Source: a virus
IMG/VR virus record: IMGVR_UViG_3300022891_000002
Coordinates: 86,361 to 150,360 of that record
Strand: one strand, 5' to 3'
DNA: 64,000 bases
Numbering within the stretch: position 1 is the stretch's first letter; each line of letters opens with the position of its first letter. The notes below the pieces were generated by a model. The model had not been told where the DNA came from. It ran no database searches and saw only the letters and a program-made list of their open reading frames with translations. The position numbers and the translations under genes were made by a program. This document shows positions 1-64,000 of this stretch, one piece after another.

Positions 1-143
1 TCGTTATAGTCATAGGACATTACTTCTTGGTAAGTAGTTTCTTTATAATAGATATCTTTTTCTTTTAGGTACTCTACTAATCTATCTGTGTAGCTCAAGA
101 TATTTCTTTCAATTATCCACCTAACTTCTAGTTCTTTAGTCAT
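1..143 (-). CDS. Partial hypothetical protein, cut by the left edge
   Basis: An open frame starts at an ATG at 143-141 and runs off the window after about 47 codons (begins MTKELEVRWIIE). Its start overlaps the stop region of the next upstream gene by 8 nt, the usual spacing in this operon. No family recognised; the visible part is charged and helix-prone. Confidence 0.6.
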   Translation of the reverse strand, partial: MTKELEVRWIIERNILSYTDRLVEYLKEKDIYYKETTYQEVMSYDYN

Positions 144-384
144 AGTACCATTCCTCATACCAAGCATGATTATTTCCTTTTCTCCAACCTAACTCTTCTA
201 ATTTTTTTAAATCCTCATTATCAAAATCTTTAGAGTCAGCAGAAAGACTAATAATATAAGTAGGTACATAAAAAGTTTCAGTTTCTATACTCATCTCTGC
301 TGTACAATCATATCTCATAAATATAGCTATACCTTTAAGTAAGTTAGCTAGGTTAGTACATTGAGGTTCTTGTATATTAATCAC
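136..384 (-). CDS. Hypothetical protein, 82 aa
   Basis: Small acidic protein, ending in an aromatic HAWYEEWYYD tail. It overlaps both neighbours by 8 nt, so it is probably translated together with them in the operon running leftwards from the HigA-like gene. I do not recognise the family. Confidence 0.65.
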   Translation of the reverse strand: MINIQEPQCTNLANLLKGIAIFMRYDCTAEMSIETETFYVPTYIISLSADSKDFDNEDLKKLEELGWRKGNNHAWYEEWYYD

Positions 385-562
385 TATTTTCCTCCTCTAC
401 TAACTCAGTATTTATTGAAATAATGGTATAAGACTCTTTCATGTTTTCTATAGCATTACTAAGTTTTGAGATACCATTAATTACAAACTTTTGAGTGTAC
501 TTATAGTTATACTGCTCATTTGAACCTTTACGTCTAAAAACTATAACAACTTCATACTTCAT
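377..562 (-). CDS. Hypothetical protein, about 61 aa
   Basis: Start placed at the ATG at 562 (MKYEVVIVFRRK) because AAGGAG lies 10 nt upstream; a longer frame opens at 586. The pattern (beta strand, KG, YNYKYTQKF, then a helix with ISKLSNAIENM) suggests a small alpha/beta fold. Function unknown. It overlaps the ferritin-like gene upstream. Confidence 0.6.
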   Translation of the reverse strand: MKYEVVIVFRRKGSNEQYNYKYTQKFVINGISKLSNAIENMKESYTIISINTELVEEENSD

Positions 563-1061
563 GACTACTATGCTCCTTCTCTTCACTTCTAATAGTTGAT
601 AAAATTTTTATGTCTAAGTCATAGACCTTATTTTGAGTAACATAACTAAGACACTTAACTAACCATAATAAGACTGAGTAATATAGATAAGCAATCTTTT
701 CTCCTTTAGTTACATAGCTTAGAAGCTCTTTAGTAGAGTAACTAGATGCTGACCTACCTCTAAAGATTAAGTAGAATAGTATATTTCTCTTACTTACCTG
801 TATATTAGTCTTAGTAACCTTACTATCTACTACTACTTTCTCTATTAGATACTTAGTAGGTATACTCCAACCTCTCTTATTCCTCAAAGCGAGGTTCCGA
901 CGAGCTAATAAACTAAACAACATTTTACTATGCTTCTTCTCATCTACTGACATCTGATAGAAGTAAGAAGAATACTCATCACCTCTCTTACTCACCTTTC
1001 TATAGAAGTTGGATAAGGAGTATTCATAAATAGCTAATTTATAATAGATATGACTTAACAA
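552..1061 (-). CDS. Ferritin-like (possible di-iron) helical protein
   Basis: 169-residue, mostly helical protein. Two ExxH-type motifs (DEKKH near residue 41 and EEKEH near 162) plus glutamates in YEYSL (near 13) and GEKIAYLYY (near 119) follow the spacing of a four-helix ferritin-like or rubrerythrin-like di-iron bundle. That assignment is inference from the motif pattern only. Its start overlaps the end of the sulfotransferase-glycosyltransferase gene by 23 nt, so the two are probably co-translated. Substrate unknown; it could also be an iron-free helical bundle. Confidence 0.45.
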   Translation of the reverse strand: MLSHIYYKLAIYEYSLSNFYRKVSKRGDEYSSYFYQMSVDEKKHSKMLFSLLARRNLALRNKRGWSIPTKYLIEKVVVDSKVTKTNIQVSKRNILFYLIFRGRSASSYSTKELLSYVTKGEKIAYLYYSVLLWLVKCLSYVTQNKVYDLDIKILSTIRSEEKEHSSHEV

Positions 1062-2772
1062 GAGTTTTTAACTTAGATACTACAACTCTCATTATAAAGC
1101 TGTAATCTAAGTCTTTTATATGTTCTAACTTAAGGTTCTTAGTAGAGAAGTAATACAAGTAGAGTCTAGTAAATACTCTCTTAAACCTTCTTGTCTCTAC
1201 TACATAACTATCTAACACCTTTTTTCCATTATTTACTTGAAGTTCCTTATTAGTAGATAGTGAGTTAGGTAGTTGTCTGTACGTAACTAAATACTCCTTA
1301 GTACATTTGAATGTTGCTACCTTAGCTAGTTGAATAAGGAAATCCCAATCTTCACATCCGTTATACTCAACATTAAACCTAATATTATGTTCTTCTATTA
1401 CTGAAGCTTTAACAAAGATATTAGAACCACAAGTAAGGAAGTTATACTCTAATGCGTCTTCATAAACATCTCCATTACAAATCTTACTATGATTCTTAGT
1501 TATTTCCCCATCTTTATCTATTAAAACTCTAGAATATACACAATCTATATAAGGATATTTTTTAAATGTAGCCACTGACTTTTCTACTAATGTTGAATCC
1601 CATACATCATCTGCATCACAGAAGGAGACAATATCATAAGGAAAAGGTAGACCTCTATTTCTAGCTTCTGAAACACCAAAATGGTTTTGAGTAAATACAC
1701 TAATTTTATATTTACTACTCTCATCTAATGAATTAATGTACTTATCTACTACTTCTAGACTACTATCTGTACTCCCATCATCTACTATCATTATGTATAT
1801 CTTCTGATATGTCTGATTAAGTAATGAAGATAGTGTCGCTTCTATGTACCTCTCCTTGTTATAAAGCGGAACTACTATAGTAACTAAAGGACTTTTCTCT
1901 ACTTCTATTATTTGTTTTTTAGTAACTAAGTCATATACATTAGTCTTCTTACTTGACTCACTAAAATAATTACTTATGTACTTTATCTCTTCCTTATGGT
2001 CATTAACTAAACTATTTACATTACTAAGTCTCTCTTTATTAACTACATCTACTTCTTTAAATAAGTTACTATGTTGTTCTTCTTCTAATACTTGAGGTAA
2101 TACTTTAGTTAGGTTACTTACTCTATTAACTAACAGACCTCGAATATCTGAATCACTTAGGTCAAGATGTAGCTCATTAACTAAGAAATTGTATAATGTA
2201 AAGTAAGCATCTTCAGTTAAACCTCTATAAGTTACGTGGAAATGGTAAGGTATAATTATGTTCTGATGATACCAACTAATTTTAACTAACTCATCTGAAA
2301 TATCTTTTCCATATACGTGTCTTTTTACTAAAGAGAGATTTGGTTCATGAGTCTTAGTAATTAAATTATGATATATATTTACTAATGATTCTTCATACTT
2401 CTCACAAGCTCCTAATATATCTTCTACCTCTAATACGTCTTTAGCTCTTAATATAGATAGAACTGTAGGAACTGGCGGGCGAGTAACATAGATAACATGA
2501 ATATCTCTCTTACATACCTTCCTCAGTTGCTCTATTATGTCTAAGTAATGTACGTGTTCAGGAGTTTTTTCTATTACTATCTCTTCTTGTATTGAATCAA
2601 AGATATTAGCTAAATATTCAATAAGGTCAGTAGGTGAGAAATTAAAAGGATTAGTTAGGCATTTAGTTTCATAAAGTATTTTAGTATTTTTCAATCCACA
2701 TAGGTAGCTTAGTAGAAGTGTAGTACCTGACCTTGGTGAACCCAAAATGAATATTAGTTTCTTATTATTCAT
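1039..2772 (-). CDS. Sulfotransferase-like / GT2 glycosyltransferase fusion
   Basis: 577 residues in two parts. The N-terminal part (about 1-280) opens with a sulfotransferase-type P-loop, FILGSPRSGTTLL (about 8-20), the PAPS phosphosulfate-binding loop of the family. The C-terminal part (about 295-530) is a GT-A fold family 2 glycosyltransferase: VTIVVPLYNKE, D331-D332-G, the metal-binding D386-A-D388-D389, and a later GCEDWDF that supplies the usual ED acid. It could add and sulfate a sugar on a glycan, a surface structure or modified DNA; the acceptor cannot be read from sequence. It lies in the operon controlled by the HigA-like regulator, just upstream of the ferritin-like gene. Phages rarely carry both activities in one chain. 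Confidence 0.8.
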   Translation of the reverse strand: MNNKKLIFILGSPRSGTTLLLSYLCGLKNTKILYETKCLTNPFNFSPTDLIEYLANIFDSIQEEIVIEKTPEHVHYLDIIEQLRKVCKRDIHVIYVTRPPVPTVLSILRAKDVLEVEDILGACEKYEESLVNIYHNLITKTHEPNLSLVKRHVYGKDISDELVKISWYHQNIIIPYHFHVTYRGLTEDAYFTLYNFLVNELHLDLSDSDIRGLLVNRVSNLTKVLPQVLEEEQHSNLFKEVDVVNKERLSNVNSLVNDHKEEIKYISNYFSESSKKTNVYDLVTKKQIIEVEKSPLVTIVVPLYNKERYIEATLSSLLNQTYQKIYIMIVDDGSTDSSLEVVDKYINSLDESSKYKISVFTQNHFGVSEARNRGLPFPYDIVSFCDADDVWDSTLVEKSVATFKKYPYIDCVYSRVLIDKDGEITKNHSKICNGDVYEDALEYNFLTCGSNIFVKASVIEEHNIRFNVEYNGCEDWDFLIQLAKVATFKCTKEYLVTYRQLPNSLSTNKELQVNNGKKVLDSYVVETRRFKRVFTRLYLYYFSTKNLKLEHIKDLDYSFIMRVVVSKLKTLVKSYLL

Positions 2773-2965
2773 ATACTTTACTTAGAATTTGGTACTTACC
2801 TATTAAGACATTAACGTTACCTACACAAGTAGTTATAGAGTCACCTACTCCTATAAGCTCTTTATTAGTAACTCTTTTCTTGAGTAATGCTAGTCGTTGC
2901 TCAACTTCTTCTATTTCAGATAATAAAGTCTCTTGAACAATACCAAACTCTTCTTGTCTTTTCAT
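2765..2965 (-). CDS. Small coiled-coil protein, 66 aa
   Basis: The first half (ETLLSEIEEVEQRLALLKKR) shows heptad spacing of Leu/Ile/Val and is probably a short coiled coil. It overlaps its neighbours by 8 nt (downstream) and 4 nt (upstream). Function unknown. Confidence 0.6.
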   Translation of the reverse strand: MKRQEEFGIVQETLLSEIEEVEQRLALLKKRVTNKELIGVGDSITTCVGNVNVLIGKYQILSKVYE

Positions 2966-3204
2966 AAGTAGTACCTTGTCATTGGTGAATAACCTTCTCT
3001 AGCTCTGTCACTAAACCAAAAAGTAGTTGTTAGAGAGTCATCGTCTATCTCTTCTTCTCTGTACCAAACATACTCTACTTTATCTATATCTACTGTAGTT
3101 AACAAGAACCTCTCCTCTTCATCATTCCTTAAGTAGATACTTCCTTCCTCAATATCTTCCTTTATATGTTCACTAACTGCATCTACAAACTCTTCTTTAT
3201 CCAC
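2962..3204 (-). CDS. Hypothetical acidic protein, 80 aa
   Basis: Acidic protein containing YLRNDEEERFLLTTVDIDKV and an aromatic segment VEYVWYREEE. Overlaps both neighbours, consistent with one operon starting at the divergent promoter near 3850. Not recognised. Confidence 0.6.
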   Translation of the reverse strand: MDKEEFVDAVSEHIKEDIEEGSIYLRNDEEERFLLTTVDIDKVEYVWYREEEIDDDSLTTTFWFSDRAREGYSPMTRYYL

Positions 3205-3403
3205 ATGACCATCTGAGTAATAACCACAAATACTCTACATCTTCTGTACCAGTAATAGATAACTCTTGATTCTTTTCCTCTCTTAGTCTTTGTAAACCAA
3301 GGTAGGTATAGATTAAAAACAACTCTTTGTTAATAAATCCCTCGACATATATATAATCTACCTTTTTGGTTATATCATCTTCTATCACATAAAAAGTATT
3401 CAT
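3197..3403 (-). CDS. Hypothetical protein, 68 aa, next to HigA-like regulator
   Basis: First gene after the HigA-like regulator, overlapping it by 4 nt. In a toxin-antitoxin pair this slot could hold the toxin, but I see no HigB/RelE signature; it is short, with TEDVEYLWLLLRW at the end. Function unknown. Confidence 0.6.
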   Translation of the reverse strand: MNTFYVIEDDITKKVDYIYVEGFINKELFLIYTYLGLQRLREEKNQELSITGTEDVEYLWLLLRWSCG

Positions 3404-3792
3404 AAGAAGTTCTTGTAATTTACACTGAAAAACTGACCTAATGTTTTTGCTTGAGCTTTTGATATCTCTCTCTTACCATTGAGAACCTCAGATACTACCC
3501 CTTTACTACCAATAATTCCTACTAAATCTTTCTGTTTGTAATCGTGTAAATCCATACAACCTTTTAAGAATTCAAGAGGTTCTAATTCAGGAACAGGATA
3601 ATGTTCAGTTTCATACTTTTCAATCAAGATACATAGTAGTTCATAGATAGCAATTTCTTCTGAAGTTTTCTCTTTATCGAAAAAATATGGCTCTACTAAT
3701 TTTACATATTTATCTAACTCTTCCTCTGACTCAATAGGCTTGATAATAATTTCAGAAAATAGTCTGATATATTCTTCTTGGTTGAAAGTCAT
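3400..3792 (-). CDS. HigA-like (COG5499) helix-turn-helix regulator
   Basis: 130-residue protein of the HigA/COG5499 type: an N-terminal helical part with YELLCILIEKYE, then LEFLKGCMDLHDYKQKDL followed by an XRE-type HTH with VSEVLNGKREISKAQAKTL (about 95-118). Such proteins repress their own promoters. There is no HigB toxin beside it, so it is probably an orphan phage regulator. GAGGAG 9 nt before the ATG supports the start. An inverted repeat overlaps its promoter (3811-3828), a natural site for autorepression and for control of the divergent helicase gene. Confidence 0.8.
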   Translation of the reverse strand: MTFNQEEYIRLFSEIIIKPIESEEELDKYVKLVEPYFFDKEKTSEEIAIYELLCILIEKYETEHYPVPELEPLEFLKGCMDLHDYKQKDLVGIIGSKGVVSEVLNGKREISKAQAKTLGQFFSVNYKNFL

Positions 3793-3810
3793 GTGATTAA
3801 TCTCCTCAAG

Positions 3811-3828
3811 TTTCTACTTTTTTAGAAA
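3811..3828. promoter_or_regulatory. Putative operator, inverted repeat TTTCTA-N6-TAGAAA
   Basis: Perfect 6-bp arms (3811-3816 and 3823-3828) around CTTTTT. The site covers the -35 area of the rightward promoter and the -10/start area of the leftward promoter, where a repressor would switch both. The HigA-like protein is the obvious candidate ligand (inference). Confidence 0.5.
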
Positions 3829-3841
3829 TATAAGCTATAAT
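3812..3841 (+). promoter_or_regulatory. Putative sigma70 promoter for helicase paralogue 1
   Basis: The -10 TATAAT at 3836-3841 is a full match. The -35 region (3812-3817, TTCTAC) is poor, so activation or a weak basal level is likely. Predicted start near 3848 gives a roughly 30-nt leader with AAAGG 12 nt before the ATG. Confidence 0.5.
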
Positions 3842-3855
3842 GTTAGTATGTCCAA
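3827..3855 (-). promoter_or_regulatory. Putative sigma70 promoter for the HigA-like operon
   Basis: On the minus strand, TTGGAC (3855-3850), a 17-nt spacer and TATATT (3832-3827). Good match to the sigma70 consensus. It drives the leftward operon from the HigA-like gene and overlaps the inverted repeat at 3811-3828. Confidence 0.6.
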
Positions 3856-3877
3856 ATAAAAAAGGTGTCTCGAATTT

Positions 3878-5557
3878 ATGTACTACTCAGACAAATACTC
3901 GGAAATTCCAAACGGAATAGTTAATAAAGCAGCTACAGGTATAGGTTTAACCAGTTTTGCCTTAGAAAATGAAGTTCCGACCGTAGTTGTTACTCCCACA
4001 GTAGCAATGATTAAAAATAAGGTTTCCCAGTATCCAAACAATAGAAGATTAGATTCAGTAATAGGACTTTACCAAGGAGTTTCTTTAAATAGCATTAAAG
4101 ACTATATAGGAAAAACTACTGTCCCAAAGATAATGGTTACTTATGACAGTTTTTATAAAGTAGCTCCTTTAATAGATAGTAGTTACCAAATAATTGTGGA
4201 TGAGTTTTCTGAACTGCTAGACGCATATAACTACAGAAATAAAGCAATATCCAAGCTATTAATTGAAATTCAGAAATTTAATAGAGTCTCTTATGTATCA
4301 GCTACTCCAACTAAAACAGAATATTTACCTCCTCAGTTAAAAGAACTACCTTATACTACTTTAATCTGGGATGATTTAACCAAAATCAATATTGACTTAT
4401 TACATAAGAAGCGTCCTATTCAAACTGTTAGAGCTTTAATTAATAAATATAAAAGTGGTTTAGTAGAGATTAATGGAATAAAGAGTGAAGCAGGCTATTT
4501 CTTTGTTAACAGCGTTCGGATGATTAAAGAAATATGTGAGAAAGCCGAACTACTAAACTCGGAAGTAAGAATTATTTGTGCGGATACAGATAAGAATAAA
4601 CGGACATTAGGAGACTATGATATCTCTACTTCTCTTGACCCAGAGACTATGTTCACGTTTATTACTTCCTGTAGTTTTAAAGGATTAGATTTCTACAGTG
4701 AACGAGGAGTAGTCTTTGTAGTATCTAATAATACTAATACTCATACATTAGTAACTATAGACACTGACATTATCCAAATAGCAGGTAGAATAAGAAATCC
4801 AACAAATCCCTTTAGAAACTATCTATGTCATATCTTCAATATCAATCCTTTAAGTCTAACAAGAGAAGAGTTCGTAAGAGTAACTGAAGAAAAGATAAAG
4901 CAAAGTAATACTCTACTACAAGGATATAGTAAGCTTACTGATGAAGAAAGAGCCTTATTTCTATCTACTCAAAACTTAGAAAACTTCTATATTTCTGTTA
5001 CAGAAGACGGAGTTCCTTACTATGATGAGATGTTGTACTTATTAGATAAACGCAGATACGAAGATATAGCCCAAGTCTATAAAGATGGTTTATCTGTCAA
5101 TAGTTATTACTCCTCTCTAGATAAAGTTGATATCTTACCTTCTACTAAACTAGACATTGATTACCTAGTTAATAACTCTTTTTATTCTCTTTGCAAAACT
5201 GCTGTTGAAGGGAAAGGTGATTTAGAAGTTATCTACGAACAATTTCCTTTAATTAAAGAGGCTATAGAAAAGCTAGGAGTAGAAAGAGTTAAATGTTTAG
5301 GATTTAATAATACTAAAATACAACATGAAATCGACGACTACAATAAGAAAGACTCTGTTAGAACAGTTGTACTAAAAGAAATAGAAAGAGATAGGTTCTA
5401 TAGTTGTAAAGATATAAAGATAGCTCTTGGATATATTTATACTCGCTTAGGGGTACGTGCAACTGCTAAAGCTACGGACATCTTAGAATACTGTAACGCT
5501 AAACTTTGTTGTAAAAAAATAAATGATAAATCTGTGAAAGGTTATCTTGTAGAGTAA
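3878..5557 (+). CDS. SF2 helicase-like ATPase with variant P-loop, paralogue 1
   Basis: 559 residues. Visible SF2 motifs: a glycine-rich loop with K17-A-A-T20-G21-I-G23-L-T25 followed by VVVTPT (motif I/Ia region), VDEF at 107-110 (DExx box), SATP at 141-144 (motif III), FKGLDFYSE (motif V) and QIAGRIR (motif VI). The usual GKT/GKS lysine is absent; a lysine sits four residues before the TG instead. The paralogue at 16492-18279 has the same variant loop, which suggests a real family feature. Likely a DNA or RNA translocase used in replication, transcription or takeover. It has its own divergent promoter and a terminator, so it is an independent unit. Related variant loops occur in phage and plasmid helicases as far as I recall. 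Confidence 0.75.
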   Translation: MYYSDKYSEIPNGIVNKAATGIGLTSFALENEVPTVVVTPTVAMIKNKVSQYPNNRRLDSVIGLYQGVSLNSIKDYIGKTTVPKIMVTYDSFYKVAPLIDSSYQIIVDEFSELLDAYNYRNKAISKLLIEIQKFNRVSYVSATPTKTEYLPPQLKELPYTTLIWDDLTKINIDLLHKKRPIQTVRALINKYKSGLVEINGIKSEAGYFFVNSVRMIKEICEKAELLNSEVRIICADTDKNKRTLGDYDISTSLDPETMFTFITSCSFKGLDFYSERGVVFVVSNNTNTHTLVTIDTDIIQIAGRIRNPTNPFRNYLCHIFNINPLSLTREEFVRVTEEKIKQSNTLLQGYSKLTDEERALFLSTQNLENFYISVTEDGVPYYDEMLYLLDKRRYEDIAQVYKDGLSVNSYYSSLDKVDILPSTKLDIDYLVNNSFYSLCKTAVEGKGDLEVIYEQFPLIKEAIEKLGVERVKCLGFNNTKIQHEIDDYNKKDSVRTVVLKEIERDRFYSCKDIKIALGYIYTRLGVRATAKATDILEYCNAKLCCKKINDKSVKGYLVE

Positions 5558-5564
5558 GGTTACT

Positions 5565-5590
5565 GGGAGTTTTAGGACTCCCTTTCTTAT
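5565..5590 (+). terminator. Rho-independent terminator after helicase paralogue 1
   Basis: Stem GGGAGT/ACTCCC (5565-5570 and 5577-5582) with loop TTTAGG and a T-rich tail, 7 nt after the helicase stop codon. Confidence 0.75.
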
Positions 5591-5644
5591 CTACTTCTTT
5601 GGTATGTTAAAGTTTACAAAGGAGAAATAAACTATCAACTAATA

Positions 5645-6949
5645 ATGAAAACAAAACTACAACCTACCAGACAATTTGAAGAACAGTTATACACAACTAA
5701 TCATTCCTCTAAGATATCTAAGTTATCTGACTCTACTATTCAAGAAATTAGTTGGGAAGGTAAGTATACTGTAGATGACTTAATCCACTTCATTCACAAA
5801 GACCCAATAGCAAAAGCTTGCGTAGATGTAAAATGTTTGAGAGCTGCTAATACATTCGGTACTTATCAACATAGTAAACCAGATATTACGGACTTCATGC
5901 AAGATATGTTCGGTAATATGAGAGATACATTAAAGAAAAGTGTAGCTGAATTATCTATTGCTCCTGCTCTTGGTTTTTCTGTAGCTGAAATCAATTTCAA
6001 GATGGATAAAGAAGGATATTTAAAACTAGAAAGTATCTATCCATTAAGTTTAGAGAGAGTCAAATTTAAGGGTTCAAAAGGATATATTGAGTGGGTTCTT
6101 TATAATGACAGACATAAATCTAACATTCATATCCCATACAAGAAAGTCATTCATGTAACCAACTCTGCTGCTACTACATTCAACGACCCATTTGGAAATG
6201 CTGAGGCTGGACTGGCTTATCCATTTTGGAAGGCTAAAGTAGCTATTTTTGGAGACATGATTATTTCTACTAGAAACTTAGCTACTGGTATTTTAGTGGG
6301 AAGAGTTGATAGTGCTGCTACTATTAATGCTACAGTGACAGATGCTTATGGTAACACTCTAATGGGAAGAGACGGTCAACCTCTTCGGAAAAATGCAGCT
6401 CAAGTAATGTATGACAAGTTAAGTAATGTAGAAAACAACACAATTATTGTTACCGATAAAGCTAATGAGATTACCGCTCTTAATGTTCCTGATGGTAGTC
6501 AGTCATGGGATATCTCTCTTAATAGATTTGATAAACTAATTCATAGAGCATTTGGAGTTCCTCAATTAATCTTTGAAGAAGGTAGCGGTTCAATTGGAGT
6601 AGCAACACTATCAGTAAAACAATCTACTTTACTTGATGCGAATATAGAAGTTGTAGTAAATCAAATTCAAGACCAAATCATTGAGAAAATCTGTAAACCA
6701 ATAATTATTAACAACTTTGGTAAACAGAAAGATTACGGTAAATTTACTATTGATTCTTCTTCCGACCCAGGAGTAGAAATGCAGCAATTGCAAAACATAT
6801 TTACTGCGGTATCAATGGGAATTCTATCAGCAGATGACCCTGTAATAAATAATAGAATTAGAGGAATACTAGGACTTCCATTACAAACTGAACAAGAGAT
6901 AGAAGAAGCAAAAGCTCTGAAGCAAATAGAACAACAAAGCCAAATTTAA
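5645..6949 (+). CDS. Portal protein, DUF935 (Mu gp29-like)
   Basis: 434 residues with the DUF935 portal pattern: an N-terminal EISWEGKYTVDDLI segment, LGFSVAEINF, YPLSLERVKF, NPFG-like FNDPFGNAEAGLAYPFWKAK (about 180-200), RAFGVPQLIFEEG and a C-terminal LGLPLQTEQEIEEAK. In the virion the dodecameric portal forms the DNA channel at the head vertex. No terminase or protease gene stands next to it: it follows a helicase terminator and is followed by opposite-strand small genes. Its last residues (EQQSQI) look like a natural end. Confidence 0.85.
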   Translation: MKTKLQPTRQFEEQLYTTNHSSKISKLSDSTIQEISWEGKYTVDDLIHFIHKDPIAKACVDVKCLRAANTFGTYQHSKPDITDFMQDMFGNMRDTLKKSVAELSIAPALGFSVAEINFKMDKEGYLKLESIYPLSLERVKFKGSKGYIEWVLYNDRHKSNIHIPYKKVIHVTNSAATTFNDPFGNAEAGLAYPFWKAKVAIFGDMIISTRNLATGILVGRVDSAATINATVTDAYGNTLMGRDGQPLRKNAAQVMYDKLSNVENNTIIVTDKANEITALNVPDGSQSWDISLNRFDKLIHRAFGVPQLIFEEGSGSIGVATLSVKQSTLLDANIEVVVNQIQDQIIEKICKPIIINNFGKQKDYGKFTIDSSSDPGVEMQQLQNIFTAVSMGILSADDPVINNRIRGILGLPLQTEQEIEEAKALKQIEQQSQI

Positions 6950-6966
6950 ACGACTAACAGGAGTTA

Positions 6967-6984
6967 ATGCCACCAGCTATGTAG
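6967..6984 (+). other. Abortive start MPPAM-stop after the portal
   Basis: AGGAG at 6959-6963 is followed 3 nt later by ATG and only four more codons before TAG. It may be the stub of the gene that once followed the portal, or chance. Nothing else of this reading frame survives downstream. Confidence 0.25.
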
Positions 6985-6989
6985 TTTTA

Positions 6990-7223
6990 TTAGTAAGGTT
7001 CACCCGGATATTTATATTCTCTTACTTGAAGAAATAAATTTTTAGCATCTTCCAAAGGTTTCTCTAATTCTTTTAACTGCTTTTCAAATTCATCTGTCTT
7101 GTCACAAAATGTTACACAATCATCGAGAGCATCTTCTAACTTATCTAGTTCATCATATTTAGAAAATACTAAATCTAATAATAATTCAAATTGTTCCTTG
7201 GTTAAATCTAGTTCTACTTTCAT
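6990..7223 (-). CDS. Small acidic helical protein, 77 aa
   Basis: Acidic helix-rich protein (LDLTKEQFELLLDLVFSKYD then KLEDALDD). It converges with the portal gene, 40 nt apart, with no clear terminator between them. It overlaps the next upstream gene by 4 nt. Function unknown. Confidence 0.6.
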   Translation of the reverse strand: MKVELDLTKEQFELLLDLVFSKYDELDKLEDALDDCVTFCDKTDEFEKQLKELEKPLEDAKNLFLQVREYKYPGEPY

Positions 7224-7411
7224 TCTTCCTTTTCTTCTGGAGATTTTTCAGTATCTTTATCTTTAGGAGATAGCCGTTCCATCTCATCTAAATATCCTCT
7301 AAGTACGTGAGGGGGAAATTTGTAAGCATTAGCTATTATATCCTCATCAGAAATATAGACGATATTCTCTGAACTATCTGAATTATTTTCTTTATTTTTA
7401 TCATTTGTCAT
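7220..7411 (-). CDS. Hypothetical polar protein, 63 aa
   Basis: Low-complexity N-terminus rich in N, S, K, D and E, then AYKFPPHVLRGYLDEMERL and an acidic tail ending in KEE. The core PPHVLRGYLDEM could be a small binding helix. Not recognised. Confidence 0.55.
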   Translation of the reverse strand: MTNDKNKENNSDSSENIVYISDEDIIANAYKFPPHVLRGYLDEMERLSPKDKDTEKSPEEKEE

Positions 7412-7416
7412 ATTAA

Positions 7417-7821
7417 TTACTCTTCTTCTACTAAAGTATATGACTCACAACCACATTCAGGACACTCAATAGTATCTGCATCAAACATCCAATCATCATA
7501 ATAATCTCCCTCCTTATCGCAGATATTACATTTAACTTGTTGACTAATATATTGAAAAGGATAAAGACCACTAATACATCTTTTATCTAACGCGTTTAAC
7601 AATTCTGAAACAGTAGAAGTAGAAACATTTAGAGAATAGAGATTCTTACCTTTCTCAAAATATATGTCTACTTCAGAATGTTTACCTAATACTTCACCAA
7701 AGAAAACTGTTCTTTTATCTAGGAACTTATCTATTTCTTCCTCAGTAGCAATAAATAACCCTTCAACATCTCCCATTCTTCCGTAATCTTCTGAGAATTT
7801 CCACAATTCTAGTTGAGTCAT
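7417..7821 (-). CDS. Zinc-ribbon protein, 134 aa
   Basis: C-terminal CxxC...CxxC pair (CNICDKEGDY, later IECPECGCES, about residues 97-127) is a rubredoxin-like or zinc-ribbon fold. The N-terminal part is acidic (TEEEIDKFLDKR). Such phage proteins often bind nucleic acid or RNA polymerase, but no specific role can be read. Confidence 0.6.
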   Translation of the reverse strand: MTQLELWKFSEDYGRMGDVEGLFIATEEEIDKFLDKRTVFFGEVLGKHSEVDIYFEKGKNLYSLNVSTSTVSELLNALDKRCISGLYPFQYISQQVKCNICDKEGDYYDDWMFDADTIECPECGCESYTLVEEE

Positions 7822-7833
7822 ATTAGTTCCTTC

Positions 7834-8085
7834 CTAATTTGCTAATGATTCTAACCAAGCTTGAACTTCATCTCTACTTATTTTTCTTAAGACTCTTTCT
7901 TTAGATTCAGGTACGTATTTTATGTACGAGACTGCATCTTTTATTGCTGCTTGTAGTTCTATTTGAAATTCTGGATTACCTCTTTCTACTTCTTCTAGTT
8001 TTCTATTAATCTCAACCTCATCATTTAGGTTAGTTACACCGATACTTAGTAAATAGTCTTCCCACTCTTTATCTTTGTTATTCAT
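7834..8085 (-). CDS. Hypothetical protein, 83 aa
   Basis: Mostly helical and charged (LNDEVEINRKLEEVERG; LRKISRDEVQAWLESLAN). It overlaps the thyX start by 4 nt, so the two are translationally coupled, with thyX upstream. Unknown. Confidence 0.6.
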   Translation of the reverse strand: MNNKDKEWEDYLLSIGVTNLNDEVEINRKLEEVERGNPEFQIELQAAIKDAVSYIKYVPESKERVLRKISRDEVQAWLESLAN

Positions 8086-8885
8086 GGTTTTAGCTTCTTG
8101 TAATTGTTGTTCTTAACTAACTCATAAACTCCAAATTTCTCAAGAACTAATCTATCTAGTAGATGTATATCATAAGCATCTTCAAAGTTAAACAGACACT
8201 TAGATATAATTGGACACTCCATCATGAAACAATCCCTAATAGCTTCACATACTAATCTAGTTTCTTTTTGAGCGGTTTCATGCAGTCTTTGATTGAGAGT
8301 AGTAATCCATTCTCTTAAAGTCCCATTGAAAATAATTTTAGTAGTTGCACATTCCGGAAGTAACATTCTAGAAGTTTCGCGACTTACTCCACTAGCTAAG
8401 CACTTTTCATAAGTAGATTTAATTTGACTAAGTATACTTCTACTTTCTTCTGTAGCCTCAGCTAAAATACGATTTTTTTCTTCATCAAACCAATTATCGT
8501 CTGATTGATAGGTAATAGTAGCTAACACTTCTTCACTACTTTGTCTATTATTTTTACATTGTTTTCTAAATTCTACCTCTTCAAAACTGGCTATCTCTGC
8601 ATATCTTTGACTTAATTCCTGTGGACGTAGTGACCAATGCCGTAACAACTGTCTACCTACAGCTCTACTTGTAACAATCTCAATCCCTAAGTTAGTAGTT
8701 GTAAATACACTCCAATGTCCTTCTGAAATACAATGTCTTAATAACTTATGTGGCTCATTAAATAACTCATTAATTTCTCTACTAGAGCTGAGTCTTGCTA
8801 TTCCTACAGTTATCTCATCTAAAGATTTACCTTCGTACTCTGTCCCTTTATAACCTTCTGTCTTAGTTATTAATCTTACTTGCAT
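8082..8885 (-). CDS. thyX: Flavin-dependent thymidylate synthase ThyX
   Basis: 267 residues. Makes dTMP from dUMP using FAD, NADPH and methylene-tetrahydrofolate. The signature region R82-H83-W84-S85...E90-L-S92-Q-R94-Y95 matches the ThyX motif RHRxxSxNExSxRY, except that the third position is Trp instead of Arg. HWSVF (57-61) matches the conserved H-x-S-V-F/Y block, and the C-terminal WITTLNQRLHETAQKETR region matches the dUMP/FAD-binding helix. With dUTPase, RNR and dNMP kinase elsewhere in the window it feeds phage DNA synthesis. Confidence 0.9.
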   Translation of the reverse strand: MQVRLITKTEGYKGTEYEGKSLDEITVGIARLSSSREINELFNEPHKLLRHCISEGHWSVFTTTNLGIEIVTSRAVGRQLLRHWSLRPQELSQRYAEIASFEEVEFRKQCKNNRQSSEEVLATITYQSDDNWFDEEKNRILAEATEESRSILSQIKSTYEKCLASGVSRETSRMLLPECATTKIIFNGTLREWITTLNQRLHETAQKETRLVCEAIRDCFMMECPIISKCLFNFEDAYDIHLLDRLVLEKFGVYELVKNNNYKKLKP

Positions 8886-8897
8886 TAGTTTAGCTCC

Positions 8898-9656
8898 TTA
8901 TAGGTCATACATTCTTTCCTCTACTATTTGGTAACAATCATCGTAATATCTAGCTTCTCTTTCATCTAGCATCGGATTATATTGATTCCAACATTCATCT
9001 TCTTTTCTTTCTCTTTCTACTTCACGTAACTCTTCTCGATACTCAGCTAGTTGTATTGCCCACTCTTCTAATAGCTCTCTTTTTCTTAAAGAACTGTGTC
9101 TAGGTAATTCATCATTTTCAAGGTTAACTTCATCACCGTAAAGATTTTCAAGATATTCCCATAGCAGAGGAATGAAGTATTTAGTAGAAGTCTTACTATA
9201 TAACAGCTCCTTAAATCGAGGAAACTCTTTCTCATACATCTTATAGAGCTTGTCATTATTATCAATGCTAAACTCTGTATTTACTATTCTGTCAGCTAAT
9301 TTAATAACTAAAGCTGCTTCATTATCTTTTATCTTAGGAGCAGTCTTTTCTAATATTTCTTTACGATTAGTTCCTTTCTCATTTGTAACTGCTAAAACTA
9401 AATCTGCTACTTTTTTACCAAATTGAATTAATAGAGTCTCATAAGTAGTCTCTGTATCTTCAATGGAGTCATGCAGCCAACTAGCAGCTAAAATAGTTTC
9501 ATCAGCAATTCCAAAATCTAGTAGAGTTAGGTATACTTCTTTTAGATGAACATAGTAGTCGAGTCTTTGAGGAGACCCGTCTTCGGAAGGTAGCTCCCCG
9601 TAGAACTGATTTCTATGAACTAATTTTGCGAATTCTTCAGCTCTTTTGACTAACAT
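8898..9656 (-). CDS. HD-domain hydrolase, SpoT/MESH1-like
   Basis: 252 residues. N-terminal half matches the ppGpp hydrolase-type HD domain: AKLVHRNQ (H14), H37, H62-D63-S-I-E66-D67-T, AVTNEKGTNRKE (90-100) and KLADRIVN with D122. These are the metal and guanine-site landmarks of SpoT/MESH1 enzymes. The synthetase domain is absent; the C-terminal 90 residues are charged and unassigned. It could remove (p)ppGpp or ppApp to block the stringent or toxin response of the host, or act on another nucleotide. Confidence 0.75.
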   Translation of the reverse strand: MLVKRAEEFAKLVHRNQFYGELPSEDGSPQRLDYYVHLKEVYLTLLDFGIADETILAASWLHDSIEDTETTYETLLIQFGKKVADLVLAVTNEKGTNRKEILEKTAPKIKDNEAALVIKLADRIVNTEFSIDNNDKLYKMYEKEFPRFKELLYSKTSTKYFIPLLWEYLENLYGDEVNLENDELPRHSSLRKRELLEEWAIQLAEYREELREVERERKEDECWNQYNPMLDEREARYYDDCYQIVEERMYDL

Positions 9657-9665
9657 AATTCCTCT

Positions 9666-9965
9666 TTAAGGTAATGAATATAAATCAGATAAAAGAGAAT
9701 CCAATCTTACTTTAGTGTCTTCTACCTGAAACTCTAAATATTTTCTAAACTTCTCTAGAAAGTTATCTACCTCTTCTTTCATTTTAGCTATTAAAGGTTC
9801 TTCTCCAATTTCCCAAGTAATGACTTTGTTGTAGTAATGGTGATTAGTCCACCAAATATACTTGTCAAACTTTTTATGATAGATAGTACCTACCCAATTT
9901 TCACTCTCAAATTTACTTTCACAAGTAGATAGATAGAATCCTTTATATAAAAAAGTCTTCCTCAT
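9666..9965 (-). CDS. HicB-fold-like small protein, 99 aa
   Basis: Begins with FLYKGFYLSTCES, then a WVGTIYH strand and a helix with KMKEEVDNFLEKFRKYL. The order (YKGF/Y strand, second strand with G, then an F/V helix) is that of HicB antitoxin N-domains, seen in many other genes here. Weak match on its own. Unknown function. Confidence 0.5.
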   Translation of the reverse strand: MRKTFLYKGFYLSTCESKFESENWVGTIYHKKFDKYIWWTNHHYYNKVITWEIGEEPLIAKMKEEVDNFLEKFRKYLEFQVEDTKVRLDSLLSDLYSLP

Positions 9966-10387
9966 TAGTCCTCTCCTAAGTTACTATCATTCATCCAATT
10001 AAGACAACTAATAACTACATCCCCATGACACTTCTCATTCTCCTTACACCAACAAGCTAGTTTAAGAGGGTACTTATCTAGTTCTTGCTTAGACTTAACA
10101 TTTCTTAATAACTCATTAAGTTCTTCTTTAGCTTCTGTGTTGTTTTGTACTTGCTCCCACAACCACCTTCTATACTTCTCTACTACTTCTTCTCTTGTAC
10201 CATCTTTGTTAATATAAAATGGATTAGCTAATAGGCTTCCTAGTAATTCTGGATAACCTTTAGCTTTGATAGCTCTACCAATGTAAATAATATCTGGATA
10301 GTCTTTGGGTTCTAATGATAACTTAGTCAGATAACTTTTTACTGATGGTTTCTTTATACAGACTCTTTTTATGTCTAGTTTATTCAT
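9965..10387 (-). CDS. DUF4326 protein
   Basis: 140 residues with the DUF4326 landmarks: IIYIGRA, LLANPFYINKDGTREEVVEKYRRWL, and LACWCKENEKCHGDV at the end (Cys/His cluster that could bind metal). DUF4326 genes are common in phages; the function is not established. Overlaps the genes on both sides by 1 to 4 nt. Confidence 0.8.
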   Translation of the reverse strand: MNKLDIKRVCIKKPSVKSYLTKLSLEPKDYPDIIYIGRAIKAKGYPELLGSLLANPFYINKDGTREEVVEKYRRWLWEQVQNNTEAKEELNELLRNVKSKQELDKYPLKLACWCKENEKCHGDVVISCLNWMNDSNLGED

Positions 10388-10722
10388 TTTACTATCTCCA
10401 TTTCACTACTTATCCATCTATTGCTAGCATTTACAACATTTCTATCCCTAAAGAAAAGAGTAAACGATTCAGCTTTCTCAAAATTATCAAATAAAAACTG
10501 TAAATCTTCTGTATCTCCTTGGTCTGGACGAATCTTAAGTCCATAATCTGAATATTCAAATCTCACACTAAAGAAGAACCCGTTAATATAGAAACCCATA
10601 CTAACTAAATCGCTATCTTTAGCTTTATTTCTTTCCATAGTTTCAATACCAGGAAAGCTTAGATGTAAATCTTTAGTATCTAGCCTTAAAGGATATTGCT
10701 TACCCCAGATAGTTATTTTCAT
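10384..10722 (-). CDS. Hypothetical protein, 112 aa
   Basis: Beta-rich protein (MKITIWGKQYPLRL; GFYINGFFFSVRFEYSDYG). Alternating hydrophobic strands suggest a small beta sheet or barrel. Overlaps the neighbours by 4 nt. No family recognised. Confidence 0.6.
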   Translation of the reverse strand: MKITIWGKQYPLRLDTKDLHLSFPGIETMERNKAKDSDLVSMGFYINGFFFSVRFEYSDYGLKIRPDQGDTEDLQFLFDNFEKAESFTLFFRDRNVVNASNRWISSEMEIVK

Positions 10723-11045
10723 AATCTACTAATTTGAATATTTAAAATAGTGTTTCTAGATTCAATTTTTTCTATTTTCTCTACTAACTCAGGTAAACTT
10801 TCTAATAGATTTTCTACTGAATATTGCTCACCATCTGTACAAGGATATTCTTCTCCAGATTCCCAAGATAAGTAGATAGAATATTTCATCTTTTCTACTT
10901 CTTCACGAAACTTCTTTGTTAATAACTCAAAACTATCTTCCCGTACACTAATACCTAATTCTCTACAAATACCCCAATACTTATTATTTGGTTGAGCATA
11001 ACATTCTAATTCATAACCTCTAAAAGTATAAATATTATCTGTCAT
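10719..11045 (-). CDS. HicB-fold-like small protein
   Basis: Start placed at the ATG at 11045 (MTDNIYTFRGYE), with AGGAG 8 nt upstream; the frame also opens at a TTG at 11069. Pattern FRGYELECYAQ, YWGICRELG, then helix FELLTKKFREEVEKM is a good match to the HicB-like layout (YkGYe strand, G..eLG strand, L..kFre.V helix). No HicA toxin is near. Function unknown. Confidence 0.6.
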   Translation of the reverse strand: MTDNIYTFRGYELECYAQPNNKYWGICRELGISVREDSFELLTKKFREEVEKMKYSIYLSWESGEEYPCTDGEQYSVENLLESLPELVEKIEKIESRNTILNIQISRL

Positions 11046-11138
11046 AGTTAAGTCTCCTAAACACAACAAAGAGAGCTAAGAAGAACTGCCTCCTTTCAGT
11101 CATCTTTCCAACTCTCTGCTACTTCTATTACCGGATTA

Positions 11139-12089
11139 TTATTCTTTACCAGTTAATTTAAGATAAAGATTATATTGAGCTTCTAATCTATCTACATAAC
11201 TTTCTAATGATTTCTTTAAATCTCCCCAACTATTTTCTACAAATGGAGTGGGATTATCAACTCCTCTAAGAATTCCTTTACAATATACTGGGTCATCCAT
11301 TAATTCCAGGACTATTTCTTTATAAATCCAAGTCTCTTTTTCTTTCTTCAACTCTTCTAATTGAGCAGATATTCTAGCTTGTAGTTGTTCTAACTCTTGA
11401 ATCTTCTCTTGTTTAGGAGTTAACATCTTTCTTTGTACTTTTTCTTTCTCTTTTACCACTCTTTCTATTCTGCTATCACAAAGCTGCTGTATTTCTCTTG
11501 TACTACTTGCAATACATTTAAAGATAGAATTCTTATGGAACTGAACACTCCCAAAGAAACTATTACTATTAGCTCTCTCTCCTTTAATTATTACTTTGTA
11601 ACCCTGATACTCATAATCTTTTTTAATTATTACTTTGTAACCCTGATACTCATAATCTTTCCAATCTACCCAATCAGTACAATACTCATCTACAAATCTC
11701 TGAAACTTTGAGACTACTTTATCGTAATGAATACTTTCAAAACTTTTATTGTATGGTTTAAATTCTCCTATTTCTCCTATATAAAAAACTTTCTTATCTC
11801 TAGCTCTTTCTCTAGCGGTAAGAAACATTCTTTCCCCTTTATAAGTAATTATACTGGTAGTACCTCTCCAAGCTCTTTTAATATCTTCATAAGTTAGGTC
11901 TTTCATATTCTTCTCCATTAGTTTATCTACATTAGACCTAAAATATTTTAGAATCTTCTCAATATCTGAGTTACCTGAATAATACTCTTGACCATTAACA
12001 GTGTAGTTAGCGGTATAATAGTTCTCTTTCTTCTTCGTAACTGTTATAAAATGATTTTTGTACTTAAAGACTTTACCGAACTCTCTCAT
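11139..12089 (-). CDS. Three-repeat HicB-like protein with coiled-coil tail
   Basis: 316 residues. Three successive HicB-like units: FKYKNHFITVTKK...FRSNVDKLM (about 8-60), ITYKGERMFLTA...KFQRFVDEY (about 78-135) and YQGYKVIIKGERANS...IERVVKEKE (about 165-215), followed by a Gln/Glu-rich coiled coil (about 215-250) and a C-terminal helical part. A 13-codon duplication (KDYEYQGYKVIIK twice) interrupts the start of unit three. Possibly a multivalent RNA- or protein-binding factor. Confidence 0.55.
   Translation of the reverse strand: MREFGKVFKYKNHFITVTKKKENYYTANYTVNGQEYYSGNSDIEKILKYFRSNVDKLMEKNMKDLTYEDIKRAWRGTTSIITYKGERMFLTARERARDKKVFYIGEIGEFKPYNKSFESIHYDKVVSKFQRFVDEYCTDWVDWKDYEYQGYKVIIKKDYEYQGYKVIIKGERANSNSFFGSVQFHKNSIFKCIASSTREIQQLCDSRIERVVKEKEKVQRKMLTPKQEKIQELEQLQARISAQLEELKKEKETWIYKEIVLELMDDPVYCKGILRGVDNPTPFVENSWGDLKKSLESYVDRLEAQYNLYLKLTGKE
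11584..11661. repeat. 39-bp tandem duplication inside a coding region
   Basis: Two adjacent 39-bp copies (11584-11622 and 11623-11661) differ at most at the last base. The length keeps the frame and repeats KDYEYQGYKVIIK. The near identity points to a recent slippage or unequal-recombination event. Confidence 0.9.
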
Positions 12090-12091
12090 AG

Positions 12092-12856
12092 CTACATCTC
12101 ACTAGACAACTTCAATATCTGCTCAATAGAACTTCTATACTCCTCTTTCATAGGTAAATCCTCATTTACCTTTAACCTTCTCCTAGTAGTCAAGACTTCT
12201 TCTTTAGTTAACGGGTTATAACCAGTCTTCTCATAAGTTTCCCAATAGATTCCAGTACCTCTTCTCTGCCAAGTAGGAACCTCATTGAAATTAATCCCAT
12301 TCTCAAATAGAAGTTCATTCTTAAACTCTCTAGTCTTCTCATCTAATATATTTGTAGCTTTTCTAGCTGAATGACCTGAACTTCTTAAAGTCCAGTAGCT
12401 ATAACCATTTAACGCACATCTTGTAGCATCAGCTTGTCTCCATAAGAAATAGTCAACTACTTGAGATTTATTAACTAAAGAAATAAGTCTACTATCAAAA
12501 CTAATTATTGAACCAGATAGATTAGTAAAAGTAGAACTAGCAATACTAGCAGAGATAGACACTAACTTCTCTACACTTCTATTAAATAAATCCCAATCTG
12601 TAGGAAATAAAATAGATATCTCATCACTTTCTGTGTAACCGTAAATTCCACCTAACTCAGTAACTAATGCTTTAGTAGTCTCAACCATCCAAGAGTGAAA
12701 CGTTAAATCAAAAGGTTTATCAAATTTAGAGTTGTAGGTAAAATTAGAAAATGAACGTCCATCTACTCTAATTACTGTATAAGTCTCAGGAAGTAATTTA
12801 AGATTGTGGAAATACTCTAATGAACGCATTTTAGCTTCAAAAACATCATTATTCAT
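12092..12856 (-). CDS. Thg1-like 3'-5' RNA polymerase
   Basis: 254 residues of the tRNA-His guanylyltransferase/Thg1-like family. Landmarks: VIRVDGRSFSNFT with D32, KPFD, YTESDEISIL with D78-E79 (the two-metal palm carboxylates), FDSRL, WRQADATRCALNGYSYW and RGTGIYW. The family adds nucleotides in the 3'-to-5' direction using ATP- or GTP-activated 5' ends. In a phage, plausible jobs are repair of truncated tRNA 5' ends after host nuclease attack or editing. No tRNA gene is visible nearby. Confidence 0.85.
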   Translation of the reverse strand: MNNDVFEAKMRSLEYFHNLKLLPETYTVIRVDGRSFSNFTYNSKFDKPFDLTFHSWMVETTKALVTELGGIYGYTESDEISILFPTDWDLFNRSVEKLVSISASIASSTFTNLSGSIISFDSRLISLVNKSQVVDYFLWRQADATRCALNGYSYWTLRSSGHSARKATNILDEKTREFKNELLFENGINFNEVPTWQRRGTGIYWETYEKTGYNPLTKEEVLTTRRRLKVNEDLPMKEEYRSSIEQILKLSSEM

Positions 12857-13384
12857 TTAGCTCTCCTTTTTATACAACAAATCTCTCAACTCACTAAAAT
12901 AAGGAACTAACGCTTCTATTCCTTCTCTTACAACTACCTTAATAACTTCAGCTTGACAGAAAGGAAAATAACCTGCAAAGGGGTCTTCAAAATCATCAAA
13001 ATCTTTAGCATAAACTAATTTCTGAGGATTTTCTTTTAAGTGTTTATACCACAACATTACGTAATACTGAATTCCATAATCGTCTATTACAAAACTATTA
13101 CCTTGTTCGTTAGACTTAACTGGTAGATTTAACTTTCCTATTTGCCAACTTACCTGTCTTATTCTCAGTTTTTCACAACTTTTAACATCTCTCCAACTAG
13201 AAGGGGCATCACAAGTATCAAATCTCTTTGCACATTGATAATGGTTCTCGATTGAATCTTTCTTGCCAAACGCAGTTACATAACAAAAGAAGGGACTGAA
13301 CTCTTTATTTCCTTTAGAGTGACATTGAAGAATCCTCTTACCCTCTTCAACTCTAAATTCACCTTCAAATACTTTCTTGTACAT
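12857..13384 (-). CDS. Conserved phage hypothetical protein
   Basis: About 175 residues from the ATG at 13384 (MYKKVFEGEF); the frame opens at a TTG at 13402. Blocks GKRILQCHSKGNKEFSPFF, IENHYQCAKRF, FDDFEDPFAGYFPFCQAEVI recall a family seen in large phages whose function I cannot name. Several Cys/His residues could be catalytic. It sits between the Thg1-like gene and an unknown gene. Confidence 0.6.
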   Translation of the reverse strand: MYKKVFEGEFRVEEGKRILQCHSKGNKEFSPFFCYVTAFGKKDSIENHYQCAKRFDTCDAPSSWRDVKSCEKLRIRQVSWQIGKLNLPVKSNEQGNSFVIDDYGIQYYVMLWYKHLKENPQKLVYAKDFDDFEDPFAGYFPFCQAEVIKVVVREGIEALVPYFSELRDLLYKKES

Positions 13385-13385
13385 A

Positions 13386-13805
13386 TTAATTCTCTCTAGC
13401 AAAATGGTCGTAATATACTAACTCATCTTCTTCATTTAGAAAACCGTAAACACAATACTCCTCATTAAAATCAGAGGTACTTGTAACTTCTCTTATTTCA
13501 CTTAAATTACCAGGAACAAAAGGATAGAAACTTCCCCATTTCTTGTGATAAAACTTTCTACTATAAATTGGTCGAGTATTAGTCGTATCACTAAGTATTC
13601 GTTCTGGCCTATTAAAAGTTATATCGTCGTTCTCATTAATGACATAGCCAACAGCAACTTTTATAGGTCGGTAAACTCCAAACTCAATATTGTCTTTATA
13701 AACTGGTCTAAGTATCTCTTTTCTTGACGGAACTCTTTCTACTACTGGTTCTTCTGATTCTGGTTCACTTTTAGTTCCAAAGAAATAGCCACGAAACATT
13801 CCCAT
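13386..13805 (-). CDS. Hypothetical protein with two GY-strand motifs
   Basis: 139 residues. Contains VAVGYVINENDDITFNR in the middle and CVYGFLNEEDELVYYDHF at the end. This G-Y/F-x-N-x-x-D-[DE]-[IL] hairpin recurs at 19873-20166, 22591-23226 and 23239-23349, so the four form a small repeat family. Function unknown. Confidence 0.6.
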   Translation of the reverse strand: MGMFRGYFFGTKSEPESEEPVVERVPSRKEILRPVYKDNIEFGVYRPIKVAVGYVINENDDITFNRPERILSDTTNTRPIYSRKFYHKKWGSFYPFVPGNLSEIREVTSTSDFNEEYCVYGFLNEEDELVYYDHFAREN

Positions 13806-13820
13806 AATAATTCTCCTAAA

Positions 13821-13985
13821 CTAACTACCAATCAAATCATTTACTTGTTCCCGAAAACTCTTCTCTAATCCATCCTTACTCTTACTAGATATATAAATTC
13901 CTAACTTTTCACATTCTCCATCATATTGTTCAGACATTGAGTTATAAGTAATAACTAATTCGTACCCTTTATAGCTGTAATACAT
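13821..13985 (-). CDS. Minimal HicB-fold-like protein, 54 aa
   Basis: Short gene that fills an otherwise empty stretch. MYYSYKGYELVITYNS, YDGECEKLGIYI, then KDGLEKSFREQVNDLIGS: the strand-strand-helix order and the YKGY, G..eLG and F.eqV.d positions match the HicB N-domain closely. No catalytic or DNA-binding part is left. No HicA partner. Confidence 0.6.
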   Translation of the reverse strand: MYYSYKGYELVITYNSMSEQYDGECEKLGIYISSKSKDGLEKSFREQVNDLIGS

Positions 13986-13992
13986 TTTTATG

Positions 13993-14148
13993 CTAACTAA
14001 CAGAGTTTACGTATCTAACAAAATCTCTCTTCAACTCATCCTCATAATCAAAGTTATTACTATAATTCAATTCTCTACAAGTACCGTAATAGATACAGTT
14101 ATCTTTGAAATAAACTAACTCGTACTTTAGATAGAAATAACTATTCAT
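13993..14148 (-). CDS. Minimal HicB-fold-like protein, 51 aa
   Basis: Tandem paralogue of the previous gene: LKYELVYFKDN, YYGTCRELNYS, then DELKRDFVRYVNSVS. The two are 7 nt apart and likely arose by duplication. The gene has TAG at 13993-13995 as stop. Confidence 0.55.
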   Translation of the reverse strand: MNSYFYLKYELVYFKDNCIYYGTCRELNYSNNFDYEDELKRDFVRYVNSVS

Positions 14149-14165
14149 TGTTTTTCTCCTCTCCT

Positions 14166-14705
14166 CTAATATAAATAAAATACAGGATTCATTAAATTAT
14201 AGTTTTCGTAATCTGTACCTAATATATCTAACAACTTTTGAGGTACTTCATCTCCAAATAAACTCCTAGACGTAAAACAAGACTTCTCATCTCTACTAAA
14301 GAAATACTCTAAACCTTTATTCAAAATCATTTTCTCGCAGAAATAATACCAGTTAAGAGAATATATCTCAATTAGGAAACGTAGAAGCTCGTTAATTTTG
14401 TATTTACTGATATTAAGTTCATTTAACTGAATAGACTCAACAATCTCTTTACTGTTAGATAAACAAACTACAGCAGGATAAATATAAGAAGAATCTAATT
14501 TGTACAACTTATACTCAATAGCAGTAGATAAATAATTAGGGATAGATTTATAAGTTTGCTGGTTTCTATTAGCTAACCAATGATTGCTCTTTAAATCTAC
14601 TAAATATTCAGTTCCATTTTCAGACCGAACATTTGGTGAGGTAATACTGATAGCAGGTAAACCAAACCTACCTTCTTTAGTGTCAAATATAGTGTCTTGA
14701 TTCAT
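14166..14705 (-). CDS. Hypothetical protein with shared C-terminal LFGD/VPQKLLDIL domain
   Basis: 179 residues. The whole chain aligns with residues about 60-236 of the protein at 15629-16339: TEYLVDLKSNHWL, STAIEYKLYKL, EIVESIQLNEL, KGLEYFFSRDEKS, LFGDEVPQKLLDIL and a terminal NPVFYLY. This copy lacks the HicB-like N-domain. A shuffled domain of unknown function. Confidence 0.65.
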   Translation of the reverse strand: MNQDTIFDTKEGRFGLPAISITSPNVRSENGTEYLVDLKSNHWLANRNQQTYKSIPNYLSTAIEYKLYKLDSSYIYPAVVCLSNSKEIVESIQLNELNISKYKINELLRFLIEIYSLNWYYFCEKMILNKGLEYFFSRDEKSCFTSRSLFGDEVPQKLLDILGTDYENYNLMNPVFYLY

Positions 14706-14710
14706 TTTGT

Positions 14711-14992
14711 TTACTCCTCATCTAATAAATAGAATTCAATATAAGTTCCATCCGTAAAGATAAATCTATTCTTCCCCTCTACTTTTTCATTACTCTTAAT
14801 TATTTTACCTAAATAAGATTGAGATAAATTTAACTGCTCACTAACTGGAAAATAATAAGGATAAAGATTGTTACCTTTAGCAAACATTAATAGTAGATAG
14901 TAAGGAGTTCCATAACCACTATCTACAAGTAAGTCTGATACTAAGCCATACTCAATCTTGAATAATCTAGCTCCATTTAATTTATCCGTCAT
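14711..14992 (-). CDS. Hypothetical protein, 93 aa
   Basis: Beta/aromatic-rich: YGTPYYLLLMFAKGNNLYPYYFP, then SQSYLGKIIKSNEK and DGTYIEFYLLDEE. Overlaps the upstream HicB-like gene by 4 nt. Not recognised. Confidence 0.55.
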   Translation of the reverse strand: MTDKLNGARLFKIEYGLVSDLLVDSGYGTPYYLLLMFAKGNNLYPYYFPVSEQLNLSQSYLGKIIKSNEKVEGKNRFIFTDGTYIEFYLLDEE

Positions 14993-15297
14993 TTGATTCT
15001 CCCTCGATATTGATTATGTAACCTATCCAACACTTCAATAACTTCCGGTAAAGCTTCTGGATAATAACGAAGCATAGAGTTGAACAAATCTTGAGCTAGT
15101 ATCTCTTGACCATATTGAATCTGTTCTTTTTCTTTTATAGCATTATCAACTAATTTTTTAAAATCTTTCTTTAGATAATCTGTGTCTGAACTCGTATCTT
15201 CATACCCTAATTCTTCACATTTTCCACTGTAATAATAGCCATGAAATTCTACAACTAGAAGGTAGCCTTTATATAAGAAATTATTATTCTCTTCCAT
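14989..15297 (-). CDS. HicB-fold-like small protein, 102 aa
   Basis: FLYKGYLLVVEFHGYYYSGKC, then EELGYEDTSSDTD and helix YLKKDFKKLVDNAIKEKEQ: a strong HicB-like pattern in the first 60 residues. The rest is a helix (LAQDLFNSMLRYYPEALPEVIEVLDRL). Orphan, no HicA. Confidence 0.6.
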   Translation of the reverse strand: MEENNNFLYKGYLLVVEFHGYYYSGKCEELGYEDTSSDTDYLKKDFKKLVDNAIKEKEQIQYGQEILAQDLFNSMLRYYPEALPEVIEVLDRLHNQYRGRIK

Positions 15298-15311
15298 TTT
15301 GATTTTCCTCT

Positions 15312-15524
15312 TTATTTGTTAACTGACTGATAAAAATTCTCATCCCAAGAAGACAATAATTCTGCTGTATCTTCATCGTCAAATACTTGAATTAGTGCAT
15401 CTACAGCATTTGATATTTTCTCTACTCTATCTGATGAATTTAATCCCCTATCACAATCTCCTCTAAGAGCAATACTTTTACCAACACATTCCATGATTTT
15501 TCTTTCACGACGAGTTAATAACAT
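15312..15524 (-). CDS. Hypothetical protein, 70 aa
   Basis: Starts MLLTRRERKIMECVGKSIALRGDC, similar to other small phage proteins with an RRER(K/Q) helix start; then acidic helices. AAGGAG precedes the ATG. Upstream lies a 104-nt non-coding spacer with an inverted repeat. Function unknown. Confidence 0.6.
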   Translation of the reverse strand: MLLTRRERKIMECVGKSIALRGDCDRGLNSSDRVEKISNAVDALIQVFDDEDTAELLSSWDENFYQSVNK

Positions 15525-15556
15525 TGTTTTCTCCTTATTAATTAGTAGAAATAGAA

Positions 15557-15616
15557 TGTAGACATTTCTTGAAATCTGTGGACTATATTTAGTACAAATT
15601 TTAGAAAAAGTCTACA
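15557..15616. repeat. Inverted repeat in a 104-nt intergenic spacer
   Basis: Arms TGTAGAC (15557-15563) and GTCTACA (15610-15616) with 46 nt between. It could be a binding site or a long-loop hairpin separating two transcripts. No strong promoter consensus seen inside. Confidence 0.35.
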
Positions 15617-15628
15617 CTCCACTATTGT

Positions 15629-16339
15629 TTAATACAAGTAGAATAGTGGATTAGCACACATATAATTACCAAAATCTGTATCTAAAATATCTAGTAACTT
15701 TTGTGGCACCACATCTTCCTCTCTAGCACAATACGTGTCCCCAAATAAATCCTCTGTTTCAAATTTAGATTTCTCATCTCTACTAAGTAGATAGGCTAAC
15801 CCTTTAGTATTTATTATTGCTATACAAAAATCAATCCACATTTCAGGATTAATTTCCAGCAGTTGACGTAACACTTTATTTACTACTTCTCTCGTTGCTT
15901 TTAGTTCTGACTGTTGGATAGATTCAATTATCTTAGTGTCAAAAGTAGTATAAGAAGAAATACTGTACGCACCTAACTTAAACAATTTACTCTCTATAGC
16001 AGTAGCTAAATGCTTTGGTACATCTTTATTACAATTACGTCCCCACTGTAACCAATAACGACTTTCTACATCTACTACATACTCTGTTCCCTTAATACTC
16101 ACAACAGGTAAACTAAGAAACTTTTTATGAGTATCAAATATATCTGCTCCTAATTCTTCTATTCTTTCGTCTACTAATTGTTCAAATTTCTTTTTTAGGT
16201 TAGATACGGTATCTGTAGTGAAATTATACTTGTACTGGTCTACTTTTACTAACTCAACAATTTCCCCTACTAGACAATTTCTATCTAAATCAGTTGTTAT
16301 TTTAAGAGTAAAACCTTCGTATCTTAGTGTATCAGTCAT
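15629..16339 (-). CDS. HicB-like domain fused to shared LFGD/VPQKLLDIL domain
   Basis: 236 residues. N-terminal 60: LRYEGFTLKITTDLD, LVGEIVELVK, then VSNLKKKFEQLVDERIEELG (HicB-like). C-terminal part matches the 179-aa gene at 14166-14705 (TEYVVDVESRYWL, IIESIQQSEL, KGLAYLLSRDEKS, VPQKLLDIL, NPLFYLY) with a small insertion after LFGD. First gene of its leftward unit, divergent from helicase paralogue 2. Confidence 0.65.
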   Translation of the reverse strand: MTDTLRYEGFTLKITTDLDRNCLVGEIVELVKVDQYKYNFTTDTVSNLKKKFEQLVDERIEELGADIFDTHKKFLSLPVVSIKGTEYVVDVESRYWLQWGRNCNKDVPKHLATAIESKLFKLGAYSISSYTTFDTKIIESIQQSELKATREVVNKVLRQLLEINPEMWIDFCIAIINTKGLAYLLSRDEKSKFETEDLFGDTYCAREEDVVPQKLLDILDTDFGNYMCANPLFYLY

Positions 16340-16392
16340 AAATTTTGTTTCCTTTTTACTGTTACTTTTTTATTATCAGCTAAATCCACTAA

Positions 16393-16443
16393 GCCCACAG
16401 ATTAATAAAAATTACCGCAAATTATCTAGAGTTGCTACTTTTT
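16393..16443. repeat. Upstream repeat cluster flanking helicase paralogue 2
   Basis: Contains three elements: GCCCACAGATTAATAAAAA (16393-16411), TTACCGCAA (16412-16420) and GTTGCTACTTTTT (16431-16443). TTACCGCAA recurs in the leader at 16479-16487. Each element reappears downstream of the gene at 18281-18340, two of them inverted. They lie in the divergent promoter region. Confidence 0.7.
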
Positions 16444-16462
16444 AAATAATTTGTGATATACT
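16432..16462 (+). promoter_or_regulatory. Putative extended -10 promoter for helicase paralogue 2
   Basis: TTGCTA (16432-16437), 19-nt spacing, and extended -10 TGATATACT (16454-16462). The CTACTTTTT stretch in the -35 area also occurs in the promoter of paralogue 1 (3815-3822). Transcription would start near 16469, so the start codon must be the ATG at 16492. Confidence 0.5.
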
Positions 16463-16491
16463 ATAAAGGTACACGAATTTACCGCAACTCA

Positions 16492-18279
16492 ATGATTATT
16501 ATCGACGCACCTCCTAATTCCCGTTATTGTTCAGAATTTATGACTGAACTGCCTAAAGGGATAATTGACAAACATGAAACTGGTGTAGGAGCATCAGTAT
16601 TAGCTCTTGAAGACCAAAATCCGTACATCTTAGCAGTTCCTACTATTGAGATTATCAGAAACAAAGTAGAGCAATATCCTAACTATAGAAGAGAAGAAAA
16701 GATATTTGGTTTTTATGGTGGAGTTAAAGAAAGAGATTTACTTTTCTATGCGAACTCTACTAAAATCCCAAAGATAATGGTTACTTATGATAGTTTTGAT
16801 AGAGTTTCTAAATTGCTATCTAGTGATAAAGATAAATATAGAGTTCTAGTAGATGAGTTCTCTGACTTATTAGATGCTTACTCTTATAGAGATGCAGCAA
16901 TTGACAGGTTACTTAATGCGGTTAAAGATTTTGATTATGTAACTTATATCTCGGCTACTCCTATTAAGTCTGAATACTACCCAGAATGTTTGAAGGGATT
17001 GGATGAGTATCAGATTAACTGGGGAGAATATACAAAAGTCAAAGTAGAAAGGAAGAAGACTAATAAACCTTACCAGTTAGCTTGTAATATTATTGAGGCG
17101 TATAAAGCTGCTGGGGATGAAGGTATTAAAATGCCTAACGGTCAGTATAGTAAGTCCGCTTATTTCTTTGTTAACTCCGTAAATTCAATTCTAAATATAA
17201 TAGAAGCTGCGGATTTACGTCCTAGTGAAGTTCGAGTTATTTGTGCTAATAACAAAGTTAACCAAAGCAAGATGGACTTATTTCAAATAGAAAAAGCACT
17301 TGACCCAGAGAAGAAATTCAACTTTATAACTTCTACGGCTTTTAAAGGATGTGACTTCTACTCCGAAACTGGAGTTATCTATGTAGTTAGCAATACTCAG
17401 AATAAGAACACTTTAATTTCTATTGACACTGATATCAGACAAATAGCTGGTAGAATTAGAACTCTTAGTAATCCTTTTAGGAAGGAAATTTATCATCTTT
17501 ACAATACTGACTCTAGCTTATTATCTCAGGAAGAGTTTGACGAATTAATTAAAACCAAGGTAGAGCAAACTACTAATCTACTATCTCTCTACCACAAAGG
17601 TAATGAATCTGAGCAGAAAGCTTTCTTAATAGATTGGGAGAGTAATACTAAATATGGTTACTCAGATGATAACTATATTAGTAAAAGTATTGATGGTGAA
17701 CTCTACTTCAATCACTATATGATGCTCAATGATAAGAGAAGATGGGAAATATCTAGTAACGTCTACAGAGATGGATTAAGTGTTAGAGAAGCTTATGTAG
17801 AAGCCGGATTTGAATTAGTAGCTAATGACCAGGACTTCGTTAACGTTCAAAATGAAAACAGTTTTATTCATAGACTAAGTAGTAAGTCTTTCAAATCTAA
17901 TTGTTTGAGCTATATTGATAATGAAAACGAGAGGGTCTACTTAGGAGATAGATTCCCTCTCATCAAAGAAAGTTATGAACAACTAGGAGCTGAGAGAATG
18001 AAAGCTGTCAACTATCTACCGGACAGACTTAAGAACGAGCTTAAGTTTAAGAACGTAGATATTCAACAGTGTATCAAATCTGAGCTAAGAAGACTACTAG
18101 CTGTAGGAGAGGTTTACACACTATCTCACCTAAAGACTGTAATTAACGATGTCTATACACGACTACACTTAAGCAAAAAAGGTAAAGCTAGTGATGTTAC
18201 CCAGTATTGCTCTACTAGAACTAAGAGTATTCGGATAGATGGAAAGACAGTTAAAGTAATGGAGATTTTAGAAGAATAA
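16492..18279 (+). CDS. SF2 helicase-like ATPase with variant P-loop, paralogue 2
   Basis: 595 residues from the ATG at 16492; a GTG at 16453 lies inside the predicted -10 and is less likely. Paralogue of 3878-5557 over its full length: K27-H-E-T30-G31-V-G33-A-S35 (variant P-loop, no GKT), ILAVPT, VDEFSDLLDAY, SATPIKSEYYP, FKGCDFYSETG, QIAGRIRTLSNPF, DKRRWE and a C-terminal HLSKKGKASDV. The leader has TTACCGCAA and no good SD. Likely an ATP-driven nucleic acid translocase; two diverged copies suggest separate substrates or timing. Confidence 0.75.
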   Translation: MIIIDAPPNSRYCSEFMTELPKGIIDKHETGVGASVLALEDQNPYILAVPTIEIIRNKVEQYPNYRREEKIFGFYGGVKERDLLFYANSTKIPKIMVTYDSFDRVSKLLSSDKDKYRVLVDEFSDLLDAYSYRDAAIDRLLNAVKDFDYVTYISATPIKSEYYPECLKGLDEYQINWGEYTKVKVERKKTNKPYQLACNIIEAYKAAGDEGIKMPNGQYSKSAYFFVNSVNSILNIIEAADLRPSEVRVICANNKVNQSKMDLFQIEKALDPEKKFNFITSTAFKGCDFYSETGVIYVVSNTQNKNTLISIDTDIRQIAGRIRTLSNPFRKEIYHLYNTDSSLLSQEEFDELIKTKVEQTTNLLSLYHKGNESEQKAFLIDWESNTKYGYSDDNYISKSIDGELYFNHYMMLNDKRRWEISSNVYRDGLSVREAYVEAGFELVANDQDFVNVQNENSFIHRLSSKSFKSNCLSYIDNENERVYLGDRFPLIKESYEQLGAERMKAVNYLPDRLKNELKFKNVDIQQCIKSELRRLLAVGEVYTLSHLKTVINDVYTRLHLSKKGKASDVTQYCSTRTKSIRIDGKTVKVMEILEE

Positions 18280-18280
18280 C

Positions 18281-18340
18281 TGCGGTAATTTTTATAAACG
18301 TCTATGACTCGTATGCCCAGAGATTAATAAAAAAGTAGCA
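18281..18340. repeat. Downstream repeat cluster flanking helicase paralogue 2
   Basis: TGCGGTAA (18281-18288) is the inverse of TTACCGCA upstream. GCCCAGAGATTAATAAAAAA (18315-18334) is a direct copy with small changes. AAAAAGTAGCA (18330-18340) is the inverse of TGCTACTTTTT upstream. The gap 18280-18444 shows no gene. Confidence 0.7.
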
Positions 18341-18444
18341 GTTAGGAGTGATAGGTTATTATTCAAGATATGTTTAGATGTTTCTAAATTTAACTCAAAT
18401 AATAGTCTACCACTCTCTATAAGTTGATTAGAAATTAGAAGTTT

Positions 18445-18822
18445 TTAAATCTTATATCCTGAGAAGAAATGTCCTTTTACTTCATCAGGACTGCTTAGAT
18501 AAAATGCGTTTTTGTAGAGATTATAGATATTATTAATTTTCATATCTATGGTAACTGCATCATAATCATTAGCATCTATCTCTTCTCTTAGTATTTCTAG
18601 CTGTCTTTCATATTGAACCATTAATGGATTGTTTATAAGCTTAAAGTGTTTTCTATTTTCTCTCCTTATGTCTAGATGTTTCTTGAATTGACTTTGTAAT
18701 CTTTCTACAGAAGTATCTTTCTTGAAGAAATAGACGTTTGAACAAATACCATAAACAAATCCATTTGCTTCAGTTACAGTCATAAAGATATCGTCATCTT
18801 CGATTAGAGATTCAACTGTCAT
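18445..18822 (-). CDS. HicB-like small protein, 125 aa
   Basis: DIFMTVTEANGFVYGICSNV then SVERLQSQFKKHLDIRREN: a HicB-like strand-helix layout, weaker than in neighbours. The tail AFYLSSPDEVKGHFF resembles the ends of 18941-19309 and 54746-55186. Function unknown. Confidence 0.5.
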   Translation of the reverse strand: MTVESLIEDDDIFMTVTEANGFVYGICSNVYFFKKDTSVERLQSQFKKHLDIRRENRKHFKLINNPLMVQYERQLEILREEIDANDYDAVTIDMKINNIYNLYKNAFYLSSPDEVKGHFFSGYKI

Positions 18823-18908
18823 AATTCTTCCTCTAGTTAAGATTTTGTATCAGGTATCTACAAGGGTATAGGCTACAAGAATGAGATTGTTTCTACATTG
18901 ATTTATTA

Positions 18909-18926
18909 GGGAGAAACTAATCTCCC
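18909..18926. other. Intercistronic hairpin GGGAGA/TCTCCC
   Basis: 6-bp stem (18909-18914 and 18921-18926) with loop AACTAA, just after the stop of the gene at 18941. No U-run follows on the minus strand, so it may be a processing or attenuation element; on the plus strand TTTC follows. The gap 18823-18940 has no gene. Confidence 0.5.
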
Positions 18927-18940
18927 TTTCTATTATCTAC

Positions 18941-19309
18941 TTATTCTTTCTTACTGGTTGATTCAAAATACTCTCGTCTAATATCTGCTTCACTTAAATC
19001 TAATAAATCACCGAATAACTCATGAATACTTTTAAGTTCTTGTGCCGTTCTACTAGCAGAAAAAGTAACAGAATCAAAAGATAAAGCTCTTAAATACGAG
19101 TAATATGTATGAAGTATTTTATCTTTGTAGGTTATTCTAGAATCTACTTCTTTCTTAAACTTGTTAAAAAGATTGTCTACATTAGTACCTTTAAAGACAT
19201 AAGTAGGTGAAAATTCTGGACAAGTGCTTTCATAATAAGTAATACCGTCATCTTCTGCTAATGTAGCTACTCTTAATAGATAGCCTTTGTACTTCAATTC
19301 GTCTGACAT
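18941..19309 (-). CDS. HicB-like protein with IHELFGD tail, 122 aa
   Basis: LKYKGYLLRVATLAEDD, TYYESTCPEF, VDNLFNKFKKEVDSRI: HicB-like N-domain. The C-terminal LKSIHELFGDLLDLSEADIR matches LKNIHELFGDVLGLTLGEV in 54746-55186, where the N-domain is different, so this tail is a mobile module. Function unknown. Confidence 0.6.
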   Translation of the reverse strand: MSDELKYKGYLLRVATLAEDDGITYYESTCPEFSPTYVFKGTNVDNLFNKFKKEVDSRITYKDKILHTYYSYLRALSFDSVTFSASRTAQELKSIHELFGDLLDLSEADIRREYFESTSKKE

Positions 19310-19367
19310 AATTTTGTTATCTGTTTTGATTTAGTTTGCTGAAATGTAGACGCACCCTATTATTTAT

Positions 19368-19856
19368 CTACTCCTCAACTACTTTCTCATAAACCTTTAC
19401 TACTTTAACTTCTTCTCTACAAGTCAATAAATAACAAGTTTCGGTAATATCAGGTTTCCAATCTCCAGTATCATATTTACCTCCTCCAAAGTAATAAGTA
19501 AATCCTATAAAGTAATCAGATAGACCAGTTATAGGAATAGCTAATTCTTTACTTGGATATTCGTAATCGTCGTCTCTAGTACCTGTTTCTGCTCCTATAT
19601 CCACTAGGTCAGACTTCATATCCGAGATAGTGTCAGATAGAAATCCAGTATCATATATTTCGTGATATAGGTTTTCACAGAATTCCTCATCAAAGTCAAT
19701 ACTTATTATTTTCTGGATGTCTACTTCTAGAGATTTGATATCTTCTTCTAAGTTAGTATGGAATCTAATATAATCTTTATATCTATCTCTTCTTTTTATT
19801 TCTTCCCAGACTTTAAGTAGAATCTCTCTGTACAAATAGGAGGTAGCTTTCTTCAT
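19368..19856 (-). CDS. Hypothetical protein, 162 aa
   Basis: Helical N-half (YLYREILLKVWEEIKRRD, EEDIKSLEVDIQKII) and a beta/aromatic C-half (GLSDYFIGFTYYFGGGKYDTGDW, ending in CREEVKVVKVYEKVVEE). Upstream of a 58-nt spacer. Not recognised. Confidence 0.6.
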   Translation of the reverse strand: MKKATSYLYREILLKVWEEIKRRDRYKDYIRFHTNLEEDIKSLEVDIQKIISIDFDEEFCENLYHEIYDTGFLSDTISDMKSDLVDIGAETGTRDDDYEYPSKELAIPITGLSDYFIGFTYYFGGGKYDTGDWKPDITETCYLLTCREEVKVVKVYEKVVEE

Positions 19857-19872
19857 TATTCTTTCTCCTTAG

Positions 19873-20166
19873 TTATAGATACTGGTCATAAAATACAATA
19901 TCATCATTAAGGTCAATATAACCAATAGAACAGTTTAATCCATCAACAATAGTAGTAATCTCTTTAACTTCTTTAACTTCGGATAACCAACGATAACTAC
20001 ATTCACCATAATCCCCATTAGTATAGAAACAGATATCGTAGAGATTTACATGAGTCACTCTATTTTTAAGAGGTTTGTGGAATATTACTTCGTTGTTAGA
20101 GTTCAATATTCCAACTTCTACGAATTTATCAGTACCATCCGGGGACTTAAATACTTTTTCGGTCAT
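19873..20166 (-). CDS. Hypothetical protein with two GY-strand motifs, 97 aa
   Basis: N-terminal VEVGILNSNNEVIFHKPL and C-terminal SIGYIDLNDDIVFYDQYL are copies of the hairpin also seen at 13386-13805, 22591-23226 and 23239-23349. Probably a two-repeat beta protein. Function unknown. Confidence 0.6.
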   Translation of the reverse strand: MTEKVFKSPDGTDKFVEVGILNSNNEVIFHKPLKNRVTHVNLYDICFYTNGDYGECSYRWLSEVKEVKEITTIVDGLNCSIGYIDLNDDIVFYDQYL

Positions 20167-20201
20167 TCTTTCTCTCCAATACCTTCTTCTTTCTTAACTC
20201 G

Positions 20202-20456
20202 TCAGAGACTCGTTCCGAGAAACTTGAAACCTAATAACAACTGTAAAAGCTCGTTAGCAGATTCAGGAGTATTCTTTAGTATTTTTTGAACTAGGAAGAT
20301 ACAGGGTTCTACAGTCCTCTTCTCTTCTACTCCTTGGACAAATCTATCTTCTATTTGTTGAACATAAATAGAATCTGCATAATCTTTAATTTCTGGTTGA
20401 TTGAGTATTTCTGCTATTGAGTTAAGTGATTCTTGTAACTGTTCTTCGTTAGTCAT
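20202..20456 (-). CDS. Hypothetical helical protein, 84 aa
   Basis: Helical protein (LQESLNSIAEILNQPEIKDYAD; ESANELLQLLLGFKFLG). ATGA overlap with the next gene upstream indicates coupled translation. Not recognised. Confidence 0.6.
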   Translation of the reverse strand: MTNEEQLQESLNSIAEILNQPEIKDYADSIYVQQIEDRFVQGVEEKRTVEPCIFLVQKILKNTPESANELLQLLLGFKFLGTSL

Positions 20457-20629
20457 TTCTTTCTATTTACTATTTCTTTTCTAGCTTCAGTAGCAATTAT
20501 TTTTACAGAAACCCACTTATCTATTAAAGTGTCATCTCCGTAGTGTCCCAATGCTTCTAAGATAGAAACAGCATCCTTTTCGTCTATCTCTTTAAGAAAC
20601 TTTTTACCTATCATTTCTTCTATACTCAT
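20453..20629 (-). CDS. Small helical protein, 58 aa
   Basis: Short gene with 4-nt ATGA overlap to the downstream gene and 4 nt from the upstream one. MSIEEMIGKKFLKEIDEK, then AVSILEALGHYGDDTLIDKW and VNRKK. Helical, function unknown. Confidence 0.65.
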   Translation of the reverse strand: MSIEEMIGKKFLKEIDEKDAVSILEALGHYGDDTLIDKWVSVKIIATEARKEIVNRKK

Positions 20630-20633
20630 TTAT

Positions 20634-20855
20634 TTAATCCCGAAATGCTAAAGCTTCATTCCTAACTTCTTCCTCATATTCTCTATCTACAACTTTTATA
20701 AACTCATCTATAGCAGGTGAGTAGCTACCATAATATCCACAAAAATTAAAACATAGATTTTTACAAGTACCTTTGATGAAAGATATCCCGTTAAGCTTTG
20801 GATGAATTTCTACTTCTAATTTGTAACCTAAATACTCAACAATTAGCTTTTTCAT
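20634..20855 (-). CDS. HicB-like small protein, 73 aa
   Basis: VEYLGYKLEVEIHPKLNG, SFIKGTCKNLCFNFCGYYG, then IDEFIKVVDREYEEEVR: HicB-like order with a Cys-containing second strand. ATGA overlap upstream. Orphan. Confidence 0.5.
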   Translation of the reverse strand: MKKLIVEYLGYKLEVEIHPKLNGISFIKGTCKNLCFNFCGYYGSYSPAIDEFIKVVDREYEEEVRNEALAFRD

Positions 20856-21025
20856 TTCTTTTTCCTCTCAATGTTCCAGATTAAGAAAATAACAGGTAAT
20901 AACAATAAAGCTGCAACAATAGGTAAGTCGAGCCATTCGTTACCCGTTAGTGAGTGATAAGTAGTTAGTTCAATCTCATCATGTTTTGAATGAAAATCTG
21001 CTCAGTGCCAATAGATAGGATTCAT
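20852..21025 (-). pseudogene. Membrane microprotein gene with in-frame TGA
   Basis: The ATG at 21025 overlaps the upstream stop as TAATG and the frame ends as ATGA on the next gene, exactly as in intact genes here. After seven codons (MNPIYWH) a TGA interrupts at 21004-21002, then the frame goes on through NEWLDLPIVAALLLLPVIFL (one transmembrane segment) to IERKKK. Either a nonsense-mutated gene, a sequencing error, or readthrough. No good internal start. Confidence 0.5.
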
Positions 21026-21261
21026 TATCTACTCATCCAAAATAAATAACTGTTACTTTCACTTTCTCTTCGGTCATCTTCTTTCTTCCATAATCGGATA
21101 TATTCATTAACTAATCTTCTAAATTCAGGTATTACATAGTCATATCCTTTTGAAGTATTAACTGCGTAACAGATTTTATCACAGTTAGCTACTATACGAG
21201 TTCCTGCTTCTTGATGTACCTCTTCTAGTTCTAAGATGTAGTTTTTATATTCTAGTTTCAT
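21025..21261 (-). CDS. HicB-like small protein, 78 aa
   Basis: LEYKNYILELEEVHQEAG, RIVANCDKICYAV, then IPEFRRLVNEYIRLWKKE: same strand-strand-helix layout as the HicB-like family. Function unknown, no HicA. Confidence 0.55.
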   Translation of the reverse strand: MKLEYKNYILELEEVHQEAGTRIVANCDKICYAVNTSKGYDYVIPEFRRLVNEYIRLWKKEDDRRESESNSYLFWMSR

Positions 21262-21448
21262 TGTCTTCTCCTATAATTCCCACTTCTTTTTCATATTCTT
21301 CTTTACTCAACCATTCACTAGCTAAATCGTTCAGTAGTTCTTTAGCTAGATTTTCTAGTAACCAAGCTCTTTCTTTTAAAGGTTTCTTTTGAGCTTCTTC
21401 TAGTCGTCTTTTATATGTGTAATAGAAATCACTGTTAATACTCATCAT
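21245..21448 (-). CDS. Hypothetical helical protein, 67 aa
   Basis: Charged helices (YYTYKRRLEEAQKKPLKERAW; AKELLNDLASEWLSKEEYE). Overlaps both neighbours. ATG ATG tandem start. Not recognised. Confidence 0.6.
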   Translation of the reverse strand: MMSINSDFYYTYKRRLEEAQKKPLKERAWLLENLAKELLNDLASEWLSKEEYEKEVGIIGEDNETRI

Positions 21449-21917
21449 CTATTTCTCCTATCATTTTATTAAGATAAATTACTTCCTTCTTCCATTTTTC
21501 TACTTCAGCTTGTAGTTGTATATTTTCTTCTGCTAACTGATTTTGATATTTATAGTTAATCTGGTTATCTACTTGTCTTTCTAATTCTGTTAGTAGATGA
21601 GTAAGGGAATCGGATTCCAATCCTATAACATCTATTTCGTCATTAAGCAATATATCCCCTACTAAAGTATTTCTCTCTGCGTCTAACCAAACTTTGAACT
21701 TGTAATCTCTATAATCAACCCAAAGAATATGGTTTTCTATTTCAGATAACAGCTTTTCTTCTTTTTTAATAGAAAGTAGTAAGTCAGCAACTAATTCTTG
21801 GATTGTTTCTATTACAGGATACTCATTACAAACCCTATCCCAACCATCATCATTAGTAATAGACTTGAAGTTTTTAACAATACTGCGATAACGTTGCATT
21901 TGCTTTTTACTATTCAT
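21435..21917 (-). CDS. HicB-like domain with coiled-coil ends, 160 aa
   Basis: Central VDYRDYKFKVWLDAERN, TLVGDILLND, LTHLLTELERQVDNQ is HicB-like (about 70-120). The N-terminus is helical, and the C-terminus (EENIQLQAEVEKWKKEVIYL) is a coiled coil. Overlaps the downstream gene by 14 nt. Confidence 0.5.
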   Translation of the reverse strand: MNSKKQMQRYRSIVKNFKSITNDDGWDRVCNEYPVIETIQELVADLLLSIKKEEKLLSEIENHILWVDYRDYKFKVWLDAERNTLVGDILLNDEIDVIGLESDSLTHLLTELERQVDNQINYKYQNQLAEENIQLQAEVEKWKKEVIYLNKMIGEIDDEY

Positions 21918-22092
21918 TTCCTTCTCCGGATAAATCTAAATCATCTAATCTAACGAACTCTGAATTATCTTGTTTTGCCACTTCTACAGATACTTCAAAT
22001 GCTTCATGGTCAGGTAAATTTAATTCTTGAGTTGCAAAGTCGTAAGATGCTAAGTCAAACTCTGTTAAGTTAAGATTATTTGGGTCAGTCAT
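21910..22092 (-). CDS. Small acidic protein, 60 aa
   Basis: Start set at the ATG at 22092 (MTDPNNLNLTEF). Highly acidic with LDDLDLSGEG at the end; no lysine-rich part. Could be a DNA-mimic-like inhibitor, but that is speculation. Confidence 0.5.
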   Translation of the reverse strand: MTDPNNLNLTEFDLASYDFATQELNLPDHEAFEVSVEVAKQDNSEFVRLDDLDLSGEGNE

Positions 22093-22110
22093 AATTTTTC
22101 TCATCTTCTA

Positions 22111-22536
22111 TTAATAGAAAATATTTAGAGCATAGTCATACTTATCTAACTCAATCTTTGTTTCTATGAATTGAGATAAATAATCTACTTGTTCTTGAGT
22201 AGTTATTTCTGCTCCATCTTCACCAAATATTAATCCTACTTCTTTTAGTTTTTTCTCGGTTATAGAGTTAGGTAATGCTTCTTCTCCTAATCTATCTTGA
22301 TAGTCTTCTTCTTCACTAATTTTGTTATACCAATTTAAGACTATTTCTTTAGTAAATTTCTCACTAAATGTATATTTATTCTCTTCTTCTTTTTGCTCAA
22401 TATAATCAAGCATTTGTTGAGCGATTCTATCTAGTTTCCTTATCGCTGTTCCACATTCAGGATGAAATGATAATCCTTTACCATCAATATAGTCTCTAAT
22501 TTCTTCTAACTGTTCACTAAATTCTTGATAAGTCAT
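22111..22536 (-). CDS. Hypothetical helical protein, 141 aa
   Basis: Helical throughout (YQEFSEQLEEIRDYIDGKGL; IRKLDRIAQQMLDYIEQKEEE; QEQVDYLSQFIETKIELDKY). A short hairpin (22554-22576) lies just upstream. Not recognised. Confidence 0.6.
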   Translation of the reverse strand: MTYQEFSEQLEEIRDYIDGKGLSFHPECGTAIRKLDRIAQQMLDYIEQKEEENKYTFSEKFTKEIVLNWYNKISEEEDYQDRLGEEALPNSITEKKLKEVGLIFGEDGAEITTQEQVDYLSQFIETKIELDKYDYALNIFY

Positions 22537-22590
22537 TGTTTTTCTCCCTATTAGAGAGCTTAGTTACTTTACTCTCATATAAACTACTAA

Positions 22591-23226
22591 TTACTCTTTG
22601 TTAGCTATTTGGTTGTAGTAAATAAGTTCACCATCATCATTCAAATAACCTATTACTGAATAAGGGACTTTAGGAGAACTACTATAAGTAGAAGGAGAAT
22701 ATTGAATGGTGTTTTGACTAATTACCTCATTAATCTCTTTAGTATCTTTACCGTTATGAGAGTTAGTGATTGGTACATACTCCTCACAACTTCTGTATCC
22801 TCTAACCATGAAACCTGGAAGATATCTAACTAATGTATCTGGCTTTTCTCCTAAGAGGAGGTCTGCCGACTCTACAAATTCTGTATCTGGTTCGTTTTCA
22901 GAACGAGTCTCAGACGAGTTAAATACCATGTTGTCATTTAAATCTAAGTAACCTACTTGAACTAAAGCATTTTTAGTAGAAGAGCTATCTTTGTAGTAGC
23001 AAGAAGTTACATACTTGTATACTCCTCTTGTTTTCATTAGGATTTCTTTTTCCATTTTCTTTTCCTCAGTTTTGTTCAAAATAGATACAAGTCCTTCCTT
23101 CTCTTCTTGTTCTTTAATATGACTCAACATTTCTTTTGCTAGTTTCCAAAGTCCTTCTATATTACAATGGCTACTCCAATCTTCTTCTTGCCTTAGTATC
23201 TCACGTTCAAAATGTTTATAAGTCAT
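22591..23226 (-). CDS. Hypothetical protein with two GY-strand motifs, 211 aa
   Basis: Helical N-terminus (HFEREILRQEEDW), then VQVGYLDLNDNMVFNSS near 90-105 and a terminal SVIGYLNDDGELIYYNQIANKE. These are the same hairpins as at 13386, 19873 and 23239. Middle part is Ser/Thr-rich. Function unknown. Confidence 0.6.
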   Translation of the reverse strand: MTYKHFEREILRQEEDWSSHCNIEGLWKLAKEMLSHIKEQEEKEGLVSILNKTEEKKMEKEILMKTRGVYKYVTSCYYKDSSSTKNALVQVGYLDLNDNMVFNSSETRSENEPDTEFVESADLLLGEKPDTLVRYLPGFMVRGYRSCEEYVPITNSHNGKDTKEINEVISQNTIQYSPSTYSSSPKVPYSVIGYLNDDGELIYYNQIANKE

Positions 23227-23238
23227 TTGTTCTCTCCT

Positions 23239-23349
23239 TTAGTTAACAAGCCTATCGTAATAAATCACTTCTACTATTCCTGCTTTATGCTCTACATAAC
23301 CAATAACTCCTTTTCTTACCTGAAGTAATTGCTTAGATATATCTGGCAT
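23239..23349 (-). CDS. Microprotein with one GY-strand motif, 36 aa
   Basis: ATG at 23349, preceded by AGGAG. VRKGVIGYVEHKAGIVEVIYYDRLVN is a single copy of the GY...YYD hairpin found in three larger genes here, which argues it is real despite its size. Confidence 0.5.
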   Translation of the reverse strand: MPDISKQLLQVRKGVIGYVEHKAGIVEVIYYDRLVN

Positions 23350-23357
23350 GGTTTCTC

Positions 23358-23936
23358 CTATTCGTAAATAGTTCTAAATGTAAGATTAATTCTCGGTTCT
23401 ACTTTCCTAGATGTCTTAAGAATTGAGTGTTGCCAATAATGTTGAGTTTCTCCTCTCATGACTAATAAACTTCCAGATGTAAGAGAGATAGATTCTTTAT
23501 AGTCTAAGTATTTGTGCTTTAATTTGAAGTCTCTAGTAGCACCAAAACTAATAGAAGCAATTACAGGATTTCTACCTAACTCTTTTTCATCGTCAGAATG
23601 CCAAGAAACAAAATCTTGACCATCTCGATAGAGATTTAGTAGAACACTATTAAACGGATGAACCACTCTTTCTTCTACCGCAGATTTTAGAGATAAAAGA
23701 GTTGGAGTCCAAGCATTTGGTTCTAATCTAAGTCCTGAATAAGTGTAAGGTGCGTCCCCATACCAAGCTGTTAACCTAGGAATTTGTACTTCTCTTCCTG
23801 AAAAGTTGAGAGTTTTAGTTTCCCATTTGATGTCTTTTAGTAGTTTAGTGTAGAAGTAGTGACTATCAAACTCATCAAAGAAGTTAGGATAATAAGTAAT
23901 ATCCGAGTTGGGCAAGTCATAAGTTATAGTGTTCAT
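23358..23936 (-). CDS. AlkB-like 2OG-Fe(II) dioxygenase
   Basis: 192 residues. Iron ligands H113-x-D115 (WHSDDE) and H170 (QHYWQHSI), 2-oxoglutarate arginines R182 and R188 (RINLTFR). The NxYxxGxDxxxxHxDde block is present as LYRDGQDFVSWHSDDE. Family role: direct reversal of N-methyl damage such as 1-methyladenine and 3-methylcytosine in DNA or RNA. The length fits the ALKBH2/3 type. In a phage it would protect ssDNA intermediates or RNA from alkylation. Confidence 0.9.
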   Translation of the reverse strand: MNTITYDLPNSDITYYPNFFDEFDSHYFYTKLLKDIKWETKTLNFSGREVQIPRLTAWYGDAPYTYSGLRLEPNAWTPTLLSLKSAVEERVVHPFNSVLLNLYRDGQDFVSWHSDDEKELGRNPVIASISFGATRDFKLKHKYLDYKESISLTSGSLLVMRGETQHYWQHSILKTSRKVEPRINLTFRTIYE

Positions 23937-23946
23937 AAGAAGAAAG

Positions 23947-23990
23947 ACTCCCTATTATTAGTAGAGAGCCTTATAAGTTGGGTAGGGAGT
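23947..23990. other. Intercistronic hairpin ACTCCCTA/TAGGGAGT
   Basis: 8-bp arms (23947-23954 and 23983-23990) with a 28-nt loop between the AlkB gene and the next gene downstream. No U-run on the minus strand. One of a recurring group of intergenic hairpins. Confidence 0.5.
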
Positions 23991-23993
23991 TAG

Positions 23994-24203
23994 TTAGAAG
24001 TTGAAAGGATTATCTTTCTCTTCATTTTTAAGTTTTGCTAGCGCTTCTTGATATTCTTTAGATTCTCTTACTTTAGCTACCATCTCTTCCATAGCTTCAT
24101 TTTCTGTGAGATATACTGTTTTCTTTACTATTTCTACCTCAGGAGTTCTAGCAAAGATGTTTAACTTAAGAAATGCTCGGACAATAGATTCTCTTACGCT
24201 CAT
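23994..24203 (-). CDS. Hypothetical protein, 69 aa
   Basis: Helical, starts MSVRESIVRAFLKLNIF; then KKTVYLTENEAMEEMVAKVRES and a terminal DNPFNF. Unknown. Confidence 0.6.
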   Translation of the reverse strand: MSVRESIVRAFLKLNIFARTPEVEIVKKTVYLTENEAMEEMVAKVRESKEYQEALAKLKNEEKDNPFNF

Positions 24204-24206
24204 GAG

Positions 24207-24710
24207 TTATTCTCCTATTTTGAGTTTAGATATAAAACTATAGTAGTTTGCTTTATCTACATCATCTCTTACACCGTTTTCTGCTTCTTCCTCTTCTTTA
24301 CTTATTTGAACTACTCTAGGGTCTTCAGGATATCCATACCAACCTCCAGATACTAATTTAAAGTAACTCTTACATTCCTCACATTGAATAGTAATAGCTT
24401 CCCAACCCGATTCTACTAAACTAGAACTTTCATATATTCCTACGTTTTCAGTTTTACAGATAGGACAAATTTCTAGTTGATTGCTTATTATTTCGTTGCA
24501 AACATCACAGCAAATGTCAGAATCTAACTCTACTTCATAAACTTTTCTTACTTGCCAGGTACTAAGAGTCTCTCTATACTGAGCTTTCATTAGTAACTTT
24601 TCTTCTTTAGTTTTCTCTCTGTATTTCTCATCTATCTCTTTTTGTCTTTCAATTTGGTTAAACTCCCACTTCTGCATTATGTCAAAGATATTATCTGGAA
24701 GTATACCCAT
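24207..24710 (-). CDS. Double zinc-ribbon protein
   Basis: About 167 residues from the ATG at 24710 (MGILPDN; AGGAG 7 nt upstream). CDVCNEII, CPICKTE and IQCEECKSYF form CxxC pairs (about residues 70-125). A coiled-coil N-part (YREKTKEEKLLMKAQYRE) precedes. Likely nucleic acid- or protein-binding; target unknown. Confidence 0.6.
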   Translation of the reverse strand: MGILPDNIFDIMQKWEFNQIERQKEIDEKYREKTKEEKLLMKAQYRETLSTWQVRKVYEVELDSDICCDVCNEIISNQLEICPICKTENVGIYESSSLVESGWEAITIQCEECKSYFKLVSGGWYGYPEDPRVVQISKEEEEAENGVRDDVDKANYYSFISKLKIGE

Positions 24711-24724
24711 AACTATTCTCCTCA

Positions 24725-25249
24725 TTAATCGTAAGTCACATCTCTAGCTTGTTTATATGTAGGTCTTAGCTCTTTTAAACCACTACTTCCCCACCCTTTA
24801 TCACCTCTGTCTTTATTTGGCAAGTCTTCTACTAGATTGAAGTTAATATCTGCTCGACTAGCTACTTGAATTTGAGCTACTCTGTCTCCAACTTCATAAG
24901 GAGGTAACTCAGGAACTACATGATAAAAGACAATTGAGTATTCTCCAGTATATCCTTCATCTCCCGTTCCAATCCCGTTAGATAGAACTAATCCCGTTTT
25001 GGAGATAGAACTACGTGAACGAATTTGTAGCTCTGTATTTGGAGGAAGGTCAAGAGCAAAACCTAAGTGATATTTATATCCGTAAAGTTTATTACCTAGA
25101 TAAACTCCTTTTTCTTTTATTATCGGAAATAATAACTCTTCTCTTCCAACAGCTACAACATCGTAACAAGAGTCAGATGGATTAGCTTTTGTGGGGACTT
25201 TAGCATTTGGATGTAGAAGTTTGATGCCTACTTGATGTGTTTGTGTCAT
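24725..25249 (-). CDS. dut: dUTP diphosphatase
   Basis: 174 residues of the trimeric dUTPase type. Motifs: SDSCYDVVAVG (motif 1, with the D of YD), IRSRSSISKTGLV (2), NGIGTGDEGYTGEY (3), GDRVAQIQV (4) and RGDKGWGSSG (5, P-loop-like tail). Converts dUTP to dUMP, the ThyX substrate. An insertion after motif 1 (LLFPIIKEKGVYLGNKLYG) is longer than usual. Confidence 0.9.
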   Translation of the reverse strand: MTQTHQVGIKLLHPNAKVPTKANPSDSCYDVVAVGREELLFPIIKEKGVYLGNKLYGYKYHLGFALDLPPNTELQIRSRSSISKTGLVLSNGIGTGDEGYTGEYSIVFYHVVPELPPYEVGDRVAQIQVASRADINFNLVEDLPNKDRGDKGWGSSGLKELRPTYKQARDVTYD

Positions 25250-25252
25250 ATT

Positions 25253-25696
25253 TTATTTTAATGAGTTTAACCAATTCTCACGTAATTGAATAGACGTAAG
25301 TAAATCCTCTAAATCAATTTGAATGTCTAACTCTTCCCATTGAATTGCCCTGTCACCTAAGAGACTTACTTTTTCTATTTGTTCTTCAGTTTTACCTTTT
25401 AAACATTTAAACTCACTAATTTCTACAGTAAACCCGGTAAAGTGTTTTTGACCTGAGACTCTATATTCTTTCTCTAATTCAAAGAGTAAGTTTAGACTTT
25501 TAGTAGATTTCCAATACTCTACTTCAAAGATTTTCCAATATATTTCTTTGTGCTTTTCCTTAGCTACTTTGATTTGGTCTTGTAGTTCTTGGTTATTCAG
25601 CCAAAAAGTATCATCTAACTCAGGAATATCAGACGTATCAATGGCAGATTCTGGAATATTCTCTAATTCTTCAAGTCGTTTGCGCGAGATAGTCAT
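25253..25696 (-). CDS. Hypothetical protein, 147 aa
   Basis: Helical (KRLEELENIPESAIDT; LQDQIKVAKEKHKEIYWKIFE) with a middle strand HFTGFTVEISEFKCLKG. Ends in LRENWLNSLK. ATGA overlap with the microprotein gene upstream. Not recognised. Confidence 0.6.
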   Translation of the reverse strand: MTISRKRLEELENIPESAIDTSDIPELDDTFWLNNQELQDQIKVAKEKHKEIYWKIFEVEYWKSTKSLNLLFELEKEYRVSGQKHFTGFTVEISEFKCLKGKTEEQIEKVSLLGDRAIQWEELDIQIDLEDLLTSIQLRENWLNSLK

Positions 25697-25776
25697 CTAC
25701 TCAACTCCAATATAAAGATAATCCACAAAACTAAGATAATAACAAAAGCTACAACTGTTATTAGTGTTTCTGTCAT
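25693..25776 (-). CDS. Membrane microprotein, 27 aa
   Basis: MTETLITVVAFVIILVLW... ends in ELSR: a single transmembrane helix. ATGA overlaps with both neighbours fix it in the operon and support that it is translated. Function unknown; phage microproteins of this kind often act at the membrane. Confidence 0.55.
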   Translation of the reverse strand: MTETLITVVAFVIILVLWIIFILELSR

Positions 25777-26066
25777 ACTAATCTCTCATTGTCTAACTCT
25801 ATAAAATCCGGATACTTCTTCCAATTATCTTTGTGAATTCCGTAAGCTTTATCTATGTTTATTACTGCTCCTTCATAGTCCGCACTTATCATCAAGTTAT
25901 AACCGGAACAAAAAGATAGAACTACTAAGAAAATAGAAGCAGTAGAAGTAGTAATCACATAAGAACTACTATCCTCTACTAAGAACTTCTCTAATTGTTT
26001 CCTTACTTGATATTCAGAATGAGGTAAGCTATCTCTCTTGTAAGAAAATACAACTATCTTGTTCAT
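25773..26066 (-). CDS. Hypothetical protein with KRDSLPHSEYQV motif, 97 aa
   Basis: Paralogue of 27105-27446: both begin MNK-V-F-YKRDSLPHSEYQV, then FL, STSTA and a hydrophobic FLVVLSFC stretch, then a D/E-rich C-terminus with NW. Unknown function; the two are separated by the membrane microprotein cluster. Confidence 0.6.
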   Translation of the reverse strand: MNKIVVFSYKRDSLPHSEYQVRKQLEKFLVEDSSSYVITTSTASIFLVVLSFCSGYNLMISADYEGAVINIDKAYGIHKDNWKKYPDFIELDNERLV

Positions 26067-26305
26067 AATCTAGGAGTCTGTTCGTGTAAAATATAAAGCC
26101 AACTTTCATCACATCTATATACCTGAGCTAAAGTAGGTATTAACCAACAGTAGTTACCTTGATTATTTTCCATTTCTTCCACTTGTTCAAAAGTTAGAGC
26201 TATTCCATGAATGTCTCTTAAGACTTTTATCAAATCACCAATACTCATACAATGCTGAGTTCTAGCTTGGAAGATGATATTACCGAAATAGATTGGTTGT
26301 TGCAT
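26063..26305 (-). CDS. Possible XRE-like helix-turn-helix protein, 80 aa
   Basis: IIFQARTQHCMSIGDLIKVL, IALTFEQVEEMENNQGNY and LIPTLAQVYRCDESWLY follow the five-helix HTH order of Cro/CI-type repressors, but the recognition helix is weak. Could regulate the membrane cluster that lies downstream. Confidence 0.4.
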   Translation of the reverse strand: MQQPIYFGNIIFQARTQHCMSIGDLIKVLRDIHGIALTFEQVEEMENNQGNYCWLIPTLAQVYRCDESWLYILHEQTPRL

Positions 26306-26494
26306 TTAAATTACCTCTAAGAGAACTTTAAGAGAAACTATGATTACCGTTATTACTATTCCGAAAAATCCAGCTATCAAGAAAGGGGAGATGTCATAGT
26401 CAACTTTAGATATCCAATCAATGACAAAAGCAAAGAGAATACTATAAATAGATAAAGCTAGAATTCCTGTGACTATTAATTCAAGAGATGTCAT
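26306..26494 (-). CDS. Two-helix membrane protein, about 62 aa
   Basis: Start at the ATG at 26494 (MTSLELIVTGILALSIY); the frame also opens at GTG 26500. Two transmembrane segments, LIVTGILALSIYSILFAFVI and FLIAGFFGIVITVIIVSL, joined by DWISKVDYDIS. First of a run of membrane microproteins; holin-like size. Confidence 0.6.
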   Translation of the reverse strand: MTSLELIVTGILALSIYSILFAFVIDWISKVDYDISPFLIAGFFGIVITVIIVSLKVLLEVI

Positions 26495-26585
26495 CTTCAC
26501 TCACTAATAGAGAAATCATAAAACCGATTGAAACTGCATAAAGAGTAGCAGTAAATCCAAAGAAAGCTAGGTCTATTGCGTTCAT
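26481..26585 (-). CDS. Membrane microprotein, 34 aa
   Basis: Starts MNAIDLAFFGFTATLYAV and ends in LLVSEDDIS: one transmembrane helix with acidic tail. ATGA overlap with the upstream microprotein (26582-26659). A longer in-frame opening to 26681 lacks a good start. Confidence 0.5.
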   Translation of the reverse strand: MNAIDLAFFGFTATLYAVSIGFMISLLVSEDDIS

Positions 26586-26659
26586 ACAATTAATAGAAAT
26601 AGAAGATAAGCAAAACTTATAATATAGACAAAACAGATAAGTCCGATAAATAAAAGCAT
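26582..26659 (-). CDS. Membrane microprotein, 25 aa
   Basis: MLLFIGLICFVYIISFAYLL... a single hydrophobic helix. Its start is the TAATG of the upstream gene and its stop overlaps the downstream start as ATGA. Very short, but the overlaps support it. Confidence 0.45.
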   Translation of the reverse strand: MLLFIGLICFVYIISFAYLLFLLIV

Positions 26660-26742
26660 TAGCTACCTTCAATAATCTCAATTAACTTAAGAATTCCAAA
26701 GATAAGAAAAAAGAAAAATCCAACCCAATAAAAGAAAGCCAT
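26659..26742 (-). CDS. Membrane microprotein, 27 aa
   Basis: MAFFYWVGFFFFLIFGILKL then IEIIEGS: one transmembrane helix rich in Phe. The stop TAA shares bases with the next start. Confidence 0.45.
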   Translation of the reverse strand: MAFFYWVGFFFFLIFGILKLIEIIEGS

Positions 26743-26746
26743 AATT

Positions 26747-26902
26747 TTACTCCAAATTTAATAAATAATACCCAACAAATAGTCCTAGAAAAAACGAGAA
26801 AATAATAACTACTGCAATTTCAAAAGGAAGGATTATCAATAAAGCAGCCATTACAAAACCTGTTAACAATCCCGGAATAGAGATGTACCAGTTGTTTCTC
26901 AT
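26747..26902 (-). CDS. Two-helix membrane protein, 51 aa
   Basis: Starts MRNNWYISIPGLLTGFVMAA, with segments GLLTGFVMAALLIILPF and IAVVIIFSFFLGLFVGYYL. ATGA overlap with the upstream WHEVVYYDVWDKRW gene. Two hydrophobic hairpin helices, holin-like in length. Confidence 0.55.
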   Translation of the reverse strand: MRNNWYISIPGLLTGFVMAALLIILPFEIAVVIIFSFFLGLFVGYYLLNLE

Positions 26903-27108
26903 ACTTTCTCCTTGAAGACTTCACTACAGTAAACCCAGTCTTCTACTGTATCCCCAGCTACATCAAAAGTATTGCTACCGTGATATGAGTACCATCGTTT
27001 ATCCCAGACATCATAGTAAACTACTTCATGCCATCGTGATAACCCTAATTCAGATATTCTACTGATAATAGCTAGTACAGGTTCAAACTCTTCTGGTGGT
27101 TGTTTCAT
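26899..27108 (-). CDS. Small WHEVVYYDVWDKRW protein, about 69 aa
   Basis: Start at the ATG at 27108 (MKQPPEEF), forming an ATGA overlap with the upstream stop. WHEVVYYDVWDKRWYSY then VEDWVYCSEVF: a compact aromatic domain resembling small phage proteins of unknown role. Confidence 0.55.
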   Translation of the reverse strand: MKQPPEEFEPVLAIISRISELGLSRWHEVVYYDVWDKRWYSYHGSNTFDVAGDTVEDWVYCSEVFKEKV

Positions 27109-27446
27109 TTCAAAACCCAAGTATAGTTCTTAAGGTCATCTTCAGAAGTCAAAAATAAGATTTCAAACGCTTTGTCTTCAATTTCAAAATCAAAACAGTT
27201 AGACCAATCGTTCATTTCCATACTTTTATCTAGTTTTAATTCCAAATCTTCGTAGTAAGTAACTAGAGATAATCTATGAAGACGACAGAAAGCTCTAACT
27301 ATGCTAAAGATTACCGCAGTTGAAGTAGATATCTTATATTCTTTTCTGTCTTCATCTTCTAGAAACTTATTAAAAGATTGTACTACTTGATATTCAGAAT
27401 GAGGTAAACTATCTCTTTTATAGTAGAAATAAACTGTTTTGTTCAT
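27105..27446 (-). CDS. Hypothetical protein with KRDSLPHSEYQV motif, 113 aa
   Basis: Paralogue of 25773-26066 (shared YKRDSLPHSEYQV, STSTA). Longer C-terminus with LLFLTSEDDLKNYTWVLK. Function unknown. Confidence 0.6.
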   Translation of the reverse strand: MNKTVYFYYKRDSLPHSEYQVVQSFNKFLEDEDRKEYKISTSTAVIFSIVRAFCRLHRLSLVTYYEDLELKLDKSMEMNDWSNCFDFEIEDKAFEILFLTSEDDLKNYTWVLK

Positions 27447-27466
27447 AACTTATTCTCCTAGTTATA

Positions 27467-27495
27467 TAAGAGGAGCTTATAAGAAACCCCTCTTA
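27467..27495. other. Intercistronic hairpin TAAGAGG/CCTCTTA
   Basis: 7-bp arms (27467-27473 and 27489-27495), loop 15 nt, between two genes of the minus operon. No U-run. Same type as other intercistronic hairpins here. Confidence 0.5.
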
Positions 27496-27507
27496 GTTAT
27501 TGTTTAC

Positions 27508-27723
27508 TTATAAATCCATCAAACTCTCATCTAATTCATCAGTATCTATTCGGATTTTTGCTACCTCTTCTAGAAAGTTAGCTAAACATACACCTTCACT
27601 ACCGAAATTATCTTTTGATTCTAGCCATTCATTTTTAGTAGAATCTAAAAGATATCTCCAAGTATAAGTGTAGTATCCGTAAACATCTCTAGTGCTAATA
27701 ATCTTAAATACTTCTGTCTCCAT
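27508..27723 (-). CDS. Hypothetical protein, about 71 aa
   Basis: Start placed at the ATG at 27723 (METEVFKIIST) because GGAG lies 8 nt upstream; the frame opens further out at a TTG. TYTWRYLLDSTKNEWLESK and a helical acidic tail. Lies downstream of the RNR small subunit gene. Unknown. Confidence 0.55.
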   Translation of the reverse strand: METEVFKIISTRDVYGYYTYTWRYLLDSTKNEWLESKDNFGSEGVCLANFLEEVAKIRIDTDELDESLMDL

Positions 27724-27747
27724 TATCTTTTCTCCGGCAGTAAGCAA

Positions 27748-28476
27748 TCAGTAATAAGAAGGAAGATTTTGATTATCTAACTCAAAAAAGGCAGGCATTA
27801 CGTAATTGGCTGTGTCTGATAATTCAGAGGCAACTCCTTGATATAGCAATGTGTCGCTAGATTTCAACCACACATCAGGAAAACCGAACTTACCAGGAGA
27901 ATTTAGAGTTTCTACAATCCACTCTACAGTACGTTTACGTAAACTATCAAGCGATTTAGAATAGCTATATCCTAAGTCCGCAGCAATTTGTCTGTTAGTA
28001 GAGACGTGAATATTTTCATCGTTAGAAATATCACGACTAACTAATCTTAAACCTGCGTCACCAAATTTACGGAGGATAGGAAGGATTACAAAAAATACAC
28101 TATTCTCAATCACCCAAGCTTTTACTACTGGGTGGTCAGGATGGTCAATCCATTCTTTAGTTATAATACTCGCTTCATTCTCCATATTCTCATCTGTCAA
28201 CTGATATACAGAATGAGCCATATTTAAGACTTCATCGTGACGAAATTCATCTTCAATATTAGATTGCAATAGTTTAATAGCATCCTCGGATAGTCTTGAC
28301 ATCTCACGTTTACATCCTAATAGAATCCAATCTCCTACAGGAATTTCTAATGTTCGTAACGCGATTGCACGTCCAATAGTTTCTTCTGACCCTTCCATTA
28401 CGGGAGATGGTTTACCGACGTTAGGTGTCCAAGGCTTCTTTTTAGCCAATAATTCAGAATAGAATGTATTTGTCAT
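27748..28476 (-). CDS. nrdB: Ribonucleotide reductase, class I beta-like subunit
   Basis: 242 residues, shorter than typical NrdB (about 320-375). Di-iron ligands are all in place: E44, E77-x-x-H80, E124, D153-E154-x-x-H157. In E. coli NrdB the radical Tyr122 follows the first ExxH by four residues; here that residue is Leu84 (E77-F-R-H80-D-E-V-L84), so no ordinary tyrosyl radical can form. It may use a Mn/Fe cofactor as in class Ic or another scheme. The C-terminus ends in two tyrosines (NQNLPSYY) that could relay radical transfer. Followed in expression order by the 71-aa gene; the alpha subunit lies upstream. Confidence 0.85.
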   Translation of the reverse strand: MTNTFYSELLAKKKPWTPNVGKPSPVMEGSEETIGRAIALRTLEIPVGDWILLGCKREMSRLSEDAIKLLQSNIEDEFRHDEVLNMAHSVYQLTDENMENEASIITKEWIDHPDHPVVKAWVIENSVFFVILPILRKFGDAGLRLVSRDISNDENIHVSTNRQIAADLGYSYSKSLDSLRKRTVEWIVETLNSPGKFGFPDVWLKSSDTLLYQGVASELSDTANYVMPAFFELDNQNLPSYY

Positions 28477-28503
28477 TATTTTATATTTTATAGTTAGTTA
28501 GCG

Positions 28504-29880
28504 TTATTCAGCACAAGAAGTACATAACCCATCAAGGTTACACGACTCTACAGCAGTTGAAATATTATCCTCTGTGATTACACGACTCTTATCTAGAAAA
28601 TCTTGCTCAATAGGTAAACGATAGTAAGTAGTTTTAAGTGGAGATGCCAACCAATCTGCAATGAAATCTTTATCTACTGTACAAGTGTTCCAAATGTTGA
28701 AACTAATCGCATGAGCCAAACCTGTTCTATCCATCATACTTTGCCATGCTTTCATCAATCGATATTGAACATCCCAACCAACCTCTCTTGCTGTTTCACC
28801 TTTAGGGTTATGTTCATAATTTGTAACTCCAAAAGTACCGCTATCCCGGTCAACTATATTGTTAATTGGAGGGCTAATTTCTGGAGCAGTAGTAAACATC
28901 TCTCTGTCACGGTTACGATAAGCCACAGAGGCAGTAGGAGCAATTGTAAAAGCACGTTGCATCCCATGTTTACACGCTACAATCTTAGCTTTATCAAACC
29001 CCTCTAATAAAGCATCTACAATAGCAACAGCATTAGATGATAGGGAAGTAGATGAATTTTCAATATTGTATACTCTATTTTCTAACGCATCTACAAACTC
29101 TGAATATTTAACTTCTTCAATAGCGAGCAAATTAGCTAATCCTAACACTCCTAAACCCACTTGCTTATCCTCGTTAGGTGATAAATATAATCCTTGTTTA
29201 TCCACACCAGTTTGAGGATGTAACTCACATAGAAATTTCATTCCATCTTCAAAAGCCTGGGCAATTTCATCAATCTTACACTTACCTAAATTAGTGTGGG
29301 AAAGTAGGCAAGAAGCTCTAGACGAAATTATTATTTCCATGCACACGTTAGAGTAGAGACGATTACCGTCTTTATCCCATTGTTTCTTAGCTAACCATAC
29401 TGACCCGTCTCTAACTTTCTGAATAATAAGGTCAATATGAGGTGATTCTAATAAATTTTCATCTACATACAGAGATTTCTTAGCCCAAGGTAAATCTTTA
29501 GGAGTAGCATTTAAAAAATCAACTAGGTCACTGTGATTGTAATCGAGATATACAACAACAGCCCCATTCTTATAGATACCTCCACGTCTTAGAATCTCGT
29601 TGAGTTGGCTATAGATTTGAGCAAAACTAACTGCACCACTCGCAACCAAACCTTTGCTATTAGTCGTACCTTTTGAACGTATATTAGACAAGTTAATTGC
29701 CACACCAGCACCATATCTTAGAGCGCCACTGGTAAATAACCAACTTTGTTCAATCCCGTCTTTCCCTTCCATACTATCTTGCACATCAAACACGGTACAG
29801 GATACTGGAAGCCTGCCATCTGGGTTTTTCATCCAATCAGATACGCGACCTGTAACAGCAATATTTTTAGGTTTTTTCAT
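28504..29880 (-). CDS. nrdA: Ribonucleotide reductase, short class I-type alpha subunit
   Basis: 458 residues, against about 700-850 for most class I alpha chains; no ATP-cone is visible. Active-site landmarks: C28 (PVSCTVF), N178-x-C180-x-E182, C191 (SCLLSHTNLG), the tyrosine pair Y419-Y420 (TTYYRLP) that relays the radical in class I enzymes, and C453/C456 near the end (CTSCAE) for re-reduction. The tyrosine pair and the adjacent beta gene argue for class I rather than class II. Reduces ribonucleotides to deoxyribonucleotides for phage DNA synthesis. Gap to nrdB is 27 nt. Confidence 0.88.
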   Translation of the reverse strand: MKKPKNIAVTGRVSDWMKNPDGRLPVSCTVFDVQDSMEGKDGIEQSWLFTSGALRYGAGVAINLSNIRSKGTTNSKGLVASGAVSFAQIYSQLNEILRRGGIYKNGAVVVYLDYNHSDLVDFLNATPKDLPWAKKSLYVDENLLESPHIDLIIQKVRDGSVWLAKKQWDKDGNRLYSNVCMEIIISSRASCLLSHTNLGKCKIDEIAQAFEDGMKFLCELHPQTGVDKQGLYLSPNEDKQVGLGVLGLANLLAIEEVKYSEFVDALENRVYNIENSSTSLSSNAVAIVDALLEGFDKAKIVACKHGMQRAFTIAPTASVAYRNRDREMFTTAPEISPPINNIVDRDSGTFGVTNYEHNPKGETAREVGWDVQYRLMKAWQSMMDRTGLAHAISFNIWNTCTVDKDFIADWLASPLKTTYYRLPIEQDFLDKSRVITEDNISTAVESCNLDGLCTSCAE

Positions 29881-29884
29881 AATT

Positions 29885-30100
29885 CTATTTCTCTTCTTTA
29901 ATTGGTAAGTAAGTATTTACAATCCCGGCAGTAAAATCAGTCAAACCTAGCTGTATCAATTTCTCTTTTACATAACTTCTATCAATTTTTTTATACTTAA
30001 CCGACACTAACTCGTTTTGTTCAAATTCATACAAAGCTTCAAGAACTAACCAGATTCCTTCATATTGACCAGAGAAGAAAGCAATTGTAGCACTATCCAT
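29885..30100 (-). CDS. Hypothetical protein, 71 aa
   Basis: Related to the gene upstream: RSYVKEKLIQLGLTDFTAG here and KKYVIDKLTELELTEYVEP there. Directly upstream of nrdA in the same operon. Not recognised. Confidence 0.6.
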   Translation of the reverse strand: MDSATIAFFSGQYEGIWLVLEALYEFEQNELVSVKYKKIDRSYVKEKLIQLGLTDFTAGIVNTYLPIKEEK

Positions 30101-30112
30101 TTAGTTAACCTC

Positions 30113-30463
30113 TCAGCTCACTAATAAATCGTTTGTATCTAAATAGTCTTGTACTAAATCTAGAATCTTGGAAGCTAAAGGTAATTTCCCCTGTACATAA
30201 GATTCATCACCTTTATAGGGATTATTAGTAATAAGCTCATTAGCTATTAGTAAAGCTATTTTCTTTTTTAACTCCTCTTTAGTTATCTTGTAGTAGTTAT
30301 TAATGATTGGTTCGACATACTCAGTAAGTTCTAATTCAGTTAATTTATCAATTACGTACTTTTTAGTTGGATAGACAGTAAACCCATCTTTCTCACTAAG
30401 TTGTTGCAATACTTCCATTACACCTTCTACTTTGGCAGATTCATAGTTACTCATCTCATTCAC
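30113..30463 (-). CDS. Hypothetical helical protein, 116 aa
   Basis: Helical: VEGVMEVLQQLSEKDG, VIDKLTELELTEYVEPIINN, ELKKKIALLIANELIT. Shares a motif with 29885-30100, so they are likely paralogues. Separated from the polymerase gene by about 100 nt with no gene. Confidence 0.55.
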   Translation of the reverse strand: MNEMSNYESAKVEGVMEVLQQLSEKDGFTVYPTKKYVIDKLTELELTEYVEPIINNYYKITKEELKKKIALLIANELITNNPYKGDESYVQGKLPLASKILDLVQDYLDTNDLLVS

Positions 30464-30564
30464 CTACACTGGTTTTGATATTTTAACGTTCTTATATTAG
30501 TAGATTACGACTGATAAGCTATTCATTATTCTCTAAGTCTTTCTATTAGGTTTGTTTATGACGA

Positions 30565-32715
30565 TTATTTCTCATTCCAATTTTTACAAGTTAGTTTGTT
30601 AGGGTCAAAACATACATCTACCGGAATTGACTTAATCCAGTATCTCAATTCAGTATGTAAACAATTCATTACTGCACTATTAATCTCAAATGAATATTCA
30701 GATAAACCAATCCAGTTAAGTTCATCGTGGCAGTTATTACAAAATCTAGCTTTCCAATGAGGATTATTAAAGAACTCTATCTCTGCTTTACCTTGAGCAA
30801 ATTTAAGAATATCTGCTTCTCCACAGAGCCAAATTAGAGAAATAGAATCTGTATAAGGAACTTCATAAGTAGTATAGGTTTTACCTGTTTTAGTTGTAAA
30901 AGTCTTCTCTTGCTTTTTTAAATGTACCGTTCTATTAGTAAAAGTCTTACATTTACCGTAATGCCCTGAAGTAGGTTGACCATTAGCATTAAAGAAAGGG
31001 AATTCTATATTATACTTGTTACACTCTTTAACATAGTTTTGGATAAATTCGTAGAGTACATTATAAGTTTTTCTATAAGCTTGCTGAATTAATTTACATT
31101 GTTCTTCACTTACTTCTACCCCATTCTTTCTAAAGCTTGTTTGTATAGTTTTAGCTCCTGCCTGATTGAGACCTGAGTAATTAGCTTCCTTCCCGAACTT
31201 CCTGTACTTAGATATTAGTGGGTCAGGATTATCTTGTTTATATAAAGTTACTGCTTCGTCATACCCAAAATTGTGACCATCATAAATAGCAATAGAGTTA
31301 CCCATAATAATATGAGCATCTTTACCATTACCATAAATCTCTAATAATGTGGGGTCTTTAGATAATTCAGTACAGATTCTATAGTGACTCTGACTTAAAT
31401 CCATAATTCCCAAAAAATAACCTTCTGGGGCTTTAAAGAATGTTCTAAAGTCAGGTAATCCTTCTTCTTTAAAAAAACTTGGTGTTTTAGCTGGGTTCTG
31501 AAGTTGAGCGCCAATGTTAATAGCTTTCTTACTTCCCTTAGAATTTTTGTATTTTAAAGTACCATTACAACTTGACCTACCTGAACCTGAAGGAGTCATT
31601 TGTCTATAATTAGTACGAACAGAATAGAAGTCTTCCTCAGGATTCTTCCAAGCTACATCTCTTATACCTTCTGCATATTGAATAAGAACGTTCAAAGTCC
31701 TCATCCTTAGTAGAGCTTTAGCTTCTGGATACTTAACTCTTTTTAGTGCTTCTACGTCTAATGACTGTAATTTAAGCTCCGGCCATTTCTCATTAAAAGC
31801 TTGTCTTAGTAACTCTACTTGTCCCCAATTTACATCTGGAAAACTAACTGTGATAATCTCTTTATATTCTTCTAACTTTTTCCTATACTCAAAAACATTC
31901 TTTTCTAATAAATCCTTATCAATAGGAAAACCAAATACTTCCATTTCAATAAAAGCAGGAAGTACAAGAGATTCTGCCATTACGGAGTAATATAAGTCTT
32001 CTCTTATAACTAACTCCTGAATATATGGAAATAATTGTAGAGGTAAGATTGAGTCATTTCCTGAATAATTATACTTAGCATTTGAAATTCTCCATCCCCA
32101 ATCTTCTTTCTGTTCACTCTTATCTATTTCAAATTTAGTGTTGAAAAGAATGTTTACTCGTTCAGTAATAGCTTTAAGAGAGTGAGATAATAAACATCTA
32201 TCTTCTCTATTTTTAGATTTATTACCAGGGATTACTTCTACTCCTGCCCAAATTACTTGCGAACATAACATTAAATCTCTACAGCACAGTATTTTAATAC
32301 CTAAATGGTAGAGTAGAAAGTTACCATCAAACTTTAGATTAACCCCTACTACCGGGACTTTTAGATTCTCACATCTCTCTTTAAATACTTGGTAGAATCT
32401 ACTAGCAAAAAACTCTTTCTTCTTTTCATCTATATTATCTAAGTTTCCACCTAAATCATATATTAGTGCATAATATTGACCATCTACCTTGATTCCTACT
32501 GAGATAAGTCTTATTAACCCAAACTTAAAATATAATGCGCTATATTCTTCGTCACCATGAGTTTCTAAGTCAGTAGAGAATATCTTAGCAACTGAGAACT
32601 TATCTACCCATTCATTCCATACTTTATCTTCTACTTTGCCATGAACAATTATATTTGGCTCAAGAGGAACATCTTTTGCTAGTATATCTGACCACTTTAA
32701 CTGTAGAGTTTTCAT
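30565..32715 (-). CDS. Family A DNA polymerase
   Basis: 716 residues. N-terminal 3'-5' exonuclease: D49-L-E51 (exo I), NLKFDGNFL (exo II) and YSGNDS (exo III). Polymerase palm and fingers: motif A D439-L-S-Q-S-H444-Y-R, motif B R505...K509...Y513 (RKFGKEANYSG), motif C H663-D664-E665. Y513 equals E. coli Phe762; Tyr there, as in T7, usually gives fast, low-discrimination synthesis. H444 replaces the steric-gate Glu710 of E. coli Pol I. The replicative polymerase of this phage. Confidence 0.93.
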   Translation of the reverse strand: MKTLQLKWSDILAKDVPLEPNIIVHGKVEDKVWNEWVDKFSVAKIFSTDLETHGDEEYSALYFKFGLIRLISVGIKVDGQYYALIYDLGGNLDNIDEKKKEFFASRFYQVFKERCENLKVPVVGVNLKFDGNFLLYHLGIKILCCRDLMLCSQVIWAGVEVIPGNKSKNREDRCLLSHSLKAITERVNILFNTKFEIDKSEQKEDWGWRISNAKYNYSGNDSILPLQLFPYIQELVIREDLYYSVMAESLVLPAFIEMEVFGFPIDKDLLEKNVFEYRKKLEEYKEIITVSFPDVNWGQVELLRQAFNEKWPELKLQSLDVEALKRVKYPEAKALLRMRTLNVLIQYAEGIRDVAWKNPEEDFYSVRTNYRQMTPSGSGRSSCNGTLKYKNSKGSKKAINIGAQLQNPAKTPSFFKEEGLPDFRTFFKAPEGYFLGIMDLSQSHYRICTELSKDPTLLEIYGNGKDAHIIMGNSIAIYDGHNFGYDEAVTLYKQDNPDPLISKYRKFGKEANYSGLNQAGAKTIQTSFRKNGVEVSEEQCKLIQQAYRKTYNVLYEFIQNYVKECNKYNIEFPFFNANGQPTSGHYGKCKTFTNRTVHLKKQEKTFTTKTGKTYTTYEVPYTDSISLIWLCGEADILKFAQGKAEIEFFNNPHWKARFCNNCHDELNWIGLSEYSFEINSAVMNCLHTELRYWIKSIPVDVCFDPNKLTCKNWNEK

Positions 32716-32989
32716 ATGTATACCTATCTACTGTTTTCCAGAAATCTTTTGCATAAGAATAAGGAGACTCACCTACTACAAATATGTCCATACTTTCTCC
32801 GTTTAAATAGATACACCCTGAGTAAGGAGCATCGCAATCATCACCATACTGACTCTCTACTTTACAGACAAATCCCGCGTAATGTAAATCTTGGTTACAA
32901 AAATCTCTTTGCCATCTTATTAGCTCATCTATACCTACTAAGTTACTTAAATACTCTCGAATATCTTTGTGTTCTAAATTATTACTCAT
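32660..32989 (-). CDS. Hypothetical Cys-containing protein, 109 aa
   Basis: Contains FCNQDLHYAGFVCKV, DDCDAPYSGCIYLNG and ends in RYTSKRCSS. Overlaps the polymerase start by 56 nt in another frame. Separated by 50 nt from the divergent Acb2-like gene. Unknown. Confidence 0.55.
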   Translation of the reverse strand: MSNNLEHKDIREYLSNLVGIDELIRWQRDFCNQDLHYAGFVCKVESQYGDDCDAPYSGCIYLNGESMDIFVVGESPYSYAKDFWKTVDRYTYENSTVKVVRYTSKRCSS

Positions 32990-33039
32990 CTTACTTCTCC
33001 TTATATGTTAAACTTTATTAGTTCCAATCAATTAGTTAC

Positions 33040-33294
33040 ATGACTCCTAAATTTTTGACCAAGTTAGAAGACTTATTTAGCTACCATCCTCCTAAGACTG
33101 ATGAAGAAAGAGAACAACATAACGTAGTCAACCAAGCATCTATTGAATACGCAAAGTCACTAGCTCAAGTAGTAAAAAATCCTGCTGAGCTAACTACTAT
33201 CCTTAGAGAAATTCAAAAGGTACGTATGTTAGCCAATGCTTCTGTATGTTACGAACGAGTAGGTATTAATTATCGAGACTTGTTCTCTGAGTAA
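33040..33294 (+). CDS. Acb2-like cyclic-nucleotide sponge (anti-CBASS)
   Basis: 84 residues on the plus strand, alone within a minus-strand region. F13-S-Y15-H-P-P at 13-18 and a helical hairpin, NQASIEYAKSLAQVV then ELTTILREIQKVRMLANASV, match the Acb2/Vs.4 family (pattern F-[TS]-YHPP...; ..KVxEAVMWANAxI). Acb2 proteins form hexamers that bind CBASS and Thoeris cyclic dinucleotides or trinucleotides; Tyr and Lys of the N-helix contact the ligand, here likely Y15 and a nearby Lys (K19). The WANA tryptophan is replaced by Leu (MLANASV). The terminator behind it and its own promoter region point to separate, early expression. Confidence 0.65.
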   Translation: MTPKFLTKLEDLFSYHPPKTDEEREQHNVVNQASIEYAKSLAQVVKNPAELTTILREIQKVRMLANASVCYERVGINYRDLFSE

Positions 33295-33310
33295 GGTTAG
33301 TAAGAGAAGG

Positions 33311-33349
33311 CCTCTAGAGTTTATTAGTAGTTCTAGAGGATTCTTCTTT
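33311..33349 (+). terminator. Terminator after the Acb2-like gene
   Basis: Perfect 8-bp stem CCTCTAGA/TCTAGAGG (33311-33318 and 33332-33339), 13-nt loop, then a T-rich tail ATTCTTCTTT. It stops plus-strand transcription and may also serve the convergent gene. Confidence 0.75.
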
Positions 33350-33355
33350 ATCTAC

Positions 33356-33769
33356 TTACTTCAGGAACTCTTCTTCTATAATGTCTGCTATTTGTTCAAA
33401 AGATAATTTAAATCTATCATTGAGACTAATCAATGATACCTGCTCTCTATCTATATAAGACATACCTACTTTCTCCATCTGATACATAGGTAACTTAGAA
33501 TTAGTAGTTTTTATCAGAACATTATTACAGTCAATACCTAGATAACCTAACATTGAGTTAGGAAGTACGCCACTACTACCACTAAACATATAACACTCTT
33601 TATCTGTAGGCTCCAGATTCCAATCAATACCTAAGTCTTTCTTACTAATATCACAAAAGACTCCTAAGCAACAAAACTCATCATTTATATTCCTAAGTGC
33701 TTTTCTTCCTTGCTTGTATTTACCACTTCTTAAAGCATCTACACATTTCTGAATCCTTTCTCTATTCAT
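33356..33769 (-). CDS. Conserved phage hypothetical (ALRSGKYKQG family)
   Basis: Start set at the ATG at 33769 (MNRERIQKCVDALRSGKYKQG). Blocks ALRSGKYKQGRKALR, FCCLGVFCDI, W, LPNSMLGYLGI and SLNDRFKLSFEQIADIIEEEF match a widespread small family in phages and cyanobacteria whose role I do not know. Confidence 0.65.
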   Translation of the reverse strand: MNRERIQKCVDALRSGKYKQGRKALRNINDEFCCLGVFCDISKKDLGIDWNLEPTDKECYMFSGSSGVLPNSMLGYLGIDCNNVLIKTTNSKLPMYQMEKVGMSYIDREQVSLISLNDRFKLSFEQIADIIEEEFLK

Positions 33770-34205
33770 TGTCTTGTCCTCCCTCAGAACAATCAAACCA
33801 ACTAATTAGATAAGACACACTTTCAGGTGTTAGTTTATAACCTAAGATTTCTTCTCTGCTATCAAACCATGCACCTCTAATACTACTTCCCCAAGTCAAA
33901 TACTGAATAAGGAACTGAACATAAACAATGTAAGTGTATTGCAACTCTTCATCATCAGGAAAAAGATAGTTTTGATTTGGCTTAGTAGGTACATCTTTCT
34001 TGTTATGGAAGTAATGAATACTCTTGATAATGTCCAATATGTATTCCCCAATCTCTAAACTAAAGTCATCACAGTAAGTAGTTAAGTCTAAAACCTCATC
34101 AACTAGGAAAATTAGTCTTTTTTCCCTTTCTGTATATTCATCAGGTTTAGATAAGCCCCAAACATAAAGGAAGTCTTCGTAACTATCTTTATGAGTAATA
34201 TTCAT
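33762..34205 (-). CDS. Hypothetical protein, 147 aa
   Basis: Helical (TYCDDFSLEIGEYILDIIKSIHY; YTYIVYVQFLIQYLTWG) with an acidic end. Overlaps both neighbours. Not recognised. Confidence 0.6.
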   Translation of the reverse strand: MNITHKDSYEDFLYVWGLSKPDEYTEREKRLIFLVDEVLDLTTYCDDFSLEIGEYILDIIKSIHYFHNKKDVPTKPNQNYLFPDDEELQYTYIVYVQFLIQYLTWGSSIRGAWFDSREEILGYKLTPESVSYLISWFDCSEGGQDNE

Positions 34206-34675
34206 TGATTGTCACACATCCATCTATATAACTCCGTAACTCTTTCAATAGCTAGCTCTAAATCCGGGTCATTTTTATATCTCATTTCACTAATATGAGC
34301 AGATACTCCGTTTCTATACTGCATTCTTTTATAATCATCCATTAGATACAAGTACATAAACTTAGCAATATTATCTAAAACATTAACACTGAAGAAATTA
34401 GCTAATGAAGTTAGTGATTCATAAAAGACTATCTGAACTTGCATCCACATAATCTCAAAATGTTCTTTCATAGTTATCTCCTTGTAAGTAGTTGTCCAAT
34501 TGTAAAACTCAATCCACAAGTCAGCTAACTCAAAATCAAAATCTATTCTCAACTCACGAATTCTTAAAGCTGCATTATTTCTAGCTTCTAATCTTTCTGA
34601 TTCACACATCCCTTTATAAGCCGTCTTCATCAGCCAAAGAGATATAGACTTAGCAATCTTATCTAGTAAAGTCAT
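34202..34675 (-). CDS. Internally duplicated helical protein, 157 aa
   Basis: Two diverged repeats: LLDKIAKSISLWLMKTAYKG...LADLWIEFYNW (about 3-62) and VLDNIAKFMYLYLMDDYKRM...AIERVTELYRW (about 98-153). Suggests a symmetric helical fold. Function unknown. Confidence 0.6.
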   Translation of the reverse strand: MTLLDKIAKSISLWLMKTAYKGMCESERLEARNNAALRIRELRIDFDFELADLWIEFYNWTTTYKEITMKEHFEIMWMQVQIVFYESLTSLANFFSVNVLDNIAKFMYLYLMDDYKRMQYRNGVSAHISEMRYKNDPDLELAIERVTELYRWMCDNQ

Positions 34676-34950
34676 TATTCAACATTAAACGCATCATATT
34701 CGTCAATCCATTCACAGGCAAACTTAATTATCTCCTCTACTGAGAGATGAATGTCTATTACTTGATTAACTGACCTACCATACTTATAAATCCCAACATC
34801 ATAGATACCTTCTTGTCTTGGGGTTACGTAGATTTCGTACTCTTTGTACTGTACTAATTCCTCTTTTCTATTATCTTTGACTCCAAAAGCACATTTAACA
34901 ATATTACCTAAAGCATTTTCTAAGTATTTATTTAAGTAATTCATGTTCAT
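34675..34950 (-). CDS. HicB-like paralogue, 91 aa
   Basis: VQYKEYEIYVTPRQEGIYD, IDIHLSVEEIIKFACEWIDEYD. Paralogue of the next gene upstream. HicB-like strand order but diverged. Unknown function. Confidence 0.5.
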   Translation of the reverse strand: MNMNYLNKYLENALGNIVKCAFGVKDNRKEELVQYKEYEIYVTPRQEGIYDVGIYKYGRSVNQVIDIHLSVEEIIKFACEWIDEYDAFNVE

Positions 34951-35188
34951 CTACCCAAGTACGTCCTAACATCTCTACTATATCTCTAGTATCGTCGTCA
35001 TCACCTACCCCTCTACATACTTCTTTTCCATCTTTATTGACTTGCATAAAATAATATTTCTTCCCTGAAGTTCTCCACATAGCAGTTGTACATATCTCAT
35101 AATCTTTGTAGATAAAACATTGAGGTCTATCTTCGTGGTTATTTTCTGAAATAAACTGTTTTACTCTTCTCAACCAAACTTCTAACAT
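34928..35188 (-). CDS. HicB-like paralogue, 86 aa
   Basis: CFIYKDYEICTTAMWRTSG, YYFMQVNKDGKEVCRG, then IVEMLGRTWVDEHELL: same plan as 34675-34950. Overlaps that gene by 23 nt. Function unknown. Confidence 0.5.
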   Translation of the reverse strand: MLEVWLRRVKQFISENNHEDRPQCFIYKDYEICTTAMWRTSGKKYYFMQVNKDGKEVCRGVGDDDDTRDIVEMLGRTWVDEHELLK

Positions 35189-35211
35189 GAGTAACTCCTA
35201 TTCTTAGTAGA

Positions 35212-35237
35212 AGTGGGCATAATCAAGTACACCCACT
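35212..35237. other. Intercistronic hairpin AGTGGG/CCCACT
   Basis: 6-bp stem (35212-35217 and 35232-35237), loop 14 nt, between the Sak3-like gene and the next genes downstream. No U-run on the minus strand. Confidence 0.45.
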
Positions 35238-35248
35238 AATAAAATAAA

Positions 35249-36043
35249 CTATTGTGCTTTTCTTGCTTTCTGTGCTTCTATAGCTGCTTCAATCTCTTTC
35301 TTGAGGTCATTAGCTACTTTGTTTAGCATTAGAATAGAGCTACCAAAGTTAACTATTTTCTTATCTACTTCTCTTCCAAGTCTAGTAGAACTTTTAATAA
35401 TCTCATCTATCTTCTTGAACTTATCGCTTTCTGTAGTAGAACCTTTACCTACATCTTCCCTAGTAAATATCCTTAGAGCTAGACCTGTATTAAGAGCAAT
35501 TACCTTAACAGCAGCTCTCATACAGCTATCATTGATGTCTCTAATATCTGGATTGTAAACTGCATCATTAGTGTTACTCATTACCGGGAATAACATAGAA
35601 GGAGTTCTAAGTCCTGTAACTACATCTACTAAGTAAGGCATAACTGCTACACCTCTATTGTCATAGTAGAGTTGGTCACTATACTCAGCAATCTCTTTCT
35701 TAAGACTCTTCTCTTTCTTCCAATCTTTCTCTTCTTTTAAGAGTTCTTGCTTTTCTACTATTAATTGTTCAAACCTGTCTTTAGCTTCCTTTTTAAGATT
35801 GTTCTCTAGTTTAAATGTAAGTAATCCACTACTATTTCTTTCAAATTCTACTACTAGATTAGGAAAATAACGCATTAGAAGATTCTTAGCAGCGCTCCAA
35901 CTTAGATATTCTAGCTCTCCTTGACCAGGTTTAACGTAGATGTGGTAAGCATAGTCGTAGTTATCGTAAGCAGCTATAAACTCTTCTTTTGAAATACTTA
36001 GATATACTGGTGTGGTTTGACTCATTTCATTCATCTTGTTCAT
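35249..36043 (-). CDS. Sak3-like (DUF1071) single-strand annealing protein
   Basis: 264 residues. LEYLSWSAAKNLLMRYFPN (about 44-62), RGVAVMPYLVDVVTGLRTPSMLFPVMSNTN and INDSCMRAAVKVIALNTGLALRIF match the DUF1071/Sak3 recombinase pattern (YvSWa.A, LPVMd..N, IN.A.MR.LvKaIAm.GLGL.iy). A long coiled coil (KDRFEQLIVEKQELLKEEKD) is inserted in the first half. Anneals complementary ssDNA; pairs with the PD-(D/E)XK nuclease at 39809. Confidence 0.75.
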   Translation of the reverse strand: MNKMNEMSQTTPVYLSISKEEFIAAYDNYDYAYHIYVKPGQGELEYLSWSAAKNLLMRYFPNLVVEFERNSSGLLTFKLENNLKKEAKDRFEQLIVEKQELLKEEKDWKKEKSLKKEIAEYSDQLYYDNRGVAVMPYLVDVVTGLRTPSMLFPVMSNTNDAVYNPDIRDINDSCMRAAVKVIALNTGLALRIFTREDVGKGSTTESDKFKKIDEIIKSSTRLGREVDKKIVNFGSSILMLNKVANDLKKEIEAAIEAQKARKAQ

Positions 36044-36071
36044 GATTTATATTATTTCCTAATGTCAACTT

Positions 36072-37475
36072 TTAAGATAGTGATTTTAAACGGTCTTGTT
36101 CTTCAACTGGTAGAAGTCTAAACACAACTTCTTTATCTCTAACAGACATTCCTTTAAATGCTTCAAATACTTCTTTCTTAGTAGTAGCAGTTTGTACTTG
36201 AACTGAGATATCCTGAAGTCTTAAATCTAACTCTTCTGCTTTGCCTAAGATACCTAAGTCTCCGTAGAGTTCTAGGATATAGTTCGGGATATAGTAGAAG
36301 TTTTTACCTTTACTTCTGTTACTCTCTAAAAAAGAACTCTCAAGTAGTCTATCTAAAGCTAACTCTAACTTTTCTAGACTTTCTACTGATAGTTGTTCTG
36401 CTATTTCCTCAATAGATAAACCTAAGTCTATTACTCCTTCTCTATTCTCTTCTTGCTTTAGTAATGTGATAATCTTAACTTCTAATGTGGTTAGGTCAGG
36501 TGTTACTCCTTCTTCTTCTAGTAACTTAAGTTCTTTTTTAAAATCAACTACAAAACTTGCACCTGTACCATCTCTAGGAGTAGTCTTTATTACCAATGAT
36601 TTCTTAGAGTATTTCTCACCCTCATAGTAAGTAACATCCCAAAGCATATTAGCATTACCATCAAGAGCAGATGTACCTGATGACTTACCTCCTTTGTTAT
36701 GGTGATGTAGAAGTATAATAGCTATATTCTGCCCGTTAGCGTAATCTTGTAGAAGTCCAGAGGGATTAGCCCAATCTGCACTATTTTCAGATACACTAGC
36801 AGACCTCATAGCAGCTCTTAACGTATCTACTACTATCAAATCTACTTTATGTTTCTTAGAGAACTTCCTGACATCTCTCTTTATTTGGTCAATACCTTTA
36901 GCAATGTTAATCTGTCTAACAATGATTATCTTATCGTTTTCTATTAAGTCACGTACATCAGGATTATCATCATCATCAAATCTATTACTGAGGAATCTAT
37001 TTCTTACTATAGTCATAGGTTCTTCAGCCTGATATACTATAGTAATCCCACATCTCCTAGTAGGAAGACCTAAAAACTCCTTAGTAATGTAAATAGATTT
37101 AAGTAACGCATATATAAGTCTACTTTTACCTTGTTTAGCAGGCGCTCTTATTATAGTTACTCCAGTAGGAACTAACCTAGGAACGATAGAACCAGTTAAC
37201 TCACTGTTCTTAAAGTTGATTACTTCCTTAATTGTGTAATACTTTTTAACGTCTAAAGTAGTGTTCCTTCTACTAAGATAGTGTCTAGTAACTGTTTGAA
37301 CATCCTTTACACCTAAATTAACCCCATATATCTTGTGTATCTTATCTAATGCGTATTCTAAATCAACTTCATCAAGAATATCTTCTTCCGCTCGTAGATG
37401 TAAATTATCTAATGCTTGAAGATACTGTTCTTTTATCTCACTTATCTTGATATCGACTTGTATCTCTGAACTCAT
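36072..37475 (-). CDS. RepA/DnaB-like hexameric replicative helicase
   Basis: About 467 residues from ATG 37475; the frame opens at GTG 37487. RecA-type ATPase: Walker A IIRAPAKQGKSR (GK-S at 116-118 of this start), acidic VYQAEEP (H1a-like), Walker B VDLIVVDTL, LLHHHNKGGKSSGTSALDG sensor. AAA_25/RepA-like family. Unwinds the fork ahead of Pol A. Its start overlaps the primase end. Confidence 0.85.
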   Translation of the reverse strand: MSSEIQVDIKISEIKEQYLQALDNLHLRAEEDILDEVDLEYALDKIHKIYGVNLGVKDVQTVTRHYLSRRNTTLDVKKYYTIKEVINFKNSELTGSIVPRLVPTGVTIIRAPAKQGKSRLIYALLKSIYITKEFLGLPTRRCGITIVYQAEEPMTIVRNRFLSNRFDDDDNPDVRDLIENDKIIIVRQINIAKGIDQIKRDVRKFSKKHKVDLIVVDTLRAAMRSASVSENSADWANPSGLLQDYANGQNIAIILLHHHNKGGKSSGTSALDGNANMLWDVTYYEGEKYSKKSLVIKTTPRDGTGASFVVDFKKELKLLEEEGVTPDLTTLEVKIITLLKQEENREGVIDLGLSIEEIAEQLSVESLEKLELALDRLLESSFLESNRSKGKNFYYIPNYILELYGDLGILGKAEELDLRLQDISVQVQTATTKKEVFEAFKGMSVRDKEVVFRLLPVEEQDRLKSLS

Positions 37476-38430
37476 CTTCAAATACACTCACTAGGTTACT
37501 ATCAGGAAACTCAGTTATAAAATCTGCCACATCATAACCTCTCTTAAAATCTAGTCCGCACCCTATGGGCTGTAACAGTTTAGTTCTTAAATCAAATATC
37601 TTACATGGTAGTCTCATTTCCCATACTGCTTTCTGAAATATTAATGCTTTCTGCATTCCTTTAGCGTCTAAGTCAGGTAAGTAAAGGAACTGAAGAACAT
37701 TAGGTATCTTACTTCTACTAACCTCTATGACTTCTTGTATTTTAGTAATAGATGTTGTGTAACTACCTAATAGACTCATTGCTTCTATACCTTTGTAGTT
37801 TAGGTACTCAACACATTTCTCCCCCTCAGCCACTATTATTAGTTCACTTACTAATGTTCTTTGGTTAGTAAATATAGGAAATATTCCTTCACCTATACCA
37901 TTAACCCATTGATAGTTAAACACTAATATAGAAACTACTAAGTAGATACCTAGTTGAATAGACAGAGAAATTATAAGAAATTTTATGGATACACCTTCAT
38001 TAAGTAACCTACCTGTCTGAGGTATAACTACTTTCTTACCATTAGACTTAAGACGATTAATTCTCTTAGTTCTTTGGTTAGTAGAGTATTGGTATAGAAC
38101 TATTCCATCTAAGTCTTGGTATTTATTGTTGAGGTCATTTAGTAAAGAGGGATTAGCTACTATACTTAGCTTTAAGTTACTTAGGTTAGGTACTGACTCT
38201 ACTACTTTAGGAACTTGTTTTGCTTTAGGTACATAAGTAATTCCTGAGTCTTGGTATATAAAAGCAGTTATCCTTTTAGTATCGCAGGTACATTTATAGT
38301 TCTTATAGTAAGAAGTTACCTTATTTATCTTAAGCCCTTTACTTCCACATAACGGACATATATACTCCATCCATGAAGGGTACTCTTTAACAAGTTCCAG
38401 ACGTTGCTCAAATAGTTCTATTACATCCAC
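37438..38430 (-). CDS. TOPRIM primase
   Basis: About 330 residues from the GTG at 38430, preceded 6 nt earlier by AGGAGG; an ATG at 38472 extends it by 14 codons but has a poor SD. N-terminal zinc motif: CPLCGSKG...YKCTC. TOPRIM domain: IIVAEGEKCVEYL with the Glu, then YLPDLDAKGMQKA with the DxD. Makes RNA primers. A strongly hydrophobic segment (SIKFLIISLSIQLGIYLVVS) precedes the TOPRIM domain and is unexpected. Confidence 0.82.
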   Translation of the reverse strand: MDVIELFEQRLELVKEYPSWMEYICPLCGSKGLKINKVTSYYKNYKCTCDTKRITAFIYQDSGITYVPKAKQVPKVVESVPNLSNLKLSIVANPSLLNDLNNKYQDLDGIVLYQYSTNQRTKRINRLKSNGKKVVIPQTGRLLNEGVSIKFLIISLSIQLGIYLVVSILVFNYQWVNGIGEGIFPIFTNQRTLVSELIIVAEGEKCVEYLNYKGIEAMSLLGSYTTSITKIQEVIEVSRSKIPNVLQFLYLPDLDAKGMQKALIFQKAVWEMRLPCKIFDLRTKLLQPIGCGLDFKRGYDVADFITEFPDSNLVSVFEDEFRDTSRYQDK

Positions 38431-38515
38431 ATATAACCTCCTTGGTAGTAGAGATAGTGAAGTAAGCTCCATAGGTCAAAGATAACTTACAGAGCTTAGT
38501 AGATTATTTAATTAC

Positions 38516-39163
38516 TTATGTTTCTAACGAGACAATATAAGAAATACTTAAGCCTTTGTCTTCTTGCTCTTTCTTCCATTTATAGAAGTCTTTTAAAGAA
38601 CATTCCGTAAACTTTTCACCCCATTCATCTTTATTTAATGTATAGCCTTCTTTTTCCTCTAATCTTTCCTCAATCCACTTAGCTGTAGGTGTTAAATAGG
38701 TTTCTTCCCAATAGTTATGCTCCTCATCTAGTAATTCTATGTTTCCCTCAATATGGAGAATTACAGGGTAAACCTCTCTACAGTAAAACCAGTCCTTTTC
38801 TAAAGACCTTCTAGTGTAGTAATAGACATTATTCCACCAACTCCTTTTAGAAAAACTAGAATCAAATACTGCACTTCCAAAGAAATACTTAGAATTTGAA
38901 AAGAATTGTTTAGTAGAGGTTTTAATTGCTTCCCAAAGGTAGAGTCTTAGTAGATTAGGAAAATGTGAGTATTTATCGTCAGCCCCTGTTTTTAAGTAGA
39001 AATCAATAAAAGGAGGGAACTCAGGAGTGTTGTATAATCTTAGTCTATTTCTATCTTTAGGCTCTCCCCAGAAATCATGGGGCATATAACTTACAGGAGT
39101 TACCCAAAAACCTTCACCATCAAAGTTTCTAAGTTTAACTTGAGTAGATATAACGTCTTTCAT
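38516..39163 (-). CDS. Tandem paralogue A of an aromatic-rich family, 215 aa
   Basis: Paralogue of 39166-39807: DVISTQVKL, FWVTPVSY, RLYNTPEFPPF, GSAVFDSSFSKRSWW, WFYCREVYPVILHIEGNIEL, WKKEQEDKG. Two neighbours, 2 nt apart. Aromatic, beta-rich. Function unknown; lies in the replication region. Confidence 0.6.
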   Translation of the reverse strand: MKDVISTQVKLRNFDGEGFWVTPVSYMPHDFWGEPKDRNRLRLYNTPEFPPFIDFYLKTGADDKYSHFPNLLRLYLWEAIKTSTKQFFSNSKYFFGSAVFDSSFSKRSWWNNVYYYTRRSLEKDWFYCREVYPVILHIEGNIELLDEEHNYWEETYLTPTAKWIEERLEEKEGYTLNKDEWGEKFTECSLKDFYKWKKEQEDKGLSISYIVSLET

Positions 39164-39165
39164 TT

Positions 39166-39807
39166 TTATGTCTCCAGTGATGTAATATAATAAACTTCAT
39201 AACCTTTATCTATTTGTTCTTGTCTCCACTTCCAGAACTTCTCTTCAGCTACTTTATCTTCTTCCTCATCAAACGTCCAAACATGAAATCTTTCTTTTAG
39301 TCTCTCTTCTATATATAAAGAACTTGGAGGTAAGTAACCTATATAAGAGTCATCTCCCCAACTAATGTACTTGTCTACATTTGACCAATCTACTTCTATA
39401 TTTCCTTCAAGATGTAGAGTATGGGAAAAAACATCTGCTGCATAAAACCAACTATGAGTTAGTTCTCTATCTACTAGATATTTATCCCACCATTCCCAAG
39501 TTCTATTAGGAAACCAAGAATCAAAAACATTTGAACCCGTAAAACTTTGAATGTTATCTAAAAAGATGTCTACAGGAACTCTCGCTGCTTTAACTAATTT
39601 ACAAAATCTAAAACACCAGAGTTGTAAATAGTGATATTTCTTAGTATACCCATCATGTTTTAACGCCCAAGGAATTCTTGGTAAAAACTCGATAGTATTG
39701 TATCTACGGAACTTACTATCTTTGTTGTGGTATTGATAACTTACAGGAGTAATATAAAAAGCTTCTCCACCATGTAGTTTAACTTCTAGAGATATGATGT
39801 CTTCCAT
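39166..39807 (-). CDS. Tandem paralogue B of an aromatic-rich family, 213 aa
   Basis: See the preceding gene: shared DIISLEVKL, FYITPVSY, RYNTIEFLPR, GSNVFDSWFPNRTW, WFYAADVFSHTLHLEGNIEV and WRQEQIDKG. About as long. Function unknown. Confidence 0.6.
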   Translation of the reverse strand: MEDIISLEVKLHGGEAFYITPVSYQYHNKDSKFRRYNTIEFLPRIPWALKHDGYTKKYHYLQLWCFRFCKLVKAARVPVDIFLDNIQSFTGSNVFDSWFPNRTWEWWDKYLVDRELTHSWFYAADVFSHTLHLEGNIEVDWSNVDKYISWGDDSYIGYLPPSSLYIEERLKERFHVWTFDEEEDKVAEEKFWKWRQEQIDKGYEVYYITSLET

Positions 39808-39808
39808 A

Positions 39809-40681
39809 TTAAAATAAGACCTCTTCTACTACTAATTCTTCTTGCTTCTTCAACTCAATTCTGTCAGGTAGAAAGTTGTGTGTAGCTATTCTTGGATAGC
39901 CTCTCTCATCCTCAAATATTCCTAACTCTTCTTTTAGCTTTGTCCAATTAACCTTTCTTTTTGAGTAATACCCTTCAAGTAACTGTTTATATAATCCCCA
40001 GTATTTACCTAACTTTTCAGGTGAGAGATAGTAATAAGTAGTCATCTTAGGAGAAACTACTACAAGTAACGCTTTATTAGCTCTCCAAGTAAGTAGAGTA
40101 GAGAAATTAAAAGCTGCGGTATAAGCTGCTAATTGAAGGCAATAGCTTATAAGATGTTCTGGTTTCTTTGCTTTTGTAGGGTTTTTGTAATCTATTATAA
40201 ATAATTCTTCTGGATTTTTGAATACTTGCTTGCTTGTCTTATAGTAAACAAAGTCAGTAGTTTTAAGGACAGATACGTTATCTAATTTACCTCCAAAACC
40301 TATTTCTGTTTCTGGGTCTAAATAAGCAACTTTAGTTTCTAAATAAGGAGGACGATTAATAGTTACTTCTAATAAACTGTTATAACCTTGTAGATATTTA
40401 GTATCTTCATCACTAAACTTTTCTACAGTTTGAGTAAATTTAGCTCTATCAGTATGGTAATAGTAAAGAGCTTGATGTATCCGAGTACCCCTCATTCTGG
40501 CAGAAGAAGAAGTTTTATCAGCTTTTAGTGGATTCCGGTTCTTCCAATCATCTAGAAACTTCTTGTCTTCGTGATAAGCAACCACCTGAGTAACACTAGG
40601 ACACTTAACTCCTTCTTCTTTACCGTTAGGAGTAATTTTGTAATATCTCTCGAACTGCGTCTTTACTAACTCAATTTTCAT
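39809..40681 (-). CDS. RecB/Cas4-like PD-(D/E)XK nuclease
   Basis: 290 residues. MRGTRIHQALYYYH (conserved His region), EIGFGGKLDNVSV (G-x-D), FIIDYKNPTKA (D-Y-K, the ExK-like motif), YCLQLAAYTAAF (QxxxY motif). Typical of viral exonucleases paired with single-strand annealing proteins. Likely degrades dsDNA ends for Sak3-driven annealing. Overlaps the gene upstream by 4 nt. Confidence 0.8.
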   Translation of the reverse strand: MKIELVKTQFERYYKITPNGKEEGVKCPSVTQVVAYHEDKKFLDDWKNRNPLKADKTSSSARMRGTRIHQALYYYHTDRAKFTQTVEKFSDEDTKYLQGYNSLLEVTINRPPYLETKVAYLDPETEIGFGGKLDNVSVLKTTDFVYYKTSKQVFKNPEELFIIDYKNPTKAKKPEHLISYCLQLAAYTAAFNFSTLLTWRANKALLVVVSPKMTTYYYLSPEKLGKYWGLYKQLLEGYYSKRKVNWTKLKEELGIFEDERGYPRIATHNFLPDRIELKKQEELVVEEVLF

Positions 40682-41034
40682 GTTTTCATTTTATTATTCT
40701 CCTTCCTCATTGTACTTCTTGTTCTATCTAGTACAGAGTCTTTGCCTAAAAATCGCTCTTCTATATAGTGAATTAAGTCTTCTATTACTCGTCTCTCATC
40801 TACACACAAGTCGAGAGCAATATCTAAAATGTTGGATTCTTCTGTGGTATTAAAGCTACCTACAAAATCAGTACATGGGAAATCAAGCTTTCGTAAAGTG
40901 TCTCTCAGCAATATAGGATTAAGTTTTCTTTGAGGATGTTTAAGGTCAAAGTCTACTCTTAAACTATTTCCGTTTCTGTGGTTAGGAATTAGGTAAATAG
41001 TTAGAGGTTTTGAATATTCAGTAATATTTTTCAT
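40678..41034 (-). CDS. Hypothetical protein, 118 aa
   Basis: Contains SLRVDFDLKHPQRKLNP, LDFPCTDFVGSF, LDLCVDERRVIEDLIHYIEERF. Lies between the nuclease and KilA-like genes, overlapping both. Not recognised. Confidence 0.6.
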   Translation of the reverse strand: MKNITEYSKPLTIYLIPNHRNGNSLRVDFDLKHPQRKLNPILLRDTLRKLDFPCTDFVGSFNTTEESNILDIALDLCVDERRVIEDLIHYIEERFLGKDSVLDRTRSTMRKENNKMKT

Positions 41035-41381
41035 TTCTTATTTATGTACATTAAGGAAACTTCGGTATATCCAATAGCTGTAAAAGTTCGGAACAGGTTT
41101 AAGACATACTCGTTAGGTGTTTTACTTTCATAAGCAAAATACTCCATCATACAAATTACTACCCAATGAGGTATCTCTGAATTGTCAGTTAAAGAGTGCA
41201 TTTCAAAACCAGAAGCAAGAAGTTTCTTACAAAGCGCTCTAGACCTAAACAAAAGCTTAGTAGAAATACCTAATAAATTGGAAACTTCAGATAGAGGGAT
41301 AGTTACTCTACCTTCAGAATCTACCTTACTCTTTGTGAGTACACCTTTTAACTTATCTAGAACTTCTGTATTCTTAAGCAT
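41031..41381 (-). CDS. KilA/BRO-like regulator paralogue, 116 aa
   Basis: DSEGRVTIPLSEVSNLLGIS, KKLLASGFEMHSL, IPHWVVICMMEYFAYESKT, LNLFRTFTAIGYTE. Aligns with residues 12-115 of the 252-aa protein at 49906-50664. Without its C-terminal half. A small DNA-binding-like protein of the cyanobacterial/phage KilA-type group (inference). Confidence 0.6.
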   Translation of the reverse strand: MLKNTEVLDKLKGVLTKSKVDSEGRVTIPLSEVSNLLGISTKLLFRSRALCKKLLASGFEMHSLTDNSEIPHWVVICMMEYFAYESKTPNEYVLNLFRTFTAIGYTEVSLMYINKK

Positions 41382-41466
41382 CTTTCGTACCTTAATTACT
41401 AAAACAACAAAATAGAGCCAGCTACCCTAGAGCAACTGACCCTAAAACCTAACTAACTATAAACTC

Positions 41467-41967
41467 TTAAGAAAGTAGTTCTAGTTCTTCACCTTCTACT
41501 CCCAAAGGCATCTGTTTCATTCGTTCATCCATTTTCTTATCTTGAGAAGGAGGAATCAACTCATCAGGAGGAAAGAAAGACTCAGGAGAATCTATAATGT
41601 CTTCCACTGTTTCTTCTGTTTGAGGTTTGGCATCTCCTTTTTCTTTAGGAGTATCGAATGTACCCCAATCCACACCAGTAACTTGAAGCTTTATACTGAA
41701 AGACTTCTTTTCGGGCTTATGTGAAAAAGTATACTCATCTAATTTAAAAGCAAACTTTCCAAAAACTTGGAGTGTAGCACCTTTTTTAGCTTTCTTTAAT
41801 ACCGGATGATTACGGTCAGCAAAGAAAGAGAAGTTAGTCCAAAGAGATGACTCGTCTGCATGGTTTTCTGCCATAGTGAAATTCCAAACAGCAGTCCCAT
41901 CATCAAGTATCTTTACTGTAGGGTCGCCTGTAAGATTGCCGTTGGTAATAGTAACTGTTTTAGTCAT
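41467..41967 (-). CDS. ssb: Single-stranded DNA-binding protein (OB fold)
   Basis: 166 residues. VTITNGNLTGDPTVKIL, AVWNFTMAENH, LWTNFSFFADR, GATLQVFGKFAFKLDEYTF match SSB beta strands. The C-terminal 50 residues are acidic and disordered with ESFFPPDELIPP, but lack the DDDIPF-type tip, so partner proteins may differ. A 59-nt upstream spacer has no strong promoter. Confidence 0.85.
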   Translation of the reverse strand: MTKTVTITNGNLTGDPTVKILDDGTAVWNFTMAENHADESSLWTNFSFFADRNHPVLKKAKKGATLQVFGKFAFKLDEYTFSHKPEKKSFSIKLQVTGVDWGTFDTPKEKGDAKPQTEETVEDIIDSPESFFPPDELIPPSQDKKMDERMKQMPLGVEGEELELLS

Positions 41968-42026
41968 GATTGTTTTTTCTTGTTTTCTAAGTAGTTTATT
42001 AATTCTATCTCGGTCTTAGTCTAGAA

Positions 42027-42281
42027 TTACCCAGCGTTAAATGAGGAAATAATAACTTTTTCGACTAAGCTATTAGATTCTCCTATGTATTCCACTTTTA
42101 TGTTTTCTTTAGATGTCCATCCACTGTAGTGTCCCCAGCTTATATCCTCTTCATCTAAGTAGTCTTTTCTTCCTATAGGGTGAAATTCTAAAGCGCTTTC
42201 TTCATTCTCAGCAGCTACTACAAAAGCATCAAAATCATCATAACCCCAATTATCCGTTCTACTAATCAGATACAATTTCAT
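42027..42281 (-). CDS. Conserved phage hypothetical (SFNAG-end family), 84 aa
   Basis: MKLYLISRTDNWGYDDFDAFVVAAENEESALEFHP, ending in SSFNAG. This layout (MKLYL..., AAE.EE.A, HP, SFNAG) is common in phage genomes; role unknown. Overlaps the next gene by 4 nt. Confidence 0.7.
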   Translation of the reverse strand: MKLYLISRTDNWGYDDFDAFVVAAENEESALEFHPIGRKDYLDEEDISWGHYSGWTSKENIKVEYIGESNSLVEKVIISSFNAG

Positions 42282-42817
42282 ACTTCCTCCTCTGGGAAAA
42301 AAGAACTATTCTCTTGAGTTTTTTCTTCTACGTCTTCAGACTTAGAGCTTCTACTCTTAGTATTTAGATACGTTTTCATTGCTTTGGAATTAAATTCTCC
42401 TAAACTAATAGCTTTTTTAAACCATTCAAGACTTACTTTAACTGCCTCGTCTAAATGTAATTCATCTAAAAGAGGGTCAACTTTATTTCTCCATGTTTCT
42501 ACTAACTCTGCATTTAATCCTCCTCCTGCTTTCTGCATTCTTTCATATAAGACAATTGCTAAAAATTTAATAATATCTGGTATTTTAGCATCGCTCTTTA
42601 TCATATACCGTATTTGGTCATGACCCGCCCAGTTTGCAACTCTAGGAGTAATAGAAGGTGTAATCTTTCTGCGTTTGTCATCTACATCTATATTAGCTGG
42701 TGGTAAATTCAGAGTATCCTCTGTAAACTTTCCTGAATCAATTAGACTTTGACAAAACTGCTCAAAGGTTAGGTTAGGTTTAGTAGTCTCGAAAATGACT
42801 TGAGCCAATGTTTTCAT
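42278..42817 (-). CDS. Hypothetical protein with SFFPEE tail, 179 aa
   Basis: Helical (LAQVIFETTKPNLTFEQFCQSL; IIKFLAIVLYERMQKAGGG; LDEAVKVSLEWFKKAISLG), Ser/Lys/Glu-rich linker, and a terminal SSFFPEEEV. The SFFP tail also occurs in the SSB C-terminus. Unknown, possibly a replication accessory protein. Confidence 0.55.
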   Translation of the reverse strand: MKTLAQVIFETTKPNLTFEQFCQSLIDSGKFTEDTLNLPPANIDVDDKRRKITPSITPRVANWAGHDQIRYMIKSDAKIPDIIKFLAIVLYERMQKAGGGLNAELVETWRNKVDPLLDELHLDEAVKVSLEWFKKAISLGEFNSKAMKTYLNTKSRSSKSEDVEEKTQENSSFFPEEEV

Positions 42818-42843
42818 ATTTATCTTTTTCTTTATAAGTGAAA

Positions 42844-42876
42844 TAAAAACTATCTAGCAGTTTATTACTAGATAGC
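42844..42876 (-). terminator. Rho-independent terminator (minus strand)
   Basis: Stem CTATCTAG/CTAGATAG (42850-42857 and 42868-42875), loop 10 nt, followed on the minus strand by TTTTTATTT. Ends the transcript of 42902-43216. Confidence 0.75.
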
Positions 42877-42901
42877 TATAGAGAGTTGAGTTGAAATGAA
42901 A

Positions 42902-43216
42902 CTAGAATCCTACACCAGAATCTTTTTTACTAAGAGTATAGGTAGATGTTTTAGTAGAAGGTACTTTGATTGACCGTTCAACTTCTTTTCTACCTTGAAG
43001 CAACTCTATTCCGTCTAAACAACCATTATTAAAAGCTGTTACTGATTCTGGGTCACGCATAGGAACCTCTACATGAAAAGTTCCTCTAGTCAATACAGTT
43101 TTAAGTCCTAACCTATAAGAAGCGAATAACCAAGTATCTTCTTCTCTAGGATAGACATCTTTAAATAAATCTTTAATTTCTGTAGTTGGTAGAATCATAA
43201 CGGCTAAGAGAGACAC
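42902..43216 (-). CDS. Hypothetical protein, 104 aa
   Basis: MSLLAVMILPTTEIKDLFKDV, LGLKTVLTRGTFHVEVPMRD and FNNGCLDGIELLQGRKEVERS. Strong terminator behind it. No family recognised. Confidence 0.6.
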   Translation of the reverse strand: MSLLAVMILPTTEIKDLFKDVYPREEDTWLFASYRLGLKTVLTRGTFHVEVPMRDPESVTAFNNGCLDGIELLQGRKEVERSIKVPSTKTSTYTLSKKDSGVGF

Positions 43217-43500
43217 TACTCTAATTCTACATCTTCTTCATCGTCATCAGATAATTCATACCTAAGTTCTTTATTTAGTAAATATTCTGAAACTAAACCC
43301 ATCAACGATACTGCCTCATCCTCAAGTTCTAAACTGTTGAGTTCTTCGCTATTAGTAAGCATTTTCCCTAATTCAGTAAAGAAAATACGAAATGCACTGG
43401 GATAAAGCTCTTGATGTTCAGCTAGCTCAGTGACTACTTCTCTTAAAGCAGATATAAATCTCTCTTTGACTTCTTCACTCAAAGGTAACAAATCAAGCAT
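43216..43500 (-). CDS. Acidic helical protein, 94 aa
   Basis: Very acidic (ELSDDDEEDVELE end) with a helix LSEEVKERFISALREVVTEL. May be a DNA-mimic or interaction protein, speculative. Overlaps both neighbours. Confidence 0.55.
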   Translation of the reverse strand: MLDLLPLSEEVKERFISALREVVTELAEHQELYPSAFRIFFTELGKMLTNSEELNSLELEDEAVSLMGLVSEYLLNKELRYELSDDDEEDVELE

Positions 43501-43735
43501 ATAAGGAAAGTAAATGATTGTAGCATAAGTTATAAGCCATATATATATCTCGAATGTGTTTTTCCCTTCTACTCATTAAGGTACTTGTTCCGGGTTCAGT
43601 TGCATAAAACATTTGAGCGTATTTCTCAGAATCAGATACTAATAAAAGTTCTAACTGTTTTCTAGTTAAATGAGAGTTATACCTTATCAACCCAATAGCA
43701 GTTAAGTAAACGTGAAGGTCGGGTTCTTCTTTCAT
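43493..43735 (-). CDS. Hypothetical protein, 80 aa
   Basis: RKQLELLLVSDSEKYAQMF, SRREKHIRDIYMAYNLCYN: short helical protein. No clear SD. Function unknown. Confidence 0.5.
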   Translation of the reverse strand: MKEEPDLHVYLTAIGLIRYNSHLTRKQLELLLVSDSEKYAQMFYATEPGTSTLMSRREKHIRDIYMAYNLCYNHLLSLYA

Positions 43736-43813
43736 AATTCAGTGAGAAGGAGATGAGTTACCCCACCTCCTAAGATTCTACTACTCTCTAAGACGAGTGT
43801 TCGCTATGCTCGG

Positions 43814-44347
43814 TTATGCAGCTAACATTGCATTAGTGATTCGGTTATACTTGCTCTCTAAGTCATGAGGCACATCATAGACCTGTTTTCCATCATCTTC
43901 TAAAATGTCACGAAGGAACATCCGAAAATCTACTGACTTGGTTAATAGAAGCATAAACAGGAACTTCCGGCTAAATAGATATGCACCTCCTGAACGGTAA
44001 TGTTTATGGACTTTCTTACAAGCTTCTTTCAATTCTAGTCCCTCATCAAAAACTAAAGCAAGTCCAGTAGAGAGAACATCCTTATTACCAATCTTCAAAT
44101 CTTCATTAGTCCGGAAGATGAAGTTCCTTACTTGTAGATAATGAGCTTGATACTGATTACCAAAGCAATAAGTAGCCAAATCGTTAATGTTGAATGACTT
44201 AGGTAGTTCTTTCAACTCCTCAAATTTAGAGATAAGAAAGTCCTCCATTAAGTTGTTTCTTTCTACTACATCAGATTCTTTGTCAGAAATAGCCAGTTCA
44301 ACGATAGGAGAGATGAAAGGTAAAACGGTCAAAGTAGTATTAGCCAT
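43814..44347 (-). CDS. Hypothetical protein, 177 aa
   Basis: MANTTLTVLPFISPIVELAI, FCFGNQYQAHYLQVRNFIF-like strand region, LELKEACKKVHKHYRSGGAYLF and KSVDFRMFLRDILEDDGKQ. Helical with hydrophobic LFMLLL stretch. Unknown. Confidence 0.6.
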   Translation of the reverse strand: MANTTLTVLPFISPIVELAISDKESDVVERNNLMEDFLISKFEELKELPKSFNINDLATYCFGNQYQAHYLQVRNFIFRTNEDLKIGNKDVLSTGLALVFDEGLELKEACKKVHKHYRSGGAYLFSRKFLFMLLLTKSVDFRMFLRDILEDDGKQVYDVPHDLESKYNRITNAMLAA

Positions 44348-44486
44348 GAGTGATTTTGCTCCAGTTGTTAGGTTGTAATCTGTAAATCAATGCGAGAAAC
44401 TCTTCTTCAGTACAATCCGGATAAGTAATTCCATCAAGTATAGGAGTTACTAACCTTTGTCCTTTCGTTTGTGTTGAGTCTGACAT
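44340..44486 (-). CDS. Small hypothetical protein, 48 aa
   Basis: Fills the space between two larger genes: MSDSTQTKGQRLVTPILDG, then CTEEEFLALIYRLQPNNW and KITHG. Overlaps its neighbours by 8 and 53 nt. Too short to classify. Confidence 0.5.
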   Translation of the reverse strand: MSDSTQTKGQRLVTPILDGITYPDCTEEEFLALIYRLQPNNWSKITHG

Positions 44487-45165
44487 AACCACTCTCCATC
44501 TCTATAGGATAAAAAACACTTAAGCCTGAAACTGTCTCCATTACATCTCTACCAAAGATTGACTCGAGTACCTGAGAAGTTACGTGTTTCTTAGTAGCTT
44601 TAGTTCGTAAAAAAGCTATTAATGTTTGATACTTCTTTTGTACAGGACAGTTGAGCCAAGTAGATAGCTCAGAAAGAAACAAGGCTAAAGTATCATCCCC
44701 ATAAGTAGTGTTAAGGTACATTACTCCAGGTGCTAAGTAAGAGTCTTCAATGCCACCAGGTTTATCCTGTTTGTTATCGTTACGAAAATAAATTCCTGCT
44801 TTTCTACCAACATACTTGTCTACATATTCAGTGGCAGCTACCTCACCTGCTTTAGTTTGAAAATAGAAGACTTTATCTCCTTTCTTGATTACTAGGTTAG
44901 CTCGAAGTCGGAGTCTCAGTATTGAATTTTTAGGTGTCCTCAGTACCTTATCTACTTGAAGTAACTTACAAGCATTAAGTATTTGTTTTTCAGTACGAGT
45001 ACCTTGTTCAGTACCTACTTTCCTTCCTAAGAACATGAAGTAGTCATTATTAGGTACATAGTTGTGAGAGATACTTCCATCATCTTCTAATCCAATTGAA
45101 GATAGAATGTTGTACTCTTCTAAACTGATAACTGTAGGTTTGTGGTAAAATCCAAAGCTAACCAT
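44434..45165 (-). CDS. Hypothetical protein, 243 aa
   Basis: Mixed alpha/beta: VISLEEYNILSSIGLEDDG, NNDYFMFLGRKVGTEQGTRTEK, LRLRLRANLVIKKGDKVFYF, KAGIYFRNDNKQ, LFLSELSTWLNC. AACTCAGGAGGAAAAC lies before the ATG, as before other genes with the hairpin/SD module. No family recognised. Confidence 0.6.
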   Translation of the reverse strand: MVSFGFYHKPTVISLEEYNILSSIGLEDDGSISHNYVPNNDYFMFLGRKVGTEQGTRTEKQILNACKLLQVDKVLRTPKNSILRLRLRANLVIKKGDKVFYFQTKAGEVAATEYVDKYVGRKAGIYFRNDNKQDKPGGIEDSYLAPGVMYLNTTYGDDTLALFLSELSTWLNCPVQKKYQTLIAFLRTKATKKHVTSQVLESIFGRDVMETVSGLSVFYPIEMESGYVRLNTNERTKVSNSYT

Positions 45166-45205
45166 GTTTTCCTCCTGAGTTAATAAAGTTGTTGCACTTA
45201 GATAG

Positions 45206-45235
45206 CAAAAAGACCTAGTAGATAGTTACTAAGTC
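45206..45235 (-). terminator. Rho-independent terminator (minus strand)
   Basis: Stem of 9 pairs (one G-U) between 45227-45235 and 45212-45220, then TTTTTG on the minus strand. Follows the 220-aa gene at 45262. Confidence 0.7.
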
Positions 45236-45261
45236 CTTTCTACTTCCCTAACATTCTTTAC

Positions 45262-45924
45262 TTATCCAAGCTGCTCTTTTAAGAAATAACAACTCCCAAA
45301 TGCACTCTCATAAGAAGGTTGTTCTTGATTGAACTTCTCTTTGAGGTTAGGTACTGAGTTAAAAAGAGAATCAGATGACTCAAAAGATTGACCGTATCTT
45401 TTCATCTGTAACTCATAATCAGCAAACTCAGGATGATGCTGCATAGGAGGTTCAGTCCAAGTCATGTCTTGAGACTGCCATTGAATAAATCTCTTTTGTC
45501 TCTTTCTTTCAGCTCGAACATCATCTAGTTCATGTAACACCTCTAACAAGCTAGTACGTAAACCTAAGACTTCTTCATCACAACCTAAGTAAAGAGAACC
45601 TTGGTACTTATTGAGAACTTCTGCCCAAATTCGTTGTTCTTTCTTATTCTCTACTATTACTAGCCAGACTTCTAGCTTAGAGAGAAAGAGTTCAATACCT
45701 TCAGGAGTAGTAGAAGCTTCATCAAGTAAGAACAAGATAATCTGTTGAGTTAATCCACGAGTAGTTTGAGAATTGTCTAGTAGATATTGGTAGTCTTCTA
45801 CTGCTTTTTCTAACTGATTATTTCTTCCTTCATCCATCAGTCCTAAGTGAGTGAGAGTAATAACAGACTCTACTTCTGCTAGTTGAAATTCATTGAAGAT
45901 TGCCAAGACATTGTAGTAACTCAT
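45262..45924 (-). CDS. Hypothetical helical protein, 220 aa
   Basis: Helical (LAIFNEFQLAEVESVITLTH; LSKLEVWLVIVENKKEQRIW; GLRTSLLEVLHELDDVRAERK) with a polar Gln/Ser/Pro-rich C-terminus. Not recognised. Confidence 0.6.
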   Translation of the reverse strand: MSYYNVLAIFNEFQLAEVESVITLTHLGLMDEGRNNQLEKAVEDYQYLLDNSQTTRGLTQQIILFLLDEASTTPEGIELFLSKLEVWLVIVENKKEQRIWAEVLNKYQGSLYLGCDEEVLGLRTSLLEVLHELDDVRAERKRQKRFIQWQSQDMTWTEPPMQHHPEFADYELQMKRYGQSFESSDSLFNSVPNLKEKFNQEQPSYESAFGSCYFLKEQLG

Positions 45925-45960
45925 GATGAACTCCTAAGTTAGTTAGTTGTGCTACTTACA

Positions 45961-45988
45961 AGGTTAACTAGGTAGCTGGGTTTAACCT
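45961..45988. other. Intercistronic hairpin AGGTTAA/TTAACCT
   Basis: 7-bp arms (45961-45967 and 45982-45988), loop 14 nt, between 45924 and 45995. No U-run. Member of the recurrent hairpin group. Confidence 0.45.
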
Positions 45989-45994
45989 ACTAAA

Positions 45995-46174
45995 CTACTC
46001 TTCTCTACCAATCAGTTTCTCTTTCATCAATACTTCATACATATCTTCTATAGTGATAAGTCGGTTGTAAAGGTCTAAAGCTATACCTTTCAAAGTATGA
46101 AACTCTTTTTCTGTAGCGTTCTCAATTGCTTTCTTATCACGTATCCTTGCAAAGTCTTTAGCTAAGTTACTCAT
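45995..46174 (-). CDS. Small helical protein, 59 aa
   Basis: MSNLAKDFARIRDKKAIENA, KGIALDLYNRLITIEDMYE, ending in EKLIGREE. Sits in a 250-nt stretch with no other gene. Function unknown. Confidence 0.65.
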   Translation of the reverse strand: MSNLAKDFARIRDKKAIENATEKEFHTLKGIALDLYNRLITIEDMYEVLMKEKLIGREE

Positions 46175-46177
46175 CTT

Positions 46178-46519
46178 CTACCTCAATACGTAATTAAACT
46201 CGTTATCAAATAGTGGACAGTACTCATCCCAATATACTAATGGGTCACGATAAACCCACAGACAAATTTCTCGATACTCAGGTTCAGTACACTTGAACTC
46301 TAGTATAGGCTTTCTCTTAGCTTCTATTACAGCTTTTTGAAAAGAAAACTCTTGCTCATAAATACTCTCTACTAATTCTCTAGTATCAGTTAAGTAAGGT
46401 TCGTAGGGATAAAGACAAGTGGTTGCTTGAGGTACATTACTATCTGGATGTAACTCTACTAAAGCAAGTAGGTTAGTAGATAGTCTTAGAAATCTGTACT
46501 CAACTCTAATGATATTCAT
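46178..46519 (-). CDS. Hypothetical protein, 113 aa
   Basis: Beta-rich with VEYRFLRLSTNLLALVEL, LYPYEPYLTDTRELVESIYE and CLWVYRDPLVYWDEYCPLF. Unknown. Confidence 0.6.
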   Translation of the reverse strand: MNIIRVEYRFLRLSTNLLALVELHPDSNVPQATTCLYPYEPYLTDTRELVESIYEQEFSFQKAVIEAKRKPILEFKCTEPEYREICLWVYRDPLVYWDEYCPLFDNEFNYVLR

Positions 46520-46574
46520 GGAAAGTCCTTTAACTAGAATTACTTAAGTAGAAGGCATCTATTAGTTCTTTACT

Positions 46575-46796
46575 TTATTCGTAGTCCTCTAAGTTTTCAC
46601 CTCTAAAAGTAAGAGTTCCTAAATTTTTCTTTCTTTTTTGGATTTTTCTGACGTGTTGTAAGGTATCAATACACCAATCTAATTCATTCTCCGTCAGCGA
46701 ACATTCAAATACTTCTTCTTCACCTTCCTTTTGGATTTTGAGATATAAGTCATCGATGTGCAAACCAACTTCAATGAATCCTTTATTACTGCTCAT
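46575..46796 (-). CDS. Hypothetical protein, 73 aa
   Basis: GFIEVGLHIDDLYLKIQKEG, then TENELDWCIDTLQHVRKI and LGTLTFRGENLEDYE: a small alpha/beta protein. The start EVGLHIDDLYL faintly resembles EVGFHLSYLDP of 55243-55533. Confidence 0.55.
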   Translation of the reverse strand: MSSNKGFIEVGLHIDDLYLKIQKEGEEEVFECSLTENELDWCIDTLQHVRKIQKRKKNLGTLTFRGENLEDYE

Positions 46797-46814
46797 TAGA
46801 ATACCTTCTTCTAG

Positions 46815-47246
46815 TTAGTTGTATCTTCGATAGATGACCCTAATATCTCCTACTTCATCAATATATTCAGTCTTATTCCAAGTAATTCCTTTATGGTCAA
46901 CTGTTTGTGAAGACCTTAGTAGATTACCCTTATTACTATTTACTTTTTCTTTCCAATCGGGGTACAAGTCCTCCTTCTCAATGTGCAAGACTTTATTAAT
47001 ATCTGTTACTGAAGAAACATCTTCTAAAAGAACACAGTAAATCCAGTTATGTAGGATGATTCTAACCCTAATCTTTATTACTGGTTCTGTCTGGTCTACT
47101 AAAGAGAAGATACTTAGTATCTCATTTTCTTTTCTTAGTTCTTCCTCTAATTGATTAGACAAAGCTTCATAACCTCCGTCTATCCAGTGTTTCTGAGCTA
47201 ATTCTGCTTCTAATAGTGCTTGTTGAACGTTAGAAAGAGTAGACAT
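46815..47246 (-). CDS. Hypothetical protein, 143 aa
   Basis: Helical start (LSNVQQALLEAELAQKHW), then KIRVRIILHNWIYCVLLED and KGITWNKTEYIDEVGDIRVIY. Unknown. Confidence 0.6.
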   Translation of the reverse strand: MSTLSNVQQALLEAELAQKHWIDGGYEALSNQLEEELRKENEILSIFSLVDQTEPVIKIRVRIILHNWIYCVLLEDVSSVTDINKVLHIEKEDLYPDWKEKVNSNKGNLLRSSQTVDHKGITWNKTEYIDEVGDIRVIYRRYN

Positions 47247-47262
47247 CCTAATCTCCTAAAAA

Positions 47263-47553
47263 TTAAAGAACTTCTAACGCATCTTGGGTTGTAACTATGC
47301 TGTAATCTAAAGATAAGCTATCAACATTATCTATAAACTCCGATATCCAATTAGGATTTGTTAACTCAGAACTGTCATCTAACAGAGTATATGAACCTAA
47401 AACACTTACTACTTTAACTCCTTTCTGATTCAAACAATAAAAGATAGGACAAGAGTGACTGGAATGTTGATAACCTACAAAGTCTTCCGGTTTCTTAGAT
47501 AATAACCAGTCTTTGAATTCTTCTTGAGTTAGTGGGTAGTCGTTAGTAGTCAT
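47263..47553 (-). CDS. CPIA-motif small protein, paralogue 1
   Basis: YPLTQEEFKDWLLSKKPEDFVG, SCPIFYCL, NPNWISEFIDNVD, TTQDALEVL. One of four paralogues (48651, 49203, 50727) with F..WL.SK, CPI/DPI, NPxWv..F, D and A(K/L)..AL..L. The family occurs in cyanobacteria and phages; role unknown to me. Confidence 0.6.
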   Translation of the reverse strand: MTTNDYPLTQEEFKDWLLSKKPEDFVGYQHSSHSCPIFYCLNQKGVKVVSVLGSYTLLDDSSELTNPNWISEFIDNVDSLSLDYSIVTTQDALEVL

Positions 47554-47881
47554 TCACTTGTTCCTCATTAAGTACACAGTTATAGCTATTGAAGTTACTA
47601 GAATAAGTAATCTCATAGTCAGGTAACTCTTTTCTTAGTTCTAGTAGAATAGATAAACCTTCTATTTCACATTTAATTTGGTCTACTTTCCACCACTTAT
47701 ACCTATAAGCTTTAGTTGCGCGAAGCTTCCAATCTCGGAGTCTTAATACTAAGTCTTCTTTTATACCTAAAACTTCAATAACTTCTTCCCAACTAAGATT
47801 TAAAGAGTATCTCCAAAAAGGACTTCCACCAACAGTAACATTTCCAGAATCATCTGAGACAGAAAGTTTAATTTTCTTCAT
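47543..47881 (-). CDS. MKKIKL-family protein, tandem paralogue, 112 aa
   Basis: Starts MKKIKLSVSDDS; LSWEEVIEVLGIK, then VDQIKCEIEGLSILLELRKE. Paralogue of 47881-48204 (MKKIKLCLVDED, IYGLELLLRLREE). Overlaps its neighbours. Unknown. Confidence 0.6.
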   Translation of the reverse strand: MKKIKLSVSDDSGNVTVGGSPFWRYSLNLSWEEVIEVLGIKEDLVLRLRDWKLRATKAYRYKWWKVDQIKCEIEGLSILLELRKELPDYEITYSSNFNSYNCVLNEEQVNDY

Positions 47882-48204
47882 TAGTTATCCTCTGAGTCAT
47901 GTTCTAGAAAACAACCTAAGTATCTACTGTAATAATCCACGGAATACTTACCTTCTAACTCCTCACGTAACCTTAGTAGAAGTTCTAATCCATAAATCTC
48001 AAAGTCAATAGCTACTTTTTGACTAGCTCGATAAGATAAAGTATTGAACTCATCAACCCACCTGACTAAATCTAAGTAGAGTAGTCTATCAGATTCTACT
48101 AACTTTTCTATTTGGAACCAACTGAGATTACTACCTTCTTCCCAGATAGGTGTAAGTCCTGACTCACAATCCTCATCTACTAAACACAATTTAATTTTCT
48201 TCAT
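47881..48204 (-). CDS. MKKIKL-family protein, tandem paralogue, 107 aa
   Basis: Companion of 47543-47881; the same LSW...E.L helix and a terminal acidic tail (HDSEDN). Overlaps the SUKH gene by 14 nt. Confidence 0.6.
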   Translation of the reverse strand: MKKIKLCLVDEDCESGLTPIWEEGSNLSWFQIEKLVESDRLLYLDLVRWVDEFNTLSYRASQKVAIDFEIYGLELLLRLREELEGKYSVDYYSRYLGCFLEHDSEDN

Positions 48205-48649
48205 ACTTTTCAGCTCTCCAAAATTGGCAGTGAATCTCAGCTTCAGTAGCTAACCAAGAAGAATAAGGTTTCTCTAGTGACTCAACTCCTTTAGTTATTG
48301 CTTCATCAAAGAAGTAGACTTCAGGGTCGTCACCCCCATCTAATAGAAAGTAACTAAACTGATAATTTTGACGGAAATGGAAAACAAATGCGTTGTTTGG
48401 TAGAAGTGGGTATCCTTTTTCTTTTAGTAACTCTTTAGCTCTAACTTGAAGTTTAACTAAATAACTATATTCAGCGTAACAATGTAAGAGAAATTTCCTA
48501 GTAGATTTACCCATCCAAAGTAGAAACTCTTTATAAGCTTCTGGAAGAAATATATCTAACTCTTTCTCTAAATCAACTATTTCATCAATTCTACATCCTG
48601 ATACTTTAAGGTCACGTAATAGATGCTTAGCTCTAGTTAGGTAGACCAT
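48191..48649 (-). CDS. SUKH (SMI1/KNR4-like) family protein
   Basis: 152 residues. IDEIVDLEKELDIFLPEAYKEFLLWMGKS matches the SUKH N-helix/LP-x-x-Y-K-x-F motif; FRQNYQFSYFLLDGGDDPEVYFF and KPYSSWLATE match the core. SUKH proteins often serve as immunity proteins for polymorphic toxins. No toxin seen beside it. Confidence 0.65.
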   Translation of the reverse strand: MVYLTRAKHLLRDLKVSGCRIDEIVDLEKELDIFLPEAYKEFLLWMGKSTRKFLLHCYAEYSYLVKLQVRAKELLKEKGYPLLPNNAFVFHFRQNYQFSYFLLDGGDDPEVYFFDEAITKGVESLEKPYSSWLATEAEIHCQFWRAEKYEEN

Positions 48650-48650
48650 A

Positions 48651-48962
48651 CTACAATCCCTCTTCTATTTCATACAAAACTTCCAACGCTTTTTTAGCAC
48701 TAACTTCTGCACCACTCACGTTATAGTAATCTACTCTACGTGTAAACTCTTCTACCCAATCTGGATTAGTATATGTTATCCATTTTTCTATCTGAGTAGC
48801 TGTGGTCTTGTAATCCACGTTAACTTCCTTGTAACTTTCTTTTAAAACAGTAGCTATGGGGCAGCTTTCAGAGTTACGTACTACTCCTACTGTTTCATCC
48901 TCCTCTTTACTTTCTAACCAAGTCCGAAAATCTTCAATTGTCAAAGGATAATTAATAATCAT
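48651..48962 (-). CDS. CPIA-motif small protein, paralogue 2
   Basis: YPLTIEDFRTWLESKEEDETVG, SCPIATVLKE, NPDWVEEFTRRVD, EVSAKKALEVL. Very close in pattern to 47263-47553. Unknown function. Confidence 0.65.
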   Translation of the reverse strand: MIINYPLTIEDFRTWLESKEEDETVGVVRNSESCPIATVLKESYKEVNVDYKTTATQIEKWITYTNPDWVEEFTRRVDYYNVSGAEVSAKKALEVLYEIEEGL

Positions 48963-49191
48963 AAGAACTATATCTCCAAAAAATTGACTGTACTTTATGT
49001 CTCAAATATCTATCTTCTGTGTTCTCAGCTAAGATATGTACTTGAAATGTATATCTCTTAAACTGATATCGCTCTCTATCAGATAAATCATTCCAAGTTA
49101 AGCCACACAAACAAGATAGTAACTCTGTAGCTCTCAACACTAATCTATCTTCCACGTTACTATCTAAGAAACGTAGAATAGCTTTTAACAT
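48952..49191 (-). CDS. Hypothetical protein, 79 aa
   Basis: Helical: MLKAILRFLDSNVEDRLVLR, ATELLSCLCGLTWNDLSDRE, QVHILAENTEDRYLRHKVQS. Overlaps the gene downstream. Unknown. Confidence 0.55.
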   Translation of the reverse strand: MLKAILRFLDSNVEDRLVLRATELLSCLCGLTWNDLSDRERYQFKRYTFQVHILAENTEDRYLRHKVQSIFWRYSSYDY

Positions 49192-49202
49192 CCAACCTCC
49201 AG

Positions 49203-49832
49203 CTAAGGTTCTCCATTTTCCATCTCTCTCTCTACTTTTACAAATAAAGGTTGTGAAGGTAAGTCTAGGAAAATAGATTCTATAAATTCATTTTGCTGTG
49301 TAACTGAAGTATACGAGCTATTAGTAGAAACAACTAATTCTTTCTTCTCGTATAAAGAGAGAAGTTCTCCAATAGACATAGAGTAAGAATCTTTAGAAAA
49401 TAATTCTTTAGCTTTCTCGATTTCTTGCATCCTTTCTATATCTACTGCTTTCCCCACATCTTCTTCTACCTCAGTTAAAACTTTTAATGCTTGTTTAGCT
49501 GTGATATTTACAGGTTCATCTCCTAAAGTATCTCTGTCTATCTTTTCTATAAATCTATTTACCCAACGAGGGTTACTGATACAGAAATTAGTATTTAACC
49601 TTGTAGAACTCTCCTCTGAGTCTATTACTACTGTTTCCCATTCATTTTCTTTCTCATTGCTCGAAGGCGAGGTCTTACTAAGCTCGACTATAGCTGTTGC
49701 AATTGGGTCATTTCCGTAAACAAGACTTTGACCAACTACAACATTTTCCTCTTTAGACTCTAGCCAAGCTCTAAACTCTTTCTTAGATATTTGATACCGT
49801 TCCTCTGACAATTTCTCACTAATCACAGTCAT
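49203..49832 (-). CDS. CPIA-motif family, long paralogue 3, 209 aa
   Basis: N-terminal 130 residues: YQISKKEFRAWLESKEENVVVG, DPIATAIVEL, NPRWVNRFIEKID, NITAKQALKVLTEVEED. C-terminal part is helical with KAKELFSKDSYSMSIGELLSLYEK. The Cys of CPIA is replaced by Asp-Pro-Ile. Confidence 0.6.
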   Translation of the reverse strand: MTVISEKLSEERYQISKKEFRAWLESKEENVVVGQSLVYGNDPIATAIVELSKTSPSSNEKENEWETVVIDSEESSTRLNTNFCISNPRWVNRFIEKIDRDTLGDEPVNITAKQALKVLTEVEEDVGKAVDIERMQEIEKAKELFSKDSYSMSIGELLSLYEKKELVVSTNSSYTSVTQQNEFIESIFLDLPSQPLFVKVEREMENGEP

Positions 49833-49905
49833 ATGTTTATCTCCTTACTAAAAGAAATGCTCATACTGTCTCCAATACAAGCACTTCTAATTCATCAACT
49901 ATTTA

Positions 49906-50664
49906 CTAAGAACCAAATCCTAACTCAATCGCGTTCTCAATTACAGGTAGAAAGTCTACTGGGTAGCAAGCTATGGGTGCGGTCTGCTGTTTACCACTCT
50001 TGTCTACATAACGTTTAACTGTTTGAGCAGGTTTTTTCCCTGTTAGATTCCTATAACCAACCGCTGAAAACATTCCTATGGCTCTACGTTCATCATTACT
50101 AAATTCTCTGTCATAACGGGCAAGTACGTCATCTAATGTTAGAAATCCGGGCAAAGCTTTCTCATTCTCTGGATTAATTGCAAAGTTATTAATTCGTTCC
50201 TGGCCGGGTTTATCTGCTGCGTACTCCATAACAGCAATCATTTTTCCCATATACTCATGTGCCTGTTTAGCTCGTTCTAACTCTGTTTGTGGTTTAGGTT
50301 TTTCATAACCAGAGACTTCTTGAAACCATGCACGAATACCTACGGCAGCAAAAGCCCTAAATAATGTAAGTGCTACTTCTGATTTATCTTGAGCATCAAA
50401 AGCATAGTATTCTATTATACATTGAACAGCTACGTCTGGAATACCGTTTGAAAGCTTCCGGTCTACACCTAAGAACCCTTTAGCAGTAAGTGTTTCAGCT
50501 AATTTTTTAGCCATACGGTCTACACTTAAAACACTTCGGGAAATACCTAGAAGCTCAGCTAAACCTTTCTTTGTAATACTGGCTTTCCCTTCTTTATCTA
50601 CAGTAATCTCACTACGGATACCTTGAAGAACTTCAGTCATCTGAGAACTAAGATTGTTAGTCAT
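49906..50664 (-). CDS. KilA-N/BRO-like phage regulator, 252 aa
   Basis: N-terminal part (about 12-120): DKEGKASITKKGLAELLGIS, DVAVQCIIEYYAFDA, LTLFRAFAAVGIRAWFQ, paralogous to 41031-41381. C-terminal part: TLDDVLARYDREFSNDERRAIGMFSAVGYRNLTGKKP, VKRYVDKSGKQQTAPIACYP (Bro-C/KilAC-like inference). Has its own strong sigma70-like promoter, so likely an early regulator. Confidence 0.65.
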   Translation of the reverse strand: MTNNLSSQMTEVLQGIRSEITVDKEGKASITKKGLAELLGISRSVLSVDRMAKKLAETLTAKGFLGVDRKLSNGIPDVAVQCIIEYYAFDAQDKSEVALTLFRAFAAVGIRAWFQEVSGYEKPKPQTELERAKQAHEYMGKMIAVMEYAADKPGQERINNFAINPENEKALPGFLTLDDVLARYDREFSNDERRAIGMFSAVGYRNLTGKKPAQTVKRYVDKSGKQQTAPIACYPVDFLPVIENAIELGFGS

Positions 50665-50694
50665 GAAGAAAATCTCTTTCGTTATGCTATTACT

Positions 50695-50723
50695 ATTCTA
50701 TATGATACCAGCTAATTAGTCAA
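50695..50723 (-). promoter_or_regulatory. Strong putative sigma70 promoter for the KilA-like gene
   Basis: Minus strand: TTGACT (50723-50718), 17-nt spacer, TAGAAT (50700-50695). 5/6 match in each box. Start near 50688 gives a short leader of about 24 nt. Confidence 0.7.
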
Positions 50724-50726
50724 GAG

Positions 50727-51095
50727 TTACCAAGGACAATTATCTTTCTTTCCGCAATTAGTTCCTTCTGGATTGTACTGATTGCAAACTGTACAAATAT
50801 AGAGATTGTTAACTACTTCCAAAGCATCTTTAACTGTTATAGTATCTCCTACTTGTCGATTGTTATCTATTTTAGATACAAACTTCTTTACCCAGTCAGG
50901 ATTATCAATCCAACTTCCAGCAGCCACAGGATAAGCATAAGTTCTATTTGAGTAGACTTCAACTTCGCTATTACCTTTATCTAGTAAATAATTAGCTAAG
51001 GGACAGTATCCACAAACGAGAGCTTCCCCTACAACTTCATTTTCATCTTTACTTTTTAACCAAGTACAAAACTCATCTAGATTTAAAATAGTCAT
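50727..51095 (-). CDS. CPIA-motif family, paralogue 4, with Cys tail
   Basis: About 122 residues from ATG 51095 (MTILNLDEFCTW; AGAGG 7 nt upstream). LDEFCTWLKSKDENEVVG, YCPLANYLL, NPDWVKKFVSKID, TVKDALEVV. The end, YICTVCNQYNPEGTNCGKKDNCPW, has four to five Cys and may bind zinc. Confidence 0.62.
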   Translation of the reverse strand: MTILNLDEFCTWLKSKDENEVVGEALVCGYCPLANYLLDKGNSEVEVYSNRTYAYPVAAGSWIDNPDWVKKFVSKIDNNRQVGDTITVKDALEVVNNLYICTVCNQYNPEGTNCGKKDNCPW

Positions 51096-51565
51096 AAGTA
51101 AACCTCTACATCGTATTTGCAATTCGCGAACTCCGAAGTAAATACACCCAAAACCTTATCTATTTCCAATCCACCTTTTCCACAACCTAACATTGGTAAA
51201 GCTAGTAACGGAGTTGGGTATTTCCCGTCTGAATACTTCTCTTCAAAAATAGTAACTAACTGTTTAACTCCTTTCTCAATCCATTCCAACTTAGAAGGTT
51301 TCTTCCAATCCTCTTTAGTACAGAAGTTGATAATAGAACGCTCACCGTTAATTACTTTAGAAGCTTCAGGGATATACCAAATTAAGTCTCCTCCTTTTGG
51401 TGAAGATTTAGAGCAATACTCGTGATAATACTTAAAGTTCTCTGGGAACCTCTTCTTCATTTCTAGCGCTAATCCAGCTCCCATAACTCCTTTACAATTA
51501 ACAGGGTTAACGATAAAAGCAGCAGAACTATCAAAAATACTTTCATTTCTTCTGTAAATAATCAT
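51092..51565 (-). CDS. Macro-domain protein (ADP-ribose binding)
   Basis: 157 residues. IVNPVNCKGVMGAGLALEMKKRFPE (about 17-45; the VN(C/H)xGVMGxGLAL loop that holds ADP-ribose) and LLALPMLGCGKGGLEID (the G-rich second loop) identify a DarG/TARG1-like macro domain. Could remove ADP-ribose from DNA or proteins and so counter DarT-type or other ADP-ribosylating defence; no DarT is here. Overlaps its neighbours by 4 and 23 nt. Confidence 0.85.
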   Translation of the reverse strand: MIIYRRNESIFDSSAAFIVNPVNCKGVMGAGLALEMKKRFPENFKYYHEYCSKSSPKGGDLIWYIPEASKVINGERSIINFCTKEDWKKPSKLEWIEKGVKQLVTIFEEKYSDGKYPTPLLALPMLGCGKGGLEIDKVLGVFTSEFANCKYDVEVYL

Positions 51566-51827
51566 TTAGGTCACACTTTGATTTTTCAACTTTTCGTTTG
51601 TTAGAAACAGTCTCACCTTTCCAAGACCAGCTATACTTAGACCACTCGTACTTACCTCTATAAATAAACTTTCTAATAGAATTTTTAAAGAATCTGTTAT
51701 TTATTTTGTTAGTGTTAGGTTTGAATAAGATGTCTTCAGGATACTCACCTTCTATTCTATTCTGGTTTTCAGGTAGAAGCTTACTATATACTTTATTAGC
51801 TACTTTTTGAGGAATTACTTTCTTCAT
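51543..51827 (-). CDS. Basic protein, 94 aa
   Basis: Lys/Arg/Asn-rich (KKVIPQKVANKVYSKLLPEN; NNRFFKNSIRKFIYRG). Charge suggests RNA, DNA or ribosome binding. Overlaps the macro gene end by 23 nt. Unknown. Confidence 0.55.
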   Translation of the reverse strand: MKKVIPQKVANKVYSKLLPENQNRIEGEYPEDILFKPNTNKINNRFFKNSIRKFIYRGKYEWSKYSWSWKGETVSNKRKVEKSKCDLNDYLQKK

Positions 51828-52132
51828 GTATATCTCCTTTTCAAATTAGAAGGACTCTCTAAATTATCCCAATCATCTTCATAGATATCTCTAGCTTTAT
51901 CTCCTAATCTTCTATTACCTACTGACTTACTAGAGAACTTATGATTTTGTTTCTTTCTACCTGTTGAGATAACAGCAGAAGGAGGAGACTTAAATAGCTT
52001 ATTACTTATTACTAGAGACTTGTGATTATAGAGAATATCAGATGAGTTACCTCCATTCCCACGAGCTTTGACTAACGCTTTAATAACTGTTCGTCTTTTG
52101 TTGAGTAATCTAGGTAGTGTTTTCCTATTCAT
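51824..52132 (-). CDS. Basic protein, 102 aa
   Basis: Arg/Lys-rich (MNRKTLPRLLNKRRTVIKALV; RKKQNHKFSSKSVGNRRLG), acidic patch and RRYT at the end. Partner of the next gene; both basic. Unknown. Confidence 0.55.
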   Translation of the reverse strand: MNRKTLPRLLNKRRTVIKALVKARGNGGNSSDILYNHKSLVISNKLFKSPPSAVISTGRKKQNHKFSSKSVGNRRLGDKARDIYEDDWDNLESPSNLKRRYT

Positions 52133-52162
52133 CTTAGTCTCCTTATTAGTAGATGTTTATAC

Positions 52163-52519
52163 TTACTCGCTAATCCATTCCCAAAACTCAGTTAAGTCAT
52201 TCTCAATATTGATGTCTCCTGATTCTGTTTGTCCTGTCCAATCATCTTCTTTCATCCCCCACTGAGCATAGTAATCTATTTCCTCATCAAGTGTGTAGAT
52301 ATGTAGTTTCTTCCCATTATTCCACCATTCTAAAACTATTGCGTCATCTACGTTACTCTTAAATATGGAAGGAGGATACCACCATAATTTATTAGCTTTA
52401 GCAGTGGAGTAAAGTTTATTTACTAGGTTATTAGCAGTAATGAAAGTTTGGTCAGAAAGGAAATTGTGCTTCTCTCTTAACTTAAGTAGTTCAATGGATA
52501 TCTTACTAATGTCACTCAT
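52163..52519 (-). CDS. Conserved small protein with KSNVDDAIVLEWW motif
   Basis: 118 residues: helix (ISIELLKLREKHNFLS), WWYPPSIFKSNVDDAIVLEWWNNGKKLHIYTLDEEI, then WE-rich acidic tail. Resembles a cyanobacterial hypothetical family with IxLEWWxxGxxLxI. Function unknown. Confidence 0.6.
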   Translation of the reverse strand: MSDISKISIELLKLREKHNFLSDQTFITANNLVNKLYSTAKANKLWWYPPSIFKSNVDDAIVLEWWNNGKKLHIYTLDEEIDYYAQWGMKEDDWTGQTESGDINIENDLTEFWEWISE

Positions 52520-52528
52520 GTTACTCTC

Positions 52529-52939
52529 CTAATCAAAGTTTATTTCAAAATGGTAATCGTCAAGACCTACTAAATACGCTAACTCTTCTTTTAAAAACTT
52601 AGAGACATATCCTAGTTGTTCTGTTGTTCTTACATAGTAATCATCCCCACTTAAAGAATATAGTCCTAACTCATGTAATCTAGTAAAGTCAGGATTCTCT
52701 AAAGATTGTGTACCTACTAAGTGATTATCTTTAAAACAACTAATTACCGGGTCTTTAGTTATTCTTGGATAGAAAGAACTAACTTCAAGAGGCACATTTC
52801 TCCTAAGTAGGTACAAAGAGCGTTCGGAGGCAAGTAACTTAGCTAACAAATCTTCTGCTAAGTCCTCAAATAAACAATTATCAGCAAACTCAGTATCTTG
52901 TAACTTCTCAAATCTTTCTTTTAGTTCATGATATGACAT
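52529..52939 (-). CDS. Hypothetical protein, 136 aa
   Basis: HELKERFEKLQDTEFADNCL, AEDLLAKLLASERSLYLLRR, LTEQLGYVSKFLKEEL-type helices; ends DDYHFEINFD. Not recognised. Confidence 0.6.
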   Translation of the reverse strand: MSYHELKERFEKLQDTEFADNCLFEDLAEDLLAKLLASERSLYLLRRNVPLEVSSFYPRITKDPVISCFKDNHLVGTQSLENPDFTRLHELGLYSLSGDDYYVRTTEQLGYVSKFLKEELAYLVGLDDYHFEINFD

Positions 52940-52943
52940 AGTT

Positions 52944-53114
52944 TTAATGGTTATATGGGTAGAGTTGGTATACTAATGCAAGTAACGTAACTCCTAGAAC
53001 TACTTGAAGCACACTATCTACCGAGTAGTCCTTAGTAATAGAGTTAATAGTTCTGTCACTAATCCCAAATAAAAGACTAGACACTGTAATCCACCAGCAA
53101 TTTAGCTTACTCAT
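52944..53114 (-). CDS. Small membrane protein, 56 aa
   Basis: Starts MSKLNCWWITVSSLLFGISD, then NSITKDYSVDSVLQVVLGVT and LLALVYQLYPYNH: two likely transmembrane segments. Overlaps the upstream gene by 8 nt. Possibly holin-like or an anti-superinfection membrane protein (inference). Confidence 0.6.
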   Translation of the reverse strand: MSKLNCWWITVSSLLFGISDRTINSITKDYSVDSVLQVVLGVTLLALVYQLYPYNH

Positions 53115-53421
53115 AAAAACCTACTTTATTAGGAAATAAGGGTTCTAAATATAGAAATAGTTTTTCAGCTACTTCTCTTATTACTACTTGACTTCTTGGA
53201 AATTCAAAATACCAGCTTTGAAAATATTTATCATTTTCAGCAGTAAAGTTACCTTTTACTTCCCAGCTATAATCCCACAAAGCTTTTGCTAATTTACTAA
53301 GTTCTTCTTTATCAAGTCTCAAAAACCCACCGATAGTTACTTCAACATAGTAATCTTCTAGCTTTACATCATCATGAATCTTAATTAGAATTTTGTTGTA
53401 TTTGTCCATAAGATTAGTCAT
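53107..53421 (-). CDS. Paralogue pair member, 104 aa
   Basis: YYVEVTIGGFLRLDKEELSKL, ALWDYSWEVKGNFTAENDKY, FQSWYFEFPRSQVV. Aligns with 53427-53714 (VFLSKIEVTSLLNAFWDFSEDIEGSLTAY). Function unknown. Confidence 0.6.
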   Translation of the reverse strand: MTNLMDKYNKILIKIHDDVKLEDYYVEVTIGGFLRLDKEELSKLAKALWDYSWEVKGNFTAENDKYFQSWYFEFPRSQVVIREVAEKLFLYLEPLFPNKVGFYE

Positions 53422-53426
53422 CGTTT

Positions 53427-53714
53427 TTAATCCCAGTTAATTCTTACTGATTGTGAAGGTAAGAGTTTATTAATTAGTTGCTCAATATCAAACGCTAAAT
53501 ACTCTAAGTTTGATGAGGTAGTCTCAAAAGTCCAATATTGTGTCTCTTTAGACTTATAAGCAGTTAAACTACCTTCTATATCTTCACTAAAATCCCAGAA
53601 AGCATTAAGTAATGAGGTTACTTCTATTTTGCTTAAGAAAACTTTAGTAATACCTACTTCAATCTCATTTTTGTTGCAATTTACAACTAATAAGATAAAT
53701 TTATTACTACTCAT
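53427..53714 (-). CDS. Paralogue pair member, 95 aa
   Basis: See previous gene: FWDFSEDIEGSLTAYKSKET and YWTFETTSSNLEYL. Overlaps ruvC start by 8 nt. Function unknown. Confidence 0.6.
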   Translation of the reverse strand: MSSNKFILLVVNCNKNEIEVGITKVFLSKIEVTSLLNAFWDFSEDIEGSLTAYKSKETQYWTFETTSSNLEYLAFDIEQLINKLLPSQSVRINWD

Positions 53715-54177
53715 TTTTGTTCTTTCTATCTACTAAATAAAGACCGATAGCATCAATAGTATCTAACTCCTTTTTAGGAATCTTAGATGTATCTATCTCT
53801 TTAGCAACCCAGTACCTAACATCATCTTTACTAGCGTTACCTTTACCAGTAAGCTGTAATTTCATTGATTTAGGAGAAATACACCTATACTTAGTAGAAT
53901 GTAAGTAACAAAGCATCTCAATTAAGCCAACTACTTTACTTAAGTTAGAGCCATTAACTCCTGCTAATACAGGTAACTCTACTAAACAATCTTCTATCTC
54001 ATGAACAAGAAAAAGATTAGATAAATATTTGTAAATACTATCTAACCTTTCTCCATTATCTTGTTTAGGTGAAGTATGATAAGTACCGTAACTAATGAGC
54101 TTAGTATCCTTACTTATTGCCCAACCTAATCTAGAAAAACCAATATCACAGTAGAAGGTAGGTAATTTGTTACTCAT
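53707..54177 (-). CDS. RuvC-like Holliday junction resolvase
   Basis: 156 residues. RNase H fold with D11 (YCDIGFSRLGWA), E67 (CLVELPV), KLQLTGKGNASKDDVRYWV and D139/D142 (LDTIDAIGLYL): the four acidic residues of RuvC. Cuts four-way junctions before packaging. DIG replaces the usual DPG. Confidence 0.8.
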   Translation of the reverse strand: MSNKLPTFYCDIGFSRLGWAISKDTKLISYGTYHTSPKQDNGERLDSIYKYLSNLFLVHEIEDCLVELPVLAGVNGSNLSKVVGLIEMLCYLHSTKYRCISPKSMKLQLTGKGNASKDDVRYWVAKEIDTSKIPKKELDTIDAIGLYLVDRKNKNE

Positions 54178-54206
54178 GTGGCTGTTTTGTTTTCAGCTTA
54201 ACATGA

Positions 54207-54506
54207 TTATTCTTCTTCTATCTCTTCAAGGACATCTAACAGCCAGTCAGGATTATCATTTTCAAACCGTTCTAAATAAACCCTCATGATATCTTCGTAA
54301 CTGTCATAACCATCATAATCATCTCTAGAAATTCCTATCTGTCTAGCAATCTTCCAAAAAGCATCGTATATCTTATAAAAACAACGCTCTCTGTAATCTG
54401 TATCATCTTCCTGTGTATCTGCTTGTTGGTTAGCAGCATTTAGTAGCTTATGTAATTTCTCTAACTCCTTCTTTGTAGATTGAACTTCTTCAGATTTAAG
54501 AGTCAT
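54207..54506 (-). CDS. Hypothetical helical protein, 99 aa
   Basis: Helical acidic protein (STKKELEKLHKLLNAANQQA; RCFYKIYDAFWKIARQIGIS; YEDIMRVYLERFEND). Unknown. Confidence 0.55.
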   Translation of the reverse strand: MTLKSEEVQSTKKELEKLHKLLNAANQQADTQEDDTDYRERCFYKIYDAFWKIARQIGISRDDYDGYDSYEDIMRVYLERFENDNPDWLLDVLEEIEEE

Positions 54507-54566
54507 TGATTTTCTCCTAAGTAAATACGTAAAGAACTAGAACTAACTAATCTACAATAATAAACG

Positions 54567-54761
54567 CTATTCTCGAAGATGAACTATTTTGTCATTTGTA
54601 AAAATACATTCTACATCTTGCTCTGTAATAATCCTGATTTGAGTATCCGAGAACTTTTGAAGTTTAGTAACAATATTTTCCTCTTCACAGTACGGAAGAA
54701 AAACAACTTTATCACCAATGCACAAATCTCCTACCCTTTTTTGTCCTAGGTAACTCTTTTT
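54567..54761 (-). pseudogene. Start-less paralogue or -1 frameshift extension
   Basis: Open frame with no ATG/GTG/good start: continues SYLGQKRVGDLCIGDKVVF...IVTKLQKFSDTQIRIIT... and stops at 54567. It resembles the N-terminus of the preceding gene (KRVDELEVGDVVIF). It is in the -1 frame relative to that gene after an A7 run at 54757-54763, so a -1 slip would fuse the two into a 206-aa product. Otherwise a decayed duplicate. Confidence 0.5.
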
Positions 54762-55186
54762 TTACCCATCTTCCTTTCAAAGTAAAAAGTTTTCACTTCT
54801 CCCAATGTAAGCCCAAGAACATCTCCAAATAATTCATGAATATTTTTAAGTTCTCTATTTAGATAAGAAGGTAAATCTAACACATGAATATTAGGTTCAC
54901 TCTCTAGTAGGCTGTCTAAATATGGATATAGGGCTGAACAATCTACCTGTTGAGTCGTCATAGTTTCTTCCTCTTTCTTGTTGTTACATATATAAGTAAC
55001 TTCTGCGTCACCTAAATAAATTAAAGGTTTTTCAGTTTCTTCTGTAAAAATTACAAATAACAGATATCTACTATATGCTTCATCTTCCTTCGTTTCGATA
55101 CTAGAAATAGTGCTAATCCCTTTACTTCCAGCGAATATTACTACATCTCCAACTTCTAACTCATCTACTCTCTTAGTATCTGTCAT
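54746..55186 (-). CDS. Protein with IHELFGD tail; N-domain duplicated downstream
   Basis: 146 residues. N-domain KRVDELEVGDVVIFAGSKG...; C-terminal LNRELKNIHELFGDVLGLTLGEVKTFYFERK shared with 18941-19309. Ends MGKKRVT with AAA AAA AGA, an A-rich slip site, just before TAG. The N-domain looks like a small beta-barrel; function unknown. Confidence 0.6.
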   Translation of the reverse strand: MTDTKRVDELEVGDVVIFAGSKGISTISSIETKEDEAYSRYLLFVIFTEETEKPLIYLGDAEVTYICNNKKEEETMTTQQVDCSALYPYLDSLLESEPNIHVLDLPSYLNRELKNIHELFGDVLGLTLGEVKTFYFERKMGKKRVT

Positions 55187-55212
55187 GGTTTTCTTCCTTT
55201 TAGTTTGGTTAA

Positions 55213-55235
55213 TAGAGGTTAGTTACTTCCCTCTA
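55213..55235. other. Intercistronic hairpin TAGAGG/CCTCTA
   Basis: 6-bp arms (55213-55218 and 55230-55235), loop 11 nt containing TTAGTTA, upstream of 54746-55186. Recurring hairpin type. Confidence 0.45.
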
Positions 55236-55242
55236 AAATGGA

Positions 55243-55533
55243 TTACTTACAGTATCTCTCTCTTTCTTTTTGTTGTACTATTTTCACAAGGTCAAGTAAT
55301 TCTTCTAAAGTTTCTTTATCAGTGACAGAAACTCGTAACTCAGTATTGTCATCTTGTAAGTAATGAACCCTATCAACTACTTTATCTTGAAAATTAATAC
55401 AACCTCCTTTGTAAAAAAGCTCATAATCAACGTAATCCCCTATATTAGGAATACATTGAGTCTTCCCTTTAAACTTAGGGTCTAAATAAGAAAGATGAAA
55501 GCCAACTTCAATGAAATAGATATCGTACTTCAT
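55243..55533 (-). CDS. Hypothetical protein, 96 aa
   Basis: IYFIEVGFHLSYLDPKFKGK, GCINFQDKVVDRVHYL, ETLEELLDLVKIVQQKERE. Possibly a beta/alpha protein with a C-terminal helix. Unknown. Confidence 0.55.
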   Translation of the reverse strand: MKYDIYFIEVGFHLSYLDPKFKGKTQCIPNIGDYVDYELFYKGGCINFQDKVVDRVHYLQDDNTELRVSVTDKETLEELLDLVKIVQQKERERYCK

Positions 55534-55584
55534 GGTTTCTCCTAGATAAGTAGTAATTTAACGTCGTTGCGGACAGAAAGTTTA

Positions 55585-56049
55585 TTAGAATTTAGAGTAG
55601 AGTTCTTTTTTCCAATTCTTTCTACTAACAGCGTTTTCCCAAGCTTCTTCTTCTGTATCTCCAAAACCTATAAGCTCATACATATCCACGTAATTAAAAT
55701 CTCTTGTAATCCCCTCAATACCCTCGTGTGTTGAATTTAAGTGGGCAATCTCATCCATATCTGATTTACAGATAACATAGTCATATATACCTGTGTGACC
55801 TGTTCTACATTCATATCCTTCTTTTTTCAAGCTAAGAATTGTGGCTTCTACTTCTGGTTTTTTAACCTCTCTTTTTAACTGCCTGACTTTATTTTCTAAT
55901 TGATTCATAGTTTCTCTAGCTTCTTTAACAGCCTTATATTCAGGAGTTTTCATTAGAAAATTCTGTAAAGAATGAAATATACGTTCTGCATCACGCAAAT
56001 CATCTTCAGCTTTATCTAAAGGACTAAGTGAATCTTTATAGTCAGTCAT
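55585..56049 (-). CDS. Coiled-coil protein, 154 aa
   Basis: N-terminal coiled coil (LDKAEDDLRDAERIFHSLQ; ETMNQLENKVRQLKREVKK), then a small alpha/beta part CRTGHTGIYDYVICKSD and FGDTEEEAWENAVSRKN. Unknown. Confidence 0.6.
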   Translation of the reverse strand: MTDYKDSLSPLDKAEDDLRDAERIFHSLQNFLMKTPEYKAVKEARETMNQLENKVRQLKREVKKPEVEATILSLKKEGYECRTGHTGIYDYVICKSDMDEIAHLNSTHEGIEGITRDFNYVDMYELIGFGDTEEEAWENAVSRKNWKKELYSKF

Positions 56050-56058
56050 AACTTTCTC

Positions 56059-56256
56059 CTACTTTGGATAAACTTGATTGGTTAACGTTAATCTAATTCT
56101 TTCTAACTTCTCAATGACTTCTTTCTCAAAAGTCATCTTCTTACATTTACTACAGATATAAGTAGGAACTCTTAATGTTAGAGATTGGTCACTACCTTTG
56201 ATAGTTAGTAGAGTTTTAGTTAAGTAGATATCTCCTCTACACTTAGGACACTTCAT
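56059..56256 (-). CDS. YgiT-type zinc-finger protein, 65 aa
   Basis: MKCPKCRGDIYL...YICSKCKKMTFEKEVIEKLERI: CxxC pairs of the YgiT/MqsA-type N-terminal finger. No HTH half and no MqsR-like toxin nearby. Possibly an antitoxin-like zinc protein. Confidence 0.65.
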   Translation of the reverse strand: MKCPKCRGDIYLTKTLLTIKGSDQSLTLRVPTYICSKCKKMTFEKEVIEKLERIRLTLTNQVYPK

Positions 56257-56524
56257 CTAAGGAGTCTCTATAATCCAAATTACTAGGATATTTAATTTCT
56301 AGTATCTTTAACCAACCTACTTTTTCTTTGTATATTACAGGTAATAAAGCTTTTAGTCTATCTTCCCAATACTTCTTCATAGTTTCGTACCTAGAGAAAG
56401 GTATATTCTTCTCTAGACAGTAAGTTCGTAACCAAGTAAGGTAGTTTACACAACAGCCCCATTCATCTTCTACGTTTTTCTCAAAATAGTAATCATTATC
56501 CGAGCCATCAATAGGGATAGTCAT
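56243..56524 (-). CDS. Hypothetical protein, 93 aa
   Basis: DEWGCCVNYLTWLRTYCLEK, YETMKKYWEDRLKALLPVIYK. Helical with Trp/Cys; unknown. Confidence 0.55.
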   Translation of the reverse strand: MTIPIDGSDNDYYFEKNVEDEWGCCVNYLTWLRTYCLEKNIPFSRYETMKKYWEDRLKALLPVIYKEKVGWLKILEIKYPSNLDYRDSLDEVS

Positions 56525-56529
56525 AATAG

Positions 56530-56856
56530 CTAATCTCCCCAGTAAACCCAGTTGTTTCCTGCTTCCCTTTTTATATAGTAATTCTCAAGCATATCCATAT
56601 AAGTAAGAACCTGATGTAAGAAACCTTTGTTAAGTGCTTCATCTGCTCCTATCACATCTTCTGTAATATCCCAAGCTAGATTAGAAGTAATAGAACTAAT
56701 ACCACAGTTACCTAGGTCAGATAGAAATAATTCCTTGACCTCCGTTACTAATTTAGTCTTCTGTTCTAAAGGTGTAGGTTCTTCAATGTCCTTCTCGTAC
56801 TTACCCTCTTTGATTAGTAGAGTAATGTGAGAAATAGCTTCAGTTAAGTTACTCAT
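56530..56856 (-). CDS. Hypothetical helical protein
   Basis: Start at ATG 56856 (MSNLTEAISHITLLIKEGKY), about 108 residues; the frame opens at 56880. Helical, ending NNWVYWGD. Overlaps the long gene upstream by 8 nt. Confidence 0.55.
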   Translation of the reverse strand: MSNLTEAISHITLLIKEGKYEKDIEEPTPLEQKTKLVTEVKELFLSDLGNCGISSITSNLAWDITEDVIGADEALNKGFLHQVLTYMDMLENYYIKREAGNNWVYWGD

Positions 56857-57715
56857 TTTCAGTAAACTCCATAATATCATTAAGTAACTCTACATATTCA
56901 TCCGTATATTCAGAATCCGGTATTAGTTCATCTACTTCAGTTTCTTTAACGCCAAGTTCAGCTATTACTTCTTGAGGTGAGGTACTCTGTCTTATACTTA
57001 CTTCTACCGGGCATATAACTAAAGTAGAGTTAATGCCAGAAGTATCTACTATAGTGTAGTCTCCATCCTTTGTACCTACACTACTACCCCAATACTCAAT
57101 AGGTTCTTTATTGATAGTAATGGTGCTGAGGTCTATAGGTGAGTCAAAATTCTCATGACTAACAGGACTTGTATCTTGTATCTCAACTACTTCCTTAACA
57201 AACTCTATAACTGAGCTATCTAACTCATCTACTTCCTTAAGTGGGATAGATAGAACATACTTATCTACTTCTTTTTCCTTTCTTTCTTTCGTACTCATCT
57301 TAGAAGGAAAAGTATCCTCGAATAGTAGATATATAGTATCTTCTCTAGCTATTATTTCTAACTTACCTTTCTTACTACATAAGATACGTAGATAATGGAT
57401 GACCTCAGTAGGTAGTTCTTTAGTAACTTCTAATATCTGGTAGTCACACTGAAAGTCTATGAAGAAACAAGATGAGTCTAAGATATAGTAAATTCTAGCT
57501 ATACTATCTCTTACTTCTAGAACTACTGATTTAAGTGTCTTATCTACTCCTAACTCTTTAAGACAAAAGATAGGTTTATAGATTCTAGGGTCGTTCCAAA
57601 TTACTCTTGCTACTATTGTTTGAAGTTTATCAGGTGAGTAAGTGTGAACAGGGGTAACGTAACCTACTCCTAAACTATCTACCTTACTTTGAATTTGCTC
57701 TTTTAAAGTAGGCAT
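56849..57715 (-). CDS. Hypothetical protein, 288 aa
   Basis: Mixed chain: YVTPVHTYSPDKLQTIVARV, LKELGVDKTLKSVVLEVRDS, IHYLRILCSKKGKLEIIARED, ISHENFDSPIDLSTIT-type polar tail and acidic C-terminus (SEYTDEYVELLNDIMEFTENE). Likely an accessory replication or regulatory protein; not recognised. Confidence 0.55.
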   Translation of the reverse strand: MPTLKEQIQSKVDSLGVGYVTPVHTYSPDKLQTIVARVIWNDPRIYKPIFCLKELGVDKTLKSVVLEVRDSIARIYYILDSSCFFIDFQCDYQILEVTKELPTEVIHYLRILCSKKGKLEIIAREDTIYLLFEDTFPSKMSTKERKEKEVDKYVLSIPLKEVDELDSSVIEFVKEVVEIQDTSPVSHENFDSPIDLSTITINKEPIEYWGSSVGTKDGDYTIVDTSGINSTLVICPVEVSIRQSTSPQEVIAELGVKETEVDELIPDSEYTDEYVELLNDIMEFTENE

Positions 57716-57716
57716 C

Positions 57717-58391
57717 TTATTCTTCTTCCTTTACTAATGACCAGCCCTTAGCAGATTTTCTTCTTCCGCTTATTAAATGACCAATTTCATAATGTTTTAA
57801 ACCAAAAGTATCTACGAATTCTTTTTGAAACATAGTAACTGTCCCATGAGTTTTATGGCTTAGTGTAACTATCTTCTTAGGTTTACAATTCCTCTTAGTA
57901 GTAACTTTTACGTACTCATCTTTGTTTTCTGCTAGAACCCAACCTTTTAAGCACTTATTTCTTTTACTTAGCAGCCACCTAACGTCAGCTAAATCAGGAT
58001 ATAGACTAGCTAATTCTGCTCTAGTACTAGATATAGTACCATAAGAGGGATGATATAGACTTACAATTTCAGGATTGTAGCTAGGATTGGCTTCTCCTTC
58101 AAAGGAATTATCTGCTAAAGTGTTGTAACCTTTGAGAGGATTGCAAGTATCTAAATCTGCAATAAAATACTTTTCATAGAAATCTACTTGGTCATACTCG
58201 ACTTCCTTTAGGACGTACCATTTCCAAAACTCAGAAGAATAACATCTAAGAGCTTTAGCAAATTTATGATTCTGTTTAACGGTTTTTCTAAAATGTTCTT
58301 CCTTTCTAATATCTAGCGACCTGATAGTTCTGCCCACGTACTTCTTACCACTGAGAATATTTTCAGCACAATAGATAACAGCAGTAGGCAT
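57717..58391 (-). CDS. GIY-YIG endonuclease with NUMOD-like repeats
   Basis: 224 residues. IYCAENILSGKKYVGRTIRSLDIRKEEH is a GIY-YIG fold (Y, YVG, R; conserved His-Glu region follows), and FYEKYF supplies the Glu. C-terminal SYGTISSTRAELASLYPDL...KCLKGW and HGTVTMFQKEFVDTFGL...KSAKGW are NUMOD-type DNA-binding repeats. A free-standing homing endonuclease by inference; no intron seen. Confidence 0.75.
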   Translation of the reverse strand: MPTAVIYCAENILSGKKYVGRTIRSLDIRKEEHFRKTVKQNHKFAKALRCYSSEFWKWYVLKEVEYDQVDFYEKYFIADLDTCNPLKGYNTLADNSFEGEANPSYNPEIVSLYHPSYGTISSTRAELASLYPDLADVRWLLSKRNKCLKGWVLAENKDEYVKVTTKRNCKPKKIVTLSHKTHGTVTMFQKEFVDTFGLKHYEIGHLISGRRKSAKGWSLVKEEE

Positions 58392-58406
58392 GACTTTTCT
58401 CCTTAA

Positions 58407-58958
58407 CTAATTGACAAACTTAACTAACTGATTAATCAAATTTTCATTCTTCCGGTCATATATTTCTTTTCTATTGTTGATAATTACACCATCATTGTTT
58501 TTCTTGAAGTAACTATGAACATAAGACTCTGTGTATATTTCAGGATGAGGCTCGGATAAATCACTCTCTATATAAACAGATTGAAATCTTACGTCTGCAC
58601 ATTGTCTAAAAAAAGTAGCTTCATAAGGAAACCTGACCCCCACAATGACAAAATTAGTTCTGCCTAACTCTACTAATTCCAACATCTGAGTTCTAACTAC
58701 TTTACAGTGAAAGTTAATATCTAGCTCTTTTAACTTCTCTGCAATAGTTATAATCTCAGGTCTAAAAAATTCTTTAGTTTTTCTATCTTTTAATTCTTCT
58801 ATCTTTAGACCTGTTTTCTTACATAGAATCTCTTTAGCTAATCCAGCTAGTTCTAACTTTTTATAACCCCAATTCTCTACTAATAAATCAGCAACTACAT
58901 CTTTACCGCTTTTTCTATTTCCAGTCAAACCAATAACTTGAATTCTTTTCTTAGTCAT
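58407..58958 (-). CDS. Deoxynucleoside monophosphate kinase
   Basis: About 184 residues from ATG 58958. P-loop QVIGLTGNRKSGKDVVAD; LELAGLAKEIL; TNFVIVGVRFPYEATFF; a DUF-like lid and INNR at the end. T4 gene 1-like dNMP kinase, which phosphorylates dTMP, dGMP and similar nucleotides before RNR-fed pools reach the polymerase. Confidence 0.8.
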   Translation of the reverse strand: MTKKRIQVIGLTGNRKSGKDVVADLLVENWGYKKLELAGLAKEILCKKTGLKIEELKDRKTKEFFRPEIITIAEKLKELDINFHCKVVRTQMLELVELGRTNFVIVGVRFPYEATFFRQCADVRFQSVYIESDLSEPHPEIYTESYVHSYFKKNNDGVIINNRKEIYDRKNENLINQLVKFVN

Positions 58959-59538
58959 ACCCACCTACCTCTTGGATAATAGAACTGACTTTTCTAAGAC
59001 TTTCTTTTCTTTGTTCTTTTATTAGTAACTCTTTAACTCTATTAATCTCTTCATCGGTGTGAACAACTCCACCAGTATTTAAATCTAAGTAGAACTGTAA
59101 CAACTCTTTTCTAGTAGATAGGTCATTAATGTAAAACTTAAAATTTAGTTCTGAGCTTAGTCGTTTAATTCTCTCACCTTCTCTAGTGAAGTCTTTTCTA
59201 TAAACTCCATTGAAGATAGGTAACTCATCTCTTAGAAATCTTCTTACTGACTCTAATCTTTGCTTACCATCTACTAAACTCATTTCTCCTTTGAAGTCAG
59301 AGAACCAACCGGGATGGTTAAGTATGACGTGTCTATTGTGTTTCCCTCCTTTTAAGACATACTCAACATAAGCAATCCTTTTATCTTCAGACCAAACGTG
59401 TCCTCTTTGAAAATCAGGGTCTAAATTTAAGTTATATTCACTGATGTATCTTTGAATTTGAGCTTCTAAATCATTCCAAGTAACATCACAAGAATATTTA
59501 CCCCAAGCTGAAAATCTAGGAATATCTGACCATTCCAT
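58951..59538 (-). CDS. DUF262 (GmrSD-N/ParB-like) protein
   Basis: 195 residues: NLDPDFQRGHVWSEDKRIAYVEYVLKGG, then MSLVDGKQRLESVRRFLRDEL (DGQQR-like motif), ITDLSTRKELLQFYLDLNTGG-type tail. A stand-alone DUF262 nucleotide-binding domain as in GmrS. Overlaps dNMP kinase by 8 nt. Could be an NTPase switch of unknown target. Confidence 0.75.
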   Translation of the reverse strand: MEWSDIPRFSAWGKYSCDVTWNDLEAQIQRYISEYNLNLDPDFQRGHVWSEDKRIAYVEYVLKGGKHNRHVILNHPGWFSDFKGEMSLVDGKQRLESVRRFLRDELPIFNGVYRKDFTREGERIKRLSSELNFKFYINDLSTRKELLQFYLDLNTGGVVHTDEEINRVKELLIKEQRKESLRKVSSIIQEVGGYD

Positions 59539-59546
59539 ATCTACTC

Positions 59547-59801
59547 CTATTCTTTACTATTTTGGTCTAGAACCCAGTTGTAAAAGCGTGACCACATCTC
59601 TTTATCACAATTCATTCCCATATCCCGGTCATTATCAAATTCCCAAGCTAAGTCTTTTTGAATTATGACCCTATCATTCTTAGTTAGAAGATGCCAGTTA
59701 GCTTTAGTCGCGTCTACTATTAAAGACGGCATATAACTCATCCGTCCAAAACAATAACGTAAAGCACAAACAGTCAAAGAACCAAATTCTTGAATTTCCA
59801 T
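59547..59801 (-). CDS. Conserved phage hypothetical protein, about 84 aa
   Basis: Start at ATG 59801 (MEIQEFGSLTVCALRYCFGRMSYMPSL); the frame opens at TTG 59813. LRYCFGRMSYMPS, ANWHLLTKNDRVIIQKDL, MNCDKEMWSRF match a common small phage family of unknown role. Confidence 0.6.
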   Translation of the reverse strand: MEIQEFGSLTVCALRYCFGRMSYMPSLIVDATKANWHLLTKNDRVIIQKDLAWEFDNDRDMGMNCDKEMWSRFYNWVLDQNSKE

Positions 59802-59803
59802 AG

Positions 59804-60130
59804 TTATCCCCAAATATCTTGTACATCTTCAGCATTGTCTAAGCATAAATGCCTAGGATTTTCAAACTCCTCCTCTACGCCTGGCTCGTCATTAAAAGAT
59901 TCGTAATAGCTAAGGTCTATTACAAAATTCCCGTATTCTTTAGTAGAGTGATACCAACTACCTTCTCTCCACCAAGCAAAATAAGCAGTTTTACAAGTAG
60001 GACAATCCCAGCGAGTACCTATGACTGGAGGACTTTTATAGTATCTACGAAACTCAATAGGTTTACCTCTTAAGTCAGATAAACGAAGAATGTTACCACA
60101 GCATTTAGACTGACAAAGATTTCTACTCAT
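59804..60130 (-). CDS. Zinc-binding Cys-rich protein, 108 aa
   Basis: SRNLCQSKCCGNILRL and TRWDCPTCKTAYFAW: two CxxC-type pairs. Tail YNFVIDLSYYESFND and acidic end with CLDNAEDVQDIWG. Unknown. Confidence 0.6.
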   Translation of the reverse strand: MSRNLCQSKCCGNILRLSDLRGKPIEFRRYYKSPPVIGTRWDCPTCKTAYFAWWREGSWYHSTKEYGNFVIDLSYYESFNDEPGVEEEFENPRHLCLDNAEDVQDIWG

Positions 60131-60132
60131 AT

Positions 60133-60591
60133 TTACTCCTTAATTTCCGTATCTCTATACTCTTCCGGTAAAGTAGTAACTAACGACTTTATTAGGTCAG
60201 CCCTTTTTACATCTTCTTGGTACTCAACATCTTCCTCTTCGTTTTCTCTTTTACATTCATCAGGATAAAAGATAATCTTCTCCATTCTCAAGTCATTATG
60301 AACAATTAGTAGATGTGTCCAAGGTTCTCCTTTCTTTTGTTCTATTACTGCTTTATCTGGATAAAGTGCTTTTTTAGCAACTACAACTTCACCATCTTCA
60401 GATAAAACTCCATATTTAACTCTTACAAAATCATAGAAGTCTAGAAAGTCGTAAGAATAGACTTCTAGCTCATATCTATAGCCTGTAGTTAATCCCGCTG
60501 CTTCTAGCTTTTGATGATTATTTAGAGGTAATTGGAATGCTTTCTCTTTAACTCCTAGTAAGAAAGTAATGTGTAGAATATCTGGATTCAT
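60133..60591 (-). CDS. Hypothetical protein, 152 aa
   Basis: KAFQLPLNNHQKLEAAGLTTG, RYELEVYSYDFLDFYDFVRV, acidic middle DDECKRENEEEDVEYQ-type stretch and helix RADLIKSLVTTLPEEYRDTE. Unknown. Confidence 0.55.
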   Translation of the reverse strand: MNPDILHITFLLGVKEKAFQLPLNNHQKLEAAGLTTGYRYELEVYSYDFLDFYDFVRVKYGVLSEDGEVVVAKKALYPDKAVIEQKKGEPWTHLLIVHNDLRMEKIIFYPDECKRENEEEDVEYQEDVKRADLIKSLVTTLPEEYRDTEIKE

Positions 60592-60646
60592 TGACTCATA
60601 TCCTCAATAAAGAACAACCTCCACCCATTAAGAGCAAAGGTATATA

Positions 60647-60898
60647 CTAATCTTTATAAATTTCCACCATCAAAGCTTTTAAGACATCAGAATTCAGAGT
60701 TAGAGAACAGTATTCTCGTATCAGACTAGCGACTATTTTTAAATCTTTTTCAGCATTGCCCGTAGGATTAGGTACAGGTATACTAGCTAGTTTGTAATCC
60801 AGTAGTTCTTTTTCATTTGCTTTATTTGATGCTTTACCAAGTTGAGTATAAGCTTTTACAATTTGCTCGTCTGGAACATCTGCAAGAGTAGATTTCAT
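60647..60898 (-). CDS. Hypothetical protein, 83 aa
   Basis: STLADVPDEQIVKAYTQLGKA, NPTGNAEKDLKIVASLIREY, NSDVLKALMVEIYKD. Helical; unknown. The 66-nt spacer after it (60899-60964) is empty. Confidence 0.55.
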   Translation of the reverse strand: MKSTLADVPDEQIVKAYTQLGKASNKANEKELLDYKLASIPVPNPTGNAEKDLKIVASLIREYCSLTLNSDVLKALMVEIYKD

Positions 60899-60964
60899 GT
60901 TAGTAAATATATAGGTTGACTGAATAGTTTTAGGTCATTTCGGACACGAATCCACTAAACTTCT

Positions 60965-61132
60965 CTAAGTTACTACATACCTCATATATTTCTGGTACTT
61001 ATCTACTAACATTTGTCCTACTCGAGGATTACTTTTACATAGCTCTCGAATACGTTTCATCTGTTCTTGATTAGGTAAACTACCTTCCGTACTATTCAAT
61101 TGTATTAGTATGTGTCTATTGTGTTTACTCAT
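60965..61132 (-). CDS. Small hypothetical protein, 55 aa
   Basis: Start at ATG 61132 (MSKHNRHILIQLN), with AAGGAG 6 nt upstream; the frame opens at 61177. LPNQEQMKRIRELCKSNPRVG. Helical; unknown. Confidence 0.55.
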   Translation of the reverse strand: MSKHNRHILIQLNSTEGSLPNQEQMKRIRELCKSNPRVGQMLVDKYQKYMRYVVT

Positions 61133-61166
61133 GACTTTCTCCTTAAGGTTATCCACTTTACCACCG

Positions 61167-61391
61167 TTAACTAACAAAGACTAACTCAGACTCTACTACT
61201 TGGTAATGTTCCTTCAAATGTCTAAGCAACTCAACTTTTCCACACTGATTATACTCTCCTAAACATTCGTGATTAGCATCTCTTGAGTCAACAGCTTCCA
61301 CTAAGTAACTATCAAGAAAAGAACAATCCGCTAAACCATCTGGATTCCAAGGATAAGTAGTTACTTTGAATCTTCTTTCTAGTTCAGTCAT
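61167..61391 (-). CDS. Hypothetical protein, 74 aa
   Basis: MTELERRFKVTTYPWNPDGL, CSFLDSYLVEAVDSRDANHE, VELLRHLKEHYQVVESEL. AACTCAGGAGG leader with the hairpin module. Unknown. Confidence 0.55.
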   Translation of the reverse strand: MTELERRFKVTTYPWNPDGLADCSFLDSYLVEAVDSRDANHECLGEYNQCGKVELLRHLKEHYQVVESELVFVS

Positions 61392-61411
61392 AGATTCCTC
61401 CTGAGTTAGTT

Positions 61412-61435
61412 TGACCTAGGTTAGTAACCTCCCTA
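61412..61435. other. Intercistronic hairpin and SD module
   Basis: On the minus strand CTAGGGAGGTTACTAACCTAGG forms an internal GGTTACTAACC hairpin and ends upstream of AACTCAGGAGG. The same layout stands at 61672-61693 and, shorter, elsewhere. Possibly a shared leader element. Confidence 0.5.
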
Positions 61436-61448
61436 GATATTGAGACTT

Positions 61449-61646
61449 CTAACGTACTAACTTAGCAATCTCTTCTTCTAAGATTTCTACTGTATAGGGA
61501 AACCTCTCGTAGTGTCGCTTTGCTCTTTCAACTACTAAAGAAACTTTATCAATAGGTACGTCAGGAGCGTTACCCCAAACTCTTTTAACGTGATTGATAT
61601 GAGCTTGAAAGAAAATCTCATCCGAAACATCTTTATAAGAAATCAT
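61449..61646 (-). CDS. Hypothetical protein, 65 aa
   Basis: DVSDEIFFQAHINHVKRVWG, IDKVSLVVERAKRHYERFPY, ending EEEIAKLVR. Helical; AACTCAGGAG precedes the ATG. Unknown. Confidence 0.55.
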   Translation of the reverse strand: MISYKDVSDEIFFQAHINHVKRVWGNAPDVPIDKVSLVVERAKRHYERFPYTVEILEEEIAKLVR

Positions 61647-61671
61647 AGTTCTTCTCCTGAGTTAATTATTA

Positions 61672-61693
61672 ATCTAGGTTAGTCACTCCCCTA
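61672..61693. other. Intercistronic hairpin and SD module, second copy
   Basis: Minus-strand CTAGGGGAGTGACTAACCTAG is a near copy of the module at 61412-61435 and precedes the AACTCAGGAG leader of 61449-61646. Recurrent regulatory or processing element. Confidence 0.5.
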
Positions 61694-61703
61694 GTAGAAA
61701 GTA

Positions 61704-62258
61704 TTAATCAAAAACTACTTTACATCCTGGTAGTACACCAAATAACGTATCTACATCTTTCGGAGTAACAGAAGTACCTGATAAGTTAATAGATACTAGA
61801 TTAGTTAGCTTACTAAGACTACTAATATCAGATACTCTACTATTACCTCTAAGTCCTAGACATCGTAAATTAGTTAGGTTACTAAGAGGTGTCACATCCT
61901 TAAGTAGGTTAAGACCTATATATAGTTCCTCTAATGTTCGTAACTTATCAATACTTTCTACGCTACTAATGTTATTACCTATTAGATTTAAGTGTTGTAG
62001 GGGTAAGTCATATAAAGGAGTAAGGTCACTTATCTCATTATCATCTAAGACTAGGACTTTGACTTTAGTTAAGTACCTCAGTGGCTCTAAAGACTTAACA
62101 CTAGAGTTTTGAATCACTACCTTATCTAGATTTTCATAATAATATGCAGTATCTTCAGGAATAAAAGCTGGTGATTTACTGAACATCACTTCTAATGTAT
62201 GTTTAATATCATCTTCTTGAGAATCAATGTTTCTGAATAAGTCTAGTAGATTAGTCAT
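61704..62258 (-). CDS. Leucine-rich repeat protein
   Basis: About 184 residues from ATG 62258; the frame opens at 62273. Six LRRs of the internalin-like type, for example LTKVKVLVLDDNEISDLTPL, LPLQHLNLIGNNISSVESI, LTNLRCLGLRGN. Protein-binding; phage uses include anti-host factors or structural adaptors. No signal peptide. Confidence 0.85.
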   Translation of the reverse strand: MTNLLDLFRNIDSQEDDIKHTLEVMFSKSPAFIPEDTAYYYENLDKVVIQNSSVKSLEPLRYLTKVKVLVLDDNEISDLTPLYDLPLQHLNLIGNNISSVESIDKLRTLEELYIGLNLLKDVTPLSNLTNLRCLGLRGNSRVSDISSLSKLTNLVSINLSGTSVTPKDVDTLFGVLPGCKVVFD

Positions 62259-62646
62259 TATTTGGCTCTCCATGTATTTCTTTTAAAAAGTTAGCAAATT
62301 CTTCTTGACTTTCTTTTCTCTTTTTAATGTAATCTGAGAAGTATAACTCTACTTCTGATTGAGATATTTCAATAGCAGTGTCCTCATCTTTAGGCATAGT
62401 TACTTTAAAAATTTTATAGTCTAAGTCTAAGTAGAAATCGGGAGTATTTAGTAGAAAATTAACTAAAGCTAAAATACTAGAGTCTTCTACTAAAGCAAAT
62501 AGATAAGTCAAAGGTTCACTATCTACTGCTAGACCTAAGTAGATTTGTTCTTTCTGATTCTTACAAGAAAAGAACTGAGGAGTATCATAGAAGTCGTAAA
62601 CCTCAATATACTCCAGAGTTCCTAATATAGTGTTTTCAGGTAGCAT
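62251..62646 (-). CDS. Hypothetical protein, 131 aa
   Basis: Alpha/beta, acidic: NTILGTLEYIEVYDFYDTPQ, YLGLAVDSEPLTYLFALVED, ALVNFLLNTPDFYLDLDYKI, FSDYIKKRKESQEEFANFLKE. Overlaps its neighbours. Unknown. Confidence 0.6.
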   Translation of the reverse strand: MLPENTILGTLEYIEVYDFYDTPQFFSCKNQKEQIYLGLAVDSEPLTYLFALVEDSSILALVNFLLNTPDFYLDLDYKIFKVTMPKDEDTAIEISQSEVELYFSDYIKKRKESQEEFANFLKEIHGEPNND

Positions 62647-62870
62647 TAAAAAGCAGTCTCAACTAAACGATAGTTATTAGATATGAGTAGAACTACTAAC
62701 TTTTTAGTACATTCTCTGCACAGCTCAATAGTTTTATGTCCAGTAGGTAACTTAATCTCTCCGTAAAAAGGAGAACCATTCCACTTATTATCTAGAATTC
62801 TTTCTCTGCGTTTATCACATTCAGTATATTCTTCTACAATTTCTACTTTCTTAGTTACTTGAACTTCCAT
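62646..62870 (-). CDS. Small Cys-containing protein, 74 aa
   Basis: TECDKRRERILDNKWNG, then LCRECTKKLVVLLISNN with two CxxC-like Cys. Possibly zinc-bound. Unknown function. Confidence 0.55.
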   Translation of the reverse strand: MEVQVTKKVEIVEEYTECDKRRERILDNKWNGSPFYGEIKLPTGHKTIELCRECTKKLVVLLISNNYRLVETAF

Positions 62871-63174
62871 TATCAGTTACCTCTTTATAGCCAAACACAT
62901 AGTAGCCCCAACCATTAGAAGAGTTACATCCACCTATTACACACTCAATCTTCACGGGTTTATTCAGAGCTGCTTTTAACACCTTTTCCCAGTAATCAAT
63001 ATCAGACTCCCCAGGTTCTTGTCTCATCTTGTAAGACCAATCAATCAACCTATCGCTGTAATTCCAGCTTAAGCTTTTTAAAACTTCAGAACTAGAATTT
63101 GCTCCATAAACAATTTCTTCTTTACCGTTTTGAAATCTGGGATTGGAGTAGTGAATGAAAGGTAAGTTAGTCAT
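62851..63174 (-). CDS. Hypothetical protein, 107 aa
   Basis: SSSEVLKSLSWNYSDRLIDW, DIDYWEKVLKAALNKPVKIE, GWGYYVFGYKEVTDNGSSSN. Unknown. Overlaps the next gene by 20 nt. Confidence 0.55.
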   Translation of the reverse strand: MTNLPFIHYSNPRFQNGKEEIVYGANSSSEVLKSLSWNYSDRLIDWSYKMRQEPGESDIDYWEKVLKAALNKPVKIECVIGGCNSSNGWGYYVFGYKEVTDNGSSSN

Positions 63175-63184
63175 TATAGTTCTC

Positions 63185-63694
63185 CTAAGCTTGTAGTTGT
63201 TCTAATGCCTTCTTTACAGATTCCCTTAATTCAACTTCTGTTACATCAAACTCAAGGTCAAACAATTCACTTTCCTCATCACAGTAAGCATCTACATCTC
63301 CAAATAACTTATCTAAAACTTTGAACTCCTTATCTGAACTAAACTTCTTTTCCTCTTTAAACTTTTCTAGAAAACTCTCTCCAAACTTATCCACTGAAAT
63401 TCTTTCTTCTAAAAACTCAGTAAGCAACTCTACATAAGACATAGCAAACTCCTTTTGACAACTAATGTACTTATAACCTAGTTCTAGATATCGTTGAGCA
63501 GTTGCAAACCCTCTACTGTTTCTAACTCCGGGTATTTGAAAATCAGGTTTTTTATGAGTAGCTTGAGCATAGCTAACCCAAGCAAGCTTATTCTCTGAGT
63601 TCGTCTGTAATACTTGTAGAAATAGATATCCGTCTGAACCGCGTTTCCATCTTAAAAGCTTGAGATTCTTATCGAAAGCAATTAACTTTTCCAT
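63185..63694 (-). CDS. Hypothetical protein, 169 aa
   Basis: LLRWKRGSDGYLFLQVLQT, GVRNSRGFATAQRYLELGYK, LLTEFLEERISVDKFGE, VEKALEQLQA-type acidic helical end. May bind RNA or protein; unknown. Confidence 0.55.
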   Translation of the reverse strand: MEKLIAFDKNLKLLRWKRGSDGYLFLQVLQTNSENKLAWVSYAQATHKKPDFQIPGVRNSRGFATAQRYLELGYKYISCQKEFAMSYVELLTEFLEERISVDKFGESFLEKFKEEKKFSSDKEFKVLDKLFGDVDAYCDEESELFDLEFDVTEVELRESVKKALEQLQA

Positions 63695-63695
63695 T

Positions 63696-63971
63696 TTAGT
63701 TAGGCTCTTTATTCAATTCTTGACAAAACTCCAGATAGTCCTCAACAGATTTAGCAAATTCTATCTTGGCTTGTCTAACGGTGTCAGCTTTGAAAGTAAC
63801 TACATCTTGAATGTAAAGAACTCTACCATAAATAGAATCCGTCTCTACATCTACTTCCATTGCTCCGGAGTAGTTTTTGTACTTAATAGTTTGAGTAGTA
63901 ATTCTTTCTGCATGACCTGAGTTAGTTACTTGAGATAATAAAGCTTCATCTTTTAGATAACTATTTACCAT
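63696..63971 (-). CDS. HicB-type antitoxin-like protein, possibly cut by right edge
   Basis: 91 residues from the ATG at 63971, but the frame stays open to the window edge and no SD lies before this ATG, so the true start may be outside. IKYKNYSGAMEVDVETDSIYG, RVLYIQDVVTFKADTVRQAK and FAKSVEDYLEFCQELNKEP match classical HicB (YkGYsG.veV.vedg..hGrVlgI.DvvtyeG...eea...F..aVddYLe.C.e.gkeP) far better than the other small proteins. No HicA seen. Confidence 0.7.
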   Translation of the reverse strand: MVNSYLKDEALLSQVTNSGHAERITTQTIKYKNYSGAMEVDVETDSIYGRVLYIQDVVTFKADTVRQAKIEFAKSVEDYLEFCQELNKEPN

Positions 63972-64000
63972 TTCAGCTATTTTTGGGTATGCCTTTCTAT

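What the first reader, a model, noticed from the sequence alone, without database searches (positions are those of the whole stretch)
33040..33294. Acb2-like cyclic-nucleotide sponge, alone on the plus strand
An 84-aa protein with the FSYHPP start and the ELTTIL...KVRMLANASV helix pairs with the Acb2/Vs.4 anti-CBASS family. It has its own terminator and is set against the surrounding minus operons, as an anti-defence gene expressed early would be. The WANA Trp is Leu, so ligand or oligomer contacts may differ.
Basis: partly seen in the sequence, partly recalled or inferred. Interest (0 to 1): 0.8.

Follow-up and report, generated by a model that had tools for sequence, protein, structure and literature searches.

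The report
Cyanophage variant of Acb2 nucleotide sponge
A virus that probably infects cyanobacteria carries a small protein of the Acb2 family, which soaks up the nucleotide alarm signals of bacterial immunity, but in this branch of the family the positively charged residue found in all other members examined is replaced, so it may catch a different signal.

Summary
Window 33040-33294 (+) is a real 84-aa gene, alone on the + strand, with a terminator-like hairpin at 33311-33339. It is conserved at the same place in a related phage (83% aa, dN/dS about 0.12) and occurs, in a different setting, in a second phage lineage (63-75% aa). Pfam's Acb2_Tad1_hairpin matches at E 9.4e-6, just under its cut-off (26.2 of 27 bits). 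A profile built without these sequences scores 47 bits, against 9 for the best of 2000 shuffles. Family profiles reach solved Acb2 and Tad1 structures. The predicted fold is a short N-helix and a long helical hairpin; 11 of its 12 best viral structural matches are named 'Acb2/Tad1 hairpin'. The striking change: the basic residue that is Arg in 146 of 146 relatives and Lys in T4 and p26 Acb2 is Asn in all five clade members, which also carry Arg62, seen in 0 of 146, at about the facing position of the hairpin. Best reading: an Acb2-type cyclic-nucleotide sponge with a remodelled pocket. Ligand, hexamer, early expression and host defence target are untested.

The parts
33040..33294 (+). 84-aa Acb2/Tad1-hairpin protein, putative cyclic-nucleotide sponge
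   Evidence: ORF; PF24729 residues 14-69, E 9.4e-6; PHROG 1454; family HMM built without this clade 47.4 bits; AlphaFold2 pLDDT 88, helices 3-13, 21-44, 48-74, 78-81
33076..33093 (+). FSYHPP motif (residues 13-18); Y15 aligns with T4 Acb2 Y8, needed for cyclic-dinucleotide binding
   Evidence: Alignment; Y8A loses binding in T4 (PMC12657218; PMC12657230)
33130..33132 (+). codon for Asn31, in place of a basic residue (Arg in 146 of 146 relatives, Lys in T4 and p26 Acb2)
   Evidence: p26-T4 alignment
33223..33225 (+). codon for Arg62, found only in this clade (0 of 146 relatives have R or K); by hairpin register about opposite residue 31
33247..33285 (+). C-terminal extension CYERVGINYRDLF (residues 70-82), near-identical across the four close members and absent from most short family members
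33006..33021 (+). TGTTAAACTTTATTAG, conserved upstream with L001 (TGTTAAACTCTAATAG); possible promoter element in the 50-bp gap to the divergent gene
   Evidence: not repeated in the window above chance; no proof of promoter function
33311..33339 (+). intrinsic-terminator-like hairpin just after the gene, possibly bidirectional
   Evidence: conserved in L001

Best explanation
The gene encodes a sponge of the Acb2 type made of a short N-terminal helix and a long two-helix hairpin. Six copies would assemble and bind, without cleaving, the cyclic nucleotide signals that host immune enzymes make during infection, so that the effectors stay off. Shown here: real gene, family membership, predicted fold. 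Inferred from the family: hexamer, binding, anti-defence role. In this cyanophage clade the pocket looks rebuilt: Tyr15 is kept, the family's basic residue at 31 is Asn, and Arg62 (and Arg56) plus a conserved C-terminal tail with Tyr71 may supply the charge and stacking instead. The ligand range may therefore differ from that of T4 or Pseudomonas phage Acb2.
For: Pfam and PHROG matches; non-circular profile test with 2000 shuffles; hhalign 97%, E 3e-11. Family profiles reach 9ptq 'Acb2 homolog 43' (E 1.1e-5, 7.2e-7 and, without this clade, 9e-8) and Tad1 chains (E 0.0018 with the first profile; 0.01-0.05 with the others). AlphaFold2 hairpin, pLDDT 88; BFVD neighbours Acb2/Tad1 hairpin, best TMq 0.75, rmsd 1.3 A; T4 Vs.4-cGAMP among PDB matches. 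Tyr15 aligns with T4 Y8, a tested binding residue. Strong purifying selection and presence in two phage lineages that look unrelated fit a portable counter-defence gene.
Against: The Pfam score is 0.8 bit under the gathering cut-off, and L002 and L235 score lower still. The basic residue that is conserved in every other member sampled and aligns with p26 K26 is lost. T4 F82, whose change to Cys reduces binding, aligns with Cys70, and T4 T68, whose change to Met lowers binding affinity, aligns with Arg56. Foldseek E-values are weak, as expected for a short helical hairpin (best 7e-3 viral; over 1 for Vs.4). No host, hexamer or ligand data.
Confidence: 0.72

Rival explanations
1. A sponge for another class of signal (cyclic ADP-ribose isomers of Thoeris, or mainly cyclic trinucleotides), not cyclic dinucleotides.
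For: Loss of the basic residue at 31 and Cys at the T4 F82 position argue for a changed dinucleotide pocket; the fold family also includes Tad1, which binds gcADPR (PMC12043709); the first profile also matches Tad1 chains.
Against: Tad1's N-terminal beta-sheet domain is absent: no strand is predicted and 84 aa leave no room. Tyr15, the dinucleotide-binding Tyr, is retained.
Confidence: 0.17
2. A family member that lost nucleotide binding and was reused as a small structural or regulatory protein, or as a decoy.
For: Substitutions at three positions tied to binding or conserved in T4 or p26: 31, 56 and 70.
Against: FSYHP, N66, R62 and the C-terminal tail are under strong constraint in two phage lineages; the gene occurs in phages that look unrelated, as anti-defence genes do.
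Confidence: 0.09
3. Chance similarity: an unrelated helical hairpin.
For: Short helical protein; sub-threshold Pfam score; weak Foldseek E-values.
Against: 47 bits against 9 for the best of 2000 composition shuffles, hhalign E 3e-11, FSYHPP and AN at the conserved positions.
Confidence: 0.02

Closest known systems
Acb2 (T4 Vs.4, PDB 7uq2; Pseudomonas phage p26, PDB 8h2j; 'Acb2 homolog 43', PDB 9ptq)
   Same: Short protein, N-helix plus helical hairpin, same Pfam family, Tyr of the ligand pocket kept (T4 Y8 = Y15).
   Different: Asn31 for the basic residue, Arg56 for T4 T68, Cys70 for T4 F82, Leu64 for W76, Arg62 new; C-terminal tail of its own; only about a third or less identical.
PHROG 1454 type Acb2/Tad1 hairpin proteins of actinobacterial and Paenibacillus/Brevibacillus phages
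   Same: Closest large branch: F-x-Y-H-P start, ANA near the end, similar length; up to 36% identity in tblastn.
   Different: All sampled have Arg at 31 and none has Arg or Lys at 62; most end a few residues after the ANA motif.
Arthronema virus TR020 (cyanophage) ORF at 35812-36039
   Same: Same N31 and R62; groups with this clade in the quick tree (support 93).
   Different: About 30% identical, lacks the C-terminal tail, lies beside capsid genes; annotated 'putative protein disulfide-isomerase'.
Tad1 (Thoeris anti-defence 1)
   Same: Shares the helical hairpin by profile.
   Different: Tad1 has an added N-terminal beta-sheet domain, absent here.

Membership tests
Acb2/Tad1 hairpin (PF24729) | Score above the Pfam gathering threshold (27 bits) | tested here: inconclusive
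   26.2 bits, E 9.4e-6, i.e. 0.8 bit short; L001 25.4, L002 16.3; L235 none
Acb2/Tad1 hairpin (PF24729) | Homology to the family by a profile not built from this clade | tested here: met
   47.4 bits, E 1.7e-13; best of 2000 shuffles 9.2 bits; hhalign 97%, E 3e-11
[quoted passage not shown]
   Predicted helices 3-13, 21-44, 48-74, 78-81, mean pLDDT 88.3
Acb2 | Structural similarity to Acb2 models and structures | tested here: met
   BFVD best TMq 0.75, rmsd 1.3 A, 11 of the top 12 named Acb2/Tad1 hairpin; 7uq2 found but with weak E-value, TM about 0.5
Acb2 | Pocket Tyr (T4 Y8, p26 Y11) | tested here: met
   Y15
Acb2 | Conserved basic residue of helix 2 (T4 K23, p26 K26, Arg elsewhere) | tested here: not met
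   Asn31 in all clade members; R in 146 of 146 others. A conserved trait of the sampled family, not a published definition of it
Acb2 | Homohexamer | not testable with these tools
   No multimer prediction offered; PDB entries 7uq2 and 9ptq hold 6 chains each
Acb2 | Binds cyclic di- or trinucleotides and blocks CBASS | not testable with these tools
   needs protein and phage assays
Tad1 | N-terminal beta-sheet domain before the hairpin | tested here: not met
   84 aa, no strands predicted

The most novel reading that the evidence does not exclude
A cyanophage branch of Acb2-type sponges whose nucleotide pocket has been rewired: the otherwise invariant basic residue is moved across the hairpin (31 to 62) and a conserved C-terminal tail closes the pocket, to catch an immune nucleotide of cyanobacteria that known sponges do not favour.
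Probability: 0.25. Interest if true: 0.65.

Novelty: new variant of a known kind. Interest (0 to 1): 0.42.

Why it matters
It extends Acb2-type immune sponges to a distinct branch in phages that probably infect cyanobacteria, seen in two phage lineages that otherwise look unrelated, and it points to one residue pair (31 and 62) that could control which immune signal a sponge catches. The binding test is simple. A matching ligand would also hint at which nucleotide signals cyanobacterial defence uses.

Tried and rejected
Tad1 membership: rejected, no beta domain. Mediator and leucine-rich-repeat PDB matches of the single-sequence search: chance. TssG, Cry-domain and IL31 Pfam matches: sub-threshold chance. 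TIM-barrel design matches of the profile: helix composition in repeats. A repeated promoter motif: the upstream TGTTAAACT element is not repeated in the window above chance. Cellular relatives: none in two genome scans, though only exact-peptide candidates were tested; none in plasmids. PADLOC: no match, as it holds defence proteins. Other known anti-signal genes in the same record: no Tad2-like or 2H phosphoesterase family match; a weak, sub-threshold MazG match. Terminase family PHROG 2 gave no match in the three related records and odd matches in the control genomes, so it told nothing. The careful tree did not finish, so only the quick tree is used. Model coordinates are not given, so the 31-62 facing is argued from helix register only (hairpin turn at 45-47, so positions summing to about 92 face each other).

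Full report
WHAT IS THERE. Window 33040-33294 on + holds an ATG ORF of 84 codons. The window is the end (86361-150360) of a 150,360-base virus record, and the gene is the only PF24729 match in it. Gene-like ORFs from 20634 to 49832 otherwise lie on -. The gene starts 50 bases from a divergent - ORF and is followed by a hairpin with a T-rich tail at 33311-33339, the only terminator-like site in 30000-36000; the fold has z -2.8. The stem also folds on the - strand, so it may serve both directions.

IS IT REAL. Three close relatives were found in viral contigs. L001 (146.5 kb record) has the gene at 83% aa identity in the same place, with the same neighbours and a matching hairpin. It also shares the portal (85%) and AAA helicase (95%). 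L002 and L235 (188.6 and 188.9 kb records) carry it at 75% and about 63% identity with different neighbours and no detectable portal or helicase relative. There too it stands on + next to - genes; a conserved TGATATAAT element lies upstream, and L002, but not L235, has a strong hairpin downstream. Against L001, dN is 0.117 and dS 0.94; against L002, pN is 0.17 while synonymous sites are nearly saturated. So it is a conserved protein-coding gene shared by two phage lineages that otherwise look unrelated.

WHAT IT IS. Pfam: Acb2_Tad1_hairpin over residues 14-69, E 9.4e-6, 26.2 bits against a cut-off of 27. PHROG 1454, E 2.7e-7; T4 Vs.4 also touches that PHROG (E 7e-4) and matches the Pfam family at 7e-20. 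To avoid circularity, a profile was built from 141 diverse viral members without this clade: P0001 scores 47.4 bits, E 1.7e-13, while the best of 2000 shuffles scores 9.2. hhalign of the four-member clade against 26 others gives 97%, E 3e-11. Family profiles reach the solved 'Acb2 homolog 43' (9ptq) at E 1.1e-5, 7e-7 and 9e-8, and Tad1 chains at 0.0018 with the first profile and 0.01-0.05 with the others. [quoted passage not shown] PMC12043709). Structural matches in BFVD are led by Acb2/Tad1 hairpin proteins (best TMq 0.75, rmsd 1.3 A). In the PDB, Vs.4 with cGAMP appears with TM about 0.5 but a weak E-value.

WHAT IS UNUSUAL. In an alignment of 146 relatives outside the clade, residue 31 is Arg in all 146 and Lys in T4. 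The T4-p26 alignment puts that Lys opposite p26 K26; that K26 contacts the ligand is from my memory of the Acb2 papers, not tested here. A review states that the pocket holds a salt bridge to the phosphates. In this clade, and in the distant Arthronema cyanophage protein, it is Asn. One of the three scans that gathered relatives used query peptides that do not include residue 31, so that part of the Arg conservation is not a search artefact. The same five proteins (P0001, L001, L002, L235, Arthronema) all have Arg at 62, where none of the 146 has Arg or Lys. Residue 62 should lie about opposite 31 across the hairpin, judged from helix register. Further changes: T4 T68, whose change to Met lowers binding affinity (PMC12657230), aligns with Arg56 (Arg also in 40 of 146). 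T4 F82, whose change to Cys reduces binding (PMC12657218), aligns with Cys70, next to Tyr71. T4 Y8, needed for dinucleotide binding, is kept as Tyr15. The four close members also have a near-identical tail, CYERVGISYRDLF, that most short members lack. A quick tree puts the five on one side of a long branch, support 93; the careful tree was not finished, and two long branches (T4, Arthronema) make placement uncertain.

HOST. Best phage matches are cyanophages: portal to Pseudanabaena phages PA-SR01 and Pam2, AAA helicase to the same two, DNA polymerase to Nodularia phages. L002 carries a thymidylate synthase-like protein with a DUF4346 domain, which I know as mainly cyanobacterial. So a cyanobacterial host is likely but not shown.

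HOW IT LIKELY WORKS. By family analogy it binds and holds cyclic nucleotide signals of CBASS-like defence, without cutting them, so effectors are not triggered. The retained Tyr and strong constraint favour this. The lost basic residue and new Arg suggest a changed ligand range. Thoeris-type signals or trinucleotides are the main rival, and loss of binding a lesser one. Solitary expression from its own promoter is plausible; early timing is not shown.

VERDICT. A true member of a known family, forming a distinct cyanophage variant. The general idea is already known; the 31/62 swap is the part worth a bench test.

Noticed in passing
27748-29880; L001 175-1479: At the same genome position the window phage has a compact class I-type ribonucleotide reductase (458-aa large, 242-aa small subunit), while the related phage L001 has part of an adenosylcobalamin-dependent (class II) reductase: an apparent swap of reductase class.
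   Followed up: partly
12092-12856 (-): Phage gene for a tRNA-His guanylyltransferase (Thg1 and Thg1C domains, E 1.9e-31) in a window without detected tRNA genes.
   Followed up: no
8898-9656 (-): 252-aa protein with the HD hydrolase part of RelA/SpoT (HD_4; TIGR00691 E 1.4e-13), possibly a phage (p)ppGpp hydrolase.
   Followed up: no
49906-50664 (-): 252-aa protein whose first half resembles the N-terminal part of the phage-defence replication inhibitor BstA (PADLOC E 4.4e-10, PHROG 6287 E 4.4e-9).
   Followed up: no
1039-2772 (-): 577-aa protein with an N-terminal sulfotransferase-like stretch and a family 2 glycosyltransferase domain.
   Followed up: no
L004 3001-3228 (MT457475.1 35812-36039): The Acb2-like protein of Arthronema virus TR020 lies under a gene annotated 'putative protein disulfide-isomerase', whose annotated start cuts off the N-terminal FKYHPP part; several Paenibacillus and Brevibacillus phage members are annotated 'phosphomannomutase'.
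   Followed up: partly
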